Notes under the pieces: generated by a model
The model's database searches: none
Seen by the model: only the letters and a program-made list of their open reading frames with translations
Told to the model about the DNA's origin: nothing
From: Candidatus Gastranaerophilales bacterium
Lineage (GTDB): Bacteria > Cyanobacteriota > Vampirovibrionia > Gastranaerophilales > Gastranaerophilaceae
Direction: 5' to 3'
Length of the DNA: 64,000 bases
Assembly (NCBI GenBank): GCA_944325105.1
Contig: CALUYW010000012.1
Span: 1-64,000 of the forward strand
Made by a program: the position numbers and the translations under genes
Part shown: piece after piece, positions 1-64,000 of the stretch
Layout: the number at the start of each line of letters is the position of its first letter
Position numbering within the stretch: the first letter of the stretch is position 1

Positions 1-1220
1 CCATTACCACCACTACCTATCGTTATCTCAAACACATCCTTAGGCAGAACATTAATTGTCTTCTCCATCACAGCACCGGAGGAACCACCTGCGCCGCTAA
101 AACCGTTATAGTACTTCAGAGGTTTTACACAACGGACGGAGGCTGAGGCATTTTTTCCTCCAGTATTGGTTAAATCTGCATCAACTATAGCTAATCCGAA
201 CGGGGTTGCCCAGTCCCCTAGTATTGTTTCTGTATTTGTCCAAACTCTATATGCATCGCACCTATTTAAATATGCTGCGCTTACACAATTTGTGCCCCTG
301 CATTGTGTTACTGTACTTGGCTCACTTGTAAGGTAGTTATATGTACATAGTTGGAGTCCATTGTTGCCCGCATTTCTAGAATATTCAGTTAAAAATTTGC
401 TTACCTTTTGTAATTCGCCCGCACTAATTAATCTGTAGTTATATGTAGGCCCGCTTGGAGCATTTCGACCGTATGTCTCGCATAACTTTATTCCTGCCTG
501 TTGCGTACAAACGGTTCTATTACAACCACTATAACTACTTGTTGTAGAGTTGACACAAGTTCCTGTTGCGCCATACCAGCAGCACAAAGTAGTACTGCAT
601 AATTCTGCAGTTTGTGCCACTATAAATTGTGTATCCATGTTCATATAAGGCCAACCATCATCCCCTGCATTTCTTTTAAAAATACATAAGTCAGACTCGT
701 CATCCGCCCCCCTTATTGCAAGGAATAATGGATATTTTGCAAGTTCACTCGCATTGGGTTTGCCGTTTGCTCCAGGATTATTTTCGCAGCTTGTAGCACC
801 TGTTGCACTTCCATTACTTCCCCCTCCACCACCACCTGAACCTGTGATAGTAAGAGTAACCTGATTAACACCATTTGGTATTATCCAACTTGAATTACTT
901 GTAAAGCTAACCGTTTTTTCATTACTAACGGTTGCTCCTCCTCCACCTCCAGCTCCTCCCGAACCTTGAATAAATAATGTATTAATACCGACAGGAACAT
1001 CAAATGTATAAGTACCCGGATTGGTATATATCTCTAACCCCTCTCTATTATCAGTCTGTACGGTAATATTATCTTTCATCCTCTTTGTTATAACAGGAGC
1101 TAACGCCACCATAATAACCGATATCACAAGTACTGCAGTTAAAAGTTCTGCAAGTGTAAACCCCTTTTGCGCAACATAATGGCGCACACCACTTTTGTGG
1201 CAAGCAAATTTCTTAATCAT
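1..1220 (-). CDS. prepilin-like protein with type IV methylation motif, Gly- and Cys-rich (partial, 3' end outside window)
   Basis: The frame is open from an ATG at 1220 to the window edge, about 406 codons, with no stop seen. Residues 20-27 read GFTLAELL, the prepilin peptidase cleavage and N-methylation motif, followed by a hydrophobic helix to about residue 43. The leader before the cleavage glycine is about 20 residues, longer than the usual 6-10 of type IVa pilins. The body has glycine-rich stretches (for example GSGGAGGGG) and about 17 cysteines, so a disulfide-rich exported domain is likely. A GGAG lies about 13 bases before the ATG. It is probably a pseudopilin or minor pilin of a type II secretion or type IV pilus-like system; no other pilus gene is in view. 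The family call from the N-terminus is firm and the role is inference. Confidence 0.85.
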   Translation of the reverse strand, partial: MIKKFACHKSGVRHYVAQKGFTLAELLTAVLVISVIMVALAPVITKRMKDNITVQTDNREGLEIYTNPGTYTFDVPVGINTLFIQGSGGAGGGGGATVSNEKTVSFTSNSSWIIPNGVNQVTLTITGSGGGGGGSNGSATGATSCENNPGANGKPNASELAKYPLFLAIRGADDESDLCIFKRNAGDDGWPYMNMDTQFIVAQTAELCSTTLCCWYGATGTCVNSTTSSYSGCNRTVCTQQAGIKLCETYGRNAPSGPTYNYRLISAGELQKVSKFLTEYSRNAGNNGLQLCTYNYLTSEPSTVTQCRGTNCVSAAYLNRCDAYRVWTNTETILGDWATPFGLAIVDADLTNTGGKNASASVRCVKPLKYYNGFSGAGGSSGAVMEKTINVLPKDVFEITIGSGGN

Positions 1221-1324
1221 TTCGTATCTTTTCTCCAGTTTATAAATAAGGCTAATCTAAGCTTATTAATTTTATTATATTTATGCGTTTTTTAGAAGTC
1301 AATAAAAATCAATTATCTTTACGA

Positions 1325-3127
1325 TTACTCTTCGTTTAGACTTAAGACTGCCATAAATGCTTCTTGTGGGATGTCTACTCTACCTACTGATTTCATGCGT
1401 TTTTTACCGCGTTTTTGCTTTTCAAGAAGTTTTCTTTTACGGGTAATGTCACCGCCATAGCACTTATCAAGCACGTTTTTGCGCATGGCTTTAATGGTTG
1501 TTCTTGCTATTATCCTTCCGCCTATTGCAGCTTGAATTGCTACTTCAAACATCTGTCTCGGTATAATTTCTTTAAGTTTTGTTGCAAGTTTTTGCCCGAT
1601 ATTATAAGCGCTATCCTTATGGCAGATGACAGATAAAGCGTCAACCACCTCTCCACCAAGCAAAATATCCATTTTTACAAGGTCTGAGCGCTTATATGCA
1701 TAAAAATCATAATCAAGGCTGGCATATCCTTTAGAGCGGGATTTTAGTTGGTCGTAAAAGTCTGTAATAACTTCGCTTAACGGTATGTGATATTCAAGGT
1801 TGACACGGGTTTTATCCAAATAATGCATATTTATAAAGTCTCCGCGCTTACCTTGGCACAACTCCATAAGCGAGCCTACAAAATCGTTCGGAGTAAAAAT
1901 ATTTACTTTGACATAGGGTTCTTCGATGTAGTCACGATACTGTGGAGCGGGCAGATTTGTCGGGTTATCTATCTCAACCATTGTGCCATCAGTCTTGTAG
2001 ACTTTGTAAATTACGCTTGGTGCAGTTGTAATAAGTGACAAATCATACTCGCGCTCAAGACGTTCTTGGGCTATTTCCATATGCAGCATACCTAAAAATC
2101 CGCACCTAAAGCCAAACCCCAGGGCCGATGAGGTTTCAGGTTCAAAAGTTATAGAACTGTCGTTGAGTTTAAGCTTCTCAAGAGCTTCTTTTAGGTCATG
2201 ATACTGGTCATTATCAACGGGATAAAGTCCTGAAAACACCATAGGCTTTGCTTCTTTGTACCCTTCAAGCGGTTCTTTGGCGGGGTTTTGAGCATGAGTT
2301 ATGGTATCTCCCACAAAGCGAGTAATTTCTTTTATTGAACCTGCAAAATAGCCAACCTCGCCGGTTTTAAGCTCTTCCACCTGAACGCGATTTGGGTTTA
2401 AAAATCCGAGCTCAACAACTTCAAACTCCTTGCCTGTTGCCATAAATTTAATTTTATCCCCGAGCTTGATTGACCCGTCTATTACTTTAAAAAAGCACAC
2501 GGTTCCCAAGTATTGGTCATACGTGCTGTCAAAAACAAGCGCCCTTAGAGGTTTATCCGATGTATCATCCGGTGGTGGGATATGTGCTACAACGGATTCA
2601 AGTACTTCTTTTATCCCCGTTCCCTCTTTAGCGCTCACAGGGATTGCCATTGATGCATCAATTCCTAAAACATCTTCTATTTCCTGTTTTACCCTCTCAA
2701 CATCTGCCGAGGGCAGGTCGATTTTATTTATTATAGGGATAATTTCAAGATTTTGCTCCATTGCAAGATATACATTTGCAAGGGTTTGAGCCTCAACACC
2801 CTGTGTTGCATCTACTATTAAAAGCGCACCCTCGCATGCTGCAAGCGAGCGAGAAACTTCATAAGAAAAATCAACGTGCCCCGGGGTGTCAATAAGATTT
2901 AAAATGTAATCTTTCCCATCATCCGCCCTGTAATTCATTTTTGCGGCATTTAACTTAATTGTAATACCACGCTCGCGCTCAATATCCATAGTATCAAGCA
3001 GCTGATTTTGCATATCACGTTGAGCTATTGTACCGGTAAGTTCAAGCAATCTGTCTGCAAGAGTAGATTTGCCGTGGTCAATGTGGGCTATTATACTAAA
3101 GTTTCTTATGTTCTCGATTTTTCTCAT
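1325..3127 (-). CDS. lepA: elongation factor 4 (LepA), back-translocating GTPase
   Basis: This 600-residue protein has the full translational GTPase core near the N-terminus: [10 protein letters not shown] (P-loop), DTPGH and NKID. The EF4-specific C-terminal part follows, including [14 protein letters not shown] and the terminal [19 protein letters not shown]. Length is normal for LepA (about 600). EF4 acts on the ribosome in the cytoplasm. It is the last gene of a minus-strand run menA-PEBP-lepA, 23 bases after the PEBP gene. No Shine-Dalgarno is visible; instead TATAAT lies exactly six bases before the ATG, so it may also be transcribed as a leaderless mRNA. Confidence 0.98.
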
Positions 3128-3133
3128 AAGATA

Positions 3134-3139
3134 ATTATA
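3134..3139 (-). promoter_or_regulatory. -10-like box six bases before lepA ATG (candidate leaderless promoter)
   Basis: On the minus strand TATAAT is followed by TATCTT and then the lepA ATG. Placing +1 at the A of ATG gives a leaderless transcript. There is no good -35 at 16-18 bases (TTGTAT sits 20 away), so this is weaker than the neighbouring cases. Confidence 0.4.
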
Positions 3140-3150
3140 TTATAAAAAAA

Positions 3151-3693
3151 TTATCTTTGATACAATGCTGTTATTGTAGAACTTGCAAGAGAGTGCTCTT
3201 TTACGATTTTTTCAACGGTATTTGGGTCTGTATCCACTGTTACATCAAGACTTTCAACATCGAGTGCATGTATTGTAAAGTTGTAATGGTGTACCCCATG
3301 TCCTACAGGCGGGCAAGCTCCGCCATAGCCTAAGGTATTAAAGTCCGTAACTGTTTCAAGTGCAGGCGAGGTTGGTTTTTCTCCTTTTTTAAACTCTGTT
3401 TTATCAGCAGGGATATTTATTACAAGCCAGTGCCACCAGCCTTTAGGTCGAGGTGCATCAGGGTCATGGACAAGAAGTGCAAAGCTTTTTGTGCCCTCGG
3501 GTGCTCCTTGCCACTTTAAATCGGGGGAAACATTGCCTCCGCTGCAACCAAAACCGTCTAAAACCTGCTCATTAGACAGTGTCTGGTTATTTTTTATACT
3601 TTCGCTTGTAAGCGTAAAATTAGAATTTGCCATAATAACACCTGCTCCAACTAAAAATACTAAAACAGAAATAACAAGAATAATTTTTCTCAT
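3151..3693 (-). CDS. exported PEBP family protein (YbhB/YbcL, Raf-kinase-inhibitor-like)
   Basis: The 180-residue protein opens with a hydrophobic segment (about residues 4-22, ending VIMAN), which is a signal peptide or membrane anchor. The PEBP signatures follow: DPDAPRPKGWWHWLV for the anion-binding pocket and YGGACPPVGHGVHHY in the second half. Bacterial members bind small phosphate- or phospholipid-like ligands; their physiological role is mostly unknown. It lies between menA and lepA with 19- and 23-base gaps. The ATG lacks a Shine-Dalgarno but has a promoter-like element ending six bases upstream. Confidence 0.93.
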   Translation of the reverse strand: MRKIILVISVLVFLVGAGVIMANSNFTLTSESIKNNQTLSNEQVLDGFGCSGGNVSPDLKWQGAPEGTKSFALLVHDPDAPRPKGWWHWLVINIPADKTEFKKGEKPTSPALETVTDFNTLGYGGACPPVGHGVHHYNFTIHALDVESLDVTVDTDPNTVEKIVKEHSLASSTITALYQR

Positions 3694-3699
3694 AAGTTA

Positions 3700-3728
3700 A
3701 TTATAGAGATTTTTATCTTAAATAGCAA
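3700..3728 (-). promoter_or_regulatory. candidate leaderless promoter of the PEBP gene
   Basis: Minus strand: TTGCTA, 17 bases, TATAAT, six bases (TAACTT), then the ATG at 3693. It overlaps the 3' end of the menA-like gene. No Shine-Dalgarno is present. Confidence 0.55.
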
Positions 3729-4690
3729 GCAATTCCCGCTATTAAGCAAAATAAGAAGCATAAATTTCTTGCAAGATAAAATCTGTACATAAAAAACGCC
3801 ATATGATTTTTGTTGATATTATCCCAGTCCTCCATTGGCCCCATCCACCATTTTGGAATAAATTTAACGTCTTTAATATTTATATAATCCTTTATGGATT
3901 TAAAAAGCTCAACTGCTATAGGCATTGTAATAAATGTATATAGTGCGTTTGGATGCAGCCAGCCGCCTATTACAAAAATAGCAACATTGGCATAAGATAA
4001 CCAAACTATTGTTTCAAGGGCTTTTATGGCATTTTGTTTGTTTTTAAAAAGCCTGCAAAATGTATTTTTGCCCACCGTGCAGTCGTATTCCCAATCCATA
4101 ATGGCGTGAGTGTGCAAAAGTGCTGCCGTTAAAAGCCCCACTGATATTGACATAATAAGTATTCTTGTAGATAAAAGTCCGCAAAGTGCTAAATATGTGC
4201 CGCTCATTAGCAGCGGGCCAAATATTAAACCCACAATGAGCTCGCCCGAGTAGTACTTTGTAGCAAAAGGATAAAACAAGCACATAGCTCCGGTTAGAGC
4301 TATAATTACAGGAACTGCAGCTCCTATTGTAATTGTGTAGTAAATACCTATTAAAAGCGCTATAGCGTATAAAATTGCTATTATTCGGGTAACTTTTTTA
4401 AGTGAAAAAGTCCCGTTTAAAATAAGCCTGGCTTTGTTGTTTATTGTGCCAAAGTCAATGCTGCTAAGGTTTTTGCCCCGGTTTAGTTCTTTTGTGACAT
4501 CCATATAATCATCCAAAAGATTTGTGCCAAGGTGCACACAGGTAATACCGATAAAAGTCAAAAACATATCCGAGTACGACGGCAGGTAGATTTGAGCCCA
4601 AATAAGGGTTAAAAACCAAGGTGCAACCGACATTGGAAGCGAGTATGCTCTTGTAAGCTCGCAAAAATTTGAAATTTTTTCTTTAATCAT
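3713..4690 (-). CDS. menA: UbiA-family prenyltransferase, MenA-like (1,4-dihydroxy-2-naphthoate prenyltransferase)
   Basis: A polytopic membrane protein of 325 residues with about eight hydrophobic segments. It carries both aspartate-rich motifs of the UbiA superfamily: NLLDDYMDVTKELNRGK near residue 60 and MDWEYDCTVGKNTF near residue 200. These bind the Mg-prenyl diphosphate. The second motif ending in GKNT is typical of MenA, which makes demethylmenaquinone from dihydroxynaphthoate in the inner membrane. No other menaquinone gene is in the window, so another UbiA substrate cannot be excluded. It is the first gene of the menA-PEBP-lepA run. Confidence 0.8.
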   Translation of the reverse strand: MIKEKISNFCELTRAYSLPMSVAPWFLTLIWAQIYLPSYSDMFLTFIGITCVHLGTNLLDDYMDVTKELNRGKNLSSIDFGTINNKARLILNGTFSLKKVTRIIAILYAIALLIGIYYTITIGAAVPVIIALTGAMCLFYPFATKYYSGELIVGLIFGPLLMSGTYLALCGLLSTRILIMSISVGLLTAALLHTHAIMDWEYDCTVGKNTFCRLFKNKQNAIKALETIVWLSYANVAIFVIGGWLHPNALYTFITMPIAVELFKSIKDYINIKDVKFIPKWWMGPMEDWDNINKNHMAFFMYRFYLARNLCFLFCLIAGIACYLR

Positions 4691-4696
4691 AGGCTT

Positions 4697-4725
4697 ATAT
4701 TATATATAATTTTTAAATTAGTCAA
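4697..4725 (-). promoter_or_regulatory. candidate leaderless promoter of menA
   Basis: Minus strand: TTGACT, 17 bases, TAATAT, six bases (AAGCCT), then the menA ATG at 4690. An alternative TATAAT two bases further upstream would give a two-base leader. No Shine-Dalgarno is present. Confidence 0.5.
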
Positions 4726-4774
4726 ATTGCTCAAGTGTTTATTTGTATAAGTAAAGAAAAGACTTTTTAAATAA

Positions 4775-4804
4775 TTTACAAATCGTTACATTATTCGCTA
4801 AAAT
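4775..4804 (+). promoter_or_regulatory. candidate distal promoter of the infA ribosomal operon
   Basis: TTTACA, 18 bases, TAAAAT, in the 283-base divergent gap between menA and infA. It would give a 5' leader of about 160 bases. It is a sequence match only. Confidence 0.4.
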
Positions 4805-4915
4805 TACTATAAAAACGGCTATTTTAACCATATTGAAAATACTAAATATACCCTTACTTTAAAAAAACAATTTAATAAAATCCCCAAAAATGCCAAAAAA
4901 CTTGTACAAAAAGCC

Positions 4916-4943
4916 TTGCATTGAAAAATTTAACATGTATGAT
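4916..4943 (+). promoter_or_regulatory. candidate proximal promoter of the infA ribosomal operon
   Basis: TTGCAT, 16 bases, TATGAT, about 30 bases before the infA ATG, leaving room for the AAAGGAA ribosome binding site. Confidence 0.4.
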
Positions 4944-4973
4944 TTTATTTGTTGAAATATATAAAGGAAACTA

Positions 4974-5189
4974 ATGTCTAAAGACGTAATAGAATTTGAA
5001 GGAACAATACTTGAGTCTTTGCCAAACGCAATGTTTAGAGTAGAACTTGAAAACGGACATGAGATATTGGCACATATTTCAGGAAAAATCAGGAAAAACT
5101 TTATAAGAATATTGCCGGGTGACAAAGTAAAAGTCGAAATGACGCCTTATGATTTAACAAGAGGCAGAATTACATACAGATTAAAGTAA
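4974..5189 (+). CDS. infA: translation initiation factor IF-1
   Basis: 71 residues, the normal IF-1 length, with the S1/OB-fold pattern [39 protein letters not shown] and [20 protein letters not shown]-1 occupies the ribosomal A site during initiation. It heads the alpha-type ribosomal operon here. The usual upstream secY-adk-map genes are absent, replaced by the divergent menA gene, so the spc/alpha superoperon has been cut just before infA. A clear AAAGGAA precedes the ATG. Confidence 0.98.
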
Positions 5190-5205
5190 ATAAAGGAAAA
5201 TAAAA

Positions 5206-5319
5206 ATGAAAGTTAGAGCATCAGTAAAACCAATTTGCAAAAATTGCAAAGTAATTAAAAGAAGAGGACGTGTAACGGTTACATGTTCTGACCCGAGACA
5301 CAAACAAAGACAGGGTTAA
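5206..5319 (+). CDS. rpmJ: 50S ribosomal protein L36 (bL36)
   Basis: A 37-codon gene between infA and rpsM. It begins [20 protein letters not shown] and ends [10 protein letters not shown]. The zinc ligands C-x2-C-x12-C-x4-H are all present, so this is the zinc-binding (C+) form. TAAAGGAAAA provides a ribosome binding site. The infA-rpmJ-rpsM order is the standard bacterial one. Confidence 0.98.
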
Positions 5320-5351
5320 TAAGTAAAGTAATTCAAAGGAGACATAAATAA

Positions 5352-5720
5352 ATGGCAAGATTGGCTGGGGTTGATTTACCCCGTAACAAAAGAATGGTTA
5401 TTGCATTAACCTATATCTACGGCATTGGACCTACTAGAAGCGCGAAAATTCTTGAGGCTTGCAATATTTCACAAGACCTAAGAACAGACGATTTGACCGA
5501 TGACGATATTAAAAAGCTGAGAACAGAAATATCACACTATACAATTGAAGGTGACTTAAAAAGAGAAGAATCTCTTAATATTAAACGCTTATCAGAAATC
5601 AACTCTTACAGAGGTGTTCGTCACAGAAGAAAACTCCCTGTCAGAGGTCAGAGAACAAAAACAAACGCCAGAACACGCAGAGGCAAAAAATCAGGCCCGA
5701 TAGCTAACAAAAAGAAATAG
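5352..5720 (+). CDS. rpsM: 30S ribosomal protein S13 (uS13)
   Basis: 122 residues with the S13 hallmarks [34 protein letters not shown] and the basic C-terminal tail [20 protein letters not shown] followed by RTRRGKK. S13 sits in the head of the small subunit and contacts the P-site tRNA and the large subunit. AAAGGAG precedes the ATG. It is the third gene of the operon. Confidence 0.99.
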
Positions 5721-5774
5721 GATTTGATTTTATTTTGGCGTAACAAAAGAAATTAATAAAAGGAAGAAAATATA

Positions 5775-6161
5775 ATGGCTAAACCTACAAAAACAAAAAA
5801 GAAAGAAAGAAAGAACGTATTACAAGGTGTTGTACACATTCAGTCCACCTTTAATAACACTATCGTAACTTCAACCGACACTCAAGGTAATGCTGTTGCA
5901 TGGGCTTCTGCCGGTGCTTGCGGTTTTAAAGGTGCCAGAAAGGGTACTCCGTTTGCAGCACAATCTGCAGCGGAATTGGTTGCTAAAAAATCAGTTGACC
6001 AAGGAATGAGAAAAGTTGAAGTATTTATAAAAGGCCCAGGTTCAGGCAGGGAAACCGCTATCCGTGCTATTCAAGCTGCTGGTCTTGAAATTACTTTAAT
6101 CAAGGACGTAACTCCAATTCCTCACAACGGCTGCCGTCCTCCTAAAAAACGTAGAGTATAA
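5775..6161 (+). CDS. rpsK: 30S ribosomal protein S11 (uS11)
   Basis: 128 residues with the typical [38 protein letters not shown] and C-terminal [18 protein letters not shown] motifs. The protein lies on the platform of the small subunit next to S18. A 54-base gap separates it from rpsM, and AAAAGGAAG precedes the ATG. Confidence 0.99.
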
Positions 6162-6184
6162 CAATAATAAAAGGAGCTATAAAA

Positions 6185-6787
6185 TTGGCTAGATATACTG
6201 GACCCACAAATAAATTATACAGAAACTTCGGTGTCAAGGATTTGTCCAATCGTAAATTGACATCGTCAATGAGACAAAACTCTTCAGGGCAGCACGGTGC
6301 AATGAGAAAGAAAGCATCTGATTACGCTCTGCAATTAAAAGAAAAACAAAAAATTCGTCTTACTTACCTTGTATCTGAAAAGCAATTTGCAAAATACTAT
6401 CAAACTGCTTCAAGAAAAACAGGCGTAACGGGTACAATTATGTTACAAATGCTTGAATCAAGACTTGATAACGTAATCTTCCGTGCAGGTTTTGCAATTA
6501 CAAGAAGACAAGCAAGACAAATTGTTAACCACGGACATGTCCTCGTTAACGGTAAAAAAGTTGATATTCCCTCCTATTTGCTTAAAGCAGGAGATGAAGT
6601 CACTGTTAAAACAAACAGTCAAAATTACATAAAAAATGTTCAAGAATCAATCGATATGGCACTTTCGTTTGCTTGGTTAAACGTAGACAAAGCTGCTCAA
6701 AAGATTGTTTTTGACAGAGTACCACAAAGGGAAGAGATGGACCCTGAGTTCAAAGAACAACTTGTTATTGAGTACTACTCTAAATAG
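6185..6787 (+). CDS. rpsD: 30S ribosomal protein S4 (uS4), TTG start
   Basis: 200 residues. The S4 RNA-binding domain is visible in [35 protein letters not shown] and [14 protein letters not shown]. The N-terminal zinc-binding cysteines of C+ S4 proteins are absent. The start is TTG at 6185, supported by AAAGGAG nine bases upstream and by the expected N-terminus ARYTGP; no ATG fits. S4 nucleates 30S assembly and in many bacteria autoregulates this operon. It lies between rpsK and rpoA. Confidence 0.97.
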
Positions 6788-6809
6788 TAATTAGGAGAGA
6801 ATAAAGAAT

Positions 6810-7787
6810 ATGGAACTTAAAATTAAAAATGTTAATACCACAACCAGTTCAGACGGTTCACAATATGGCAAGTTTGTTATTGAACCGCTTGAAAGAGGTT
6901 ATGGCGCTACAATTGGTAACTCTTTGAGAAGAGTGTTACTCTCAAGTCTTGAGGGTGCCGCTGTTACTTCAGTAAGAATTGAAGGTATTACACATGAATA
7001 CACTTCAATTCCCGGAGTTGTTGAAGATGTTATTGATATCATGCTTAACCTTAAAGGCTTGGTTGTAAAAACTGATAATAATGATGTTCAACACTTAAGA
7101 TTAGATGTTACAAGACCCGGTGCGGTTTTGGCTTCTGATATTGAACTTCCTGCAGGTGTTAAAATTGTTAACCCTGACTGCTTAATTTGTACTCTTGCAG
7201 AAGGTGGTTCAATTCACGCTGACATCGTTGTTGAGGTTGGTAAAGGTTACATTACTCAAGATGTTCTTAAAGAACAAAAGAACGGTATGCCCATAGACAT
7301 GCTCCCGATTGATGCTGCATTTATGCCTATCAAACGTGTAAGCTACCTTGTTGAACCTGCTCGTGTAGGTGAAAACTTGGACTTCGACAAATTGACTCTT
7401 GAAATTTGGTCAAATGGTTCGATTGATGTAACTCAAGCATTATCAAAAGGTGCAAATCTTCTTATCGAACACTTCTCTCAAATTGCTGCAATTACTGGTA
7501 CGCCTGTAAGTGTAAAAATTGAAGAGGAAAAGAAAGAAGAAGAAACAACTGAAGCTGTTCCCGCTTTCACAATTGAAGATTTGGAACTTTCGGTTCGTGC
7601 ATATAACTGCTTAAAGAGAGCAAGTATCAATTCTATGGCAGAACTTTTGAAAAAATCAGAACATGATTTATTGAATATTAAAAACTTCGGTAAAAAATCT
7701 TCTGATGAAGTAATCGAAAAACTTCACCAATTGGGCTTGGATCTTCAACCCAATCCTGAAGGTGTAGATGATTTGGAACTAATATAA
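6810..7787 (+). CDS. rpoA: RNA polymerase alpha subunit
   Basis: 325 residues. The N-terminal dimerisation domain includes FVIEPLERGYGATIGNSLRR and VLLSSLEGAAVTSVRIEG. An acidic linker (EEEKKEEETTEA, about residues 237-248) leads to the C-terminal DNA-binding domain with LELSVRAYNCLKRASINS and the FGKKSSDEVIEKL helix. Length and domains are standard. TTAGGAGAG precedes the ATG. It is followed after 16 bases by rplQ. Confidence 0.99.
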   Translation: MELKIKNVNTTTSSDGSQYGKFVIEPLERGYGATIGNSLRRVLLSSLEGAAVTSVRIEGITHEYTSIPGVVEDVIDIMLNLKGLVVKTDNNDVQHLRLDVTRPGAVLASDIELPAGVKIVNPDCLICTLAEGGSIHADIVVEVGKGYITQDVLKEQKNGMPIDMLPIDAAFMPIKRVSYLVEPARVGENLDFDKLTLEIWSNGSIDVTQALSKGANLLIEHFSQIAAITGTPVSVKIEEEKKEEETTEAVPAFTIEDLELSVRAYNCLKRASINSMAELLKKSEHDLLNIKNFGKKSSDEVIEKLHQLGLDLQPNPEGVDDLELI

Positions 7788-7803
7788 TAAAAGGATAAAT
7801 AAA

Positions 7804-8232
7804 ATGAGACACCAGTGTAAAAGACACCATCTATCAAAGGCAGCTGACCAAAGAAAAGCACTGCTTCGCTCTTTGGCAACAGAGTTGTTCTTGCATGGTG
7901 AAATAAAAACTACTATGGCAAGAGCAAAAGCGCTTCGTCCTTATGCTGAAAATGTAATCACATTTGCTAAAAAAGGCGATTTGGCTTCTCGCAGACAAGC
8001 TGCTAAATATATTTTCGACAAGGAAACTTCAAAATATATGAACCTTGAAACAGGTGAGATTTTTGATGCTCCTCAAGAAGGTCAAAAACTGCCTTCTCAG
8101 ACAGTTTTAAGACAACTGTTCTCGGTTATTGGCAAAAAATATGCAACTCGCAACGGCGGTTATACAAGAATTTACAGACTTGCTCCCCGCAGAGGCGATG
8201 CTGCTGAAATGGCAATGATTCAATTGGTATAA
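7804..8232 (+). CDS. rplQ: 50S ribosomal protein L17 (bL17) with internal insertion
   Basis: 142 residues, beginning with the L17 signature MRHQCKRHHLSKAADQRKAL and ending YTRIYRLAPRRGDAAEMAMI. It is longer than the usual 115-125 residues. The extra length is a segment around residues 77-100 (KYMNLETGEIFDAPQEGQKL) between the two conserved halves. The stop codon overlaps the truA ATG by one base (TAATG), which implies translational coupling. Confidence 0.98.
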   Translation: MRHQCKRHHLSKAADQRKALLRSLATELFLHGEIKTTMARAKALRPYAENVITFAKKGDLASRRQAAKYIFDKETSKYMNLETGEIFDAPQEGQKLPSQTVLRQLFSVIGKKYATRNGGYTRIYRLAPRRGDAAEMAMIQLV

Positions 8233-9026
8233 TGAATACCAAAAATCGTTACCTTGCGCGAATTTCATATCTGGGTAAGAACTACTGTGGCTCACAAAAG
8301 CAGCCAAACGGTAATACAATCCAAGACGAAGTTGAAAAAGCGCTCTGTACATTGATAAAAACAAAAACAAGCACTATATTTTCAGGCAGAACCGATGCAG
8401 GTGTGAGTGCAAAATCTCAAACTTTTCACTTTGATACCTCCTTGGAGCTTGATACAAATAAATTTATCAACTCTCTAAATGGGATTTTGCCTGAAGATAT
8501 AAGGGTTTTTGAGATAAAAAAAGTTGAAAATACCTTTCATGCTCAAAAATCCGCGAAGTTTCGCCACTACAGATATTTAATAAGAAATGACATGGTAAGC
8601 TCTCCATTTGATACAAATGTCCTGTTTGTAAAATGGCACTTGGATGAGAAGCTTTTTGACAAATCTCTAAAATGCCTTGTAGGTGAGTATGACTTCAGTG
8701 CTTTTAAGTCAAAGTCCGATAACCCTGCATGTGTATGCAATATCTATCATGCTGGGGCCTTTAGGTCGGATGATGGCAAATATATAGTGATTGATATTAT
8801 AGGAAGCAGGTTTCTCTATAATATGGTCAGAACAATCGTCGGCACTCTCTTTAAAATTCAAAAAGACGCTCTCGTCCCGCTAGCGATGGCTGAAGTTTTG
8901 AATTCAAAAGATAGAAACAATTCAGGAGCAACGGCACCTGCCATTGGTTTAACTCTTGAATATGTCGGATACGATGATTGTTTAAATTATCTGAAACAAA
9001 TGAATATAGGAAAGGCAAATAAATGA
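8232..9026 (+). CDS. truA: tRNA pseudouridine(38-40) synthase TruA
   Basis: 264 residues with the catalytic aspartate in [14 protein letters not shown] (about residue 56), plus [16 protein letters not shown] and [16 protein letters not shown], all conserved in TruA. The enzyme isomerises uridines 38-40 in the anticodon arm. It sits between rplQ and rplM, an order shared with Cyanobacteria and Firmicutes. It overlaps rplQ by one base and rplM by four bases (ATGA). Confidence 0.97.
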
Positions 9027-9463
9027 AAACATTTAGCGCAAAGCCGCTTGAAGTAGAAAGAAAATGGTATGTAATAGATGCCGAAGGGCAAACTCTTGGC
9101 AGACTTGCTGTTGCATGTGCCAACATTCTTCGCGGCAAAAATAAACCTCAATATACACCCAATGTTGATACAGGTGATTTTGTAGTAGTTATCAATGCTG
9201 CTAAAATTCAGGTGAGCGGTAAAAAAGAAACTGACAAATTGTATCGTTCTCACAGTGGTTACCCTGGCGGTTTTAAAGAAATCAGCTTCAAAGCCCTTAT
9301 GGAAAAAGACCCAAGACGTGCTATAGAAAAAGCAGTTAAAGGTATGCTTCCTCACAACACTTTGGGTTCTCAGCAATTTACAAAATTAAAAGTATATGCT
9401 GATGCTAATCACCCTCATGAAGCTCAAAAACCAGAAAAATATGAAATCAAAGGAGATAAGTAA
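9023..9463 (+). CDS. rplM: 50S ribosomal protein L13 (uL13)
   Basis: 146 residues with [53 protein letters not shown] and [12 protein letters not shown], all L13 hallmarks. It starts within the truA stop (ATGA), so translation is probably coupled. An AGGAAAGG lies just upstream. Confidence 0.99.
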
Positions 9464-9465
9464 TA

Positions 9466-9867
9466 ATGGCAGATGCTAAACAAGAAGTAGTTAAAACCGG
9501 CAGAAGAAAATGCTCAATAGCTGTTGCAAAAGTCGCTTCAGGTAAAGGCAGAATCTTTATCAATGGTAAAACTCTTAAAGGTTATTTTGGAAACCGTCCC
9601 TCTTTAGAGATGGCTATCTATCGTCCTTTAGTTTTAACTGATAATCAAGACAAACTTGACGTTAGGGTTAAAGCTGTTGGCGGCGGTGTTTGTGCTCAAG
9701 CTGACGCAATTAAACACGCTATTTCTCGTGCATTACTTGCAATGAACGAAGAGTTCAAACCTGTCTTAAAGCAAGAAGGTCTTTTGACTCGTGATGCAAG
9801 AGTTAAAGAACGTAAAAAATACGGCCGCAAAAGAGCAAGAAAAAGATTCCAATTCTCAAAAAGATAA
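9466..9867 (+). CDS. rpsI: 30S ribosomal protein S9 (uS9)
   Basis: 133 residues. GRRKCSIAVAKV, GKGRIFING, RVKAVGGGVCAQADAIKHAI and the basic C-terminal GRKRARKRFQFSKR identify S9, whose terminal KR tail contacts P-site tRNA. It is two bases after rplM and is the last gene of the operon, followed by a strong hairpin. The usual following cyanobacterial genes rpmE and prfA are not here. Confidence 0.99.
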   Translation: MADAKQEVVKTGRRKCSIAVAKVASGKGRIFINGKTLKGYFGNRPSLEMAIYRPLVLTDNQDKLDVRVKAVGGGVCAQADAIKHAISRALLAMNEEFKPVLKQEGLLTRDARVKERKKYGRKRARKRFQFSKR

Positions 9868-9886
9868 TCTTTTTCATTCAATATTC

Positions 9887-9922
9887 AAAATACCGCCCGC
9901 ATTATTTGACGGGTGGTATTTT
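9887..9922 (+). terminator. terminator of the ribosomal operon
   Basis: AAAATACCGCCCG and CGGGTGGTATTTT form a 13-bp stem with one G-U pair around a short loop, ending in a T-rich 3' arm, 20 bases after the rpsI stop. Confidence 0.85.
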
Positions 9923-10004
9923 AGTATGCAAATATATGTATATTTTTTGCATGATTTATTTATTGAGAAACCATGGAAAAATACTTATATTAAGGAGGTT
10001 TTAA

Positions 10005-10442
10005 ATGGTTGACTCAATTAGCGACTCTATGTATGGCTTGCAAGGTATAAGTGCTTATTCAATAGGTTCTTACACTCAAATTGATAAAACCGATACTGAA
10101 GTCTTTGAAGATGTTTTTCAAGATGCGCTTGACTCTGTTGGTGAAGATACCGAAAGCTTGTATTCTCAAAAGTTAGATATGTTAAATCTCGGTGTCCCTG
10201 CAGGTATGCAAATTGAAGGCACGGAAGAGATACAAAGTACAAGCGGCTCGTCTACTTCGGGTTCTTCTCAGTCAAATGAAGAAGATGGAGAGTATGATGA
10301 AATGGACTTAAATCAAGACGGCACGGTTTCAAGTTCTGAGATAATAATTTATGAAATGCTCCATGGTTCATCTGGCAGCGACAATTCGCAAATCAATTCA
10401 ACATCACTATCAGATGCGCTTAGTGCTTATGTGGTAGCATAG
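10005..10442 (+). CDS. EF-hand calcium-binding protein, unknown function
   Basis: 145 residues, acidic, and without a signal peptide or membrane segment. One perfect 12-residue EF-hand loop lies at residues 101-112 (DLNQDGTVSSSE), with D, N, D and E at positions 1, 3, 5 and 12. A low-complexity Ser/Gly/Thr linker (about residues 78-92) precedes it. AAGGAGG sits optimally before the ATG. Its last 23 bases overlap the 3' end of the convergent wecB gene. It resembles two other EF-hand proteins in this window in style but not in clear alignment. The function is unknown. Confidence 0.85.
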   Translation: MVDSISDSMYGLQGISAYSIGSYTQIDKTDTEVFEDVFQDALDSVGEDTESLYSQKLDMLNLGVPAGMQIEGTEEIQSTSGSSTSGSSQSNEEDGEYDEMDLNQDGTVSSSEIIIYEMLHGSSGSDNSQINSTSLSDALSAYVVA

Positions 10443-11556
10443 CCTTAAATCTCTCAACTATAGCGTCAGCAATTCTTTTTGAAGCAAGCCCATCACCGTA
10501 TGGGTTTGCGGCTTGTTTCATAGAATTGTAAAATTCTTTATCATCAAGTAATTTTTGTACTGTTGATGCTATTTTGTCCCTGTGTGCGCCAACAAGTTTG
10601 ACGCAGCCGTATTCAAGCGCTTCAGGACGTTCTGTTTCATCTCTCAAAACAAGAACAGGAACTCCCAGTGAGGGGGCTTCTTCTTGTACTCCGCCCGAAT
10701 CGGTCAGTATAATATGAGATTTTTTCATCAATGTTGCAAAAGGTGCATAGTCAAGCGGGTCAATAAGTTTAACCCTATCTATGCCCTCAAGTTTTGCTCT
10801 TACGGTATTTTGTACATTTGGGTTTAAGTGCACAGGATAAACAATCTGAATATCTTTATTGTTATTGATTAAGTCAATAACCGCATCGCAAATCTCTTTG
10901 AGCGGTTTGCCAAAGTTTTCTCTTCTGTGCGAAGTTAAAAGAACGGTTTTTAAATCGGGGTCTAAACCGATAAAATCAAGATTTGCCTCTTTGTTTTCTA
11001 CCGTGTATAAAAGCGCATCAATTACCGTATTGCCTGTTTTATAAAGAGAATTTGGCGTTTTAATGCCCGAGTTTTTTATGTTTTCAACAGAACCCTCTGT
11101 AGGGCAAAAGTGCATATCGCAAACTGCGTCAACAAGCACTCTGTTTATCTCCTCGGGGAATGGATAATCTTTATTAAAAGTCCTGAGTCCTGCCTCAACA
11201 TGCCCTATCGGAATTCTTGCATAATACGCACTAAGTGCTGCAGCACCTGCTGTTGTAGTATCACCATGTACAAGGACAATGTCGGGTTTTACTTTTTCAT
11301 ATAATTCTTTTGTTTGTAAAAGTACATCAGATGTAAGCCCCCATAGGTTTTGGTTTGGTTTCATAAGGTTTAAGTCATAATCGGGAACTATTTCAAAAAG
11401 CTCAAGCACTTGGTCTAACATTTGCCTGTGTTGGGCGGTTACTATGGTAATCGCCTCAAGCTCTTCTCTTTTTTGAACCTCTTTGACCAAAGGCGCCATT
11501 TTAATCGCCTCGGGGCGTGTTCCAAAAACTAATGCAACTTTTATTTTCTTTTCCAT
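10420..11556 (-). CDS. wecB: UDP-N-acetylglucosamine 2-epimerase (non-hydrolysing)
   Basis: 378 residues from the ATG at 11556. The family motifs are VALVFGTRPEAIKMAPL, VHGDTTTAGAAALSAYY, PIGHVEAGLRTFNKDYPFPE, LLTSHRRENFG and LTDSGGVQEEAPSLGVP. The enzyme makes UDP-ManNAc for surface polysaccharide. A TTG two codons upstream also opens the frame, but the ATG at 11556 is preferred: a complete promoter-like element ends six bases before it and no Shine-Dalgarno is visible. The C-terminus overlaps the convergent EF-hand gene by 23 bases. Confidence 0.95.
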   Translation of the reverse strand: MEKKIKVALVFGTRPEAIKMAPLVKEVQKREELEAITIVTAQHRQMLDQVLELFEIVPDYDLNLMKPNQNLWGLTSDVLLQTKELYEKVKPDIVLVHGDTTTAGAAALSAYYARIPIGHVEAGLRTFNKDYPFPEEINRVLVDAVCDMHFCPTEGSVENIKNSGIKTPNSLYKTGNTVIDALLYTVENKEANLDFIGLDPDLKTVLLTSHRRENFGKPLKEICDAVIDLINNNKDIQIVYPVHLNPNVQNTVRAKLEGIDRVKLIDPLDYAPFATLMKKSHIILTDSGGVQEEAPSLGVPVLVLRDETERPEALEYGCVKLVGAHRDKIASTVQKLLDDKEFYNSMKQAANPYGDGLASKRIADAIVERFKAMLPHKH

Positions 11557-11562
11557 ATGCAA

Positions 11563-11591
11563 ATTGTATAAAAATAGTATTGATTTTACAA
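11563..11591 (-). promoter_or_regulatory. candidate leaderless promoter of wecB
   Basis: Minus strand: TTGTAA, 17 bases, TACAAT, six bases (TTGCAT), then ATG. The spacing is ideal for transcription starting at the A of the start codon. Confidence 0.6.
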
Positions 11592-11613
11592 GCTTTTAAT
11601 GAGGCCTATTTAT

Positions 11614-11640
11614 TTGCCATGCGCTTGTGTTTGTTATAAA
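11614..11640 (+). promoter_or_regulatory. candidate gyrA promoter
   Basis: TTGCCA, 15 bases, TATAAA with an upstream TG (TGTTATAAA) resembling an extended -10. It lies about 35 bases before the gyrA start. Confidence 0.4.
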
Positions 11641-11674
11641 ATGTTGATATAGAGGCAGTTTAGGAGTAAAAGTT

Positions 11675-14215
11675 TTGAGTCAGACTAATTTATTTGACCA
11701 TGGAAAAATAGTTCCCGTTAATATTCGTGACGAGATGAAGCGTTCATACATTGACTACGCTATGAGTGTAATAGTAGGGCGTGCACTACCTGATGTAAGA
11801 GACGGTTTAAAACCTGTTCACAGGCGTATCTTGTTTGCAATGAACGAACTTGGTATGACGCCTGATAAACCGTTTAAAAAATGCGCAAGAATCGTCGGGG
11901 AAGTTCTCGGTAAATATCACCCCCACGGTGATTTTGCGGTTTATGAGTCTTTGGTTCGTATGGCACAAGACTTTGCAACAAGATATTTAACAATTGACGG
12001 TCATGGTAACTTTGGTTCTGTTGATGGTGACTCGGCTGCTGCTATGAGATATACGGAAGCCAGAATGCACAAAATTACAACATCCATGCTGGCTGATATT
12101 GACTGTGAAACTGTCAACTTTACGCCTAACTTTGACGGTTCTCTGCAAGAACCTGCGGTATTGCCAGTCAGGTTGCCAATGCTTTTATTAAACGGTGTAT
12201 CAGGTATCGCCGTCGGTATGGCAACAAACATTCCTCCTCATAACTTGTGTGAGGTGGTAGACGGTACAATAGCAATGATTGATAACCCTGATATTACGGT
12301 TGAAGGGCTTATGCAGTATATCAAAGGGCCTGATTTTCCTACTGCTGCTACAATCATTGGAACTTCTGAAATTAAAAAAGCCTATGAAACTGGCCGCGGT
12401 TCAATTAAAATGTCTGCCGTTTCAAAAATTGAAGAATTACCGGGCGGCGGCGGTCGTCAGGCAAGGACGGCGATTGTTGTTACAGAAATTCCATACCAAG
12501 TGAATAAAGCTGCCCTTATTGAAAAAATAGCTGACCTTGTAAAAGAGGGTAAGGTTCAGGGTATTTCAGATATCAGAGATGAATCCGACCGTGACGGTAT
12601 GAGGGTTGTAATTGAGCTTAAACGTGACGCTAAGCCCGATGTTGTAAGAAATAACTTATATAAACAAACGGCTCTTATGACAAGCTTTGGTGTCAATATG
12701 GTTGCTCTTGTCGGTCAGCAGCCAAGACTTTTGAACTTATATGAAGTTTTAAACGAGTTCATTGAGCACCGTGTAGATGTAATTACAAGAAGAACAATTT
12801 TCTTCCTGAAAAAAGCAAAAGCGCGCGCTCATATATTAGAGGGCTTAATGATAGCCCTAAATGCGCTTGATGAAGTTATTGAACTTATCAAGAAATCAAA
12901 GAATACGGAAGAAGCAAGAAACGGCTTAATGTCAAGATTTGGGCTTGATACTGAGCAAGCTAATGCAATTTTAGAAATGCAATTAAGACGTTTAACAGGT
13001 CTTGAACAAGATAAAATAAGAGCCGAATATGACGATTTAATTAAGAAAATTGCTGAATATGAGGCAATTTTGGCAGATAGAAATAAAGTTCTTGCTCTAA
13101 TTAAAGAAGAGCTATTGGAAGATAAAGAAAAATACGGTGATGACAGAAAAACTCAAATTCTTCCCGAGCAAGGCGAGCTAAATATTGAGGATTTAACTCC
13201 AAATACTGCAATGGCAGTGTTTATTACTCGTCAAGGCTATATAAAGAGAATTTCTCTTGATACATTTGAGCGTCAAAACCGTGCAACTCGCGGTAAAGGC
13301 GGTATGAAAACAAAAGAGGATGATGATGTCGGACACTTCTTTACTGCTATGATGCATGATAAAGTTCTGTTCTTCTCATCTAAAGGTGTTGTATACAGTC
13401 TAAATGTATATGATTTCCCTGAGGGTTCTCGCCAATCTAAGGGTCTGCCTATTATAAATGTTCTGCCTATTGAGCAGGATGAACAGATAACTGCGGTAGT
13501 TCCCGTTAGCGAGTTTAGTCCTAACACTAACCTGATTATGCTAACTCATGCCGGTTACATTAAAAGGATAAGTCTTGATAACTTTGTAAATATCAGAAGA
13601 AACGGTATTATTGCAATCGGACTCGAAGAGGGTGATACTCTCAACTGGGTTAAACTTGCTCAAAATAACGATGAGATAATAATCGGTACATCTTGCGGCA
13701 TGGCAATTCGTTTTGCAATTGAGGATTTAAGACCCCTTGGACGCTCTGCTCGCGGTGTTAACTCGATGAAATTAAGAACAGGTGACAGTATTATTGGCTG
13801 CGATGTAGTACCAAGAGACTATGATGCAGACTTGCTTGTAGTAACATCAGACGGTTTTGGCAAGCGCTCAAAATTAAGCGAGTTCAGACCTCAAAACAGA
13901 GGTGGTCTAGGTTTAATTGCTACTAAGTTTAAATCATCAAGCTCAAGACTTGTGGCGCTGACTATTGTAGATGAACATGATGATATTATGGTGGTTACTG
14001 CAAATGGTATCGTTACTCGAGTAAGTGCCGCTGATATTTCTCGTCAGGGACGTCCTGCAACGGGTGTTAAGGTTCAAAACCTTGTTGATAATGATACTGT
14101 GGTGTCGGTAAACAAGATAATTAATCCCGACGATGATACTGATATAAAAGAGCAACCTCAAACTCAGGAAGCTCCGCAAGATAATTTTGAACAAGGCAAT
14201 TTGAATTTAGAATAG
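11675..14215 (+). CDS. gyrA: DNA gyrase subunit A, TTG start
   Basis: 846 residues. The N-terminal breakage-reunion domain has [20 protein letters not shown], the active-site region [10 protein letters not shown] and the quinolone-pocket stretch [19 protein letters not shown]. The C-terminal part has the repeated beta-pinwheel blades (for example [15 protein letters not shown]). The GyrA-box position reads [10 protein letters not shown], a form with extra residues relative to QRRGGKG and similar to the form I recall from cyanobacterial GyrA. The start is TTG at 11675 behind TTTAGGAG. ParC cannot be fully excluded, but the box favours gyrase. Confidence 0.93.
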
Positions 14216-14230
14216 CTAAAAGTAATATTC

Positions 14231-14259
14231 AAAAGTACCGCGTTAAGTGCGGTACTTTT
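14231..14259 (+). terminator. bidirectional terminator between gyrA and bamA
   Basis: AAAAGTACCGC and GCGGTACTTTT form an 11-bp stem around GTTAAGT, followed by further T residues. The A/T-flanked symmetry suits both convergent genes. Confidence 0.85.
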
Positions 14260-14291
14260 TTGTTTGAAAATAAAGTTAAGTTAAATCTCTC

Positions 14292-16298
14292 TTAGTACAT
14301 CTCGCCCATACCAAATGTAAAGAATCCGTTGCTGCGGTCTTTTCCGCCTGTATTTGTAAACGGTATAGCGTAGTCAAGATTGATAGGCCCAAGACCGGGG
14401 ATAAATACTCTTAAGCCGACACCTGCGGTTATAGCATAACCGGGGCGGTCATACAGTTTGTTTGTGAGCGTATCGCCAAAAAGTGTGCCTGCATCCATAA
14501 ATGCAGCAAGTCTTATGTTGTTCAAGAAAGTGTTTGTTGTAAGTCTGTCCATAAATGGTATAGGGGTTCTAAATTCAGCTGTACCCATCATAAAGCCGTT
14601 GCCCGTACCGACTTCAGAGATGTTAAAACCTCTGATTGTGTAGGGGCCTCCAAGGGCGTACGCTGCAAACTCGGGCATATCGCCGTGTATTTTGCCACCC
14701 GCTCTTGCTGCAAGAACGAATGTTGATTTTTTACCGACAGGTACGAATTTTTTCAACATACCGTATAATTTACCAAAAGAATCTGCACCAAAGCCTATTG
14801 ATTCTTCAAGACTGATGCGGGCTAAAACACCTCGTCTTGTGTTAACAACAGTGTCTCTTGTGTCATAAATTAATGCAGGAGTAATTTTGGCGTAAACTCC
14901 GCCATCAAGCTGCTGAGCTCTTTGTGAGTAGTCAATTCCTCTTGAGGCAAATACATTTCTTGCTTTCCATTCATCACCCTCATCAAGGTCAACGCTTTCG
15001 CCACCGAAGCTTATGCTGCCGCTCAAGTTTTTAAATGCTTTAAATTTCCTTGTAAGAGTGATGTCTGCACCGTAGCGTTTTTCTATTGCGAGCGGTACTT
15101 GATAGCTGCCAAAGTTTCTGACAAATGCTCTGAAGCCTAAGGATTGATTTTCTGATTTAAAATGAGGCTCAATGAAACCCAGTTCGGCTTGCAGATTGGG
15201 CCTGTTTATAATTGAACTGTCGTTCATCAAAATACCTGTACCTGCCATAAAGTTAATGCTTAACTTTTGACCCAAGCCTCTAAAGTTATTTTCTGAAAAA
15301 CCGACTGAACCAAAGAAGCCTGACATTGAATCTACACCTACACCAAGGGAGATTTTACCGGTTCTTTGTTCGTCAAGCGAGATTGTTACATTATATTTTC
15401 CCGTTGAGGGGTCCATTTCAATGTCTCTTTTGACATCTTTAAAGGCTTGCGTGCCCATCAACCTTAAGATATCGTCTCGCATAATATTTTCATTGTAAAC
15501 AGTCCCTGGTTCAAGCAAGATGTTTCTTTTAACAATAAAATCGCGAGTTTTGTAGTTACCTTCCACAATGACATCGTTAATGACACCCTCATCCACAACA
15601 ATATTTACCATGCCATCGGGGTCATCCTGAACTGAAACTACTCTTGATAGAATATAGCCTTTCATGCTATACATCTCTTGGATTTGTTCAATTGCGGAGT
15701 TGATGCTTAAGATATTTTGGGGTTGACCTTCATATTGAGAAAGTATAGCCATAATGTCTTTTGTTGCTACGACATTGTTACCCTCTATTGTAAAGCCTTT
15801 TATTGGAGGGTTTTCTTCAACTATTATCCTGAGCCTTATGCCGCCGTCGTCTGCTCTTAGCGGTACTGCTCTTATATTTTGAGTAAAATATCCTGTTTTG
15901 TATAGTTTATTTAAGTCGGCAGAGATGTTCTTTCTGTCGTATATATAGCCTTCTTTTGAGCTTAGTTGGTCTTTTATAAAAGATGTTTCGATGATATTGT
16001 TACCAAATATTTCAAGCTGACTTATATAAACAGCATCCGTCAAGCCGCTATTTTCTTGTGTGGTTGTGTTTTTAGTGCTTTCTGTATTACTTTGTTCTTG
16101 CGGGACAATGTCTTTGTCATACGGAGGAATTTCTTCTTGCGTAGTTGTTTCCTCTTGTTTGGTTTCCTCTATTTTCTTTTCTTTTTTTGACTTAAAAAAT
16201 TTGGGGAATTTGAAGTTAAATGCCGCATAAGAAGGCTGCTGGAGCAAAAATATCCCCAGAACCGTATATATTATAAACAGTTTTTTTATACTTCTCAT
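14292..16298 (-). CDS. bamA: outer membrane assembly factor, Omp85/BamA family
   Basis: 668 residues. A signal peptide (about residues 1-25, ending SYAA) is followed by a lysine/glutamate/glutamine-rich linker (about residues 35-85). Three POTRA-like repeats come next, starting near VYISQLEIFGNN, PIKGFTIEGNNVV and GVINDVIVEGNYK. The C-terminal half is a 16-strand-type barrel containing the family lid motif YTIRGFN and ending FTFGMGEMY with a terminal aromatic. It inserts barrel proteins into the outer membrane. It has three POTRAs, as in cyanobacterial Omp85, not the five of proteobacteria. A CCGGAG ribosome binding site precedes the ATG. Confidence 0.93.
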   Translation of the reverse strand: MRSIKKLFIIYTVLGIFLLQQPSYAAFNFKFPKFFKSKKEKKIEETKQEETTTQEEIPPYDKDIVPQEQSNTESTKNTTTQENSGLTDAVYISQLEIFGNNIIETSFIKDQLSSKEGYIYDRKNISADLNKLYKTGYFTQNIRAVPLRADDGGIRLRIIVEENPPIKGFTIEGNNVVATKDIMAILSQYEGQPQNILSINSAIEQIQEMYSMKGYILSRVVSVQDDPDGMVNIVVDEGVINDVIVEGNYKTRDFIVKRNILLEPGTVYNENIMRDDILRLMGTQAFKDVKRDIEMDPSTGKYNVTISLDEQRTGKISLGVGVDSMSGFFGSVGFSENNFRGLGQKLSINFMAGTGILMNDSSIINRPNLQAELGFIEPHFKSENQSLGFRAFVRNFGSYQVPLAIEKRYGADITLTRKFKAFKNLSGSISFGGESVDLDEGDEWKARNVFASRGIDYSQRAQQLDGGVYAKITPALIYDTRDTVVNTRRGVLARISLEESIGFGADSFGKLYGMLKKFVPVGKKSTFVLAARAGGKIHGDMPEFAAYALGGPYTIRGFNISEVGTGNGFMMGTAEFRTPIPFMDRLTTNTFLNNIRLAAFMDAGTLFGDTLTNKLYDRPGYAITAGVGLRVFIPGLGPINLDYAIPFTNTGGKDRSNGFFTFGMGEMY

Positions 16299-16461
16299 CT
16301 AACTCCGGATAAATGTCTAGTTTATCTCACATACATTATATATCTAAAAATACCAGCCTGCAAACCCGTCAAATAATGTAACAAAAATGCAAAAAATTAT
16401 ATTAAAAGATATAATCACTTTATGATAAAATTCTATTGTAGTTAGTTCGGAGAGTCTTGTT

Positions 16462-17097
16462 TTGGATATAAAGCAACGCGAGTTAATAGAGGAAATAATA
16501 AAGCAACATCCTGATTATATTGGGCATGAAAATCTCATAGACCAGTTTTGTGCTGAAATATATAAAAAATCCTACCTTCTTTTGGACTCTGTTTCAAATA
16601 TAGAGAGTTTAAAAAATTATTTAACTAAAGTTGCCGATACTTCTATTGCTAACGTGTTAAAAAATTTGCCAAAAGAAGAAAATGATGCTCTCAGTAAAAT
16701 AAATAAGCTGCCAGATATACCTGATATAACGGTTGAGACAAAAGTTCAGCAACATGTTGTTCAAAAACAACCCGAACCTATCCAAATGCATAATAGTATG
16801 CCAAATGTGGAAAAGAGGCAGGAAGCGGTCAATAAGGACCCGTATTCCGGACTTATTGACCCCGAGGAGTTTTTTAACGAAAAACAGACAAATCCTTTGG
16901 TGGCAAAAAATATAATTGATGTAATTGATATGCTGGATTTAGGAAATCCTGACAAGAAATATCTTGAAATCTTTACAATGCGCTATGTTCAAAACATGCA
17001 TCAAGGCGATATTGCAAAAAAACTTAAAATTTCTCAAGCAGATTTAAGCATGAGATTTTGCGACTTGGTGAAATTAATAAAGCAGCATCTTTATTAG
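16462..17097 (+). CDS. putative divergent sigma-factor-like or HTH protein, unknown
   Basis: 211 residues from a TTG at 16462, supported by GGAGAG eight bases upstream. The C-terminal 55 residues (DKKYLEIFTMRYVQNM, HQGDIAKKLKISQADLSMR) match the layout of a sigma region 4 helix-turn-helix. The N-terminal 75 residues (LIDQFCAEIYKK, SLKNYLTKVADTSIANVL) vaguely resemble sigma region 2. A polar linker (about residues 80-135) separates them. It is divergent from bamA with a 163-base gap, so an envelope-stress role is conceivable but unproven. Its stop overlaps the convergent gene in TTAG. Confidence 0.7.
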   Translation: MDIKQRELIEEIIKQHPDYIGHENLIDQFCAEIYKKSYLLLDSVSNIESLKNYLTKVADTSIANVLKNLPKEENDALSKINKLPDIPDITVETKVQQHVVQKQPEPIQMHNSMPNVEKRQEAVNKDPYSGLIDPEEFFNEKQTNPLVAKNIIDVIDMLDLGNPDKKYLEIFTMRYVQNMHQGDIAKKLKISQADLSMRFCDLVKLIKQHLY

Positions 17098-17648
17098 ACT
17101 TTCATGCCGTGGTTTCTGGTAAAACTCATATAGCTGCTCATTTTTAGCGGGATTTTGCCGTAGTTTTTTTGGAATAACGGTTGGTAGTATGGGTCATAAG
17201 TCGGTTCCGTTACCTTTATTTTTTGATGCAAGGCTTTTCTTTGGGCAATTGTTCCAAGTTTGTTTCTGACAAGAGGGGTTAGCACATTGCTTGAAATTAT
17301 AGCACCTGTAATAGAAGCAATAACCCTTGCTCCGCCTTTTAGTTTGTCAAATTCAACACTTCCTTTTTCTACATTTTTAAATGCAATCTTGCCGTTGTCA
17401 ATCATTTTTTCGGTAAGTCGCATAAGAGGGGCTGTAAATAACGCGTAAAGACCTATGTTTGCAGTACCGTCAGCAATTTCCTGAGGTATTAAAAACTTTT
17501 TATCCTCTTTGTCTATTTTTTTATTTGCTACTATGCCAAAAGTTTGTGCCGAGCTTGCTAAAAACCATCCTGCAGCTGCAGATATGAAAAGAAATTTGGC
17601 ATTGTCATTTGCAAAGTTTGCAATAATTTTTTGTGCAAAGTTAGCCAT
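17094..17648 (-). CDS. predicted membrane-associated protein of unknown function, relative of its upstream neighbour
   Basis: 184 residues from the ATG at 17648, which sits eight bases after an AGGTGAG. An upstream in-frame start at 17663 would lengthen it by five residues but lacks such a site. Two to three hydrophobic segments are present (FLFISAAAGWFLASS, IGLYALFTAPLM, VIASITGAIISSNVL). The order of hydrophobic stretch, K-x2-DK-x2-KK motif (KKIDKEDKKF), second hydrophobic stretch and L-x-E-M resembles the preceding gene, which suggests ancient tandem duplication. It overlaps that gene by eight bases. The function is unknown. Confidence 0.75.
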   Translation of the reverse strand: MANFAQKIIANFANDNAKFLFISAAAGWFLASSAQTFGIVANKKIDKEDKKFLIPQEIADGTANIGLYALFTAPLMRLTEKMIDNGKIAFKNVEKGSVEFDKLKGGARVIASITGAIISSNVLTPLVRNKLGTIAQRKALHQKIKVTEPTYDPYYQPLFQKNYGKIPLKMSSYMSFTRNHGMKV

Positions 17649-18273
17649 TTTGCTCACCTGCACTTTCCTGTGTTTTATCGGTTGTTTTTTTGGAATTTAA
17701 GCGCTCTTCCATGAATTTATCTATTTTTTCCATGGTTAAATTCGTGAGCGGTGCATCAATTAAGAAATTTGTCAGTACCATAACTCCAAGCGCAGCAATT
17801 GTGCCGACAACTGACGGTACTCTCTTTATTGCATCACTGAGAGCTTTTTCATCCAGTTTAAGAGCTTCAAAACCTTCTCCAAATGACCTTTTAACTTTTT
17901 GAGGGTCAATTTTAATTTTGCCTGCTTCTTTTATAATATTGCCGGCTGCATCTTTTTGGGCATATTTGAGTTCTGCTAGTTTCATGCAACTGCTTCTTAC
18001 AACAAGCCCTGTTGCGGTTCCTATTATTGCTTTTGCAGCACTTCTTGCAGCAGACACTTTTTTTGTGTCTTTGTCCACCTCTTTGTTTTTTAAGTCTATA
18101 AAAGGTTGTATTAAAAGTGCAGATGCGCCTATTGCAAGCCTTTGATGAACGCTTGAGAAATCTCCGGCTTTTGCAAGTATGTTTTGTGCGCCCTGACCGA
18201 GTTTTATCGGGTTAGATTTAAGTGCACAAAAATTCGTTGTTTTGTTGTTGTTGCTTTGTATTCTAGTAATCAT
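17641..18273 (-). CDS. predicted membrane-associated protein of unknown function
   Basis: 210 residues. The N-terminus carries NNKTTNFCALKSN, a short Asn/Phe/Cys motif also seen in the protein at 45687. Hydrophobic segments lie near residues 45-58 (LAIGASALLIQPF), 80-95 and 160-178 (VVGTIAALGVMVLTNFL). NKEVDKDTKKVSA parallels KKIDKEDKKF of the downstream protein. The C-terminal tail is polar. AGAAGGT precedes the ATG. It forms a two-gene unit with the downstream gene (eight-base overlap). The function is unknown. Confidence 0.75.
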   Translation of the reverse strand: MITRIQSNNNKTTNFCALKSNPIKLGQGAQNILAKAGDFSSVHQRLAIGASALLIQPFIDLKNKEVDKDTKKVSAARSAAKAIIGTATGLVVRSSCMKLAELKYAQKDAAGNIIKEAGKIKIDPQKVKRSFGEGFEALKLDEKALSDAIKRVPSVVGTIAALGVMVLTNFLIDAPLTNLTMEKIDKFMEERLNSKKTTDKTQESAGEQNG

Positions 18274-18449
18274 ATACCTTCTTTAACCCAAGTTTTCTAA
18301 CGCTCAAAATAAAATTAAATTGCCAAAAAACCTGCTCCTAAAGGGATTTGGATTAACAAAAATTTACATAGTTGGTGATTTGTCATCAATATTTGTTGTT
18401 TGTTTTACAATTATAGCATATGTGTCAAATTAATGGAACAATTTAGTAT

Positions 18450-19970
18450 ATGGAAAAACCTTTTTTTTATGATATTACATTGAGAGATGGTAATCAATCG
18501 CTAAAAAAGCCTTGGCAGTTGAATGAAAAGCAATTTATTTTTGAAAAATTAAAAGAATTAAATGTGCAGGCGGTAGAGGTTGGCTTTCCTGCGTCTTCGC
18601 ATATGGATTTTGAGTCTTGCTCGGCTCTGGCTGATATGGCATGGGATAATCTAGTTATTTCTGCACTGGCAAGAACGGTTCAAAAAGATATAGATTCTGC
18701 CATTAGTTCAATTGGTCATGCTAAAATTCCAAGAATACACACGTTTTTGACACTTAGCCCTTTTCATATGAAATATGTTCTTAATAAAGAGCCTCAATAC
18801 TGTGCAAAAAAAGCTATTGAGGCTGTAGAGTATGCTTATTCAAGCGTGAAAAAAATAAATAAAAATGCCCAAGTACAGTTTAGTGTTGAGCATTTTGGTG
18901 ATTGTATCGAAAACCTTAATTTTGTAATAGATACTTTGAAAGAAATAGTAAAAGCAGGCGCAAGCGTAATTAATCTTCCAAATACTGTAGAGAGAACACG
19001 GCCGAAGACTTTCATTAATATGATAGAAAAGGTAAAAGAGTCTTTGCCTGATGATGTTATAATTTCTCTTCATAATCACAATGACCTTGGCATGGCTACG
19101 GCTACAACTGTTGAGGGTTACTTTGCAGGTGCAATACAACTTGAATGTTGTCTGAATGGTCTTGGCGAAAGGGCAGGTAATACTGATTTTGCGCAAGTGG
19201 CTGTAGCACTTCATAATAACGGGGTTGAAGTTCCTGTTAATCTGGATAAAATTTATGAAACCGCAATGATAATTTCTCAAATGTCAAAAGTTCAAATATA
19301 TGAAAAAGCTCCACTTGTGGGTCCTGAGGCGTTGGCTCACAGGAGTGGCATACATCAAGATGGCGCCATTAAAACAAAAGATATGGAATTTGGTGCATAC
19401 AGGCCAATTCACCCCTCACTTATCGGGAGAGGTGACGATGAGAAAATTGGCTTTACTTCTCAATCCGGCAAGACTGCAATATTTGAAATTATCAACAATG
19501 CGGGCTATCCGATTACAATTGAAGAAGCAGTGCGCTTAACGCCTGCAGTCAAAGAAGTTTCTGAAGTAAAGGGTGAACTTAGTGTTGATGAAATTCTTGA
19601 AATTTATTTCAGAGAAATATTTGATATTAAAGGCGCTTTTGAGCTTCTGTCCTTTAAAAATATTTCGGGTGACAGATTTAAGCTTGGCTTCAAGTATAAG
19701 GGTGAGTTAAAAGAAGTTGAAGGCTCGGGAAACGGGCCTTTGGATGCTTGTCTGGATGCGCTTAAAAATGCAGGTTTCCCAAGAAAATTATCACACTATA
19801 AACAATATGCTCTAGATGAAGACAAGATGGGCTCAGGCGCTACCGCAATGAGTGTAATAAAGCTTGTGGGTAAAAATGGCGAAGAGATTATCGGTCGTGC
19901 TACGGATAAAAACACTGCCAAAGCTAACGTAAAAGCTATATTTAATGCTCTAAATCAGGTGTATAAGTAG
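18450..19970 (+). CDS. leuA: 2-isopropylmalate synthase
   Basis: 506 residues. The DRE-TIM metallolyase barrel starts with DITLRDGNQSL and contains the metal-binding SLHNHNDLGMATATTVEG and the NGLGERAGNTDF motif. HRSGIHQDGAIK follows, and a C-terminal LeuA allosteric domain spans about residues 370-505. The enzyme condenses 2-oxoisovalerate with acetyl-CoA, the first step of leucine synthesis. No other leu gene is nearby. DGNQ in place of the commoner DGEQ is seen in some LeuA groups; homocitrate or citramalate synthase is a less likely alternative. The stop abuts the convergent eda gene with no gap. Confidence 0.85.
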   Translation: MEKPFFYDITLRDGNQSLKKPWQLNEKQFIFEKLKELNVQAVEVGFPASSHMDFESCSALADMAWDNLVISALARTVQKDIDSAISSIGHAKIPRIHTFLTLSPFHMKYVLNKEPQYCAKKAIEAVEYAYSSVKKINKNAQVQFSVEHFGDCIENLNFVIDTLKEIVKAGASVINLPNTVERTRPKTFINMIEKVKESLPDDVIISLHNHNDLGMATATTVEGYFAGAIQLECCLNGLGERAGNTDFAQVAVALHNNGVEVPVNLDKIYETAMIISQMSKVQIYEKAPLVGPEALAHRSGIHQDGAIKTKDMEFGAYRPIHPSLIGRGDDEKIGFTSQSGKTAIFEIINNAGYPITIEEAVRLTPAVKEVSEVKGELSVDEILEIYFREIFDIKGAFELLSFKNISGDRFKLGFKYKGELKEVEGSGNGPLDACLDALKNAGFPRKLSHYKQYALDEDKMGSGATAMSVIKLVGKNGEEIIGRATDKNTAKANVKAIFNALNQVYK

Positions 19971-20567
19971 CTAAAGTGCTTCTTTTACCGCTTCTTTAAC
20001 GCTTTCAACTATTTGTTCGTAGTTTTTATTAAGATATAACTCGCGTCCCATGCCAACTGCGCATGCGCCTGCTTTTAAAAGCGGTCTGATATGTTCTTTT
20101 TTTACGCTGCCGCAAGGCATTACGTTTAAAAACTTCATAGGGCGCAGAAGGTCTTCTATGTAAGTATCACCACCTAAATCTTTGATTGGGAATATTTTGA
20201 TAATAGGTACGCGGACTTTCCAAGCGCTATATGCTTCATTTGGAGTTGTAGCACTTAATATGAGAGGAATTTTACTGCTTGACGATACCTTTGTTAAGCC
20301 CATTTGCAAAATTGGTGATACTATGAGCTTTGCGCCTGCTTCAATGCCGTTGTGTGCTTGTTCTGATGTTATTACACCACCTTGTGCAACGTGTACTCCT
20401 TTTATTTGTGCAACTTTTTTTATTGCTTCAATTTCGGAGTTAATCTCAATAACTCTTATGCCGCCTTGTGCGTAGGCGTTTGCTATTTCAAATGCTTTCT
20501 CGGGATTGTCTTCTCTTATTATTCCATAAATTTTGGTTTTAAAAATTTCTCTTATTGCTTCGCTCAT
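19971..20567 (-). CDS. eda: 2-keto-3-deoxy-6-phosphogluconate aldolase / 4-hydroxy-2-oxoglutarate aldolase
   Basis: 198 residues forming a class I TIM-barrel aldolase. RVIEIN holds the catalytic Glu region, GGVITSEQ the phosphate-binding region, and IIKIFPIKDLGG the Schiff-base lysine; MPCGSVKKEHI and CAVGMGRELY follow. It cleaves KDPG to pyruvate and glyceraldehyde 3-phosphate, or acts on related 2-oxoacids. No edd gene is in view, so an Entner-Doudoroff role is not shown. The ATG overlaps the stop of the preceding STAS-like gene (ATGA). Confidence 0.88.
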   Translation of the reverse strand: MSEAIREIFKTKIYGIIREDNPEKAFEIANAYAQGGIRVIEINSEIEAIKKVAQIKGVHVAQGGVITSEQAHNGIEAGAKLIVSPILQMGLTKVSSSSKIPLILSATTPNEAYSAWKVRVPIIKIFPIKDLGGDTYIEDLLRPMKFLNVMPCGSVKKEHIRPLLKAGACAVGMGRELYLNKNYEQIVESVKEAVKEAL

Positions 20568-20866
20568 TGTACTGAATATACCTTATCTGCTATCGTATTA
20601 TCTTTTATTTCCAGTTCCATATTTTTCAACATAAGATTTGAAATTGCCCGTTTTGTTTCTTCATCTTTCACTGACCAACAAATTTTTTTGTCAGGGTATT
20701 TTGCAAAAAACCTTACCGACGATAAAAGCGCCATTCGTGACGCATCTATCAGATTTAAATTGCTTATATCCACGTTAATCTTTTCTTTGGAAGAATTTTT
20801 GAGGAAATTTTCAATTTTTTCAATCATATTGTCTGATTTTGGAACCTTTATACTAAAAATATTCAT
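20564..20866 (-). CDS. small STAS-like protein
   Basis: 100 residues. The pattern VDISNLNLIDASRMALLSS resembles the STAS/anti-sigma antagonist beta-strand, Ser-containing loop and helix, with DAS in the place where SpoIIAA has D-S-(S/T). No membrane segment is present. It is translationally coupled to eda by a four-base overlap, and no strong Shine-Dalgarno precedes its own ATG. Assignment to STAS rests on pattern alone. The partner is unknown. Confidence 0.65.
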   Translation of the reverse strand: MNIFSIKVPKSDNMIEKIENFLKNSSKEKINVDISNLNLIDASRMALLSSVRFFAKYPDKKICWSVKDEETKRAISNLMLKNMELEIKDNTIADKVYSVQ

Positions 20867-20930
20867 TGTTACAGGTGCTTTTTTGTATGTTTATTATCTC
20901 GGAGTTAAATTTTAATTTTTTATAATAAAA

Positions 20931-20959
20931 TTTAAAATCTAAACCTTTTAGTGTATAAT
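20931..20959 (+). promoter_or_regulatory. candidate kdsD promoter
   Basis: TTTAAA, 17 bases, TATAAT, ending 31 bases before the kdsD ATG, which has its own GAGG site. Confidence 0.5.
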
Positions 20960-20990
20960 TTTCTTATAAGTATGGATGTGAGGCTAAAAT

Positions 20991-21980
20991 ATGTGCAATT
21001 CTGCTGTTGTCGACTGTTTAGAACTTATAAAAAGTGCAAAGGAAGTCTTTGATATTGAGGCAAATTCTGTTCTTAAATTAAAAGAGCGCTTAGGCGAAGA
21101 CTTTATAAAAGCTATTGATATAATATACTCTTCAAAAGGTAAGGTTGTTGTTACCGGTATGGGCAAGTCGGGTCTTGTAGGCAGAAAAATAGCTTCAACT
21201 CTATGCTCGACAGGCACTCCCGCAGTGTTTTTACATCCTGCCGAATCTACACACGGCGATAGCGGTATAATTTCAAGAGATGATGTTGTAATAGCCATAT
21301 CTAACAGTGGAGAAACTCAAGAGCTATTAAACCTTTTGCCTTTAATTATGCGTTTTGGTGTTCCTTTGATTGGAATAACGGGCGGTTTGAATTCTACACT
21401 GGCTCAAAAAAGTGATGTGGTTCTTGATATATCGGTTGAAAGGGAAGCATGTCCTCTGAATAAGGCGCCGACTGCAAGCACAACCGTTACCTTGGCATTA
21501 GGTGATGCTATAGCCGTATGTTTGCTTAAAAAACGCGGTTTTACTTATGAAGATTTTCTTCTGTATCATCCCTCAGGTGCGCTTGGTAAGGGAATTTTAT
21601 ACAAAGTTGAAGAGCTTATGGTAAAAGACGAGCGTTTACCCATAGTGTCTGAAGAAGTTAGTTTTGGTGATGCAATAAAAATTGTTAGTGAGAAGCGTCT
21701 TGGCACGGCACTTTTGGTCGATAAAAACAGTAAACTTACCGGTGTGCTGACAGATGGTGATATTAGACGCGCAGTTATTAAATATCCAAACTCTGCTTCG
21801 CTTAAAGTTAGTGAAGTTATGACAAAAAATCCAAAAACTATCGGCGTTAATGAACTTTGTGCAAAAGCTCTTGCTATTATGGAAAAACACTCTATTACCT
21901 CGCTTGCGGTTGTGGATGAAACTAACGTCCCAATAGGCTTGTTACATATTCATGATTTGCTAAAAGCGGGAGTTGTGTAG
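20991..21980 (+). CDS. kdsD: D-arabinose-5-phosphate isomerase (KdsD/KpsF family)
   Basis: 329 residues. An N-terminal SIS domain includes VVVTGMGKSGLVGRKIASTL, HPAESTHGDSGII and AISNSGETQELLNLLP. Two CBS domains follow (about residues 207-265 and 272-328). It interconverts ribulose 5-phosphate and arabinose 5-phosphate, the first step toward KDO for lipopolysaccharide. It is directly followed by kdsC with a one-base overlap. Confidence 0.95.
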   Translation: MCNSAVVDCLELIKSAKEVFDIEANSVLKLKERLGEDFIKAIDIIYSSKGKVVVTGMGKSGLVGRKIASTLCSTGTPAVFLHPAESTHGDSGIISRDDVVIAISNSGETQELLNLLPLIMRFGVPLIGITGGLNSTLAQKSDVVLDISVEREACPLNKAPTASTTVTLALGDAIAVCLLKKRGFTYEDFLLYHPSGALGKGILYKVEELMVKDERLPIVSEEVSFGDAIKIVSEKRLGTALLVDKNSKLTGVLTDGDIRRAVIKYPNSASLKVSEVMTKNPKTIGVNELCAKALAIMEKHSITSLAVVDETNVPIGLLHIHDLLKAGVV

Positions 21981-22516
21981 TGGAAAATTCTATTGATATA
22001 AAGCATAAAGCAAAAAAAATTAAACTTGCTGCTTTTGATATTGACGGTGTTATGACTGACGGTTCTCTTATATATCTTCCGGACGGTAATCAGGCAAAGA
22101 CGTTTAATGCTAAAGACGGGCTTGGCTTGGTTATGATAAACAAAGCTGGAATTAAGACGGCAATTATTACTGCTAAAGAATCGCGTGCAGTTGTTGAAAG
22201 GGCAAAAACACTTGGTATCACTAAGCTTTTTATGAATCAGAAAAACAAAATGTTGGCTTTGGATGAGATTTGCTCGGAATTTTCACTCAGCTATGATGAA
22301 GTTATGTATATGGGCGATGATTTGCCCGATATTGAGGTTCTGAGAGCATGCGGGCTTTCTGTTTGTCCAAGTGATGCGGTTAGAGAAGTTGTGGAAAACT
22401 GTGATATGGTAACACAAAAAGCCGGTGGGAAGGGTGCAGTCAGGGAAATTTGCGATTTTTTACTAAAGGTAAATGGCGTTACTTTTGATGATTTAAGAAA
22501 GCCCTCAATACAATAG
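21980..22516 (+). CDS. kdsC: 3-deoxy-manno-octulosonate-8-phosphate phosphatase, GTG start
   Basis: 178 residues of the HAD C0 type. It has the nucleophile motif FDIDGVMTDGSL (D-x-D), the KDGLGLVMINKAGI region and MGDDLPDIEVL. It removes phosphate from KDO-8-P. The start is GTG at 21980, overlapping the kdsD stop by one base. The pairing with kdsD supports KDO synthesis and hence an outer membrane with KDO-containing glycolipid; kdsA, kdsB and waaA are not in the window. Confidence 0.94.
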   Translation: MENSIDIKHKAKKIKLAAFDIDGVMTDGSLIYLPDGNQAKTFNAKDGLGLVMINKAGIKTAIITAKESRAVVERAKTLGITKLFMNQKNKMLALDEICSEFSLSYDEVMYMGDDLPDIEVLRACGLSVCPSDAVREVVENCDMVTQKAGGKGAVREICDFLLKVNGVTFDDLRKPSIQ

Positions 22517-22608
22517 TTTACATTTGTTAATATTAAATAAAAAATAGTCAATTATCTTTCATAAAAAAACTTTATTAATATAACAATAGATTATGAGAGT
22601 TTTTTATT

Positions 22609-22812
22609 ATGACAGAGATTGAACTAAACACTATTTTTAACATTGTTTGCGACCCTGAAAAAAACGTATACAAACTTGACAGTGTAAAGAAAATTCAAGA
22701 AGTACAAAGAATTGCAAGAGTATTTAATATTGCAAAAGAACAACGCACCACATCAAAACAAATCTCTGCACGCGCACTTGTAGCATTCAAAATGCTTGTA
22801 AGCAATAATTAA
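22609..22812 (+). CDS. small helical protein of unknown function
   Basis: 67 residues, mostly predicted alpha-helical, ending in a basic and hydrophobic helix (SARALVAFKMLVSNN). No cysteines, signal or membrane segment. GAGAG lies about 10 bases before the ATG. The stop shares the TTAA tetranucleotide with the stop of the convergent gene. Not recognised. Confidence 0.6.
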   Translation: MTEIELNTIFNIVCDPEKNVYKLDSVKKIQEVQRIARVFNIAKEQRTTSKQISARALVAFKMLVSNN

Positions 22813-24146
22813 TTTGAACCCGAAGCTTTTAATTGATTTTTAAACTCTATGTACAACTCTTCAAGGATTTGCGAAAGTCTTTGAAAGTTTAGTTGAACAA
22901 AATCAAGCACCACGGAGTTTGAATTTTTTGTTGTATCGCAATGTGCTATAGATGTGTCTATGCGTGCCTTGTAGAGCCCTCCGTACGTTATAGACAGTGT
23001 TGCACGTGTATTGTTTTTATACATTACAAAATTGGTCTTTTCTACCGTTACATCGTATCTTACGGTTACATCTTTTATTTTGTTGTTAATATGGTTTTGG
23101 TATTTTTCAAAAACAGGCTCAAATACTATTTTGCACTTTTGTCTGTATGCTTGTCTGAATAACTTGTTTTGCTTGTTTTCATCAGGTGTCATATCTGTTT
23201 TTTGTGCAAGTTTTTTGGCAGTTGTTTTTTCTTTTAGTTCAACAAGTGCTTGCTTTGCAAGGTTTATGCCTGCATTTGGATTTTTGGAATAGATATCAGA
23301 AGCTACAATTAAGGCGTTTGTTTCTTGCTTTGCCTTATTCAGCGCTTCTTGTAACAGGTTTTTAATTGCCTCAAATCTTTCTTCTTTTATTTCAATAACA
23401 GAAGCGTTTGCGCCACAGTCTACCCCCAGATTGTTGTTTATTCTTTCAAATACAGGGTAGACCCCGTTTAATTTTGTTTTTGGTAAAAATACATAAAATT
23501 CGTCGACATCTTTTATTGCAACCGAGTCATTCAATCTTACCGATTTGTTTATGACATCCAAAAATTCTTTTGGATTTTTATACCCGGGATATTTATCATC
23601 AGGTGTTATTAGCATAAGGCAGGCATGTGCTTTGTGCTTTATTGTATGCTCAACTTCATTTTTTAGGAATTCTTCGCAGTATTTTTGGGTATATACTCCG
23701 GTGTCAGGTTGTATAATCCCGAGGTCTTTCATAAAGTCAAATTGTGTTTGCCTGTTTGTGTTGATTTCATCCTTTTGAATACACCAAATAACCCTTATTA
23801 AAAGTTCATGGTCTTCGCAAGGTATTTTTAAAATATCGCATACTCCGGCGTCAAATGCGTCAATTACTGTTTCCCTGCTGCAGTTTTCATCAAGAAGTAA
23901 AATAGGTATGCGAGAGAGCAGAGCCTCACTTTTTAGTTGTTTTATAAGATTTAGCGCTTCGGGGTCATTGTTTGCGCAATGCAGCATAATCACATTTGGC
24001 AGTTGGTTTTTTAGAAAATCAACTGCATCTTTTTGTGAACTGCTTGTGACCTTGTCCAAATCTCTTAGTAAAACAAGCTTTTCACTTATTTGCTCAACAA
24101 GTTTTTCACTGTTGCTTATAATTGTTATGGTATTGTTAAACCCCAT
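22809..24146 (-). CDS. degenerate receiver-GGDEF-like regulatory protein
   Basis: 445 residues from the ATG at 24146, which follows AAAAGGAG; a longer frame to 24251 lacks a site. Residues 5-125 look like a receiver domain, but the phosphoacceptor position is His56 (NVIMLHCANN) rather than Asp. Residues 140-290 follow GGDEF-domain layout with the signature degraded to DVDEF (213-217), so diguanylate cyclase activity is unlikely. A C-terminal region (about 330-440) is unrecognised. It probably acts as a binding or scaffold protein. Confidence 0.75.
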   Translation of the reverse strand: MGFNNTITIISNSEKLVEQISEKLVLLRDLDKVTSSSQKDAVDFLKNQLPNVIMLHCANNDPEALNLIKQLKSEALLSRIPILLLDENCSRETVIDAFDAGVCDILKIPCEDHELLIRVIWCIQKDEINTNRQTQFDFMKDLGIIQPDTGVYTQKYCEEFLKNEVEHTIKHKAHACLMLITPDDKYPGYKNPKEFLDVINKSVRLNDSVAIKDVDEFYVFLPKTKLNGVYPVFERINNNLGVDCGANASVIEIKEERFEAIKNLLQEALNKAKQETNALIVASDIYSKNPNAGINLAKQALVELKEKTTAKKLAQKTDMTPDENKQNKLFRQAYRQKCKIVFEPVFEKYQNHINNKIKDVTVRYDVTVEKTNFVMYKNNTRATLSITYGGLYKARIDTSIAHCDTTKNSNSVVLDFVQLNFQRLSQILEELYIEFKNQLKASGSN

Positions 24147-24255
24147 TTTTACTCCTTTTGAAATTAATATTACAATGAAAATCTTAATTTTTCCACTTTT
24201 TAACATTTTTAAAAAAAATGACAAAGTAAAAAAGTTTTGATATGCTTTCATTATT

Positions 24256-25938
24256 ATGAATAAAAATCACACATTGTATCTTATTTTAATAGTATTATTG
24301 GGACTTTTGCTCCGCCTCTGGAATATAGATAAACCCGAGGGTATGTGGAACGATGAATACCTTACTTGGTCAATTGCAAATCTTAAATTTCCTCAAGATT
24401 TCTTTAAAGGTGTTGCAAATAACTGTCATGCCCCTCTGCATTATTTTTATTTAAAAGGCTGGATGGCAATTTTTAAAGACTCTGATGTGTCATTAAGGGT
24501 TTCTTCTTTGGTCCCCGGAGTGATTTCAATTTTTACAATGTATCTTTGCGCAAAAGAATATCTGGTTAAAAAGCATGGTGAACTCTGTGCGCTTGCTGCG
24601 GCGTTTATTACTGCAATAAGCGGTTTTTTGATTTATTTTTCTCAAGAAGTCAGAATTTATTCACTTACTTTTTTAATAGCGTCAATGGTGCTTTTTTATT
24701 CTCTTAAGGTTTTTAATAACCCGTCAAATAAAAATTGTTGGATGCTTACACTGTTTTCGTTGTTACTGATTTTTGAACATACAATAGGTTTTGTTTTTGT
24801 ACTGTTTAATGTTTGTGCGCTTATTGCTTTTATGCAGAGAAAAAAGAAAGAGAATAATCTTTTTAATAACATTATAGCCATAGTAATTTTATCTTTGCCG
24901 CTTGTGCCATTTCTGTTTAATCTTTTTGCACATCCTCGTTATTTTAGTCAGTGGTGGGCACCTTTTAGCTGGTCAAAGTTGTTATTTTACTTTACCGACC
25001 TGTTCTCTCCTGTTTTAAAAAACATCTCAAATGCGCCGCCAAGCTTTTTAAATGAAATATTCTCCAATGCTGCGCTTAATTTTGGCTTTATAATATTCGC
25101 TCTTGTCCCGACTGTTATATGCATTGCTTTTATTGTTAAAGCTTTTGAAAACGGCAGAAGAGTTAACTACTATCTTTTAACGCTTTTTGTCGCTACTTTT
25201 TTAACCGTCCTTGTGGCGGCGTTGTTCGGTAAGATTATTTTCCTTACAAAGTATTTAATAGAACTTTATCCCATTTTAATTCTTCTTGTTGCGGTAGGTT
25301 GGTCAACAATGAAGCTTAAAGGACTAAAGATTTCTCTTGCTACTATTTTTTCTGTTTTGACACTTTTTTATATTGTTGTATCTTACACTTCGCCGGTGCG
25401 TCTGACGCGTCTTGAAGGGCAAAGATTGGCAGTGAGTGCGCTAAAAGATATGGGTATAAAAAATACGGATAGAGTGCTGTATCTTTACTATCCGCCCTCA
25501 AGATTTGAAAAATATACAAAAGAAAATAATCTTTTTTTTTACGCAAATTCAATAGACAAGTATAATTTTCCCTACATAGTATATCCGGGGGCTTCCGATA
25601 CTTACGAGGCTTACAAGAGAGGTAAAGAGCTTTACAGAGATGTTTTTTTGCTTAAAAAAAGTGATAAAATTGCCTCTTTTATGAACGATTGTTATTTTAA
25701 GGAATTAAACAAGGGGGATAAGCTTTTTATTGTAGAACTAAAGACAGTTTCTTTCTTTGATGAAAGGCGACTTGAAAATATCGTGCTTGATGATGAGCAG
25801 TACAATAGAATCCCTTTTTTGTATCTTGTGAGCTCTTATGCAAAAAATCAGGCACTCAAAGAATCAAAAGAAAAACTTTCCTACAAGGGGCATTGGGACA
25901 GTGGCAGCTGGAGAGTTTATTTGTTTGAAAGAGTTTAA
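24256..25938 (+). CDS. membrane glycosyltransferase, GT39/ArnT-like
   Basis: 560 residues with about ten hydrophobic segments. The early conserved acidic pair occurs in [20 protein letters not shown], followed by [16 protein letters not shown] in the first large loop, as in lipid-linked-sugar-dependent transferases of the GT-C fold. The C-terminal 190 residues form a soluble periplasmic domain. Such enzymes move sugars from polyprenyl phosphate donors to lipid or protein acceptors. It is divergent from the REC-GGDEF-like gene, and its stop shares TTAA with clpP. The acceptor is unknown. Confidence 0.85.
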
Positions 25939-26549
25939 TTGTTCTCTAAATTATCTCTTGAAATAATTCTATCTATAAGTCCGTATTCAAGGGCCTCTTG
26001 AGCCGTCATAAAGTTGTCGCGCTCTGTGTCTTTTTTAATTTTTTCAACTTTTTGACCAGTGTGCTCTGCCATAAGCTCATTTAGCATAGTTTTCATTCTT
26101 AAAATTTCTTTTGCTTCAATTTCAATATCGGTTGCCTGACCTTTAGCGCCGCCTAAAGGTTGGTGAATCATAATTCTTGAATTTGGCAGTGCAAGACGTT
26201 TGCCCTTTGTACCTCCTGATAGTAAAAATGCGCCCATTGATGCCGCATCACCAAGGCAAATTGTTGAAACATCAGCTTTTATTAACTGCATAGTGTCATA
26301 AATTGCAAGTCCTGCAGTTATAACTCCGCCGGGGGAGTTAATGTAGAGCATAATATCTTTTTCGGGATTTTCGCTGTCTAAGAGCAAAAGTTGTGCCACA
26401 ACAGAGTTTGCAACATCGTCATCAATCTCTGAACCGAGAAAAATTATCCTTTCCCTTAAAAGTCTTGAAAAAATATCAAAAGACCTTTCTCCTCTTGAAG
26501 AAGATTCAATTACCGTAGGGACATAGTCAATAATTTTATACTCGTTCAT
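25935..26549 (-). CDS. clpP: ATP-dependent Clp protease proteolytic subunit
   Basis: 204 residues. The catalytic triad is visible: Ser104 in [11 protein letters not shown], His129 in [11 protein letters not shown] and Asp178 in [26 protein letters not shown] is the oligomer-contact region. It forms the cytoplasmic ClpP tetradecamer with ClpX/ClpC ATPases. No clp ATPase gene is adjacent. GAGGA precedes the ATG and a good promoter lies upstream. Confidence 0.98.
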
Positions 26550-26578
26550 TTGCTATCCTCAAAAAAATATTACTCCCT

Positions 26579-26608
26579 ATTATATTATTAAAAATGTTAA
26601 AAATTCAA
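26579..26608 (-). promoter_or_regulatory. candidate clpP promoter
   Basis: Minus strand: TTGAAT, 18 bases, TATAAT, about 30 bases before the clpP ATG. Confidence 0.55.
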
Positions 26609-26699
26609 CTCTAAATGCTTTTAAATAATTTGTTTGTAGTATAATTGCTCTTGGTGGGTTTTTTGCCCTGTTTGGTAAGTAATAAAGGAAGTTTTGATT

Positions 26700-28073
26700 A
26701 TGTATAATGTTGCAATTATCGGTGGTGGCCCTGCGGGAATTTTTACTGCTCTTGAGATAACTAAATTAAAACCTGATTGGAAAGTGGTTTTAATCGAAAA
26801 AGGCAGCAAAATTGAAAACAGAAAATGCCCGATGAGAGAAGGTTTAAAGCAATGCGTAAACTGTAAAAACTGTGGGCTTCTCTGCGGCTGGGGCGGCGCA
26901 GGTGCATTTTCTGACGGTAAATTGACTCTAACACCTGATGTTGGCGGTCACTTGGTAGATTATATGTCATATAAAGAGGTAGAAGACCTTATTTCCTACT
27001 GTGACCAATTATATCTTGAGCACGGTGCAACAGAAGTTGTTTACGGTACAAACAGAGAAGAATTTGCCGATATTGAACGCGCTGCAACACTTGCCGAGCT
27101 TAAGCTTGTACATTCTCCCGTAAGACACCTCGGTACGGAGCGTTCTTTGCATGTACTAAAACATATGCAGGATTATTTGAATGAAAAAATCACCATAATT
27201 AACAACCAAAAAGTTGAAAGCTTAATTGTTGAAAACGAGCAGGTAAAAGGCTTTGTTACAAATACGGGCGATAAAATTTTAGCAGATTACATTGTTGTTG
27301 CCCCCGGTCGCGAGGGTGCGGATTGGTTGACTCATGAATTTGCAAAAAATAAAATAGGCATGGTGAATAACGCAGTTGACGTGGGTGTTCGCGTTGAACT
27401 TCCCGCTGCTGTTATGGAGCCTATTACATCAAGACTTTACGAGTCAAAATTAATCTATCATTCTCCAACTTTCGGTGATGAAGTAAGAACATTCTGTATG
27501 AATCCTAACGGAGAGGTTGTAAATGAAAACTACAACGGCATTTCAACTGTTAACGGACACTCATACGCTAATAAAAAAACTGATAATACAAACTTTGCAC
27601 TCCTTGTGTCAAAGAAATTCACAGAACCCTTTAAAGAACCTATTAAATACGGTCAACACATCGCAAGCCTTGCAAATATGCTGGGCGGCGGTATTTTGGT
27701 TCAAAGATTTGGCGACTTGCTTGACGGCAGACGTTCAACTGCCCAAAGAATTAAAGAAAGCATAATAACTCCAACGCTTACTTGCGCTACTCCCGGGGAC
27801 TTAAGCCTTGTGCTTCCTTACAGACAACTTTTAAGCATTATTGAAATGCTATACGCATTAGATAAAATCGCCCCCGGTGTTGCTTCAAGATACACTCTTT
27901 TATACGGTGTTGAGGTTAAATTCTACTCCGCACGTGTTCTTTTAACAAATGAACTTGAAACACAAGGAGTTAAAAACCTCTTCACAATAGGTGACGGTGC
28001 AGGCGTTACAAGGGGCTTGATGCAAGCAAGCGCGTCAGGTGTTCATGTAGCCAGAGTTATAGCATCTCGCTAA
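26700..28073 (+). CDS. FAD-dependent oxidoreductase of the COG2509 type, Cys-rich near N-terminus
   Basis: 457 residues from the ATG at 26700, behind AAAGGAAG; a TTG two codons upstream is less well placed. The FAD dinucleotide motif is VAIIGGGPAGIFTA. Residues 43-62 hold five cysteines (KCPMREGLKQC, VNCKNCGLLCG), followed by WGGAGAFSDGKLTLT, characteristic of this family. The C-terminal GDGAGVTRGLMQASASGVH is the second FAD contact. The cysteine cluster could hold an iron-sulfur cluster or thiols. The substrate is unknown. Confidence 0.85.
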   Translation: MYNVAIIGGGPAGIFTALEITKLKPDWKVVLIEKGSKIENRKCPMREGLKQCVNCKNCGLLCGWGGAGAFSDGKLTLTPDVGGHLVDYMSYKEVEDLISYCDQLYLEHGATEVVYGTNREEFADIERAATLAELKLVHSPVRHLGTERSLHVLKHMQDYLNEKITIINNQKVESLIVENEQVKGFVTNTGDKILADYIVVAPGREGADWLTHEFAKNKIGMVNNAVDVGVRVELPAAVMEPITSRLYESKLIYHSPTFGDEVRTFCMNPNGEVVNENYNGISTVNGHSYANKKTDNTNFALLVSKKFTEPFKEPIKYGQHIASLANMLGGGILVQRFGDLLDGRRSTAQRIKESIITPTLTCATPGDLSLVLPYRQLLSIIEMLYALDKIAPGVASRYTLLYGVEVKFYSARVLLTNELETQGVKNLFTIGDGAGVTRGLMQASASGVHVARVIASR

Positions 28074-28128
28074 TTGACACATGCCATAAAAACCACTAGA
28101 CTTGTGTAATACATATAAGGGGTAAATT

Positions 28129-28575
28129 ATGGAAATATACAAAATATGGGCTTTGGTCGGATTTGTTTTTCTTTTTATAGAAATAATGACTCCCTCCATG
28201 TTCTTTCTGCCGCTTGGCGGAGCTGCGTTTTTTGCTGCAATAGCTGCTTTTAAATACCCTGATAACTACTGGATTCAAGGCGGCATGTTTGCTATTTTTG
28301 CGGTCGTGTTTTTCATTGTTGCAAGTCCTTTTATGAGAAAAAAAGAAACAGGCGATGAGCAAACGGGAGTTGACGCTAAGTATATTGAAAACGAGGCTTT
28401 GGTGCTTAAAGATATTGGTGTGAAAAACACTGACGGCATCGGTTCAATTAAAATCTACGGCGAAGTTTGGCAGGCAAAGTCAATTAACGGAGAAGAAATT
28501 AAAGAAGGTGAAATAGTTAAAATCGTAAAAAACGAAAGCCTGATTATGTACGTTGAGAAAATTAGTAAGGAGTAA
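28129..28575 (+). CDS. NfeD-like membrane protein
   Basis: 148 residues. Two or three membrane helices lie in the first 65 residues (LVGFVFLFIEIMTP, FFLPLGGAAFFAAIAAF), followed by a soluble OB-fold-like domain (GSIKIYGEVWQAKSI, GEIVKIVKNESLIMYVE). This is the short NfeD type, which usually partners with an SPFH protein. It is three bases ahead of such a gene. AAGGGG precedes the ATG. Confidence 0.9.
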   Translation: MEIYKIWALVGFVFLFIEIMTPSMFFLPLGGAAFFAAIAAFKYPDNYWIQGGMFAIFAVVFFIVASPFMRKKETGDEQTGVDAKYIENEALVLKDIGVKNTDGIGSIKIYGEVWQAKSINGEEIKEGEIVKIVKNESLIMYVEKISKE

Positions 28576-28578
28576 ATA

Positions 28579-29547
28579 ATGGTTTTGTTTTTAATTTTTG
28601 TAGTACTCGTTGTGGTATTTTTCCTCAGTGGATTTAAAATTGTTAATCAGGCTCAGGTAATGATAATTGAGCGTTTGGGTCGCTTTAACCGTATTTTGCA
28701 TCCCGGGCTGCAGTTTATTATTCCCTTTGTAGACACTGTTCGAGGCGTGCATTGGAAAAAGGTTTTAAGACTTGCAAACGGTGAATCTTACAGTGTTTAC
28801 TCTACTGTTGATAAAATAGATTTAAGGGAAAGTGTTTTTGATTTTCCCCGTCAAAACGTAATTACAAAAGACAATGTTACAATTTCAATAAATGCGCTTT
28901 TGTATTTTCAAATTATTGACCCGAAAAGCGCCGTGTATGAAATTGAAAATCTGCCCGAGGCTATTGAAAAATTAACTCAAACAACTCTTAGAAACGTAAT
29001 AGGGGAGATGGATTTAGATACAACATTTACCTCTCGTGACATAATTAATGAAAAACTAAGAGCAATATTGGATGACGCTACAAATAAATGGGGCGTTAAG
29101 ATAAACAGGGTTGAGCTTCAAGATATTATCCCGCCTAAAGAAATTCAAAATGCTATGGAAAAACAAATGAAAGCTGAACGTGACAGGCGTGCAGCCATTC
29201 TTGAGGCTGAGGGTCTTAAAAAGGCCGCTATCCTTGAGGCTGAGGGTGTTAAAGAAAGCCAAATAAATAAAGCCGAAGGTGAAAAACAGGCCGAAATCCT
29301 TGTAGCCGAAGGTAAGGCTCAAGCCCGTATAAGAGAGGCAGAGGGTGAAGCACAAGCAATAAGAAATATCATAGAGGCGCTAAGCGGAAACGGGCAGCCC
29401 GATAAGTATTTAATTGCTATGAAATATATCGAAACTCTTCAAGACATTACAAGCGGCAAGGATAATAAAGTAGTTTATATGCCATATGAGGCAACGGGCG
29501 TTTTAAGCTCTGTTGACGGTATTAAACAGATGTTTGATAAAAAGTAA
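28579..29547 (+). CDS. SPFH/stomatin-like membrane protein (QmcA type)
   Basis: 322 residues. It has one N-terminal membrane helix, the SPFH domain (MIIERLGRFNRILHPGLQFI, then VDTVRGVHWKKV) and a long alanine/glutamate-rich coiled coil (about residues 190-265, repeated AEG units). Such proteins form oligomeric membrane microdomain scaffolds that influence membrane proteases. It is paired with NfeD and directly followed by a two-component system, which is less usual. Confidence 0.93.
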   Translation: MVLFLIFVVLVVVFFLSGFKIVNQAQVMIIERLGRFNRILHPGLQFIIPFVDTVRGVHWKKVLRLANGESYSVYSTVDKIDLRESVFDFPRQNVITKDNVTISINALLYFQIIDPKSAVYEIENLPEAIEKLTQTTLRNVIGEMDLDTTFTSRDIINEKLRAILDDATNKWGVKINRVELQDIIPPKEIQNAMEKQMKAERDRRAAILEAEGLKKAAILEAEGVKESQINKAEGEKQAEILVAEGKAQARIREAEGEAQAIRNIIEALSGNGQPDKYLIAMKYIETLQDITSGKDNKVVYMPYEATGVLSSVDGIKQMFDKK

Positions 29548-29554
29548 GGTATTT

Positions 29555-30277
29555 ATGACAAAAACAAACAAAAGATTACTGGTAGTAGATGATGATGAGC
29601 AAATAAGAGAGCTTTTGACTTTTGATATTGCTCAGAGCGGATATATTGTAGATAGCGCTTCAGATGGTGAGGCCGGTCTTAAGAAGGTATTAGAGAACAA
29701 CTATGACCTTATTTTGCTCGATGTTATGATGCCAAAGATGAACGGTTATGATGTCTGTAAAAATATAAGGCTTGTGAAGCCTGCCGTTCCTATTCTTATG
29801 CTTACTGCCAAAGGTACAATTAACGATAAAACCGAGGGTTTTGACTGTGGTGCGGATGACTATCTTGTTAAACCTTTTGATGTTCAGGAAGTTCTGCTGC
29901 ATATCAGGGCTCTTCTTCGCCGCAGCGAAAATTCTTCCGATGAAACCAATTCTAAGGAAGTTTTAAGGGCTGGCGATATTGAGATTTTGCCCGATTCACT
30001 TGAGGCGGTTATTCAAGATAAAAAGAAAAAACTTACCCCAACCGAGTTTGAGATTTTATACTGCCTTATGCAGCATTTGAATAATCCTGTGACACTTGCC
30101 ACTTTGCTTGATGAGGTCTGGGGTTATGGGTCGGATGAAGATGTTCGCATGGTAAGAGTGCATGTGGGTTCTTTAAGACAAAAAATCGAAGAGGACACAA
30201 GAAAGCCAAAATACTTACATACGGTAACAAATGTCGGCTATAAGTTAACACCCTTTGGTTCTTTGGAGGAAATTTAA
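29555..30277 (+). CDS. OmpR/PhoB-family response regulator (RpaB-like)
   Basis: 240 residues from the ATG at 29555. The receiver domain has the acidic pocket VDDDE, phosphoacceptor Asp56 (LILLDVMMPKMNGYDV), TAKG and LVKPFD. The C-terminal winged helix has LTPTEFEILYCLM, EVWGYGSDEDVRMVRVHVGS and LHTVTNVGYKL. A longer frame back to 29513 overlaps the SPFH gene and is not needed. It overlaps the kinase gene by one base (TAATG), so the two are a cognate pair. Confidence 0.95.
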   Translation: MTKTNKRLLVVDDDEQIRELLTFDIAQSGYIVDSASDGEAGLKKVLENNYDLILLDVMMPKMNGYDVCKNIRLVKPAVPILMLTAKGTINDKTEGFDCGADDYLVKPFDVQEVLLHIRALLRRSENSSDETNSKEVLRAGDIEILPDSLEAVIQDKKKKLTPTEFEILYCLMQHLNNPVTLATLLDEVWGYGSDEDVRMVRVHVGSLRQKIEEDTRKPKYLHTVTNVGYKLTPFGSLEEI

Positions 30278-31929
30278 TGCAGAGGCTTAAAATTGCCCAA
30301 CAAATAATAATAGTGCTGCTTTTTGCGGTTCTTATACCCTTTGTTACAATAGGACTTATTATTTCAAACATTTCTCAGCAGTCTGTAAGAAAAGAACTCA
30401 ACTACAGCGCCCTTGAAATGTCTCGTACAATCGGTGAAAATGTTCAAGCTTACCTAAAATCCTCTCAAGAAGCGCTTAATCAGGTGGCAGATGCCATAAC
30501 TTTTATTCCCTATGCTTCAGATAGGGCAGATTTTTTGTCTGAAGTAGAGAGAAAAAATACTACTATAAGTAATCTTGACATAGTTGAAAAATCTAAAGTG
30601 CCAAATGAAATATACGCTTTTGATAAAGAGACTTCAAAAATAAAATTGCATAGCGACATAAACGACGAGTACTCCCTTGTGGCGCTGCTTGATGCTACTG
30701 ATATGCAAAACGCTGTGTCTGAAAGATATAAAGATGAAAAACGCCAGATTTATATTGTTGCAAAGGATAACTCTCTTGTTGCGACAAATACTGTTGATGC
30801 TCCCGAGTTTGGGCGTTTACTAAAAAATCTTCCTCAAAATAAAAAACTTGAGTTTCCCGATTTGTTTAATAAGTACAAAAACCAGCCAAGCGCCTACTAC
30901 GCGCTCGAAAATCCCGATTGGACCGTAATTGTAAATACGACCGAAAACATCACAAATGCTACGATTGATAAGGCGAGATTTAGAATAATCCTCTCACTTT
31001 CTCTTGCGGCGTTTTTCATAATCGCAATAGTCGGTATTTATACTTTTTACCTCTATATCAACATAAGACAGCTTTTTAAAGGTATTATTGCAATATCAAA
31101 AGGCAGCTATGAGAGAAAAATCCACCTGCTAAAAAGCGCTTTTACCCCGCATGAGATTGTTTTTCTTGCAAAAGAATTTAACTATATGGCAAAAAAAATT
31201 CATCAATCTTATCAGGATTTATCAGAGAAAAATATTGAACTTGAGCGCTTAAATGAGTTTAGAACAAACCTTGTAAACGCCATAAGTCACGAGTTCAGGA
31301 CTCCTCTTACAAGTATTGTCGGATATTCAAGCAGGCTTTTGCGTCATGATATAAAAATTGATGACGAAACAAGAGTAAAATCGCTAAAAATTATTAAACA
31401 ACAAGCACAAAGGCTTTCCAGAATGGTTGAGGATTTGCTTGTTGTGCCTGATATAGAAAGTTTTAGTATTCAATTAAACAAGGTTGAAATTAACCTTGGT
31501 GAGATGATAGAAAATTCAATACTATACGCTAACTCCAATAATTCAAAGTTTGATGTAAAAATATCTCCCGAACTAAAAGAGGTCTATGCAGACAGTGACA
31601 GGCTTGAACAGGTTTTAATTAACTTGTGTGATAATGCGGTTAAATATAATCAGGATGATGAACCGATAAAAATATATGCTGCAAATATTTCCGGACGTCC
31701 CTGTATATCTATAACAAATAAGACGCAGCCAATTCCTGAGGATATGAAAGAAAAACTCTTTGACAAGTTTATTCGTATGGATTCTGAGCTTACGCGTACT
31801 ACAAGAGGCACGGGGCTTGGACTCTATATTGTTAAAGGACTATGTGCTGCAATGAATATAGATATAATACTTAATTGTGAAGATGGTTATTTTAACTTAA
31901 CCCTTGTATTTAATGACTATGTCAAATAA
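30277..31929 (+). CDS. sensor histidine kinase
   Basis: 550 residues. Membrane helices lie at about 9-31 and 235-260 and flank an extracytoplasmic sensor of about 200 residues with a Cache-like finish (YYALENPDWTVIVNTTENI). HAMP follows, then a HisKA domain with the phosphorylated His near residue 337 in AISHEFRTPLTSIVG. The ATPase domain has VLINLCDNAVKYN (N box) and TRGTGLGLYIVKGL (G2). The signal is unknown. It is partner of the preceding regulator; tadA starts inside its 3' end. Confidence 0.95.
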   Translation: MQRLKIAQQIIIVLLFAVLIPFVTIGLIISNISQQSVRKELNYSALEMSRTIGENVQAYLKSSQEALNQVADAITFIPYASDRADFLSEVERKNTTISNLDIVEKSKVPNEIYAFDKETSKIKLHSDINDEYSLVALLDATDMQNAVSERYKDEKRQIYIVAKDNSLVATNTVDAPEFGRLLKNLPQNKKLEFPDLFNKYKNQPSAYYALENPDWTVIVNTTENITNATIDKARFRIILSLSLAAFFIIAIVGIYTFYLYINIRQLFKGIIAISKGSYERKIHLLKSAFTPHEIVFLAKEFNYMAKKIHQSYQDLSEKNIELERLNEFRTNLVNAISHEFRTPLTSIVGYSSRLLRHDIKIDDETRVKSLKIIKQQAQRLSRMVEDLLVVPDIESFSIQLNKVEINLGEMIENSILYANSNNSKFDVKISPELKEVYADSDRLEQVLINLCDNAVKYNQDDEPIKIYAANISGRPCISITNKTQPIPEDMKEKLFDKFIRMDSELTRTTRGTGLGLYIVKGLCAAMNIDIILNCEDGYFNLTLVFNDYVK

Positions 31930-32359
31930 TAACAAATATATGCAATTGGCTCTCGACATGGCTTTAACCTCGGGTAAGGACATACCTGTAGGTTGTGTTA
32001 TAGTCAAAGATTCAAAAGTTATTGCAAAAGCAGTAAACACAAGAGAAAAGACAAATGATATAAGTGCCCATGCTGAAATTATAGCACTTAGGGAGGCGTC
32101 AAGAGTTCTGGGCAACTGGCGCTTGAGTGGTTGTAAGCTATATGTAACGCTTGAGCCTTGTCCTATGTGCGCTTGGGCGATTTTAAACTCAAGAGCAGAT
32201 GAAATTTATTTTGGCTCATATGATACAAAATACGGCGCTTTTGGCTCTAAAATCAATCTTGTAAATATTTCCGACTTTAAACCAAAAGTTTTTGGCGGTA
32301 TTATGGAGGATGAGTGTAACAGGGTTCTTGAAAAATATTTTTTGGAATTAAGAAAATGA
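31919..32359 (+). CDS. tadA: tRNA-specific adenosine deaminase
   Basis: 146 residues. The zinc site is HAEIIALRE plus EPCPMCAWAIL, with the TadA-typical NWRLSGCKLYVTLEPC context and GSYDTKYGAFGS. It converts A34 to inosine in tRNA-Arg(ACG). Several in-frame starts are possible (31904 TTG, 31913 ATG, 31919 ATG); 31919 gives the usual N-terminus NNNKYMQLALDMA. The gene overlaps the kinase gene by 11 bases with no strong ribosome binding site, so expression probably depends on coupling. Confidence 0.93.
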   Translation: MSNNNKYMQLALDMALTSGKDIPVGCVIVKDSKVIAKAVNTREKTNDISAHAEIIALREASRVLGNWRLSGCKLYVTLEPCPMCAWAILNSRADEIYFGSYDTKYGAFGSKINLVNISDFKPKVFGGIMEDECNRVLEKYFLELRK

Positions 32360-33096
32360 AAGATTATCTTGATAAGCTTGTAAAAAAATATGAGACAAAA
32401 GACTTTATAAAAAATGACCCCGTGCGCTTTGCACATAAATTTAAAAATAAAAACGATATAGAAATAGCCTCTTTTATAGCGGCATTGTTTGCTTTTGGTA
32501 AGCGTGAAGCTTTTATTGCAAAGCTGGATAGCCTTTTTGATGTTATGGAAAATAAACCCTATGAGTTTGTTTTAAATTTTTCTCAAAACAAAGAGCTTGT
32601 AGAAGGTTTTGTATACAGGTTTGTAAAAGATATAGACCTTGTGTGCTTTTTATCTTCTCTTGAAAAGCTCTATAAAAAAGATAAAATCTCGCTTGAGGAA
32701 TTATTTTACCAAGGCAAAAGAAAGGGCGATATGCTTCATTTTGTAAGTAAATACTTTTACTCTTGCTTAAATTGCCCTCCGGGTCTTGGTTTTTGTCATC
32801 TTTTTGCTCGTCCCGAGAAAGGCGGAGCAATGAAAAGACTAAATATGTTTTTGCGCTGGATGGTAAGGCGCGGGCCTGTTGATATCGGTTTGTGGGATTT
32901 TATAGGTACAAATGAGCTCTTAATTCCCCTAGATGTTCATGTGGGCAGGGTTTCTCGTTCTTTAGGGCTGCTTAAAAGAAATGCAAACGACTTTAAGTCA
33001 GTGCTTGAACTTACGGAAAAATTAAAAGAATTTGACCCAAGCGACCCTGTCAAGTACGACTTTGCTCTTTTTGGCGCAGGGATTAACCAAGGTTAA
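32356..33096 (+). CDS. DUF2400 / TIGR02757 family protein
   Basis: 246 residues. Motifs match this conserved family of unknown function: DPVRFAHKF, IASFIAALFAFGKREAFI, NMFLRWMVRRGPVDIGLWDF, LIPLDVHVGRVSRSLGLLKR and the C-terminal DPVKYDFALFGAGI. The fold is thought to be helical and related to HhH-type DNA glycosylases, but no activity is established as far as I know. It overlaps tadA by four bases (ATGA). Confidence 0.85.
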   Translation: MKDYLDKLVKKYETKDFIKNDPVRFAHKFKNKNDIEIASFIAALFAFGKREAFIAKLDSLFDVMENKPYEFVLNFSQNKELVEGFVYRFVKDIDLVCFLSSLEKLYKKDKISLEELFYQGKRKGDMLHFVSKYFYSCLNCPPGLGFCHLFARPEKGGAMKRLNMFLRWMVRRGPVDIGLWDFIGTNELLIPLDVHVGRVSRSLGLLKRNANDFKSVLELTEKLKEFDPSDPVKYDFALFGAGINQG

Positions 33097-33172
33097 ATAT
33101 TTATAAAATAATATGGAATAAGAGAATATTTGTATTAAAATATTACTAGATACTCCGACAAAAAGGACGACA

Positions 33173-34819
33173 ATGAAGTATTCTAAATATTCCGTAGTTA
33201 TAATTGGCAGTGGTGTTGCAGGACTGTATCTCGCGCTTAAAATCGCATCACAAAAGCATGTAAATGACGGCATACTTGTCGTAACAAAGTCCGAGCTTGA
33301 TAAATCAGGTTCAACGCTTGCTCAGGGCGGCATTGTTGCAGTCTTGCCCGAATTTAACAAGGATGATTCCATAAGCTCGCATATTAGTGACACAATTAAA
33401 GCGGGATGCGGGCTAAATGACTTTAATACGGTTAAATTTATTTCACAAAATTCTTCTTGTGTTATTCAAGATTTAATTAATCTGGGTGTTGAGTTTGATA
33501 AAACATCCGATGGTAAATTAAGCTTTGCACTCGAGGCGGCACACAGTGTTCCAAGAATTCTCCACGTTAAAGACGCTACGGGCAGAGCCATTGAAGATGT
33601 ATTGTGTCAAAAAGTCAGAGAGTCTGATGAAATAGAAGTTTATGAAAATACCTCGGCAGTTGAAATACTTGTTGATAAATCAAACAGTGCAAAAGGTGTT
33701 ATAGTCTACAATCGTGAGGCGGATTCTTATGAAGCGGTATACTCTAACGCTGTTGTAATTGCAACAGGTGGTGTTGGGCAATTGTATACTCACACAACAA
33801 ATCCTGAAGTTGTGACAGGTGATGGCATAGCGCTTGCTTATAGAGCAGGAGCAAACGTGGAAAATATGGAATTTGTTCAGTTTCACCCCACGGCTCTTGC
33901 TGTAAGTAATAAAAATACTATGCCTTTAGTTTCTGAAGCCGCTAGAGGAGCAGGTGCAAAACTTTGCGATTCGAAAGGCAAATACTTTGCTCATGATTTT
34001 GATTCAAGAGGTGAGCTTGCACCAAGGGACGTTGTAGCGCGTGCTATATATTCTACAATGACAAAAAATGGCGATGACAATGTTTTTCTTGATATTTCAC
34101 AAATGGGAATAGAATTTTTCAGAAACAGATTTCCAAACATTGCAAAAAGTTGCGAAGAAAACAATATTGATATTTCAGATGGTTTAATACCTGTTGCACC
34201 AGCTGCTCACTACTTTATGGGCGGTATAAAAACAAATATTTACGGACAAACAAATATAGAAAATCTTTACGCCTTAGGTGAAGCATCCTGCAGCGGTTTT
34301 CATGGTGCAAACAGACTTGCCTCAAACTCTCTTTTAGAGTGTGCCGCAGGGGCATACGAGCTTGCAGATTTTCTATCCGAAAGAAATCTTGATGCACCTA
34401 AAAACTATGATGAAAAGGTTAAAACAATACTTGATAAATATGTTCAAGATACCGATAACTGTTGTGATTTTATAGACACTGACATTGAAGAAATCAAAAA
34501 TAATATCAAAACAATTATGTGGGAAAATGCAGGAATTGTAAGAAATAAGGAAAGACTCACAAATGCCAAAGTTGAACTTGCTAAGCTTTCAAAAGTTTTA
34601 AACTCTTCAACCTGTTCTCATATTGTTGAGTGTTACGAAGCAAAGAATATGATTCTTGTGGCTTCGCTTATAGTTGAAGCAGCACTTGCAAGAGAAAATT
34701 CTCTGGGTGCGCACTACAGAGAGGATTTTCCTCAGTGTGATGAAGTTGTAAATAAAGCTGCCAATTGTGCGGTCGGCTTAAACTGCGAGGTAGAAAATGG
34801 CGAAATTTTTGCTGAATGA
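33173..34819 (+). CDS. nadB: L-aspartate oxidase
   Basis: 548 residues. The FAD fold starts VVIIGSGVAGLYLALKI, and STLAQGGIVAVL follows. GGVGQLYTHTTNPEVVTGDG, FVQFHPTAL, ELAPRDVVARAI and PAAHYFMGGIKT are the succinate-dehydrogenase-family active-site segments. It oxidises aspartate to iminoaspartate, the first step of de novo NAD synthesis. AAAGGACG precedes the ATG. nadC overlaps its 3' end by 23 bases; nadA is not in the cluster. Confidence 0.96.
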   Translation: MKYSKYSVVIIGSGVAGLYLALKIASQKHVNDGILVVTKSELDKSGSTLAQGGIVAVLPEFNKDDSISSHISDTIKAGCGLNDFNTVKFISQNSSCVIQDLINLGVEFDKTSDGKLSFALEAAHSVPRILHVKDATGRAIEDVLCQKVRESDEIEVYENTSAVEILVDKSNSAKGVIVYNREADSYEAVYSNAVVIATGGVGQLYTHTTNPEVVTGDGIALAYRAGANVENMEFVQFHPTALAVSNKNTMPLVSEAARGAGAKLCDSKGKYFAHDFDSRGELAPRDVVARAIYSTMTKNGDDNVFLDISQMGIEFFRNRFPNIAKSCEENNIDISDGLIPVAPAAHYFMGGIKTNIYGQTNIENLYALGEASCSGFHGANRLASNSLLECAAGAYELADFLSERNLDAPKNYDEKVKTILDKYVQDTDNCCDFIDTDIEEIKNNIKTIMWENAGIVRNKERLTNAKVELAKLSKVLNSSTCSHIVECYEAKNMILVASLIVEAALARENSLGAHYREDFPQCDEVVNKAANCAVGLNCEVENGEIFAE

Positions 34820-35660
34820 TTTTATGATAGAAGAGCACATAAAAGCTGCTTTAGCTGAAGATATCGGATATGGCGATATTACAACCGATTCTGTTTGCGC
34901 TTCTTTAAGTGATGATGCAAAATTTTGTGTGTATCTAACTACAAGGACTGACGGAGTCTTCTGTGGGGCGGACGTTTTTAGAATGGTCTTTGAAGTTCTT
35001 GCAAAAGATAAGGTTGAGGTTGAATTTTATTTTAACGACGGCGATGAAATTAAAAAAGGCGACAAAATTGCCCGTATTTCAGGCTGCGCCAGATATATTC
35101 TAACAGGCGAAAGATTGGCACTAAACTATACTCAGAGAATGAGCGGAATTGCCACTATGACAAGAAAGTATCAAAATATTGCTAAAAAATACGGTGCAAG
35201 AGTTGTTGATACAAGAAAAAATACTCCCAACTTCAGGATTTTTGAAAAATATGCAGTAAAAGTGGGCGGCGGTTATCTGCACAGGTTTAACCTGTGTGAT
35301 TGTGTTATGTTAAAAGACAATCATATAGCTCTTCTTGGCGGTTCAATCGAAACTGCGGTGAAAAAAGTTCGAGAAAATATATCCCATGCTCATAAAATCG
35401 AGGTTGAATGCGATACAATGGAGCAGGTAAAAGCTGCAATAAGCGCAGGCACTGATATTATAATGCTCGATAACATGCCACCTGAAAAAATGGTAGAGTG
35501 CGTTAAATTAATCGATAAAAAAGCAATAGTTGAGGCAAGCGGCGGGGTTAACCTCGAATCTGTTGAAGCTATAGCAAAGACAGGTGTCGATATTATTTCA
35601 ACAAGCGCTATTGTTGCTAAGGCAAATACTCTTGATTTGGCTTTTGATTATATAAAATAA
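34797..35660 (+). CDS. nadC: quinolinate phosphoribosyltransferase
   Basis: 287 residues. LAEDIGYGDITTDSV at the N-terminus, RLALNYTQRMSGIAT, DTRKNTPNFRIFEKYAVKVG and LKDNHI are the NadC substrate-binding segments. The usual DTRKTTPGLR is slightly changed to DTRKNTPNFR. It makes nicotinate mononucleotide from quinolinate. The start lies 23 bases inside nadB, consistent with coupling. Confidence 0.95.
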   Translation: MAKFLLNDFMIEEHIKAALAEDIGYGDITTDSVCASLSDDAKFCVYLTTRTDGVFCGADVFRMVFEVLAKDKVEVEFYFNDGDEIKKGDKIARISGCARYILTGERLALNYTQRMSGIATMTRKYQNIAKKYGARVVDTRKNTPNFRIFEKYAVKVGGGYLHRFNLCDCVMLKDNHIALLGGSIETAVKKVRENISHAHKIEVECDTMEQVKAAISAGTDIIMLDNMPPEKMVECVKLIDKKAIVEASGGVNLESVEAIAKTGVDIISTSAIVAKANTLDLAFDYIK

Positions 35661-35661
35661 A

Positions 35662-37032
35662 TTATTCTTTGCCCTTAATCTGCGCATCAAGCCTATATGC
35701 TGCAGTTAAGAGTATATCTATCGTTGAAGAATAAGGCGGAGCATACGGCAGGTCAAGATGCAAAAATTCTTCTACGGTAAGACCTGATTGAAGAGCTGAT
35801 GTAACGGTGTTTATTCTTTTGTTTACATCTCCCGTACCAACACCCTGTGCGCCAAGGAGTTTGCCTGTTTTTTTATCTGCAACGAGTTTTATTGTGATGT
35901 TTTCTGAATCCGGCATGTAGCCCGCTTTGTCCTTTTTAACAACTGTGGCACTTATTGGCTGCAGGTCATGTTTTTGGGCAATTTTTGCTGCAGTTTCGGC
36001 ATTCATGCCCGTAAGGGCTATGGTATAGTTAAAATATTTTGTAATAGCAGAACCCAAAATACCATCGAACCTCTCGCATACTTTTGGGCAATTAGTGACA
36101 TTAATTGCGGCAACTCGCCCTTCTTTGTTTGCTATAGTTCCAAGTGCAACATAAACGGGCCTTTTTGTAATGAGACAGTGCTCTTCGGTGCAATCTCCCG
36201 CAGCCCAGATGTTTTCTATATTTGTTCGCATGGAGCTGTCTGTTTCAATCCCCCCTGTTATGCCGATTTTTACACCTGCATCTTTTGCCAGAGCTACATT
36301 TGGTCTTACCCCAATAGCGATAACGCAAAAATCTGCCTCAAGCTCAAGCCCGCTTTTTGTTCTTAGTTTTATAAATTTTCCCTGTTCATCTGCAAAAAAT
36401 TCTTCAACTTCTTGATTAAAATGCATATCAACCCATTGTCTGTCGCGCTCAAGGATGTGATTTTTAATCATATCGCTAAATTCACTGTCAAAAATTTTCA
36501 TCATTCTGTCTGAATTTTCAACAAGTGTGACACTTATGCCGTTTTCAACAAAAGCCTCAATAAGCTCTATTCCAATATATCCGCCGCCTATTATAATTAC
36601 TTTTTTTGCTCCCTGCATTGCCTCTTTTATTTTTATACCGTCTTGAATTTTTTTAAGGTAATAGACTCCGTCTATATTAATATTTTTTATATTTGGTCTG
36701 ATAAGTTCAGCCCCCGTGCATATAACAAGCTCGTCATAACTTATCTCTTTATTGTTTGCGATTATACATTTTTTCTCGGGGATAATTTTTTCCACTTTAT
36801 GTTCAAGAAAAATATTTATCCCTTGTTTTTCAAAGTCTTCAGGTGTCCTTATGATAAGTTGATTAATATTTTTTACCGTTCCCTCTATAAAATACGGAAG
36901 CCCGCAAGCACTGTATGAAATAAGGTTTTCATCAGTATAGAGTTCAACTATATTCTCGGGATTCATCCTTTTTGCTTTTGCTGCTGTTTTTGGGCCTGCC
37001 GCGCCGCCGCCGATAATTACTATTTTTTTCAT
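35662..37032 (-). CDS. CoA-disulfide reductase / NADH oxidase-like flavoprotein
   Basis: 456 residues from the ATG at 37032; an upstream TTG is possible but unlikely. It has the N-terminal FAD motif VIIGGGAAGPKTAAKAK and the single redox cysteine in LISYSACGLPYFIEG that marks the CoADR/Nox/Npr group. The NAD motif is KVIIIGGGYIGIELIEAF, then IWAAGDCTEEHC, and the C-terminal dimerisation domain follows. It reduces CoA disulfide or oxygen with NAD(P)H; which one cannot be told. It is divergent from rsmD with only 29 bases between starts and nearly abuts nadC. Confidence 0.88.
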   Translation of the reverse strand: MKKIVIIGGGAAGPKTAAKAKRMNPENIVELYTDENLISYSACGLPYFIEGTVKNINQLIIRTPEDFEKQGINIFLEHKVEKIIPEKKCIIANNKEISYDELVICTGAELIRPNIKNINIDGVYYLKKIQDGIKIKEAMQGAKKVIIIGGGYIGIELIEAFVENGISVTLVENSDRMMKIFDSEFSDMIKNHILERDRQWVDMHFNQEVEEFFADEQGKFIKLRTKSGLELEADFCVIAIGVRPNVALAKDAGVKIGITGGIETDSSMRTNIENIWAAGDCTEEHCLITKRPVYVALGTIANKEGRVAAINVTNCPKVCERFDGILGSAITKYFNYTIALTGMNAETAAKIAQKHDLQPISATVVKKDKAGYMPDSENITIKLVADKKTGKLLGAQGVGTGDVNKRINTVTSALQSGLTVEEFLHLDLPYAPPYSSTIDILLTAAYRLDAQIKGKE

Positions 37033-37061
37033 GTTATTATGATGCAAAAGGTTTTTAAAAA

Positions 37062-37604
37062 ATGCATCTTACAGGTGGGCAATATAAAGGTAGAAAAATA
37101 ATCACTCCAAAGGGCGTGCGTCCCACTCTTTCTAATGTCAGAGAGAGCGTGTTTAATGTTTTATACTCATATATGGGGGATTTTTCGGGTAAAAAATTTC
37201 TGGATTTGTTTTTGGGCAGTGGTATTATGACCCTTGAAGCGCTATCCAGAGGTTTTGAAACACTATCTTTTGAGATAGATTCATCTGTTATAAACATTGC
37301 AAAACAAAATCTAAAAGCCCTCAGTGCTGATACTAAAATCGTAAAATCAGATTCTCTAAAGTATAATTTTAAAAAAGACTCTAAATTTGATGTAATATAC
37401 GCTGACCCGCCGTGGGATTATTCTTATAGTAAGATATTTGAAATATGTCAAAATCTCCTCTTGCCTGATGGAGTTGCAATTATTGAATGCGATAAAAAGA
37501 AAAAGCCCGATGTTATAAGAGAACTTGGAAACTTCTCTTCATCGGAACTTTTTAAAGAAAAAAATTATGGTCGTTGTTGTCTTTTGTTTATAAGATTATG
37601 TTGA
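37062..37604 (+). CDS. rsmD: 16S rRNA (guanine966-N2)-methyltransferase RsmD
   Basis: 180 residues. It starts with the family N-terminus MHLTGGQYKGRKIITPKGVR, then PTLSNVRESVFNVL, the SAM-binding LDLFLGSGIMTLEALSRG and the catalytic DPPW motif (residues about 111-114). It methylates G966 of 16S rRNA. AAAGG lies 10 bases before the ATG. The last nine bases overlap the convergent EF-hand gene. Confidence 0.93.
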   Translation: MHLTGGQYKGRKIITPKGVRPTLSNVRESVFNVLYSYMGDFSGKKFLDLFLGSGIMTLEALSRGFETLSFEIDSSVINIAKQNLKALSADTKIVKSDSLKYNFKKDSKFDVIYADPPWDYSYSKIFEICQNLLLPDGVAIIECDKKKKPDVIRELGNFSSSELFKEKNYGRCCLLFIRLC

Positions 37605-38102
37605 TGATGTTACATCGTCATTGTCAACGTAGTTTGAAATGTTTGTCGGTTGAAATTTAGGATGGTTTTCCTCCATTTCTTCAATTTCAGTGTCGACTCC
37701 GTAGGCGGCAATTTCTGCGTTTGTTACCCTGCCATCACCGTTTTGGTCAATTTCACTAAAGTGTGCAAGAACCTCTTCCAGCTGTGAGCCTGCTGATGAA
37801 CTGTAGCATAACTGCATAAGCTCTTGATAGCTAAGTCCTTGTTGAGATAGTTTGTTGGTATACTGTTGCATGTCTGTGGCGCTTATCTTGCCGTCGCCGT
37901 CAGCGTCAATACTTGAAAAATTTTGTGATAAATAGCTTTGAAAACTAACATTTAGATTGTTTTTGTTTACTTCATCAGACGGATTAATAATTTGTTCCAG
38001 TGTTAATCCGCCCGAAGCGCCTGCACTCAATACTGCAAAATTGTTAGAAAGCCCGTATATGGCTTGTGCCATAAGTGCTTGTCCGTTTAATCTTGTGCTC
38101 AT
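37596..38102 (-). CDS. protein with two EF-hand loops
   Basis: 168 residues, no signal peptide. EF loop 1 at residues 66-77 (DADGDGKISATD, Asp at position 12) and loop 2 at 119-130 (DQNGDGRVTNAE) form a plausible Ca-binding pair separated by about 40 residues. The N-terminal 35 residues are hydrophobic/glycine-rich (MAQAIYGLSNNFAVLSAGAS). GAGG precedes the ATG. Role unknown. Confidence 0.85.
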   Translation of the reverse strand: MSTRLNGQALMAQAIYGLSNNFAVLSAGASGGLTLEQIINPSDEVNKNNLNVSFQSYLSQNFSSIDADGDGKISATDMQQYTNKLSQQGLSYQELMQLCYSSSAGSQLEEVLAHFSEIDQNGDGRVTNAEIAAYGVDTEIEEMEENHPKFQPTNISNYVDNDDVTSST

Positions 38103-38180
38103 AATCTAACCTCGTTAATAACCTATAATAAAATTAATGATTTTTTTAAAAAAAGAAAACAACCTTTTAGATGAAATGAC

Positions 38181-38209
38181 TTGTTTGTAATTTTTATAAG
38201 TTGTAAAAT
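38181..38209 (+). promoter_or_regulatory. candidate leaderless promoter of the 58-residue zinc-ribbon gene
   Basis: TTGTTT, 17 bases, TAAAAT, six bases (ATCTTT), then ATG at 38216. No Shine-Dalgarno. Confidence 0.6.
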
Positions 38210-38215
38210 ATCTTT

Positions 38216-38392
38216 ATGGCTGAAAAAAGACAATTTTTAGGAGTTATGTTTGAATGCTGCCATGTCTATGGCAGGATTTATAAAAATAAAGAGGGCACTT
38301 TTTATGAAGGAAAGTGCCCGAAGTGTTTAAAAACTGTTCGAGTAAGGATAGGGAGTGGGGGAGTTAACAATAGGTTTTTTAGAGCAGTTTAG
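38216..38392 (+). CDS. small zinc-ribbon-like protein (58 residues)
   Basis: A 58-codon gene in an otherwise empty gap. It reads MAEKRQFLGVMFECCHVYGR at the start. Cysteine pairs occur at residues 14-15 (ECC) and 34-37 (CPKC), enough for a zinc site. The C-terminal half is basic (TVRVRIGSGG, NNRFFRAV). The spacing looks like a small conserved family that I cannot name with certainty. Support comes from the well-formed leaderless promoter ending six bases upstream and from exact tail-to-tail abutment with the next gene (stop at 38392, neighbour's end at 38393). Confidence 0.75.
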   Translation: MAEKRQFLGVMFECCHVYGRIYKNKEGTFYEGKCPKCLKTVRVRIGSGGVNNRFFRAV

Positions 38393-39013
38393 CTACTCTT
38401 TAAACTTTATATTTCCGTCGGCATCTCTTTGAATTTCTCCGTCGGCACCGCGTTCAAGTTCGGGAAGTTCTACTTCTCCAAAGACAATATTCGGGTCTTT
38501 AATTCCGTTTAATTCACATATTTTAGCCAGATATTGGTTGTAATCTTCGCTGTATAGTTTTATGCCGTCTACATGGTTTGCAATTATCCTTGACAAGCAG
38601 TCATCTGTGCCTGTGCCCCATGGCTGCACTTTTACGGTTTTTGTCTCTGTTCTGCTTTGTGTGGAATTATTTGCGCTTTCATACACGCTATCAAGCAGTC
38701 TGGATGATTCATCATGCGAAAGATACTCATCACCGTTTCTGTCTACTGCTATTTGTAAATCAGTGAAGTCATCTTTATCCAGATAGCCTTTTTCATATGC
38801 CATTTGTAAAAAGCCATCCATTGGCATTTTTTCAGTATTATTAGTGCCAAATATTTCATTATTGTAATGCTCTATAAATTTTTCTTTTGATTCAAAAACA
38901 CTCGGGTCATCACTTTGCGCTTTTGCTTTTTCAAATGCCTCTAATGCTTTTTTGTCAAATTCATCTTTTATGCCCTGTGCTTTTAGTATTCCATCGAGAT
39001 TTATTTCGCTCAT
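38393..39013 (-). CDS. EF-hand protein with LysM-like region
   Basis: 206 residues from the ATG at 39013 behind AAAGGAAGG. An earlier GTG is less well spaced. An EF-hand loop lies at residues 91-102 (DRNGDEYLSHDE). The segment around 135-185 (DCLSRIIANHV, YLAKICELNGIKDPNIVFGE) follows the spacing of a LysM fold. The C-terminus ends in a DADGNIKFKE tail. No signal peptide. Function unknown; the LysM suggestion is weak. Confidence 0.8.
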   Translation of the reverse strand: MSEINLDGILKAQGIKDEFDKKALEAFEKAKAQSDDPSVFESKEKFIEHYNNEIFGTNNTEKMPMDGFLQMAYEKGYLDKDDFTDLQIAVDRNGDEYLSHDESSRLLDSVYESANNSTQSRTETKTVKVQPWGTGTDDCLSRIIANHVDGIKLYSEDYNQYLAKICELNGIKDPNIVFGEVELPELERGADGEIQRDADGNIKFKE

Positions 39014-39093
39014 CAACACCTTCCTTTACTTCTACTTCTTTTTAATTCGGCATTTATTCCGGAATACTTTATCTTTTGTAAAGAAATATTAAA

Positions 39094-39117
39094 AAGCACC
39101 CTTTTGCAAGGGTGCTT
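39094..39117 (-). terminator. gatA terminator
   Basis: AAGCACCCTT and AAGGGTGCTT make a perfect 10-bp stem with a four-base loop; on the minus strand it continues into TTTAATATTT. It lies 18 bases after the gatA stop. Confidence 0.85.
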
Positions 39118-39135
39118 AGGTATGTTTTTATATTT

Positions 39136-40572
39136 TTACTTTATCGCCTGTTCAAGATTATAAGCTGCCCTTAAGATGGTTGATTCATCCAGGTTTTTAC
39201 CTATAATTTGCAAGCCTATCGGCATGTTTTCGCTATCAAAACCGCAAGGTGTACTAAGTGCAGGTGCTCCGATAAGATTAGCGCTGATTGTTGCAATATC
39301 TGTCAGATACATCGCAAGCGGGTCTTCGTTACGAGAGCCTATGTCAAACGCCGTTGTCGGGCATGTTGGTGAAATAAGCACATCAACATCTTTAAATACA
39401 TTATCAAAATCGTTTTTCACAAGACGTCTTAACTGTTGAGCTTTTTTGTAATAAGCATCATAATAACCGCTTGATAGAGCGTAAGTTCCAAGCATTATAC
39501 GTCTTTTAACCTCGTCTCCAAAGCCTTCCGCGCGTGTTTTTGTGTACATTTCAAGAAGATTTTGAGCGTCTTTTGTTCTGTAACCGTATTTAACGCCGTC
39601 AAAACGCGCCAAGTTTGAACTTGCTTCAGCGGTTGCAACGATGTAGTAAATACCTATTGAATATTTTAAAAGCGGAAGAGAAACTTCTTTAATTTCTGCG
39701 CCGAGTTTTTTGTAGACTTCAATAGCGTTTTCAATTGATTTTCTAACATCATCGCTGACACCCTCTGCCATAAGTTCTTTAATGACACCTATCTTAAGAC
39801 CTTTGATATTGTCTTTTAGGGTTTTATTAACATCTTCAACTTCAAGCTTAAGAGATGTTGAATCTTTTTCATCCCAGCCTGCAATTGCCATGTAAAGATT
39901 TGCAATGTCCTCTACGCATCTGCCAAAAGGCCCTATTTGGTCAAGGGAAGAGGCAAAAGCTATTAGCCCGTAGCGAGAAACTCTGCCGTATGTGGGCTTA
40001 AAGCCGTTAATACCGCAAAAACTTGCAGGAAGTCTGATACTGCCGCCTGTGTCAGAACCGAGAGAAACCGTTGCTTCATATGCTGCAACAGAAGCTGCAG
40101 AACCACCTGAAGAGCCTCCGGGGACTTTGTTTAAGTTATGAGGGTTTCTTACAATTTTAAAAGCTGAATTTTCGTTACTTGAACCCATTGCAAACTCATC
40201 AAGGTTTGCCTTACCTATAATCGGTACAAAGTTTTCTTTTAACTTTTTTGTAACAGTGGCATCAAACGGTGAAACAAAGTTTTCTAAGATTTTTGAACTG
40301 GCAGTGGTTTTTGAGCCTATCATATTCATATTGTCTTTAAGTGCAAGAGGAATACCTGCCATAAGAGGAAGTTCTTCATTGTTTGCGATTTTTTGGTCAA
40401 CTTTTTTTGCTGTTTCAATCGCCTGTTCTTTTGTAAGGGAGTTATAAGCTCCTATTTTATTGTCCTCTTTTTCTATTTGTTTAAAGGTTTCTTCGGTTAA
40501 TTCAACTGCGCTTATTTCTTTATTTAAAAGCGCTTTTCTTTGTTCGACTGCGGTTTTTTTCAATAATTCCAT
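39136..40572 (-). CDS. gatA: Asp-tRNA(Asn)/Glu-tRNA(Gln) amidotransferase subunit A
   Basis: 478 residues of the amidase-signature family. The Ser-cisSer-Lys triad is in place: Lys79 (PLALKDNM), Ser154 (PGGSSGGSAAS) and Ser178 (GSDTGGSIR). These positions equal those I recall for well-studied GatA. It releases ammonia from glutamine for transamidation of Glu-tRNA(Gln). gatB and gatC are not adjacent. A GTGGAG precedes the ATG. Confidence 0.96.
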   Translation of the reverse strand: MELLKKTAVEQRKALLNKEISAVELTEETFKQIEKEDNKIGAYNSLTKEQAIETAKKVDQKIANNEELPLMAGIPLALKDNMNMIGSKTTASSKILENFVSPFDATVTKKLKENFVPIIGKANLDEFAMGSSNENSAFKIVRNPHNLNKVPGGSSGGSAASVAAYEATVSLGSDTGGSIRLPASFCGINGFKPTYGRVSRYGLIAFASSLDQIGPFGRCVEDIANLYMAIAGWDEKDSTSLKLEVEDVNKTLKDNIKGLKIGVIKELMAEGVSDDVRKSIENAIEVYKKLGAEIKEVSLPLLKYSIGIYYIVATAEASSNLARFDGVKYGYRTKDAQNLLEMYTKTRAEGFGDEVKRRIMLGTYALSSGYYDAYYKKAQQLRRLVKNDFDNVFKDVDVLISPTCPTTAFDIGSRNEDPLAMYLTDIATISANLIGAPALSTPCGFDSENMPIGLQIIGKNLDESTILRAAYNLEQAIK

Positions 40573-40601
40573 TGATGTGCTCCACTAATTTGTATTACAA
40601 T
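40572..40601 (+). promoter_or_regulatory. candidate leaderless promoter of yraN
   Basis: TTGATG, 18 bases, TACAAT, six bases (TATTTT), then ATG at 40608. The element sits between the divergent gatA and yraN starts and touches the gatA start codon. Confidence 0.5.
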
Positions 40602-40607
40602 TATTTT

Positions 40608-40952
40608 ATGTCAAACAAACTTAAAGGCAAATATGGCGAAGATGTCGCAGTTGATTTTTTGCGCAAAAGAGGTTTTGAAATTTTAGAGAGAAACTTCAGA
40701 TACTCTAAATATTCAGAAATTGACATAGTTGCAAAAAAAGACAAAATAGTTTATTTTATAGAGGTAAAGTACAGAACAAACAGTTTTTTTGGTATGCCTC
40801 TGGAATCTATCACAAAATCAAAGTTGGAAAAAATTAAAAAGGGTGTGAGTTATTATATTTCAAAACATCAAGGCGAGTTTTGTTCGTATAGAATCAGTGC
40901 CCTTTCGATTTTTGGTGAAAAGATAGATTTTTTAGAAAGCATTTTATTTTAG
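40608..40952 (+). CDS. yraN: YraN/UPF0102 family nuclease-fold protein
   Basis: 114 residues from the ATG at 40608. The restriction-endonuclease-like core is visible: GEDVAVDFLRKRGFEILERN, YSEIDIVAKKD and YFIEVKYRT, giving the E-D-ExK pattern. The family is small, widespread and poorly understood. A longer frame would run into the gatA start. No Shine-Dalgarno is visible. Confidence 0.9.
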   Translation: MSNKLKGKYGEDVAVDFLRKRGFEILERNFRYSKYSEIDIVAKKDKIVYFIEVKYRTNSFFGMPLESITKSKLEKIKKGVSYYISKHQGEFCSYRISALSIFGEKIDFLESILF

Positions 40953-41009
40953 CAAGAAAATTTATTTACGTGTTTTGTCTAATAGTTGTTTAGTTTAAGG
41001 TATCCGCTA

Positions 41010-42203
41010 ATGATTAAAATTTTTTCTGTTCCACTCGGTGGTGGGTTTTTCTCTCCAAAAATTAATGAAAGAAGAACGCAAAATGGGCAAGAATTACAGA
41101 CTTTCAAAGGATTTGGTCTAAATGGTAAAAATCTTGCTCCTCTTGCTGAAGATACTTTGACATTTTCAGGTAGAAAAAAACACAAGGAAAAGTCGGTAAG
41201 TAATCCTATAGAACCACAAGCTGTGACGAGGACAAGGCATGCGGATGATAAGGTTATGCATAAAAAAGAAAGAACGATAACAAATGTACTTTCTCACAGA
41301 ATTTATAAAGAAGCAGAAGCAGATACAAGAATGCTTAAAAATATACTAAGAAATTATCTTGGCTATCTTGTTCCTACTGGGGCTAAGCGTTGCAGTAAAG
41401 AGCAGCCCATACACAGTCTTGAATTTAGAACTAAAGGTGCGAATTCCATAAGAGAAAAAGCAACACAAAAATATCTTTATTCAAAAGAGGCTGTAATAGA
41501 CAGACTTGGCGATATTGTCGGTGCAAGAATTATCCTTGGCGAGAATTCAAGCGGAAGTGCGGATGTTGTAATTGATAAGTTGATAGAAGCGGTTAAAGAC
41601 GGCAAGATAAAAATTACTGAAGTAGAAAACCACACCCCGTTTGATAAAAGATTTCAATATGTCGGACAAGCCAAACTGCATAAGCTTGCTCAGGCATCCT
41701 CAAATAAATACGGTATATTTGTAAATGAAAAAAGTGTAAGAAATGAAACAGGGTACACTGCGGTGCATTTGGCGGTACAGTTCCCTGACGGCTACAAGGG
41801 TGAAATACAAATTCTTGGCAGGGATGTTGCTTTGTTGAAAGAGTTGGAAGATATTCCATACAAAATTTTGCAAGGTAAAAGTGTTCATAAGGAATACTCG
41901 GAAATAGTCGATATACTTAAGCCGTTATGTCCGGTAGATGACAATCCGGATAATCCGGAAAACATAAAAAGAGCAAAACTAAAGAAAGAATTTGTGGCAT
42001 ATACTGCTGCTGCATACAAGTATCAGCGTTTCAAGGCTCCAACCAGCAGAAGAAGTGCTTTGTTGCCAAACTTTCTTACTATTGATGAATATGCAAAAAC
42101 ACAAAGAAGCAAAATTCACTTAACACCTGATATGGATTTTAACAATTTGTATAAGTTGAAAGATTTTGCCGACCAAAGAATAAAGCAACAAATGGAGCAA
42201 TAA
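41010..42203 (+). CDS. divergent RelA/SpoT nucleotidyltransferase-domain protein
   Basis: 397 residues from the ATG at 41010, nine bases after TAAGG. Residues 135-295 carry the alarmone-synthetase pattern: LEFRTKGANSIREK, LGDIVGARIIL (D168, R173), ETGYTAVHLAVQFPDGYKG and EIQILGRDVA (E265). The basic tail of the usual EIQIRT motif is changed. No HD hydrolase, TGS or ACT domain is present. An N-terminal extension of about 130 residues includes DTLTFSGRKK. A C-terminal region of about 100 residues is unrecognised. It stands alone with no obvious antitoxin gene. Confidence 0.8.
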   Translation: MIKIFSVPLGGGFFSPKINERRTQNGQELQTFKGFGLNGKNLAPLAEDTLTFSGRKKHKEKSVSNPIEPQAVTRTRHADDKVMHKKERTITNVLSHRIYKEAEADTRMLKNILRNYLGYLVPTGAKRCSKEQPIHSLEFRTKGANSIREKATQKYLYSKEAVIDRLGDIVGARIILGENSSGSADVVIDKLIEAVKDGKIKITEVENHTPFDKRFQYVGQAKLHKLAQASSNKYGIFVNEKSVRNETGYTAVHLAVQFPDGYKGEIQILGRDVALLKELEDIPYKILQGKSVHKEYSEIVDILKPLCPVDDNPDNPENIKRAKLKKEFVAYTAAAYKYQRFKAPTSRRSALLPNFLTIDEYAKTQRSKIHLTPDMDFNNLYKLKDFADQRIKQQMEQ

Positions 42204-42274
42204 TTTTACTTGAATATTCCTTAATTTTGTAGTATGAAAATAGTGTATTCACTCACAAAATGTAAGGATTCAAA

Positions 42275-43369
42275 ATGGTAAAAAAACTTATTACACAAGA
42301 CACCAGAATGTTCTTGACAGGAAACGAAGTTATTGCCTATGCGGCTAATGCTGCAGAGGCTGAGTTTATGTATGGTTATCCCATTACTCCTCAGAACGAA
42401 ATCATGCACACATGGTGCAAATTGCTTCCTAAAACTGAAGCAGGCTTCTTGCAAACAGAAGATGAAATTTCTGCCGGTTTCTCTACAATTGGTGGTATTT
42501 TAGCGGGTAAAAGAGCCTTTACAGCTACAGCCGGCCCCGGTAATGTTATTATGCAAGATGCTCAGAGTATGGCTGAGATGATGAGAATACCTTTTGTATG
42601 TGCCGTAATGCAAAGAGGCGGCCCCTCAACCGCTACTGTTATTTACGCTCAACAAGAAACAAGACTTACATGTTTTGGCGGTAACGGTGAAGGTTTTAGA
42701 ATTGTATATTCTACTGCAGGTCACCAAGACTTATATGACTATATGATTAAAGCATTTAATACCGCTTGGAAATACAGATTCCCTACATTTATGTTGGCTG
42801 ATGGCTACCAAGGTAAAATGAGAGAGCCTGTTACATTATATGACCCTGCTTCTCGCGGCATCAAAATGGTTCCTGTTGAAGCTACTTTGGGTGGTGCAAA
42901 CGGTACAAGGCCGGTTAATCACATTAGAAATACATTTAACCTTGAAGAAGAACTTATGGAAGTTCTTGATAAATATCAAGAAGAGTTTGACAGAATTTCT
43001 CCTGAAATTGAGGAATATCTTGAATACAAAGCTGATGATGCTGAAATTCTTATCATTGCTCATGGTATTGTTGCAAGGTCTGCAATGACAGCTGTTGATG
43101 AATTGAGAGCAAAAGGCATAAAAGCAGGTTTATTCAGACCTATTACACTTCGTCCTCTTGCTGTTAAACCTCTAAGAGCAGCAGTTGCGCGTGCTAAGCA
43201 AGTGCTTTTCACTGAATCTGCAAACGGTCAACTTGCTCAAATGGTTCTTGAAAAAATCTATGGATTACAGACACCCTATTCAACCCTGTTTAAAATGGGC
43301 GTTGGCGTTACAGGTGACGACATTGTTCAAAAAGTTGAATCTATGGTTAAAGAACCTGCAACAGTGTAG
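42275..43369 (+). CDS. 2-oxoacid:ferredoxin oxidoreductase alpha subunit, system 1
   Basis: 364 residues. FLTGNEVIAYAANAAEAEFM, YGYPITPQNEIM and TATAGPGNVIMQDAQSMAEM belong to the pyrimidine-binding domain of the KorA/VorB/PorA group; the domain II part has FRPITLRPL. It is the first gene of an alpha-beta-gamma-delta operon. The substrate (pyruvate, 2-oxoglutarate or branched-chain 2-oxoacid) cannot be fixed from sequence alone; VorB/KorA-like. TAAGGA precedes the ATG. Confidence 0.88.
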   Translation: MVKKLITQDTRMFLTGNEVIAYAANAAEAEFMYGYPITPQNEIMHTWCKLLPKTEAGFLQTEDEISAGFSTIGGILAGKRAFTATAGPGNVIMQDAQSMAEMMRIPFVCAVMQRGGPSTATVIYAQQETRLTCFGGNGEGFRIVYSTAGHQDLYDYMIKAFNTAWKYRFPTFMLADGYQGKMREPVTLYDPASRGIKMVPVEATLGGANGTRPVNHIRNTFNLEEELMEVLDKYQEEFDRISPEIEEYLEYKADDAEILIIAHGIVARSAMTAVDELRAKGIKAGLFRPITLRPLAVKPLRAAVARAKQVLFTESANGQLAQMVLEKIYGLQTPYSTLFKMGVGVTGDDIVQKVESMVKEPATV

Positions 43370-43399
43370 TTTTTAGAATAGAAAAAGAGGAAAAAATAA

Positions 43400-44155
43400 A
43401 TGATAGAAATGTTAGAAAAAGGACCAAGATTGGCAAAAGCTCAAAATGCCGAAGTTGGTGCGTCTAAATTCTGCCCCGGTTGCGGGCATGGCATGATTTT
43501 AAAAACTCTTGCCCAAACTATTGATGAACTTGAACTGAATGATAAAGCAGTATTTGGCTGTGATATCGGCTGTTCATTGCTATCTTGGAATTATATGAAC
43601 GTAGATACGGTTCAAACTCACCACGGTCGTACAACCCCGGTTATTTACGGTGTAACAAGAGCTAATCCTGATTTGGTAGGTATTGCATACATGGGTGATG
43701 GTGGCGGTCTTGCTATCGGTTCTCAACACCTTGTGAATGCTGCAGTGAGGTCAGAAAACCTTTTGATTATTGTTGCTAACAACACTAACTATGGTATGAC
43801 AGGTGGTCAAATGTCACCCACAACAATGCCCGGTCAAAAAACGGAAACAACTCCTTACGGCCGTGATTGCGATGTTACAGGCAGACCTGCAAAAGGCGCT
43901 GAAATGGTTGCTTCAATTGCTGACCCCGAAAAGTCATTTGTCGCAAGAGCTTCTGTTTCTAACTTGAGAAAGTTAAAAGCAACATTTAAAAAGGCTCTTA
44001 AAAATGTTGATATGGGCGGTTTCTCATTCGTCGAAGTTCTTTCTGTATGTCCTTTGAACTGGAGAACAAACAATGTTCAAACTTGGGACAGATTAAAAAC
44101 TATGGAAGAGTTCTTTGAAGTTAAAGATTTCGTTCAAAGAGAAGGATTGGAGTAA
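43400..44155 (+). CDS. 2-oxoacid:ferredoxin oxidoreductase beta subunit (TPP-binding), system 1
   Basis: 251 residues. FCPGCGHGMILKTLAQTIDE begins the thiamine-diphosphate domain, and YMGDGGGLAIGSQHLVNA with NNTNYGMTGGQMSPTTMPG holds the GDG...N TPP/Mg site. Cysteines near residues 20 and 24 (CPGC) and further in could ligate the subunit's 4Fe-4S cluster. It lies 30 bases after the alpha gene. AGAGG precedes the ATG. Confidence 0.92.
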   Translation: MIEMLEKGPRLAKAQNAEVGASKFCPGCGHGMILKTLAQTIDELELNDKAVFGCDIGCSLLSWNYMNVDTVQTHHGRTTPVIYGVTRANPDLVGIAYMGDGGGLAIGSQHLVNAAVRSENLLIIVANNTNYGMTGGQMSPTTMPGQKTETTPYGRDCDVTGRPAKGAEMVASIADPEKSFVARASVSNLRKLKATFKKALKNVDMGGFSFVEVLSVCPLNWRTNNVQTWDRLKTMEEFFEVKDFVQREGLE

Positions 44156-44159
44156 AATT

Positions 44160-44720
44160 ATGGCAAGAACAAGAATAGTTTTAGCAGGTGAAGGCGGACA
44201 GGGCGTTCAAAGTATAGCAAAAATCCTTGTTGAAGCCGGTTACGAAGCAGGTAAAGAAATTCTTTACATACCTAACTTTGGTGTAGAACAAAGGGGTGGT
44301 GTTTCAATTGCATTTTGTCAAATAGCTGATGAAAAAATTGGTGAACCAAGATTTTCAAAAGGTGATATAGTTATTATGTTGTCTGATAGAGCAATTGACA
44401 GATGCAGCACATATGTAAGTGAAAACTCGACAGTAATATATGATTCCTCAGTATGCTCAAAAAAACCTGAGTGCAAAGCGAAGAATATTATTTCTGTCGA
44501 AGCTAATAAAATTGCAAACGAACAGTTGAGCGCAAGGGTATTTAACATTATTGTTCTGGGTGTATTGCTTAGCGCTACGAATGTTCTACAATTGTCCGAC
44601 ATCAAGAATGCTATGGAAATGGCTCTTGGTAAGAAATTTGACGCTAAACCCGAATTGAGAGACTTGAACTACAAAGCTCTTGAAATGGGTATGGGCTTAA
44701 TAGAGAAAGCAGGTGTATAA
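44160..44720 (+). CDS. 2-oxoacid:ferredoxin oxidoreductase gamma subunit, system 1
   Basis: 186 residues from the ATG at 44160. RIVLAGEGGQGVQSIAKILV starts the gamma domain and YIPNFGVEQRGGVSIAFCQI follows, both typical. It probably binds CoA in the complex. A longer frame overlaps the beta gene by 41 bases and is rejected because the conserved start MARTRIVLAGEGGQG fits family length. Confidence 0.92.
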   Translation: MARTRIVLAGEGGQGVQSIAKILVEAGYEAGKEILYIPNFGVEQRGGVSIAFCQIADEKIGEPRFSKGDIVIMLSDRAIDRCSTYVSENSTVIYDSSVCSKKPECKAKNIISVEANKIANEQLSARVFNIIVLGVLLSATNVLQLSDIKNAMEMALGKKFDAKPELRDLNYKALEMGMGLIEKAGV

Positions 44721-44721
44721 A

Positions 44722-44973
44722 ATGACAAAAACACATAAAGCAATAAAAGTTGAAAATGTTGCAAAAGGTAAGGCAGATTGGCATTTATATACTGACTACT
44801 GCAAAGGTTGCGGTCTTTGTATAGTTAAATGTCCTAAAAAATGCTTAAACTGGTCTAAGGAAGTTGGTATTTATCAAACTCCGGCTGTTGAGCCTAATCC
44901 TGAAGAATGTATCGGATGCGGCACTTGCGAACTTGTTTGCCCTGATAACGCAATTCGCGTTGAGAAAAAATAG
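44722..44973 (+). CDS. 2-oxoacid:ferredoxin oxidoreductase delta (2x4Fe-4S ferredoxin) subunit, system 1
   Basis: 83 residues from the ATG at 44722, one base after the gamma stop and preceded by AGGTG. Two cluster motifs are present: DYCKGCGLCIVKCPKKCL and EECIGCGTCELVCPDNAI. It hands electrons from the oxidoreductase to free ferredoxin. It is the last gene of the operon, followed by a strong terminator. Confidence 0.94.
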   Translation: MTKTHKAIKVENVAKGKADWHLYTDYCKGCGLCIVKCPKKCLNWSKEVGIYQTPAVEPNPEECIGCGTCELVCPDNAIRVEKK

Positions 44974-44986
44974 GTTTTACTATGAT

Positions 44987-45022
44987 AAAACACCCTGCAA
45001 TCTTGTGTTGCAGGGTGTTTTT
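44987..45022 (+). terminator. terminator of oxidoreductase operon 1
   Basis: AAAACACCCTGCAA and TTGCAGGGTGTTTT form a 14-bp stem followed by T residues, 13 bases after the ferredoxin gene. Confidence 0.92.
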
Positions 45023-45037
45023 ATTTTAATCTGTTAA

Positions 45038-45181
45038 TTATGCGTCAAATGCTGATACAATAGGAGTATTTGTTGTATTAATTGCTACTTGATTAATATA
45101 TAGAAAAGTCCAGCTAAACATTATTGTTGTCAATACTAATATTGAACAAAGCAGATAATTTGTAAATCTTTTTTCGTTCAT
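45038..45181 (-). CDS. 47-residue single-pass membrane peptide
   Basis: A short gene starting MNEKRFTNYLLCSILVLTTI. One hydrophobic helix (about residues 9-28) lies between a basic N-terminus and a polar C-terminal tail ending SAFDA, so the tail should face outward. AAGGTGG, a strong ribosome binding site, sits seven bases before the ATG, which supports it as real. It lies 32 bases downstream of the Ala/Gly-rich gene on the same strand. Not recognised. Confidence 0.65.
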   Translation of the reverse strand: MNEKRFTNYLLCSILVLTTIMFSWTFLYINQVAINTTNTPIVSAFDA

Positions 45182-45213
45182 TTCTACCACCTTAAAATTC
45201 ATTTTTTAGAGAG

Positions 45214-45525
45214 TTACGCTACACAGCTTATACTTGATACACCGCCGGCTGACGCCATTGTACCTGCAGCTTCAGCCCCACCGCCTGTATATGCCATTGT
45301 ACCAAGGGTTTCTGTTGGTGCAGATTGGATAGGATTGCTTGCTGCGGCAAATTGTGCATTAAGTTCTTCGGGTGAATAGTCAAAAGGATTTACCTGTGGT
45401 TTTTCCGGCTCTTTCTTTTTTAGAAGTTCGTCGTTGTTAATTTTTGGTGTTTGATTTTTTGGGCTGAGAACAAAGTTCTTGCTTGGCGCTGTCAATGTTG
45501 CCCCTGCGCTTGCACTTAGACTCAT
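45214..45525 (-). CDS. small low-complexity protein of unknown function
   Basis: 103 residues. The middle is proline/lysine-rich (LLKKKEPEKPQVNPFDYSPE). The C-terminus has a loose internal repeat, LGTMAYTGGGAEA then AGTMASAGGVSS. No signal peptide. AAAAGGAGAT precedes the ATG strongly. It is followed on the same strand by the 47-residue membrane peptide. Not recognised. Confidence 0.7.
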   Translation of the reverse strand: MSLSASAGATLTAPSKNFVLSPKNQTPKINNDELLKKKEPEKPQVNPFDYSPEELNAQFAAASNPIQSAPTETLGTMAYTGGGAEAAGTMASAGGVSSISCVA

Positions 45526-45686
45526 AATTTTATCTCCTTTTAAAAATGACTTTGTCTTAGTTCTTACATTTATATAAAAACAATATAAAAAGTGTAAATT
45601 CAGTATATACTCTTTTTGTTACAATACTTAATAAATTAAAACAGGCAAAAAATATTTTGTTTACAGTTTGTACCTTTGGGGTCATT

Positions 45687-46115
45687 ATGATAAGAAACAG
45701 TATAAATTTTTGTGCAAATCTAAAAATAGACAGAAGTGTTTATGAAAATGTCCCACAAAAAGCTGCCTTTGGCTATCCTGAAAATGTTATTGAAGAGTAT
45801 AAGAAATTTTTGGATATCCCAAAAATTAAGCAATTGAGTGAAGGTGACACAGTGGAACTTAGGGCAAAACGCTACTGTTGCAGAGGGTTTGCCCTTGAGA
45901 TTAATTTTATATGCAAGGATAATCCTGATAAGACAATACTTGGTGCCGGTATTTACAACTCAAGAAACGAGGCTAATATTACAAGCGCAAGTCTTATTTA
46001 CCAGACATGCCAATATTTGTGCGAAAAGTTTGACTTAAATCAGAATAGTATTTTTGCACATCATAATCCGCTTAAAGTACTTGTTGATGCTATCAAGTCG
46101 GGTAAAATAGGTTAG
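45687..46115 (+). CDS. small protein of unknown function with NFCA N-terminal motif
   Basis: 142 residues from the ATG at 45687; GGGG lies eight bases upstream. The N-terminus NSINFCANLKIDRS resembles TTNFCALKSN of the protein at 17641-18273. The rest is a mixed alpha/beta sequence with RYCCRGFALEINFICKD. The stop shares the TTAG tetranucleotide with the convergent flavin reductase. Not recognised. Confidence 0.7.
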   Translation: MIRNSINFCANLKIDRSVYENVPQKAAFGYPENVIEEYKKFLDIPKIKQLSEGDTVELRAKRYCCRGFALEINFICKDNPDKTILGAGIYNSRNEANITSASLIYQTCQYLCEKFDLNQNSIFAHHNPLKVLVDAIKSGKIG

Positions 46116-46609
46116 GATATGTATGTAGGCGCGTTTTTTGGACTTTTGCCTTTAATTACATTGTGATAATAAGCGTACGTCATGGGCGGGTCGTTTTTTA
46201 ATATGTCACAGTCTTTTATCTCGCCTATAAAAATGGTATGTGTGCTTGTTTCGCTTGTATTTATAACCTTGCATATAATATAAGCACAGGCATCTTCACA
46301 AACGGGCAGGCCGTCCTTTATAAAGTATTTTGTATTTTCAAATTTGTCAAAATCTCTTGAACTTCTAAAGCCAAAAGTTCCTATTGTAAGAGGGTTAATA
46401 TTCTCGGGAAGTACGCATATTGAAAATTCGCTACACTCTTTTATTTTTTCATTCGTGTAATTGTTATGGTTTATACTGACTGCTATTGTTGCGGGCTCTG
46501 CAGTAATTTGCATCGCAGAATTTGCAACACATCCGCAAAATTTGCCACCGTCTTTTGTACAAACAATATACATACCGTATGAGATTTTCGTAAGTGCAGT
46601 TTTATCCAT
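46112..46609 (-). CDS. flavin reductase-like FMN-binding split-barrel protein
   Basis: 165 residues. SYGMYIVCTKDGGKFCGCVA, NSAMQITAEPATIAVSI and FGFRSSRDFDKF match the flavin reductase-like domain found alone or fused to rubredoxin in anaerobes. No rubredoxin domain is attached here. It likely binds FMN and handles oxygen or flavin reduction. AAAAGGGG precedes the ATG. Confidence 0.88.
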   Translation of the reverse strand: MDKTALTKISYGMYIVCTKDGGKFCGCVANSAMQITAEPATIAVSINHNNYTNEKIKECSEFSICVLPENINPLTIGTFGFRSSRDFDKFENTKYFIKDGLPVCEDACAYIICKVINTSETSTHTIFIGEIKDCDILKNDPPMTYAYYHNVIKGKSPKNAPTYIS

Positions 46610-46660
46610 TTTTTACCCCTTTTTATAAATTATATATTATTGTCAAAAAAAGTAAATAAA

Positions 46661-46680
46661 AGCCTGCAAATGTGCAGGCT
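46661..46680 (-). terminator. possible tolC terminator
   Basis: AGCCTGCA and TGCAGGCT form an eight-base stem with a four-base loop, followed on the minus strand by TTTATTTACTTTTTTT. It is 116 bases after the tolC stop; the bases between hold no other feature I can see. Confidence 0.65.
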
Positions 46681-46795
46681 GATTGTGTTAATATGTATTT
46701 AGGGTTGTTAGGTATCTTTTTACATCCTTTTAAAACTTCTAAATTAGTGTATTTGCTACAATTTTTATTTTATTTGAAAAAATCTTTACATTTGT

Positions 46796-48229
46796 TTACG
46801 GTGAATAGTTTTCTGTTATGTTTTCTTGGGTTATAGTTCCGCTGTCAAAGAGCATTTGCGCCTGTGCTATATTGTACCTTATTATTGAATTTACAACTTC
46901 AATTCTTACTCTTGTTTTAAATGTTTGCGCTTGTATAACATCAATTAATATTCCCTCGCCTGCATCAAGCCTAAGTTCGGATAGTTCTACACTATCAAGA
47001 GCATATTTCATTTGCCCTCTTGATATTGCAATCCTGTCTTTAGATATTTTTGACTCATAGTAAGACTTCAGTATATTTTCCTTTATGTCTCTTAGCGATT
47101 GCTCTAAATCAACAAGACTTTTATCTATTTGTGCCTGTTTTGCTTTTGCCTCTGTTATTGTGCCAAAACCACTGTTTTTACCTAAGTTTATATCCATATA
47201 TCCGCCGACAATTGTCGCGGGGCCAAGCCCTGCTGCGGCTGTACCTTGCCATTGTTGTTGAACAAGAATTCTTGGTTTTGGAACAAATTGGGTATAAATC
47301 ATCCTCTTTTCGTCTTTAAGAGCCTTTATTTGAGAGCGTATTTTTTTAATGTCTTCTCTGTAAAGTGCTGCTATTTCAAATAACTCGTCTATACTTTTTG
47401 TGTTATCAACAAGCGTGTACTCTTTTGCTTCAATTTCAATTGGCATAAGGCAGGTTGTAATTTCTATACCCATAATATTAGCCAGTCGTGCTTGCGAGTA
47501 GCGGAACTCTTGAATGGCATCAAGCAGACTTTGTTTGGCTTGCGCAAGTTCTGTTTTAGAACGAATAACGTCAAATTTTGTTCCAAGTCCGGAGTTTAGG
47601 AGATTTTCGGTTAATGTAAGTTGTGCGTGGCGTTCTTTGTAATTTTTCTGATAAATTTCAATATTTAATTTTGCACGCAAAAGTTCATAGTAGTATTTTG
47701 TACAATTTAGAAGTACTTCGCTCCTTGTGTAGTTAAAGTTGTGCTTGCCTGCAAATTTTAAATTTTTCTTTGCTAATGCTTCAAAAATCTGCTCACCACC
47801 CTTTGTCAGTTGGTGTCCCGCGTTAAGTGTTACGGAAAGCGCAAGTTCATTGAACCTGTCAACTAACGCTGCACCGACCAATACCTGACCGCTATAGTAA
47901 ATAGAATATCCTGTAGTGCCTAAACTTGGCAGGAAGTTTGTAAGAGCGTTTCTGTATTCCCATTTATTTTGAATATAATTGTAATCCGCACTTTTTAGGT
48001 AAAAGTTGTATAGCAGCGCAATTTCTATACATTCTTTTAAATTTACATACACAGGGTCTTCATTAAGGTAGCTTTTTAGTTCGTATTCTATGTTTACGTC
48101 CTTTAAGCACTTGTCAAAAGTGGTAAGAAGGTCAATAGTCTTGTCTACTTGCTGTTCTTCGGCGAAACAATAAGACACTTGATTAAAAATAAATACTATT
48201 AAAAAAAGCATTGCGCAGACTTTTTTCAT
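46796..48229 (-). CDS. TolC-family outer membrane efflux protein
   Basis: 477 residues. A signal peptide (about 1-23, ending SYCFA) is followed by two repeats of the long coiled-coil and barrel layout. NIMGIEI and LTLTENLLNSGLGTKFDVIR fall in the first, and LDAGEGILIDVIQAQTFKTR in the second, as in OMF proteins. It makes a trimeric export channel across the outer membrane. No inner-membrane pump gene is adjacent. No strong ribosome binding site precedes the ATG. Confidence 0.9.
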   Translation of the reverse strand: MKKVCAMLFLIVFIFNQVSYCFAEEQQVDKTIDLLTTFDKCLKDVNIEYELKSYLNEDPVYVNLKECIEIALLYNFYLKSADYNYIQNKWEYRNALTNFLPSLGTTGYSIYYSGQVLVGAALVDRFNELALSVTLNAGHQLTKGGEQIFEALAKKNLKFAGKHNFNYTRSEVLLNCTKYYYELLRAKLNIEIYQKNYKERHAQLTLTENLLNSGLGTKFDVIRSKTELAQAKQSLLDAIQEFRYSQARLANIMGIEITTCLMPIEIEAKEYTLVDNTKSIDELFEIAALYREDIKKIRSQIKALKDEKRMIYTQFVPKPRILVQQQWQGTAAAGLGPATIVGGYMDINLGKNSGFGTITEAKAKQAQIDKSLVDLEQSLRDIKENILKSYYESKISKDRIAISRGQMKYALDSVELSELRLDAGEGILIDVIQAQTFKTRVRIEVVNSIIRYNIAQAQMLFDSGTITQENITENYSP

Positions 48230-48287
48230 AGTTAAAAGATTAATTAAAATTTTAATAAAAAATAATAGGCTTTATGGGCTAATACTT

Positions 48288-48316
48288 TTGTGATAAATTA
48301 TTTTTGTAGTTAAAAT
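48288..48316 (+). promoter_or_regulatory. candidate valS promoter
   Basis: TTGTGA, 17 bases, TAAAAT. The ATG 15 bases later has its own GAGG site, so this transcript has a short leader. Confidence 0.5.
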
Positions 48317-48330
48317 TTTTTGAGGATAAA

Positions 48331-50943
48331 ATGGATAATTCGCAAACCCAAAACATGGCAACAACCTATGACGCCAGAGAAATAGAAACAAGTATCTATA
48401 AATTCTGGGAGGAAAACGAGTGCTTTAAGGCTGATTCAAAATCAAAGAAAGAACCTTACTCGATTGTAATCCCGCCGCCAAACGTCACGGGTGTTTTGCA
48501 TATGGGCCATGCGCTGGATGGCACTCTGCAAGATATTTTAACAAGATATCACAGAATGAGAGGTTACGAGGCTCTCTGGTTGCCGGGCTGCGACCATGCG
48601 GGTATTGCTACTCAAAATGTTGTTGAAAAACACCTTGCAAAAGAAGGTAAAACTCGCCATGATTTAGGCAGAGAAGAATTTGTTAAACTCACTTGGGATT
48701 GGGCAAATGACCACAAGGGTAAAATTCTTGGCCAGTTTAAGAAGCTCGGAGCATCTTTTGACCTTTCTCGCGCTCGTTTTACTTTGGATGAGGGCTGCTC
48801 AAAAGCTGTTAAAAAAGTTTTTGTTGACCTATATAATAAAGGTTTAATATATAAAGGTGCATACATTGTAAACTGGTGCCCCAGATGTCAAAGTGCCATT
48901 TCTGATATTGAAACTCAATATGAAAACGAAGACGGTAAACTTTGGGAAATTTCATACCCTCTAAAAGATGAAATGGGTGCTATAGTAATTGCTACAACTC
49001 GCCCCGAGACTATGTTTGGCGATGTTGCGGTTGCGGTTAATCCTAATGATTATAAATATAAAGATTTAATCGGTAAGAAATGCGTTCTTCCTTTAACAGG
49101 AAGAGAAATCCCGATTATAGCGGATGAATACGTTGATAAAAGCTTTGGTACTGGCGCTCTTAAAATTACTCCCGCGCATGACCCAAATGACTTTGAAGTA
49201 GGTAAGCGCCATGGCTTAAAATCAATAAAAGTAATTGATGAACAAGGTAAAATGATAGCTTGTCCCGAGGTTCACCCCGAGCTTCACGGAAGAGACAGAT
49301 ATGACGCACGTGAGCGTACATTGAGAATGTTGAAAGACCATCAGGTTTTGGTTAGAATTACCGACCACCCGCACGCCGTGGGCAAGTGTCAGCGCTGTAA
49401 TACTACAATTGAGCCGCTTTTATCCGAGCAATGGTTTGTTAAAATGGAACCTCTTGCCCGCGCTGCAATTGAAAAAGTAAAAGATGGTTCTATAAAATTT
49501 GTTCCCTCTCGCTGGGAGAAAAACTATTTGATGTGGATGGAAAACATTCGTGATTGGTGTATTTCTCGTCAATTGTGGTGGGGACATCAAATACCTGCTT
49601 ATTATCATAAGAAAACAGGTGAAATGGTTGTAGCCCTTGAAAACCCCGACCCTCAAAACTATACTCAAGACACAGATGTTCTCGATACTTGGTTTTCATC
49701 AGGTTTGTGGCCCTTTGAAACTATGGGATGGCCCGATACTGAAAGTGATGACTTTAAGAAATTTTATCCTACAACAACTCTTGTAACAGGCTTTGATATT
49801 ATATTTTTCTGGGTTGCTCGTATGATTACCATGGGGCTTGAGTTTACGAAAGTTCCACCGTTTTCTACCGTTTATATTCATGGTCTTATTCGTGATGAAA
49901 ACGGCCAAAAAATGTCAAAATCGAAGGGTAATACTATTGACCCTGTAGAAATAATAGAAAAATACGGCTGTGACGCTATGCGCTTTACGCTTACTTCACT
50001 ATGCACATACGGCGGTCAGGACATTAAGCTTTCAAATGAAAGATTTGAGTACGGCAGAAACTTTGCAAATAAAATCTGGAACGCCTCAAGATTTGTGCTT
50101 ATGAATTTAACAAAAAACGGCAAAGAGCTTGAATTAGACCTAAATAATCTTACAATTGCAGACAAATGGATTTTGAACTCTTTAAATAATGTTGTTAAAG
50201 AGGTAAATGATAATATCAAAAATTATCGCATAGGCGAGGTTGCTTCAATTTTATACGATTTCTTCTGGAATTATTACTGTGACTGGTATGTAGAACTTTC
50301 AAAAATCGAGAAAAACGAGCCTGTGTTAACTTACGTGCTTGAACAGTCTCTAAAACTTCTGCATCCTATAATGCCTCACATTACAGAGAAAATCTGGCAG
50401 ATGATGCCTGTTGATAAAAAAGAAATTGCTATAATGAAGAGCGATTTTCCTCAATATAAAGAAGAACTTGTCTTTGATACTGAAGCAAAGCAGATGGAAA
50501 TAGTTTTTGATGCTATAAAATCTCTTAGAAACCTAAGAGCTGATTTTAATATACCTGTAGGTACTAAAATCAATATTAAAATCGACGGCTCAAAGGACTT
50601 GTTTGGTAAAATTATCCCATATATTAAACGTCTTGCACGTGTTGAAGAGGTTGAATTTGTTGGTGGTGCAGCAGATAGTAAGCATTGCGCGTACTGTACC
50701 GTTGCAGATACAAAAATCATTGTTCCGCTTGAGGGGTTAATTGATATTCAAAAAGAAATTGAAAGACAAAATAAGAAAATTCAAAAATTTGAAGCTGAGA
50801 TGAACTCACTAAACGGCAGATTGAAAAATGAAAAATTTGTACAATCTGCACCCAAGGAAGTTGTTGAGCAGACTCGCCAGAGGGTAGATGAGATAAAAGC
50901 TGAAATTGCAACAATTAAGGAGCTTATTGATAAATTATCATAA
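48331..50943 (+). CDS. valS: valyl-tRNA synthetase
   Basis: 870 residues. The class I signatures are GVLHMGHALDGTLQDIL (HIGH-type) and GQKMSKSKGNTIDP (KMSKS). ATTRPETMFGDVAVAV belongs to the editing domain, which hydrolyses Thr-tRNA(Val). A C-terminal coiled coil (KEIERQNKKIQKFEAEMNSL) is typical of ValS. TGAGGATAAA precedes the ATG. A bidirectional terminator follows. Confidence 0.98.
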   Translation: MDNSQTQNMATTYDAREIETSIYKFWEENECFKADSKSKKEPYSIVIPPPNVTGVLHMGHALDGTLQDILTRYHRMRGYEALWLPGCDHAGIATQNVVEKHLAKEGKTRHDLGREEFVKLTWDWANDHKGKILGQFKKLGASFDLSRARFTLDEGCSKAVKKVFVDLYNKGLIYKGAYIVNWCPRCQSAISDIETQYENEDGKLWEISYPLKDEMGAIVIATTRPETMFGDVAVAVNPNDYKYKDLIGKKCVLPLTGREIPIIADEYVDKSFGTGALKITPAHDPNDFEVGKRHGLKSIKVIDEQGKMIACPEVHPELHGRDRYDARERTLRMLKDHQVLVRITDHPHAVGKCQRCNTTIEPLLSEQWFVKMEPLARAAIEKVKDGSIKFVPSRWEKNYLMWMENIRDWCISRQLWWGHQIPAYYHKKTGEMVVALENPDPQNYTQDTDVLDTWFSSGLWPFETMGWPDTESDDFKKFYPTTTLVTGFDIIFFWVARMITMGLEFTKVPPFSTVYIHGLIRDENGQKMSKSKGNTIDPVEIIEKYGCDAMRFTLTSLCTYGGQDIKLSNERFEYGRNFANKIWNASRFVLMNLTKNGKELELDLNNLTIADKWILNSLNNVVKEVNDNIKNYRIGEVASILYDFFWNYYCDWYVELSKIEKNEPVLTYVLEQSLKLLHPIMPHITEKIWQMMPVDKKEIAIMKSDFPQYKEELVFDTEAKQMEIVFDAIKSLRNLRADFNIPVGTKINIKIDGSKDLFGKIIPYIKRLARVEEVEFVGGAADSKHCAYCTVADTKIIVPLEGLIDIQKEIERQNKKIQKFEAEMNSLNGRLKNEKFVQSAPKEVVEQTRQRVDEIKAEIATIKELIDKLS

Positions 50944-50945
50944 AA

Positions 50946-50973
50946 AAATTGCCCCGTAAAATCGGGGCAATTT
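50946..50973 (+). terminator. bidirectional terminator between valS and the Cys-rich gene
   Basis: AAATTGCCCCG and CGGGGCAATTT form an 11-bp stem, with T-runs on either strand. It lies between two convergent stop codons. Confidence 0.9.
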
Positions 50974-50980
50974 TTTAGAT

Positions 50981-51610
50981 TTAGTTGCAGCCGCAAGCTT
51001 TTTGAACAGCGCATTCGCAATCGCATGGGAAATGGGGAACCATGCAGTATTTTGCAAGTTTTTTCATTTTTCTTTTCTCTGCACGGTTAAATCTGTTAAA
51101 GCACTTGATTTGGTCTTTGCAAAGTTGCGCTTTTATTTCTTTTGAGAAACATTTATATTGTTCTTTTGCGTCTTTTCTAATTTCTTTTAATTCTTCTTTT
51201 TGTTCTCTAATTTCAGAGTTGGAAGCACATTGGTTAATCATTTGACAAAGTTTATCTTGTCTGCATTTTGCTTGGTCATGGAGAATTTGCATTTGATTTT
51301 TGTATTTATCATAAATACAATCAATAGCACTGTCTTGTTGAGGGCTTAAGCAGAGGACTTTTTTCATTTTTGCAAATTCATTGTCAAAGAAGCATTTGTT
51401 GTCCTCTTTAATGCTGTCTTCACAAGCTTTTTCTTCACATGGTTTTTCGCATTTTTTCTCTTCGCATCCTTTAGGCGGATTGTATTGTTTGCAACCTTTT
51501 TCACAAGGTGCTTTTGCCATGTTGGTATCGCATGGAACACTGCATGGAGCTGCAAGCGCGCTATGGCATACAAATACTGTTGCTGCGAGCAGAAGTAAAG
51601 TTTTTTTCAT
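50981..51610 (-). CDS. cysteine-rich secreted protein with Spy/CpxP-like LxxxQ element
   Basis: 209 residues. A signal peptide (about 1-20, ending ALAA) is followed by a mature part with about 23 cysteines. The N-terminal block has many CxxxC and PC spacings (CEKGC, CEEKKCEKPCEEKAC). The middle, about 85-175, is helical and charged with LSPQQDSAIDCIYDKY and KEELKEIRKDAKEQYK, reminiscent of the periplasmic chaperone/metal-sensor Spy/CpxP fold. The C-terminus ends CDCECAVQKACGCN. Metal binding or disulfide cross-linking in the envelope is possible. AAGGG precedes the ATG. Confidence 0.8.
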   Translation of the reverse strand: MKKTLLLLAATVFVCHSALAAPCSVPCDTNMAKAPCEKGCKQYNPPKGCEEKKCEKPCEEKACEDSIKEDNKCFFDNEFAKMKKVLCLSPQQDSAIDCIYDKYKNQMQILHDQAKCRQDKLCQMINQCASNSEIREQKEELKEIRKDAKEQYKCFSKEIKAQLCKDQIKCFNRFNRAEKRKMKKLAKYCMVPHFPCDCECAVQKACGCN

Positions 51611-51715
51611 AGTTTTCCCTTTCTTGAGTATAGTTTAAATATTATCCGAATTTTGTTTTTTTAAAAAACCCGAAAGACTAAGGACATATGGGTAATAATT
51701 TTTTTAAAAAAGTAT

Positions 51716-51744
51716 TTGACGGGAGAATATGTTCTTGTTATATT
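51716..51744 (+). promoter_or_regulatory. candidate tRNA-Lys promoter
   Basis: TTGACG, 17 bases, TATATT, about 53 bases before the tRNA. The intervening leader has a small hairpin (GTGAG and CTCAC, 51754-51769). Confidence 0.6.
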
Positions 51745-51797
51745 AATTAGGCAGTGAGGCAATGCTCACGCAAGAAACTGAAAATCTAATATAATTT

Positions 51798-51870
51798 GCG
51801 TCTGTAGCTCAGCAGGTAGAGCACTCCCCTTTTAAGGGATAGGTCATGCGTTCGAATCGCATCAGACGCA
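51798..51870 (+). tRNA. tRNA-Lys (anticodon TTT)
   Basis: 73 nucleotides folding as a cloverleaf: acceptor GCGTCTG with CAGACGC, D arm GCTC/GAGC, anticodon loop CTTTTAA with TTT at 34-36, variable AGGTC, and T arm ATGCG-TTCGAAT-CGCAT. The first anticodon-stem pair is a C-T mismatch. CCA is not encoded. Leader AATTT and trailer AAATT could extend the acceptor helix. Two tandem repeats containing its 3' end follow directly. Confidence 0.96.
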
Positions 51871-52066
51871 AATTTTTTATGTCTTACATAATATTTATTA
51901 TGCGATTCGAACCTATTGCGATACCGCATTTTTTCACTTCGTTCAAAAAGTCGCATCAGACGCAAATTTTTTATGTCTTACATAATATTTATTATGCGAT
52001 TCGAACCTATTGCGATACCGCATTTTTTCACTTCGTTCAAAAAGTCGCATCAGACGCGAATTTTTT
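51857..52066 (+). repeat. 94-bp tandem repeat built from tRNA-Lys pieces (two identical units plus a partial third)
   Basis: Units 51857-51950 and 51951-52044 are identical over all 94 bases. A third start (52045-52066) matches 21 of the first 22 bases. Each unit begins with TCGCATCAGACGC, the last 13 bases of tRNA-Lys before its discriminator, so the first unit begins inside the tRNA. Each unit also holds ATGCGATTCGAAC, the exact reverse complement of the tRNA T arm; counting flanking bases, the inverted copy equals the tRNA segment ATAGG...TTCGAATCGCAT with seven bases deleted. No transposase or integrase is adjacent. Confidence 0.95.
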
Positions 52067-52076
52067 GCTTGCATAT

Positions 52077-52113
52077 ACTAACAAGCTTGATGTATTACAT
52101 CAAGCTTGTTAGT
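52077..52113. repeat. near-perfect palindrome, 18-bp arms with one central base
   Basis: The left arm ACTAACAAGCTTGATGTA is followed by one T and its exact reverse complement. No U-run follows on either strand, so it is not a standard terminator, although it lies 28 bases past the dapL stop. It may be a cruciform, a protein site or the remnant of a mobile element. Confidence 0.9.
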
Positions 52114-52140
52114 TATGATAAAAAGTATTTTAAACAAAGA

Positions 52141-53313
52141 TTATTTTTTGAACAATGTTTTAAATCTTTCCATAGCTTCTTTAGTATTTTCTTTTGAACC
52201 AAAAGAAGTTAAGCGGAAAAATCCTTCTCCGTTTTTTCCAAAACCAGAACCGGGTGTTCCTACTACTTGAATTTTTTCGAGCAAGTAATCAAAAAATTCC
52301 CAAGATGTCATGTTATCAGGACATCTTAGCCAAATGTAGGGTGAGTGTTTGCCGCCAACATGCCAGATATTGCAGTCTTTAAGTGTTTGAGAGATTACTT
52401 TGGCATTTTCCTTGTAATAATTTATATTTTCTTTTATCTCTTTTTGCCCTTGTTCGCTAAATACCGCCTGCGCGCCTCTTTGAATAATATAAGGTACGCC
52501 GTTGAATTTTGTTGTTTGTCTTCTTAACCAGAATTTATTCAGCTTATCAAGTTCTTTGGGAACTACAGTATATCCGCAGCGAGTACCGGTAAAGCCTGCT
52601 GTTTTTGACAGTGAGCAGAACTCTATTGCGCATTTTCTTGCTCCGTCTATTTCAAATATGCTCCTTGGCAGGTCGTCATCTGATATAAAACATTCATAAG
52701 CTGCATCATATAGAATAATTGCATTCATTGAAAGGGCATAATCAACCCATTGTTTAAGTTGTGTCTTGTTATATGCAGCGCCTGTCGGGTTATTTGGAGA
52801 GCATATGTAGATAATGTCTGCTTCTACACTTTTATCAGGCATTGGTAAAAATTCGTTTTCACTGTTGGCGTTAGCAAATATAACTTTTCTGCCAGCCATT
52901 ATGTTTGTATCAACATAAACGGGATAAACGGGGTCGGGTACAAGTACGGTATTGTCTTTTGCAAAAAGGTCTAATATATTTCCAAGGTCGCTTTTTGCAC
53001 CGTCAGATATAAATATTTCATCAAGCTCAAGTTCAACATTGTGAGTTTTGTAGTATTTTTGAACCGCTTCTCTTAAAAAATCATACCCTTGCTCAGGGCC
53101 ATAGCCTCTAAAGGTTTCCTGTACACCCATTTCATCTACTGCTTTGTGCATAGCATCAACTACAGCTTTGCACAGGGGTAATGTAACATCACCAATACCC
53201 AGTCTTATGATTTTTTTATCGGGATTATTTTTGCTAAATTCGTTTACTTTTTTTGCAACTGTTGAAAATAAATAACTCTGCTCTAAGTTTAAATAATTCT
53301 CGTTAATGTTCAT
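52141..53313 (-). CDS. dapL: LL-diaminopimelate aminotransferase
   Basis: 390 residues, class I PLP aminotransferase. IIRLGIGDVTLPLCKAVVDA and FRGYGPEQGYDFLREAV are DapL signatures. The PLP lysine is in EFCSLSKTAGFTGTRCGY. It makes LL-DAP directly from tetrahydrodipicolinate, bypassing the succinyl or acetyl routes; this route is known from Cyanobacteria, plants and Chlamydia. GCAGGAA precedes the ATG. asd, dapA and dapB lie 2 kb away on the same strand, beyond the opposite-strand uvrB. Confidence 0.93.
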   Translation of the reverse strand: MNINENYLNLEQSYLFSTVAKKVNEFSKNNPDKKIIRLGIGDVTLPLCKAVVDAMHKAVDEMGVQETFRGYGPEQGYDFLREAVQKYYKTHNVELELDEIFISDGAKSDLGNILDLFAKDNTVLVPDPVYPVYVDTNIMAGRKVIFANANSENEFLPMPDKSVEADIIYICSPNNPTGAAYNKTQLKQWVDYALSMNAIILYDAAYECFISDDDLPRSIFEIDGARKCAIEFCSLSKTAGFTGTRCGYTVVPKELDKLNKFWLRRQTTKFNGVPYIIQRGAQAVFSEQGQKEIKENINYYKENAKVISQTLKDCNIWHVGGKHSPYIWLRCPDNMTSWEFFDYLLEKIQVVGTPGSGFGKNGEGFFRLTSFGSKENTKEAMERFKTLFKK

Positions 53314-53396
53314 AATTCCTGCCTCATCTAAAAAATACTTTTCTTTATGATTATAAATGCAAAATACCCATAATGAAAGTATTTTTATAAAATAAT

Positions 53397-53415
53397 GGTA
53401 CGACTTTAAAGTACC
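53397..53415. promoter_or_regulatory. inverted repeat upstream of uvrB, possible operator
   Basis: GGTAC and GTACC are separated by nine bases that include the palindrome ACTTTAAAGT. The element lies just upstream of the uvrB -10 box. An SOS operator would be logical for uvrB, but the spacing does not match the cyanobacterial LexA consensus I recall. Confidence 0.4.
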
Positions 53416-53422
53416 GTCATGC

Positions 53423-53428
53423 TAAAAT
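53423..53428 (+). promoter_or_regulatory. -10-like box six bases before uvrB ATG (candidate leaderless promoter)
   Basis: TAAAAT, six bases (GATGTT), then ATG. The -35 region is poor, which could mean activation or repression through the adjacent inverted repeat. Confidence 0.45.
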
Positions 53429-53434
53429 GATGTT

Positions 53435-55420
53435 ATGATTGAAAAAAAGTTTAAACTTGTATCTGACCATAAACCGGCAGGTGATCAGCCAAATGCCATT
53501 AATTCTTTAGTTAACGGTATAAATCACGGTATGCAAAATCAAACACTGCTTGGTGTAACAGGCAGCGGCAAGACTTTTACTATAGCAAATGTAATAGAAA
53601 AAGTGCAAAAGCCCACTCTTGTAATCGCTCACAACAAAACCCTTGCGGCGCAACTTTATAATGAGTTTAAGGAGTTATTCCCCGATAATGCGGTTGAATA
53701 TTTTATTTCATACTACGATTACTATCAGCCCGAGGCTTATATTCCAAGAACAGATACATATATTGAAAAATCAGCCACCATAAACGATGAAATCGACCGC
53801 TTGCGCCACAATACAACAAGAAGTTTGTACGAGAGGAACGATGTTATAGTTGTAGCCTCTGTAAGCTGCATATACGGCTTAGGCTTGCCCGAGAATTATT
53901 TTAAAGGCTCAATAACTCTTAAAGTCGGTCAAGAAATTTCAAGGAGTGATTTGCTCTTGCACTTAGTATCGGTGCGATATGAAAGAAACGATATAGAGCT
54001 TAAGCGCTCAACTTTTCGTGCACGCGGTGACATTGTAGAGATTATGCCAAGTTATGAAAAAATAATAACAAGGGTTTATTTCTTTGGAGATGAGATAGAA
54101 AAAATATCGAGAATTGATTCTGTCACGGGTGAAGTTTTGGAAAATGTGCCCGAGACTGTTATATATCCTGCGGTGCACTACCTTGCCTACGATGATGATA
54201 TGGAAGAAACAATAAGGCTTATTAACCTTGAGTTAAGGCAAAGATTAAATGAGCTAAATGCACAAAATAAACTCGTTGAGGCTCAAAGACTTGAGCAGAG
54301 AGTAAATTATGATATGGAAATGATTAAGGAGATGGGTTATTGCTCGGGTATTGAAAATTACTCAAGAATAATCGAGCGAAGAGCCCCGGGGACTGCTCCT
54401 GCAACACTATTAGACTATTTTCCAAAAGATTTTTTGGTTGTAGTGGATGAATCACACGTTACTTTGCCACAGCTAAAAGGAATGTATTTTGGCGACCGTT
54501 CAAGAAAAGAAGTCCTTGTTGACTACGGTTTCAGGCTGCCTTGTGCAAAAGATAACAGGCCGCTTACTTTTGATGAATTTTGGGGCAAGGTGGGGCAAAA
54601 AGTATTTATATCGGCTACCCCTGCTGATTTTGAAAAAGAAGTGTCAGAGCAGATAGTAGAGCAAATTATCCGCCCGACAGGACTTTTAGACCCTGAAATT
54701 GATGTTCGTCCGACACAAGGTCAGGTGCAGGATTTAATGCTTGAAATTAAAAAAGTGGCAGAGAAAAAAGAGCGCGTGCTTGTAACCACTCTTACTAAAA
54801 AAATGGCGGAGGATTTAACTCAGTACCTTATTCAGCAGGGTATAAGGGTAAGGTATCTGCACAGTGGCGTGCAGTCGCTTGAGCGGGTAGAAATTTTAAG
54901 AGATTTGCGCCTTGGTGAGTTTGATGTACTTGTTGGTGTTAACCTGCTGAGGGAGGGGCTAGATATTCCCGAAGTTTCTCTTGTTGCTATACTTGATGCA
55001 GATAAGGAAGGCTTTTTGCGCTGCGAAACATCGTTAATTCAAACAATCGGCAGAAGTGCAAGAAACGCATCGGGGCATGTTATTATGTACGCTGATAAAA
55101 TAACCGATTCTATGCGAATTGCAATTGATGAAACAAATCGCAGAAGAAAATTGCAGGTGGAGTTCAACAAAGAGCATAATATCAAGCCTAAAACTATTAA
55201 AAAATCCATTGAAAATAACCTCTTAAGCCTTGTTGCAAGTTATAGAAGTTTAGAAGATATTGTAGCAGAGCAGATGAGCGAGTTTAATATTGATAAAAAA
55301 GATATACCAAAACTCTTAAATAAGCTTGAAAAAGATATGCATAAAGCTGCTAAAATACTTGATTTTGAGCGTGCGGCGCAAATTCGCGACCAGATTAAAA
55401 AGTTAAGAGATTTAGTTTAA
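53435..55420 (+). CDS. uvrB: UvrABC excinuclease subunit B
   Basis: 661 residues. It has Walker [15 protein letters not shown], the beta-hairpin region [20 protein letters not shown], the DEAD-like [11 protein letters not shown] and the helicase motif [10 protein letters not shown]. The C-terminal UVR domain ([20 protein letters not shown]) contacts UvrC. It verifies damage in nucleotide excision repair. No Shine-Dalgarno is visible before the ATG. Confidence 0.98.
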
Positions 55421-55447
55421 AAAAAGCCTCTTTTAAAGAGGCTTTTT
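55421..55447 (+). terminator. bidirectional terminator between uvrB and dapA
   Basis: AAAAAGCCTCTTT and AAAGAGGCTTTTT form a perfect 13-bp stem with a one-base centre, between two convergent stop codons three bases or less from its edges. Confidence 0.9.
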
Positions 55448-55449
55448 AT

Positions 55450-56355
55450 TTAGTTATTTTTCAGAGCTTCAAGCACTTCGTTTAGGCAATCAAACAACTC
55501 TGCTCTCTCAATCTCACCCAGTTCCACAAGCGGGCGTCTTACGTAGTTTTCTATCATTTTTAATCTTGATAAAACCGCCTTAACAGGAACCGGATTTGGC
55601 GCCATAAAGAGTTTTTTGAACAGCGGGAAGAGCATTTGGTGCATGTTTCTTGCTGCTTTAACCTGACCCGATTTGTAGTTGTGAATCATAGATTTTATTT
55701 CTTCGCCGACAACATGAGAAGCAACTGAGATAACTCCGTGCGCTCCTAAAGATAACATTGGAAGTGTTAAACTGTCGTCCCCGCAGTATATTGCAAAGTC
55801 TTTAGGGCATTGGGCTTTAAGTTCCGATATTAAATCCAAATCAGAGTTGCTTTGCTTAAGCGCAACGATATTTGAATATTCTTTTGCAAGAAAAGCAACC
55901 GTCTGAGGTAACATGTTAACTCCTGTACGAGACGGGATGTTGTACAGAATAATAGGTAAATCAGTGCTTCTTGCAATTGCTCCGAAGTGCTCAATCATAC
56001 CTTGTTGATTGGGCTTGTTGTAGTATGGTACAACGGATAAAATAGCGTCAGCGCCAAGGCTTTGAACTTTTTTTGTTACATCCACTGCTGTGCGGGTAGA
56101 ATTTGAGCCTGCACCCATAATTACCTTAGCATCTCCGCTAACTGTTGCTTTAACGGCATATAAAAGTTCATATTCTTCTTCATGGGTTAATGTCGGGCTC
56201 TCACCTGTTGTACCCGCAACCAAAACAGCGTCAGAGCCTGTATCGACCAAATGTCTGCACAGTTTTTCCACGGCAGGGTAGTCTATTTCTCTTTTTTCGT
56301 TAAACGGCGTAACCATTGCCGTTATAACTTCACCTGCATCATATCTGATTGTCAT
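55450..56355 (-). CDS. dapA: 4-hydroxy-tetrahydrodipicolinate synthase
   Basis: 301 residues, class I aldolase TIM barrel. VLVAGTTGESPTLTHEEE, LPIILYNIPSRTGVNM (catalytic Tyr) and NIVALKQSNSDLDLI (Schiff-base Lys) are present. It condenses aspartate semialdehyde with pyruvate. It is the third gene of dapB-asd-dapA, 11 bases after asd, with GGAGAG before the ATG. Confidence 0.97.
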   Translation of the reverse strand: MTIRYDAGEVITAMVTPFNEKREIDYPAVEKLCRHLVDTGSDAVLVAGTTGESPTLTHEEEYELLYAVKATVSGDAKVIMGAGSNSTRTAVDVTKKVQSLGADAILSVVPYYNKPNQQGMIEHFGAIARSTDLPIILYNIPSRTGVNMLPQTVAFLAKEYSNIVALKQSNSDLDLISELKAQCPKDFAIYCGDDSLTLPMLSLGAHGVISVASHVVGEEIKSMIHNYKSGQVKAARNMHQMLFPLFKKLFMAPNPVPVKAVLSRLKMIENYVRRPLVELGEIERAELFDCLNEVLEALKNN

Positions 56356-56366
56356 ACTTCTCTCCT

Positions 56367-57389
56367 TTAGTAAAGTCCCATTTCAATGACTTTTTGTGCA
56401 AGTCTTACAGTGTTAAGAGCTGCACCTATTCTTAAGTTATCTGCCACACAGAAGAAATCAATACCATTGTCAAAAGCGATTGATTTTCTTATTCTGCCTA
56501 CAAATACAGGGTCTTTGCCTGCTGCATCTTTTGGAGTCGGGTAAGCAAAATGTTCAGGGTCATCTATAACATTTACACCGTATGCATTTTTTAGAATCTC
56601 TCTTGTTTTAGCTGCGTCAATCGGTTTTTCAAACTCAACACTGACGGCTTCAGAGTGGCCGATATAAACAGGAACTCTGACTGCAGTACAAGAAATAGGA
56701 ACGGATTTATCCAAGTGAAGAATTTTTCTTGTTTCGTTTGTAACTTTCATTTCTTCTTTTGTATAGCCGTTTTCGCAGAACATGTCAATTTGAGGTATTA
56801 CATTAAAGCCTATTTCATGTTTAAAAGCTTTATTGTCAAAAGGCATACCGATAAGGTTTGTTTTTGTATTGTCTGTTAACTCTTGAATTGCAGCAAGTCC
56901 TGCACCTGATACGGCCTGATAAGTTGATACAATAAGTCTTTTAATTTTTGCATAATCATCAAGAGGCTTAAGAGCTAGCATAAGCTGAGAAGTTGAGCAG
57001 TTTGGGTTTGCAATTATACCTTTGTGTTTTCTTAAATCTTCATCGTTTACGCCTGCAATAACAAGTGGTACATCTTCTTCCATGCGAAAAGCGCTTGAGT
57101 TATCAATATAAACCGCACCTCTTTTAACGGCTTCAGGAGCCAATGCCAAACTTGTTGAGCCGCCTGCTGAAGCCAAAACTACATTTACACCTTCAAAAAC
57201 GTCCGGTGTTGCCTCAATTATTGTATATTCTTTTCCTTTGAATTCTATTTTATTGCCTGCTGAACGCTTGGATGCCAAGAACTTTATTTCATTAAATTCC
57301 ACATTGTTTTCTGCAAGTATGCCGAGGATTTCTCTTCCAACTACACCTGAAGCACCTAATACGGCAATGTTTGGTTTTTTGTTTGTCAT
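56367..57389 (-). CDS. asd: aspartate-semialdehyde dehydrogenase
   Basis: 340 residues. The NADP motif is AVLGASGVVGREIL; the active cysteine lies in NPNCSTSQLMLAL; and STYQAVSGAG, NVIPQID and the HSEAVSVEFE segment follow. It makes aspartate semialdehyde for lysine/DAP, threonine and methionine. It overlaps dapB by four bases (ATGA). Confidence 0.97.
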   Translation of the reverse strand: MTNKKPNIAVLGASGVVGREILGILAENNVEFNEIKFLASKRSAGNKIEFKGKEYTIIEATPDVFEGVNVVLASAGGSTSLALAPEAVKRGAVYIDNSSAFRMEEDVPLVIAGVNDEDLRKHKGIIANPNCSTSQLMLALKPLDDYAKIKRLIVSTYQAVSGAGLAAIQELTDNTKTNLIGMPFDNKAFKHEIGFNVIPQIDMFCENGYTKEEMKVTNETRKILHLDKSVPISCTAVRVPVYIGHSEAVSVEFEKPIDAAKTREILKNAYGVNVIDDPEHFAYPTPKDAAGKDPVFVGRIRKSIAFDNGIDFFCVADNLRIGAALNTVRLAQKVIEMGLY

Positions 57390-58165
57390 AAAATGTTCTC
57401 CAATCCATACATGAAATTATTATTTTTTGCAACGTAATTTACAGCCATTATAACTCCACCCATATAACATTCGCGGTTAATGGAGTCATGTCTTATTTTT
57501 AGTGTTTGACCCATAGAGCCAAAAACTACTTCCTGAGATGCCACAAAGCCCGGCATGCGAATAGCATGGATGCTTATGTTTGCAGCATCAAAATTGCCTC
57601 CGCGAGCCCCCTTAATGAGTTCAACTTCGTCGACATTGCCTGTTTTAAAGTTTGAATTTACTTGTGCCATAAGTTCTGCTGTTTTTATTGCAGTACCTGA
57701 GGGTGCATCTTTCTTTTGATTGTGGTGAAATTCAAGAATTTCAGCGTTATTAAAATATTTTGCAGCCATTTGTGCAAACTTCATCATAAGAATAGCACCT
57801 GTTGAGAAGTTTGGTGCAACAAAGCAGCCTGTATTTTTTTCTTTACAAAGTGTTTCTATTTCATTTAGCTGTTCTTTAGACAAGCCTGTTGTACCTATGA
57901 CCGACTTAACACCAAGGTCAAGATAGAGTTTGATATTTTTAAATATTGTAGAAGGTTGAGTAAAGTCAATGGCGACATCCGGTTTATGAAGTTCAAAAGC
58001 CGCTTTTATGTCGCTTTCAATTGTTACATCGTCGTGAACATTGCAGCCTGTGTTAAATTTGTCAATGGCGCAAACAAGTTCAAGGTTTTTATCCGCTATT
58101 ACTGCCTTTACAACCTCTTGTCCCATTTTGCCCAGTGCCCCTACAACGGCAATTTTAATTGTCAT
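57386..58165 (-). CDS. dapB: 4-hydroxy-tetrahydrodipicolinate reductase
   Basis: 259 residues. The NAD(P) motif is AVVGALGKMGQEVV, DFTQPS follows, and the catalytic segment is LEFHHNQKKDAPSGTAIKTA. It reduces the DapA product to tetrahydrodipicolinate, the substrate of DapL. It is the first gene of the dapB-asd-dapA operon; ACGGAGAAA precedes the ATG. Confidence 0.97.
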   Translation of the reverse strand: MTIKIAVVGALGKMGQEVVKAVIADKNLELVCAIDKFNTGCNVHDDVTIESDIKAAFELHKPDVAIDFTQPSTIFKNIKLYLDLGVKSVIGTTGLSKEQLNEIETLCKEKNTGCFVAPNFSTGAILMMKFAQMAAKYFNNAEILEFHHNQKKDAPSGTAIKTAELMAQVNSNFKTGNVDEVELIKGARGGNFDAANISIHAIRMPGFVASQEVVFGSMGQTLKIRHDSINRECYMGGVIMAVNYVAKNNNFMYGLENIL

Positions 58166-58284
58166 AAATTTCTCCGTTAAATAATGTATTTCTGTGCACA
58201 GATTATCCCATAAAATCCCTTTAATTTCAAGAATTTTAAAAAATGTATAGAAATTTTTAAAACTTTACAAAGCGCCTATTTTGC

Positions 58285-58313
58285 TTGACTTTCTTGTGTT
58301 TTTAGCTCATAAT
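58285..58313 (+). promoter_or_regulatory. candidate promoter of the SLH gene
   Basis: TTGACT, 17 bases, CATAAT, 47 bases before the ATG. This is among the best promoter matches in the window. Confidence 0.6.
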
Positions 58314-58360
58314 GTGCGCGTTAAGTACGGGTTGTTTATTTAAAAAGAATAGGAGAACTG

Positions 58361-59800
58361 ATGAAAAAGATTCAAAAACTTTTTGCAGCTTCTATACTTA
58401 CCTTAGCATTTGCTACAGGTGCTGTTTTTGCGCACCCATGCAAAGAAGGTAAAATTGAAGCTTACGCTCACCCGAGCCTTATGAATGCCGAAGCACAAAC
58501 TCAAGTGGACGGTAACAAGGTTTATCAGGTAGGCGGAAAAATCTACAAGACAAAAAACAGAATCGGTATTAAAAACAAAGATTCTGCTTATGTTGATTCA
58601 TGGGCAAAAGATGTCCTTTCTCTAATTAAAGAAAGAAGCGGCGGAGAGTTATTTAATCCTAAAATGCCTATTCTGCGTTCAGAAATGGCAGTGGTTCTGT
58701 CTGAAGGCTTTGACATTAAACCTGTTGGCAAAACAAAAAAATATACCGATGTTGCTCAAAATTACTGGGCAAACGAGTGGATTGCAAGGGCAACCGACGC
58801 TAATGTTATGATTGGTTATCCTGATAAAAAATTCAGACCTGACCAACCTATAACAAAGGCTGAAGTATTTGCGGTTATTGCTCAGTTGATTGATGTACCG
58901 ATTGACAGAAGTCTTTTAGTGCCCGAGTTTAACGGTAAAACAATAGAATACATTCCATCATGGGCAATAGCTCCGACTAAAGAAGTTGTTAAATCAGAAC
59001 TTCTTGACCAAGTTCCCGACCCAAAAAGGGTTAACGATGATATGTATTTATCAAAAGAACAGGTTGCTTATTTAATCGGAACTTTAAGAACAAACTTTGC
59101 AACTGCTAACTCTAAAATTGCAAAAGACAAAAATGCTCCAGATTGCGTAAAAGCATACAAGCCTGTTTATTTAAATATTAAGCTTGCAGATAGAATTAGT
59201 GCAAAAACGTCCAATATCGGGCAAAAATTTGCCGCTGTTACAACAAAAGAAGTTGAAATTAACAACAACGTATTCCCTGCAGGTTCAAAAGTAAAAGGTG
59301 AGGTTGTAGCAGTTAAAAGACCCGGCCTTAAAAACCCGGGATTTATAAAAGTTAAGTTCTTGGAAATTAAAAACGGTGACTGCGTTGTGGAATTTCCTAA
59401 GAACATAACAGAAGCTCAAGCGGCACAGATTAAAAATCCTAACTTCATAGCAAGACTTTTTGGTGCACCGTTCTCTGCTTCAGCAAGAATAATAGGTGTT
59501 TCTGGTAGAACTGTAGGTAGCGGTGTTAACATTGCTGCAAACGGTGTAGAAGAAATCGGTGATGAACTCTCCGATGCTTTTGTTGATACACTATGCTTGC
59601 AACCTGTAGCAGGCGTTAAGAGATTTGGAAGCTCATTTATTACACTTGGTAAGGGTATCTATGATACTTGCAAAAATATCATTAGCGGCGTGTTTGGTGT
59701 AATTTATGAAATTGGTGACGAAATTGTTTACTTAATCGTTCCAAGCTTATCTAATGCTTCAAGCCTTAACCCCGGTGAAGAGCTGTTAATCATATTCTAG
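58361..59800 (+). CDS. S-layer homology (SLH) domain exported protein
   Basis: 479 residues. A signal peptide (about 1-25, ending AVFA) is followed by SLH-type repeats: SWAKDVLSLIKER with MPILRSEMAVVLSEGF, then YTDVAQNYWANEWIARATDA with KFRPDQPITKAEVFAVIAQL, and a third weaker one ending YLSKEQVAYLIGTL. The C-terminal part (about 270-479) is beta-rich and then amphipathic/glycine-containing (SGRTVGSGVNIAANGVEEIG). SLH domains anchor proteins to cell-wall polymers and, in Cyanobacteria, occur in envelope proteins. AGGAGA precedes the ATG. Confidence 0.88.
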   Translation: MKKIQKLFAASILTLAFATGAVFAHPCKEGKIEAYAHPSLMNAEAQTQVDGNKVYQVGGKIYKTKNRIGIKNKDSAYVDSWAKDVLSLIKERSGGELFNPKMPILRSEMAVVLSEGFDIKPVGKTKKYTDVAQNYWANEWIARATDANVMIGYPDKKFRPDQPITKAEVFAVIAQLIDVPIDRSLLVPEFNGKTIEYIPSWAIAPTKEVVKSELLDQVPDPKRVNDDMYLSKEQVAYLIGTLRTNFATANSKIAKDKNAPDCVKAYKPVYLNIKLADRISAKTSNIGQKFAAVTTKEVEINNNVFPAGSKVKGEVVAVKRPGLKNPGFIKVKFLEIKNGDCVVEFPKNITEAQAAQIKNPNFIARLFGAPFSASARIIGVSGRTVGSGVNIAANGVEEIGDELSDAFVDTLCLQPVAGVKRFGSSFITLGKGIYDTCKNIISGVFGVIYEIGDEIVYLIVPSLSNASSLNPGEELLIIF

Positions 59801-59817
59801 TAATATGACACAAGTTT

Positions 59818-59848
59818 AACGGCGGATGAAATTTCATCCGCCGTTTTT
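59818..59848 (+). terminator. terminator of the SLH gene
   Basis: AACGGCGGATGAAA and TTTCATCCGCCGTT form a perfect 14-bp stem with a run of T, 18 bases past the stop. It also faces the convergent oxidoreductase operon 2. Confidence 0.93.
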
Positions 59849-59870
59849 AAATAAAATTTTTTTAAAAAAA

Positions 59871-60398
59871 TTAAAGCTTATATCCTGCTTCAAAAGAGTC
59901 AATGTTTCTTTTTAAAAATGCGGGGTTTTTCTTTTTTGAAACAAATTCAAGAGCACTTAGTGCGCTTTCTTTTTTAATTATTTGTGTTTTATTTACAAAA
60001 TAGCCAAAAGTTACAATGTTTAAAAGCCCGCCTTCAACCCTCTGGGCGCAATCGCCAAGTTTTATCATAAGGTAATTGATATCATCCCTTGAGGGAGCTT
60101 TTTCAATTATTGAAGAGTTTCCAATAACAAGAGCCCCTTTTGCCATTGTTTTTTCAAACTTTTCCATGGCTTTGTCATTTAAAAATATGCCATAATCCGC
60201 CTTATCAATAATAGGGGAGGCAATTTCATCGTCTGAAATTTTAACCGAGCAGTTTGCATGTCCGCCTCTCATCTCTGCGCCGTATGAGGGAATCCAGGTT
60301 GTATTTTTGCCCTCTATCATTGCGGCTTGAGCCAAAGTTGTACCGAAAAAAAGTACTCCCTGACCGCCGTATCCTGCTATTATTATGCTTTTTTCCAT
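59871..60398 (-). CDS. 2-oxoacid:ferredoxin oxidoreductase gamma subunit, system 2
   Basis: 175 residues. IIAGYGGQGVLFFGTTLAQA and WIPSYGAEMRGGHANCSVKI are the gamma-subunit signatures. It is the last gene of the minus-strand operon delta-alpha-beta-gamma, five bases after beta. Compared with system 1 it carries AEMRGG where system 1 has VEQRGG. Confidence 0.92.
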   Translation of the reverse strand: MEKSIIIAGYGGQGVLFFGTTLAQAAMIEGKNTTWIPSYGAEMRGGHANCSVKISDDEIASPIIDKADYGIFLNDKAMEKFEKTMAKGALVIGNSSIIEKAPSRDDINYLMIKLGDCAQRVEGGLLNIVTFGYFVNKTQIIKKESALSALEFVSKKKNPAFLKRNIDSFEAGYKL

Positions 60399-60403
60399 AT
60401 TTT

Positions 60404-61168
60404 CTATGCCATACTTTCCGTAAAATCTTTAAAAATTCCAAGTTTATGGACTTTTGTTACTTCGTTTTTAATGTATTCTAATGCCTGAACGGGCTTTAGT
60501 TTCCAGCCCGTAGGGCAAGCTGCAATAACTTCTACAAATGCAAAGCCCAGTCCTTTTATCTGACATTCGAATGCTTTTTTAATAGCAGCTTTTGCTTTTA
60601 TTATGCTTTGGGGCGAAAATATTGCTACTCTTGCAACAAAAGCAGCCCCGTCGCAGTTTGAAATCATTTCGGATATTTTGGCGGGGTAGCCTGAAATTTT
60701 AGGGTCTCTGCCGTTTTTGGTTGTTGCGGTAACTTGTCCTAAAATACTTGTGGCACTTGCTTGACCGCCTGTCATGCCGAAGTTTGTGTTATTAACACAT
60801 ATTGTTGTAATATTCTCGCCGCGAAGAGCAGTGTGTATAAGTTCATTAAAGCCTATTGTAGCGGCGTCGCCGTCACCTTGGTAGGTAAACACTATTTTAT
60901 CCGGTTTAGAGCGTTTAACCCCTGTTGCAACACAAGGTGCTCTGCCATGGTCAGCACCTACAATATCAAGGTTATAGAACTTATCGAGATTTATGGAGCA
61001 GCCTACAGAAGCCGTGGCTATTGTTTTTGTATGTATTTTAAGTTCTTCAAGGACTTCTGCTATAAGTCTTAGTACAACACCGTGCCCGCATCCTGCACAG
61101 AAGGGGTAGTTGTAGTTTTTCTTGTAAGGCTCAGGCCTTTTAAATACTTGCTGCAAGGTTTGTTCCAT
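60404..61168 (-). CDS. 2-oxoacid:ferredoxin oxidoreductase beta subunit (TPP-binding), system 2
   Basis: 254 residues. FCAGCGHGVVLRLIAEVLEE, TYQGDGDAATIGFNELIHTA and NNTNFGMTGGQASATSILGQ give the TPP/Mg-binding site. The start at 61168 lies 29 bases inside the alpha gene, which suggests coupled translation. Confidence 0.92.
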   Translation of the reverse strand: MEQTLQQVFKRPEPYKKNYNYPFCAGCGHGVVLRLIAEVLEELKIHTKTIATASVGCSINLDKFYNLDIVGADHGRAPCVATGVKRSKPDKIVFTYQGDGDAATIGFNELIHTALRGENITTICVNNTNFGMTGGQASATSILGQVTATTKNGRDPKISGYPAKISEMISNCDGAAFVARVAIFSPQSIIKAKAAIKKAFECQIKGLGFAFVEVIAACPTGWKLKPVQALEYIKNEVTKVHKLGIFKDFTESMA

Positions 61169-62240
61169 ATTGTTTCTCTTTTGATAGTTCTAAAATCTTA
61201 TTGTAAATTTCCGATGAATTAATTATTGCACCGCCTGTTTTTCCAAAGAATTCAACAGGTACTGAGCCGTTTAGTGCAATTTTTACATCTTGAATCATCT
61301 GTCCCATGTTAAGCTCAATATCAAGAACGCATTTGGCATTTTTTGCAGTTACAAAAAGTTCTTTTGATGGGAATGGCCAAAGAGTAATAGGTCTAAACAG
61401 CCCTACTTTGATACCTTTTTCTCTGGCTGCGTTAACTGCTGATTTTGCAACACGAGCTACTGTTCCAAAGGCCGTAATTATTATATCGGCATCATCGCAG
61501 AGGTAATTTTCATACATTACTTCTTTTTCTTCAATCTGTGCGTATTTTTTAAATATTCTGTGGTTTAGTCGCTCAAGTATGTCATCGCCCATATGAAGTG
61601 ACATAAGGCTTCTGCCATCTCTTTTTTGTGTGCCCTCTCCCGTGCCGTCAAGCGCCCACTCATCAGTACTAACTGTGCTAAAAGCATTGTCCTCGGGCAT
61701 TTCAACAGGTTCCATCATTTGTCCTAAAATACCGTCAGCAAGGAGCATGGTGGGGTTTCTGTATTTCATTGCAAGGTAGAACGATTTTTGGGTTAATAGT
61801 ACAGCCTCGCTAATTGTTGAGGGAGCAAGGACAATTGTCCTGTAGTCACCGTTTCCGCCGCCCTTAACCGATTGAAAGTAATCTGCTTGAGATGGTGTAA
61901 TGTCGCCTAACCCGGGGCCTGCACGCATAACGCTTATTATTACTCCGGGGATTTCGGCGGTTGCCATGGATGAAATAGCCTCTTGCATAAGTGCTATAGC
62001 ACAGCTTGATGAAGAAGTCATTGCAAGAGTACCTGTTGAACCGGCTCCAATGAGCATATTAACGGCTGCAAGTTCACTCTCGGCGCTTATATATGTTCTG
62101 CCGATTTCAATCATCCTTGAGCTCATATACTCGCCGATTTCATTTTGTGGAGTAATGGGATAGCCAAAATAGCACTGACAACCTGCATTTATCGCAGCCT
62201 GTGCTATGGCTTCATTCCCCTTCATTAAAATTTTTGACAT
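61140..62240 (-). CDS. vorB: 2-oxoacid:ferredoxin oxidoreductase alpha subunit, system 2 (VorB-like)
   Basis: 366 residues. LMKGNEAIAQAAINAGCQCY, FGYPITPQNEIGEY, MTSSSSCAIALMQEAISSMA, MRAGPGLGDITPSQADYFQS and MEPVEM fit the VorB (2-oxoisovalerate:ferredoxin oxidoreductase) group. The assignment to branched-chain 2-oxoacids is by resemblance, not proven. It lies 11 bases after the ferredoxin gene. Confidence 0.88.
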   Translation of the reverse strand: MSKILMKGNEAIAQAAINAGCQCYFGYPITPQNEIGEYMSSRMIEIGRTYISAESELAAVNMLIGAGSTGTLAMTSSSSCAIALMQEAISSMATAEIPGVIISVMRAGPGLGDITPSQADYFQSVKGGGNGDYRTIVLAPSTISEAVLLTQKSFYLAMKYRNPTMLLADGILGQMMEPVEMPEDNAFSTVSTDEWALDGTGEGTQKRDGRSLMSLHMGDDILERLNHRIFKKYAQIEEKEVMYENYLCDDADIIITAFGTVARVAKSAVNAAREKGIKVGLFRPITLWPFPSKELFVTAKNAKCVLDIELNMGQMIQDVKIALNGSVPVEFFGKTGGAIINSSEIYNKILELSKEKQYGTNLAASI

Positions 62241-62251
62241 TTTATATCCGC

Positions 62252-62464
62252 TTATTTTAATACTTCATATATTGCCATATCAGGGCAACTCATCGCACAA
62301 AGTGCACATCCGAGACACTCATTGTTTTTATCAACAAATTCAACATATTTATTGCCGGCATGATTTACATGTTCGCTATTTAGCTTTATAAGTCCCTTGG
62401 GACATACGCTTGCGCAAATCATGCAGCTTTTACATTTTTCTTTGTCTATTTTTATCTCGGACAT
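62252..62464 (-). CDS. 2-oxoacid:ferredoxin oxidoreductase delta (2x4Fe-4S ferredoxin) subunit, system 2
   Basis: 70 residues with two cluster motifs: KCKSCMICASVCPKGLI and ECLGCALCAMSCPDMAI. It is the first gene of the second oxidoreductase operon. The ATG has only AGG close by; TAAGAT ends exactly six bases upstream, so a leaderless start is possible but weak. Confidence 0.93.
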   Translation of the reverse strand: MSEIKIDKEKCKSCMICASVCPKGLIKLNSEHVNHAGNKYVEFVDKNNECLGCALCAMSCPDMAIYEVLK

Positions 62465-62531
62465 ACCTATATCTTAGCACTTCATAAAAAAATAACATTA
62501 AAAAAAATATATTTTAACAATTGCTTAATAC

Positions 62532-63128
62532 TTACAGTTGCACTCTGCCTTCAAGAGCTTTTACAAGAGTCATTTCATCTGCGTATTCAAGCTCGCAGCC
62601 TAAAGGCAAGCCAAAAGCTATGCGAGAAACCTTTATGTCAAAAGGCTTTAGCAATTTTGTCAAATAAAGACTTGTAGCTTCGCCCTCAACCGATGGATTA
62701 AGCGCAAGAATTACCTCTTTTATGTCATTGTCATGCACTCTTTTTAAAAGCTCTCTTACTCTTATGTCATCAGGCCCTATACCGTCAATTGGCGAGATAA
62801 GCCCCTGCAAAACATGGTACAAACCTTTGTATTCACTGGTTTTTTCTATTGCTATAAGGTCTTTTGTTTCAGAAACTACGCATATAACACTTTTATCCCT
62901 CTGTGGGTTTGAACAAATCTCACATGGGCTTTGTGATGTCATGTTGAAACATACCTCACAGTATGAAATTGTATTTTTTGCCTCAATCATTGTCTGGGCA
63001 AATTTTTCAACCTCATACTCAGGCATTTTAACAAGGTGTAAGGCGAGCCTCTGTGCGGTTTTTGGGCCTATTGAGGGAAGCTTTTGAAAACATTCAATAA
63101 GCTTTGCTAATGGTTTTGTATATTCCAT
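62532..63128 (-). CDS. recR: recombination mediator RecR
   Basis: 198 residues. It has the helix-hairpin-helix [17 protein letters not shown], the zinc finger [16 protein letters not shown] and the Toprim domain [14 protein letters not shown] with [16 protein letters not shown]. It works with RecO in loading RecA at gaps. It overlaps ybaB by one base in the classic ybaB-recR pair. Confidence 0.97.
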
Positions 63129-63460
63129 TAGAATAATCCCGGAATACTGATACCGCCTGTGATTGCTTTCATTTTTGTTTCCATTTGAGCGGTAGCTTTA
63201 TCTGTTGCAGATGTTATAGCTTCAATGATTAAATCCTCTAGCATCTCTAAAGTATCAGAATCAACAGATTCAGGGTTCTCCGGATTAATCGCCTCGGGCT
63301 TTAGTTTAATACTTTTAAATTTACCTTGACCGTTGCAGATAACTTCAACTGCGCCTGAGGCGCTTTGTCCTGTTATTTCTATATTTGCAAGCTCATCTTG
63401 AGTTTCTTTAAATTTCTTTTGCATTTTTTGAGCCTGCTGCATCATTTGTATCATATTCAT
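63128..63460 (-). CDS. YbaB/EbfC family nucleoid-associated protein
   Basis: 110 residues. [20 protein letters not shown] is the N-terminal helix, [18 protein letters not shown] the beta sheet, and a second long helix follows. Members bind DNA as dimers. AAGGGGAG precedes the ATG. It is the first gene of the ybaB-recR pair; dnaX is not seen upstream. Confidence 0.95.
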
Positions 63461-63486
63461 TTGTTTTCTCCCCTTAAATATTAATA

Positions 63487-63495
63487 TGGTATTAT
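63487..63495 (+). promoter_or_regulatory. extended -10 six bases before the metalloprotease ATG (candidate leaderless promoter)
   Basis: TGG-TATTAT, six bases (TATTCT), then ATG at 63502. The TG-n element could replace a missing -35. No Shine-Dalgarno. Confidence 0.5.
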
Positions 63496-63501
63496 TATTC
63501 T

Positions 63502-64000
63502 ATGAAAAGAATAACTTATCTGCAACATTCTTTACATGGTGGCAAAGTTTCTCGCTGGCCACAGGAGGTTATGCCTTTAAATATACATATTGCAGATTAC
63601 AGGTGGTATAAATCAAAAGGCTCTCATGAGGCCTATAAATATAAACAGATGGTTAAAGATGCTCTGGACGCATGGACAAGTGCTTCTGGCGGTATTGTAT
63701 CCTTTAATGTTGTTCAGAATCTGTACGATTCGAACATAAATTTAGAATGGAAACGCGTTGAGAGAAAATCTCTGGGCAATTGTCATTTTAATTTTGATAA
63801 AAATGGCAGATACTATAGTGCCGAGGTGCAAATAGGCCTATCTGACGGTATAATTCATCATAAATATATGGATGAAGCTGAAGTTTACCATACAATTGTC
63901 CATGAAATAGGTCATGCCTTGGGTCTTGGGCACTCTCCTTTTAAAGGAGATATTATGTATGTGCCCCACCAGTATGGTGTTACAAATATTTCTCAAAATG
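63502..64000 (+). CDS. matrixin-like zinc metalloprotease (partial, 3' end outside window)
   Basis: At least 166 codons are open from the ATG at 63502 to the window edge. The zinc motif HEIGHALGLGHS (HExxHxxGxxH) is followed by GDIMY, the Met-turn, as in metzincins of the matrixin/M10 type. The N-terminus has no signal peptide (MKRITYLQHSLHGGKVSRWP), unusual for an extracellular protease. WPQEVMPLNIHIAD resembles the start of a bare catalytic domain without a propeptide. Substrate unknown. Confidence 0.88.
   Translation, partial: MKRITYLQHSLHGGKVSRWPQEVMPLNIHIADYRWYKSKGSHEAYKYKQMVKDALDAWTSASGGIVSFNVVQNLYDSNINLEWKRVERKSLGNCHFNFDKNGRYYSAEVQIGLSDGIIHHKYMDEAEVYHTIVHEIGHALGLGHSPFKGDIMYVPHQYGVTNISQN

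Follow-up and report, generated by a model that had tools for sequence, protein, structure and literature searches.

The window analysed here, a stretch of 64,000 nucleotides, lies on contig C12 of the 28-contig, 1.76-Mb genome (G000) of a gut bacterium of the Gastranaerophilales. Its sole tRNA gene, tRNA-Lys(TTT), lies at 51797-51871 on the forward strand, as called by ARAGORN and matched in Rfam with 70.4 bits. A short secreted cysteine-rich open reading frame lies ahead of the tRNA (50981-51610) and is kept in sister species. A tandem array at 51857-52066, with a period of 94, 2.2 copies and a 99% match in TRF, begins within the 3′ end of the tRNA gene and is by a wide margin the top-scoring array in the window. 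If a unit is counted from the tRNA 3′ end up to where the next copy starts, unit 1 spans 51857-51950 and the identical unit 2 spans 51951-52044, each 94 bp on the forward strand; a partial third unit (52045-52066, same strand) comprises a repeat of the tRNA 3′ end in direct orientation and the start of the spacer. Identity between the two units extends over 107 bp, 51857-51963 being the same as 51951-52057. The last 13 bases of the tRNA, TCGCATCAGACGC (tRNA 61-73), are present at 51857, 51951 and 52045, the latter two being the forward-strand direct copies at 51951-51963 and 52045-52057. TRF and exact repeat comparison therefore uphold the original prediction of two identical 94-bp units and a partial third after tRNA-Lys(TTT), each carrying the last 13 tRNA bases.

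Each unit has the order TCGCATCAGACGC, AT-rich spacer, ATGCGATTCGAAC, CTAT, hairpin 2, hairpin 1, a single G and the next tRNA 3′ end. The spacer (51870-51899, forward strand; second copy 51964-51993) contains a T-run, which stands alone ahead of the core in the window, whereas most other downstream units hold an intrinsic-terminator-like hairpin at that position. ATGCGATTCGAAC (51900-51912, reverse strand; second copy 51994-52006) is an exact, 13-nt inverted copy of the T-arm, the reverse complement of tRNA 54-66 (GTTCGAATCGCAT, at 51850-51862). Together with the following CTAT it equals the reverse complement of tRNA-Lys minus exactly GCATGAC, the seven-base deletion that had been predicted. 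Hairpin 2 (TGCG-ATAC-CGCA) is at 51917-51928 on the forward strand, with a second copy at 52011-52022, within the stretches 51900-51964 and 51994-52057 that are matched by model R1 (see below). Hairpin 1, of the TTTTT-TCACTTCGTTC-AAAAA type, follows at 51929-51949 (forward strand; second copy 52023-52043) and has a conserved loop and a covarying stem, as seen with models R1 and R2. The ATGCGA of the inverted arm can pair with the following TCGCAT as an outer stem, or the arm can pair over 13 bp with the tRNA itself.

The exact window unit was found nowhere else in its own genome, where the two window copies are the only ones, and the 81-bp core singled out in the original prediction is not found as such beside other tRNAs. 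Exact searches are too strict here, since stems and arms vary with the tRNA and conservation is confined to the hairpin loops. Copies of a tRNA's own pieces were surveyed as 11-base exact matches within 300 bp of the gene, with other tRNA genes masked; for the window's genome this covered the stretches around tRNAs and the contig ends, and 30 tRNAs (36 tRNA matches) were examined. Own-tRNA copies were present at 16 of the 30 tRNAs sampled in this genome, at 15/22 in G014 (same genus) and at 13/24 in G039 (another family), and were rare or lacking in G020 (same family, 0/26), G045 (1/24) and G057 (an outgroup, 0/22). The flanks of mismatched tRNAs, used as a control, gave fewer than 0.4 copies per class per 30 tRNAs in G000, against 16/30 for the matching tRNA, so the window copies are not a product of chance; the control stayed below one per class in every genome. 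The array at tRNA-Lys is confirmed as one case of a genome-wide pattern.

Units downstream of tRNAs (E3) run from a spacer or terminator through an inverted T-arm copy and a two-hairpin core to a direct repeat of the tRNA 3′ end. This plan is mirrored in the upstream units (E5), which are built from the D-arm and the tRNA 5′ end: a direct copy of tRNA 1 to ~14, the core, an inverted D-arm copy and a leader motif near TTGAAAATTGAATA, followed by the tRNA. Every unit is thus a two-hairpin core between an inverted terminal tRNA arm and a direct copy of the tRNA terminus. E3 units were located by degenerate search and inspection of tRNA neighbourhoods at Arg-CCT, Pro, Val-GAC, His, Ser, Glu, fMet, Phe and others, and E5 units were seen at Val-TAC, Phe, Arg, Asp, Gly, Leu, Pro, Trp, Ala and others. 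The majority of E3 units come after the tRNA terminator, the terminator itself being inside the repeated unit, and E5 units are placed in the leader, between the likely promoter and the tRNA. No description of tRNA-flanking palindromic units in Melainabacteria was found in the open-access papers searched, and the units, which flank tRNA genes on one side or both, apparently make up a family of small folded DNA elements not described before.

The tRNA neighbourhoods contain other recurrent sequences. A leader motif, TTGAMAATTNAATA, stands directly 5′ of tRNAs across the order, with or without E5 (for example at L035, L050 and L019), and may be a processing or transcription signal. Long E3 variants, ~169 bp at tRNA-Ser and longer at tRNA-His (L079, L057), have a second core, GGTGAGAAYCCTAC...AAATCTTTGATTTYGTGATTT, in common. 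A third kind of insertion, located between E3 units, is represented by tRNA-Lys pseudo-copies with a folded anticodon-arm insert, CTCCAAAA...TTTTGGAG, of the same loop type (TCGCAAGCTC); these lie at 1-800 of L069 (G007) and ~1590-1770 of L067 (G014), both in reverse complement.

To describe the core, 14 E3 units from two genera, that of the window and that of G039, were aligned for covariation. Hairpin 1 pairing was 94% versus 64% in shuffled alignments and covariation 0.78 versus 0.20 (0/500 shuffles), the two sides of the stem changing together around a conserved loop of the TCACNAAGTTC type. Model R1 was based on E3 units only and model R2 on both E3 and E5 cores. In G014, R1 picks up the two E5 units of tRNA-Asp, which lie on the opposite strand from the tRNA (E 2.9e-4). 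Across 146 genomes of the order it matched seven, from 4 of 40 genera, with most matches lying at tRNA 3′ ends. R2 matched three f6 genomes and, within the genus, 14 of the 15 species, with no match in 12 others; G010, the sole species of the genus without an R2 match, still has a diverged unit, and the sensitivity of R2 is limited, as it misses two g48 genomes found by R1. An annotated tRNA lies near 23 of the 30 loci matched by R2, and all 23 matches face outward from it: 19 are downstream on the tRNA strand and four upstream on the opposite strand, the tRNA always being 5′ on the strand of the match. The remaining seven loci have no tRNA annotated on the stretch examined, and most of them are near a contig end. 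The presence of the core on opposite strands at the two gene ends speaks against a cis-acting RNA and for a structure at the DNA level.

Within the genus, 14 of the 15 species carry units, as do three other genera, but close relatives do not. After the same tRNA-Lys, other species of the genus carry either no unit or one to three or more diverged copies. Hairpin 1 at tRNA-Lys is swapped wholesale between sister species with its pairing kept (TTTTT..AAAAA, TTTGCAAGC..GCTTACAAA and TTTGCACAC..GTGTGCAAA), and, within the genus, both the E5 core of tRNA-Asp and the E5 unit of tRNA-Lys are retained from species to species. Set against the tRNA of its own genome and the orthologous tRNA elsewhere, the terminus copy fitted its own better in 68 comparisons, equally well in 16 and worse in 11, and the inverted arm did so in 41, 29 and 20, respectively, a less clear contrast than that of the terminus; both tallies count several comparisons per unit and include one-base-shifted positions and truncated units. 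The better fit of the tRNA-derived ends to the tRNA of their own genome suggests that they either arose beside that tRNA or are refreshed from it.

The carriers had none of the tested enzymes in common. Neither G000 nor G039 has a Y1 transposase (PF01797), several carriers lack reverse transcriptases and serine recombinases, and the tyrosine recombinases of the carriers G039 and G002 are two Xer-like enzymes only. A reverse transcriptase or serine recombinase was accordingly rejected as the agent, as was a REP/RAYT reading, since G000 has no Y1 (HUH) transposase, and an attC/integron reading, since the carriers are without integron integrase and G039 and G002 have just the two Xer-like enzymes. 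Serine recombinases do lie near tRNA genes in genomes with and without units (G039 C2, C4 and C6; G000 C1; G020 C7 and C11), which suggests ordinary tRNA-targeted islands besides the E units. BLASTN found no copy of the window unit in phage and plasmid collections, and the core pattern had no match in IMG/VR. In GTDB contigs the pattern recovered tRNA-adjoining loci with the expected layout and one Citrobacter site without a nearby tRNA, which we take as chance. A loop-plus-stem motif scan of the window for units off tRNAs, which misses the window's own loop variant, gave two matches, within the 1-7 seen in shuffles.

Short, non-coding, hairpin-forming sequences present many times per genome are known as REP/BIME with RAYT and as the Rickettsia palindromic elements. 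The units are likewise short non-coding hairpins, but are tied to tRNAs, have ends rewritten for each tRNA and occur in a genome without a Y1/RAYT enzyme. The integron attC site is a folded single strand between short complementary ends; the units, unlike attC, are found without integron integrase or gene cassettes and have a tRNA arm as their target.

A more extensive likeness is seen in the 178-bp repeats of E. coli tyrT/tyrV, which, like the units of the window, are tandem and directly 3′ of a tRNA, and repeat the bases of its 3′ end (19 bp in E. coli tyrT, 13 bp in the window). Applied to tyrV/tyrT of E. coli K-12, the same script found an inverted T-arm copy in each unit, a 22-nt alignment with 19 matches and 3 mismatches (0/2000 shuffles as good). 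At tyrT this inverted copy precedes the known direct 19-bp copy of the tRNA 3′ end, with hairpins between. The tyrT repeats differ in being seen here at one locus and on the 3′ side only, and in having a longer core with an annotated ORF, tpr, and a small RNA, rttR; an RNA product of tyrT was reported in 1991 and a protamine-like ORF in 1981, as referenced in PMC11623569 (its references 37 and 38). R2 had no match at the E. coli tyrT locus, where homology of the core was not found, and a search of the window with Rfam gave no match to RtT RNA. The window units share the layout of the tyrT repeats, and we do not count them among the rtT family.

The units might be functional cis-elements or small-RNA genes of tRNA transcripts, acting in processing, as decoys or in stress regulation like RttR, with arms that pair with the tRNA and a match kept by selection. 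Covarying stems with conserved loops would be expected of such elements, and the leader position of E5, the persistence of the tRNA-Asp and tRNA-Lys E5 within the genus, and the annotated small RNA of the similarly organised E. coli repeats all point the same way. However, a cis-acting RNA would not easily tolerate a core whose strand relative to the tRNA transcript switches between the two ends, most E3 units are beyond the terminator, many relatives are entirely without units, and no Rfam family matches. We consider this reading unlikely, if worth keeping in view.

Folded single-stranded DNA is the substrate of integron integrase at attC and of IS200/IS605 enzymes at hairpins. The family could, by analogy, be a non-autonomous mobile element moved in trans by a recombinase that acts on such DNA and takes tRNA arms as its target, a reading that we rate as rather improbable, if likewise worth keeping in view. 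It would account for the conserved hairpin loops, for the GAAC...GTTC at the core ends, which is the universal T-loop motif, and for the spread over many tRNAs in a patchy set of genera (4/40). Against it, the candidate enzymes are missing from carriers as described above, the searches made found no unit off tRNAs, in phages, plasmids or IMG/VR, and to our knowledge an inverted copy of the target is not among the products of attC- or hairpin-acting enzymes.

The att fragments of integrative elements, such as Islander-type islands, resemble the units in that the intact gene has a directly repeated tRNA end close by, attR leaving a copy of the 3′ end (PMC9897764), and some serine recombinases are close to tRNAs in these genomes. 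Such fragments flank kilobases of element DNA, whereas the units are ~80 bp long, carry an inverted copy in addition to the direct repeat, and have a homologous folded core at many tRNAs and at both tRNA ends. The tandem copies are identical, and no integrase is linked to the units or tracks with them; there is none on the window's contig. The original prediction was right that the inverted tRNA fragment is atypical of an att site and that an adjacent integrase is lacking. Its suggestion of repeated site-specific insertion at a tRNA 3′ end finds no support, given the mirror-image units at 5′ ends, the unit ends that follow the adjoining tRNA, and carriers with two Xer-like enzymes as their only tyrosine recombinases. 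With the mirrored 5′ units the reading of the arrays as attL/attR remnants of repeated phage or ICE integration is largely refuted, and we regard it as very improbable; of the other suggestions made, a miniature element comes nearest.

Nearly all carrier genomes are metagenome assemblies, in which the arrays break contigs and their copy numbers are uncertain. At least 10 of ~50 contig ends examined in the window's genome fall within units, some with 77-bp end repeats, so that the copy number of two in the window may be an underestimate, and several contigs of sister species terminate exactly at tRNA-Lys units. Contigs C26 and C27 of G000 (L283 and L282), each 19.1 kb long and ending in tRNA units, are reverse-oriented copies of one sequence (100% over 19,054 bp), so that the bin is inflated by an assembly duplicate. 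Although contig ends and this duplicated pair coincide with arrays, the chance that the layout is an artefact of the metagenome bin is practically nil, as it recurs with diverged sequence inside contigs, in other families and, in separately assembled genomes of other species, after the same tRNA-Lys.

Template-switch hairpins and tandem inversion duplications share with the units a direct-inverted-direct order and homogenised arms; inverted repeats of this kind are known to arise and to be homogenised by template switching (PMC8794818, PMC8604942). These are single mutation events, whereas the units are a conserved family with a shared core. The direct-inverted-direct order, the perfect arms and the two-sided stem changes are as expected of template-switch products, and identical tandem copies fit slippage. 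We therefore favour, tentatively, a host-driven, non-autonomous hairpin repeat that is made, spread and kept matched to its tRNA by replication template switching, with slippage changing its copy number.

Under template switching, which we infer from the layout, the unit would act and evolve at the DNA level. A nascent strand would switch template during replication between the inverted copies and the tRNA, creating the inverted arm and keeping it matched to the tRNA, and would rewrite both sides of a hairpin stem at once. The direct repeats would allow copy number to shift, by slippage or unequal recombination. As a guess, the core would first arrive at each tRNA by a jump, for which motifs shared between tRNA genes, the T-loop GTTC and the D-arm AGCTCAGTTGG, could offer microhomology; a dedicated recombinase would seemingly not be needed. 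Two observations count against template switching: the conserved loops, TCACNAAGTTC and ACAAG, resemble a recognition site, beyond what a purely mutational process needs, and the absence of units from close relatives (0/26 in G020) is left unexplained by it. A bolder and more doubtful possibility is that the units are a programmable DNA parasite of tRNA genes, a protein-less folded core that copies the adjoining terminal arm of the tRNA at either end, always faces outward, re-targets itself and so keeps its match to the host gene; the E. coli tyrT repeats would then be an independent or distant case.

The tyrT repeats have long been a one-locus curiosity, and the same layout is now seen on both sides of about half of the tRNA genes of one genome. 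Its presence in several lineages and absence from close relatives gives comparative power on its origin, on how it follows the tRNA and on any function. The arrays break short-read assemblies at tRNA genes, which is relevant to genomes recovered from metagenomes. If template switching drives them, the arrays would be its natural record at the cell's most conserved genes.
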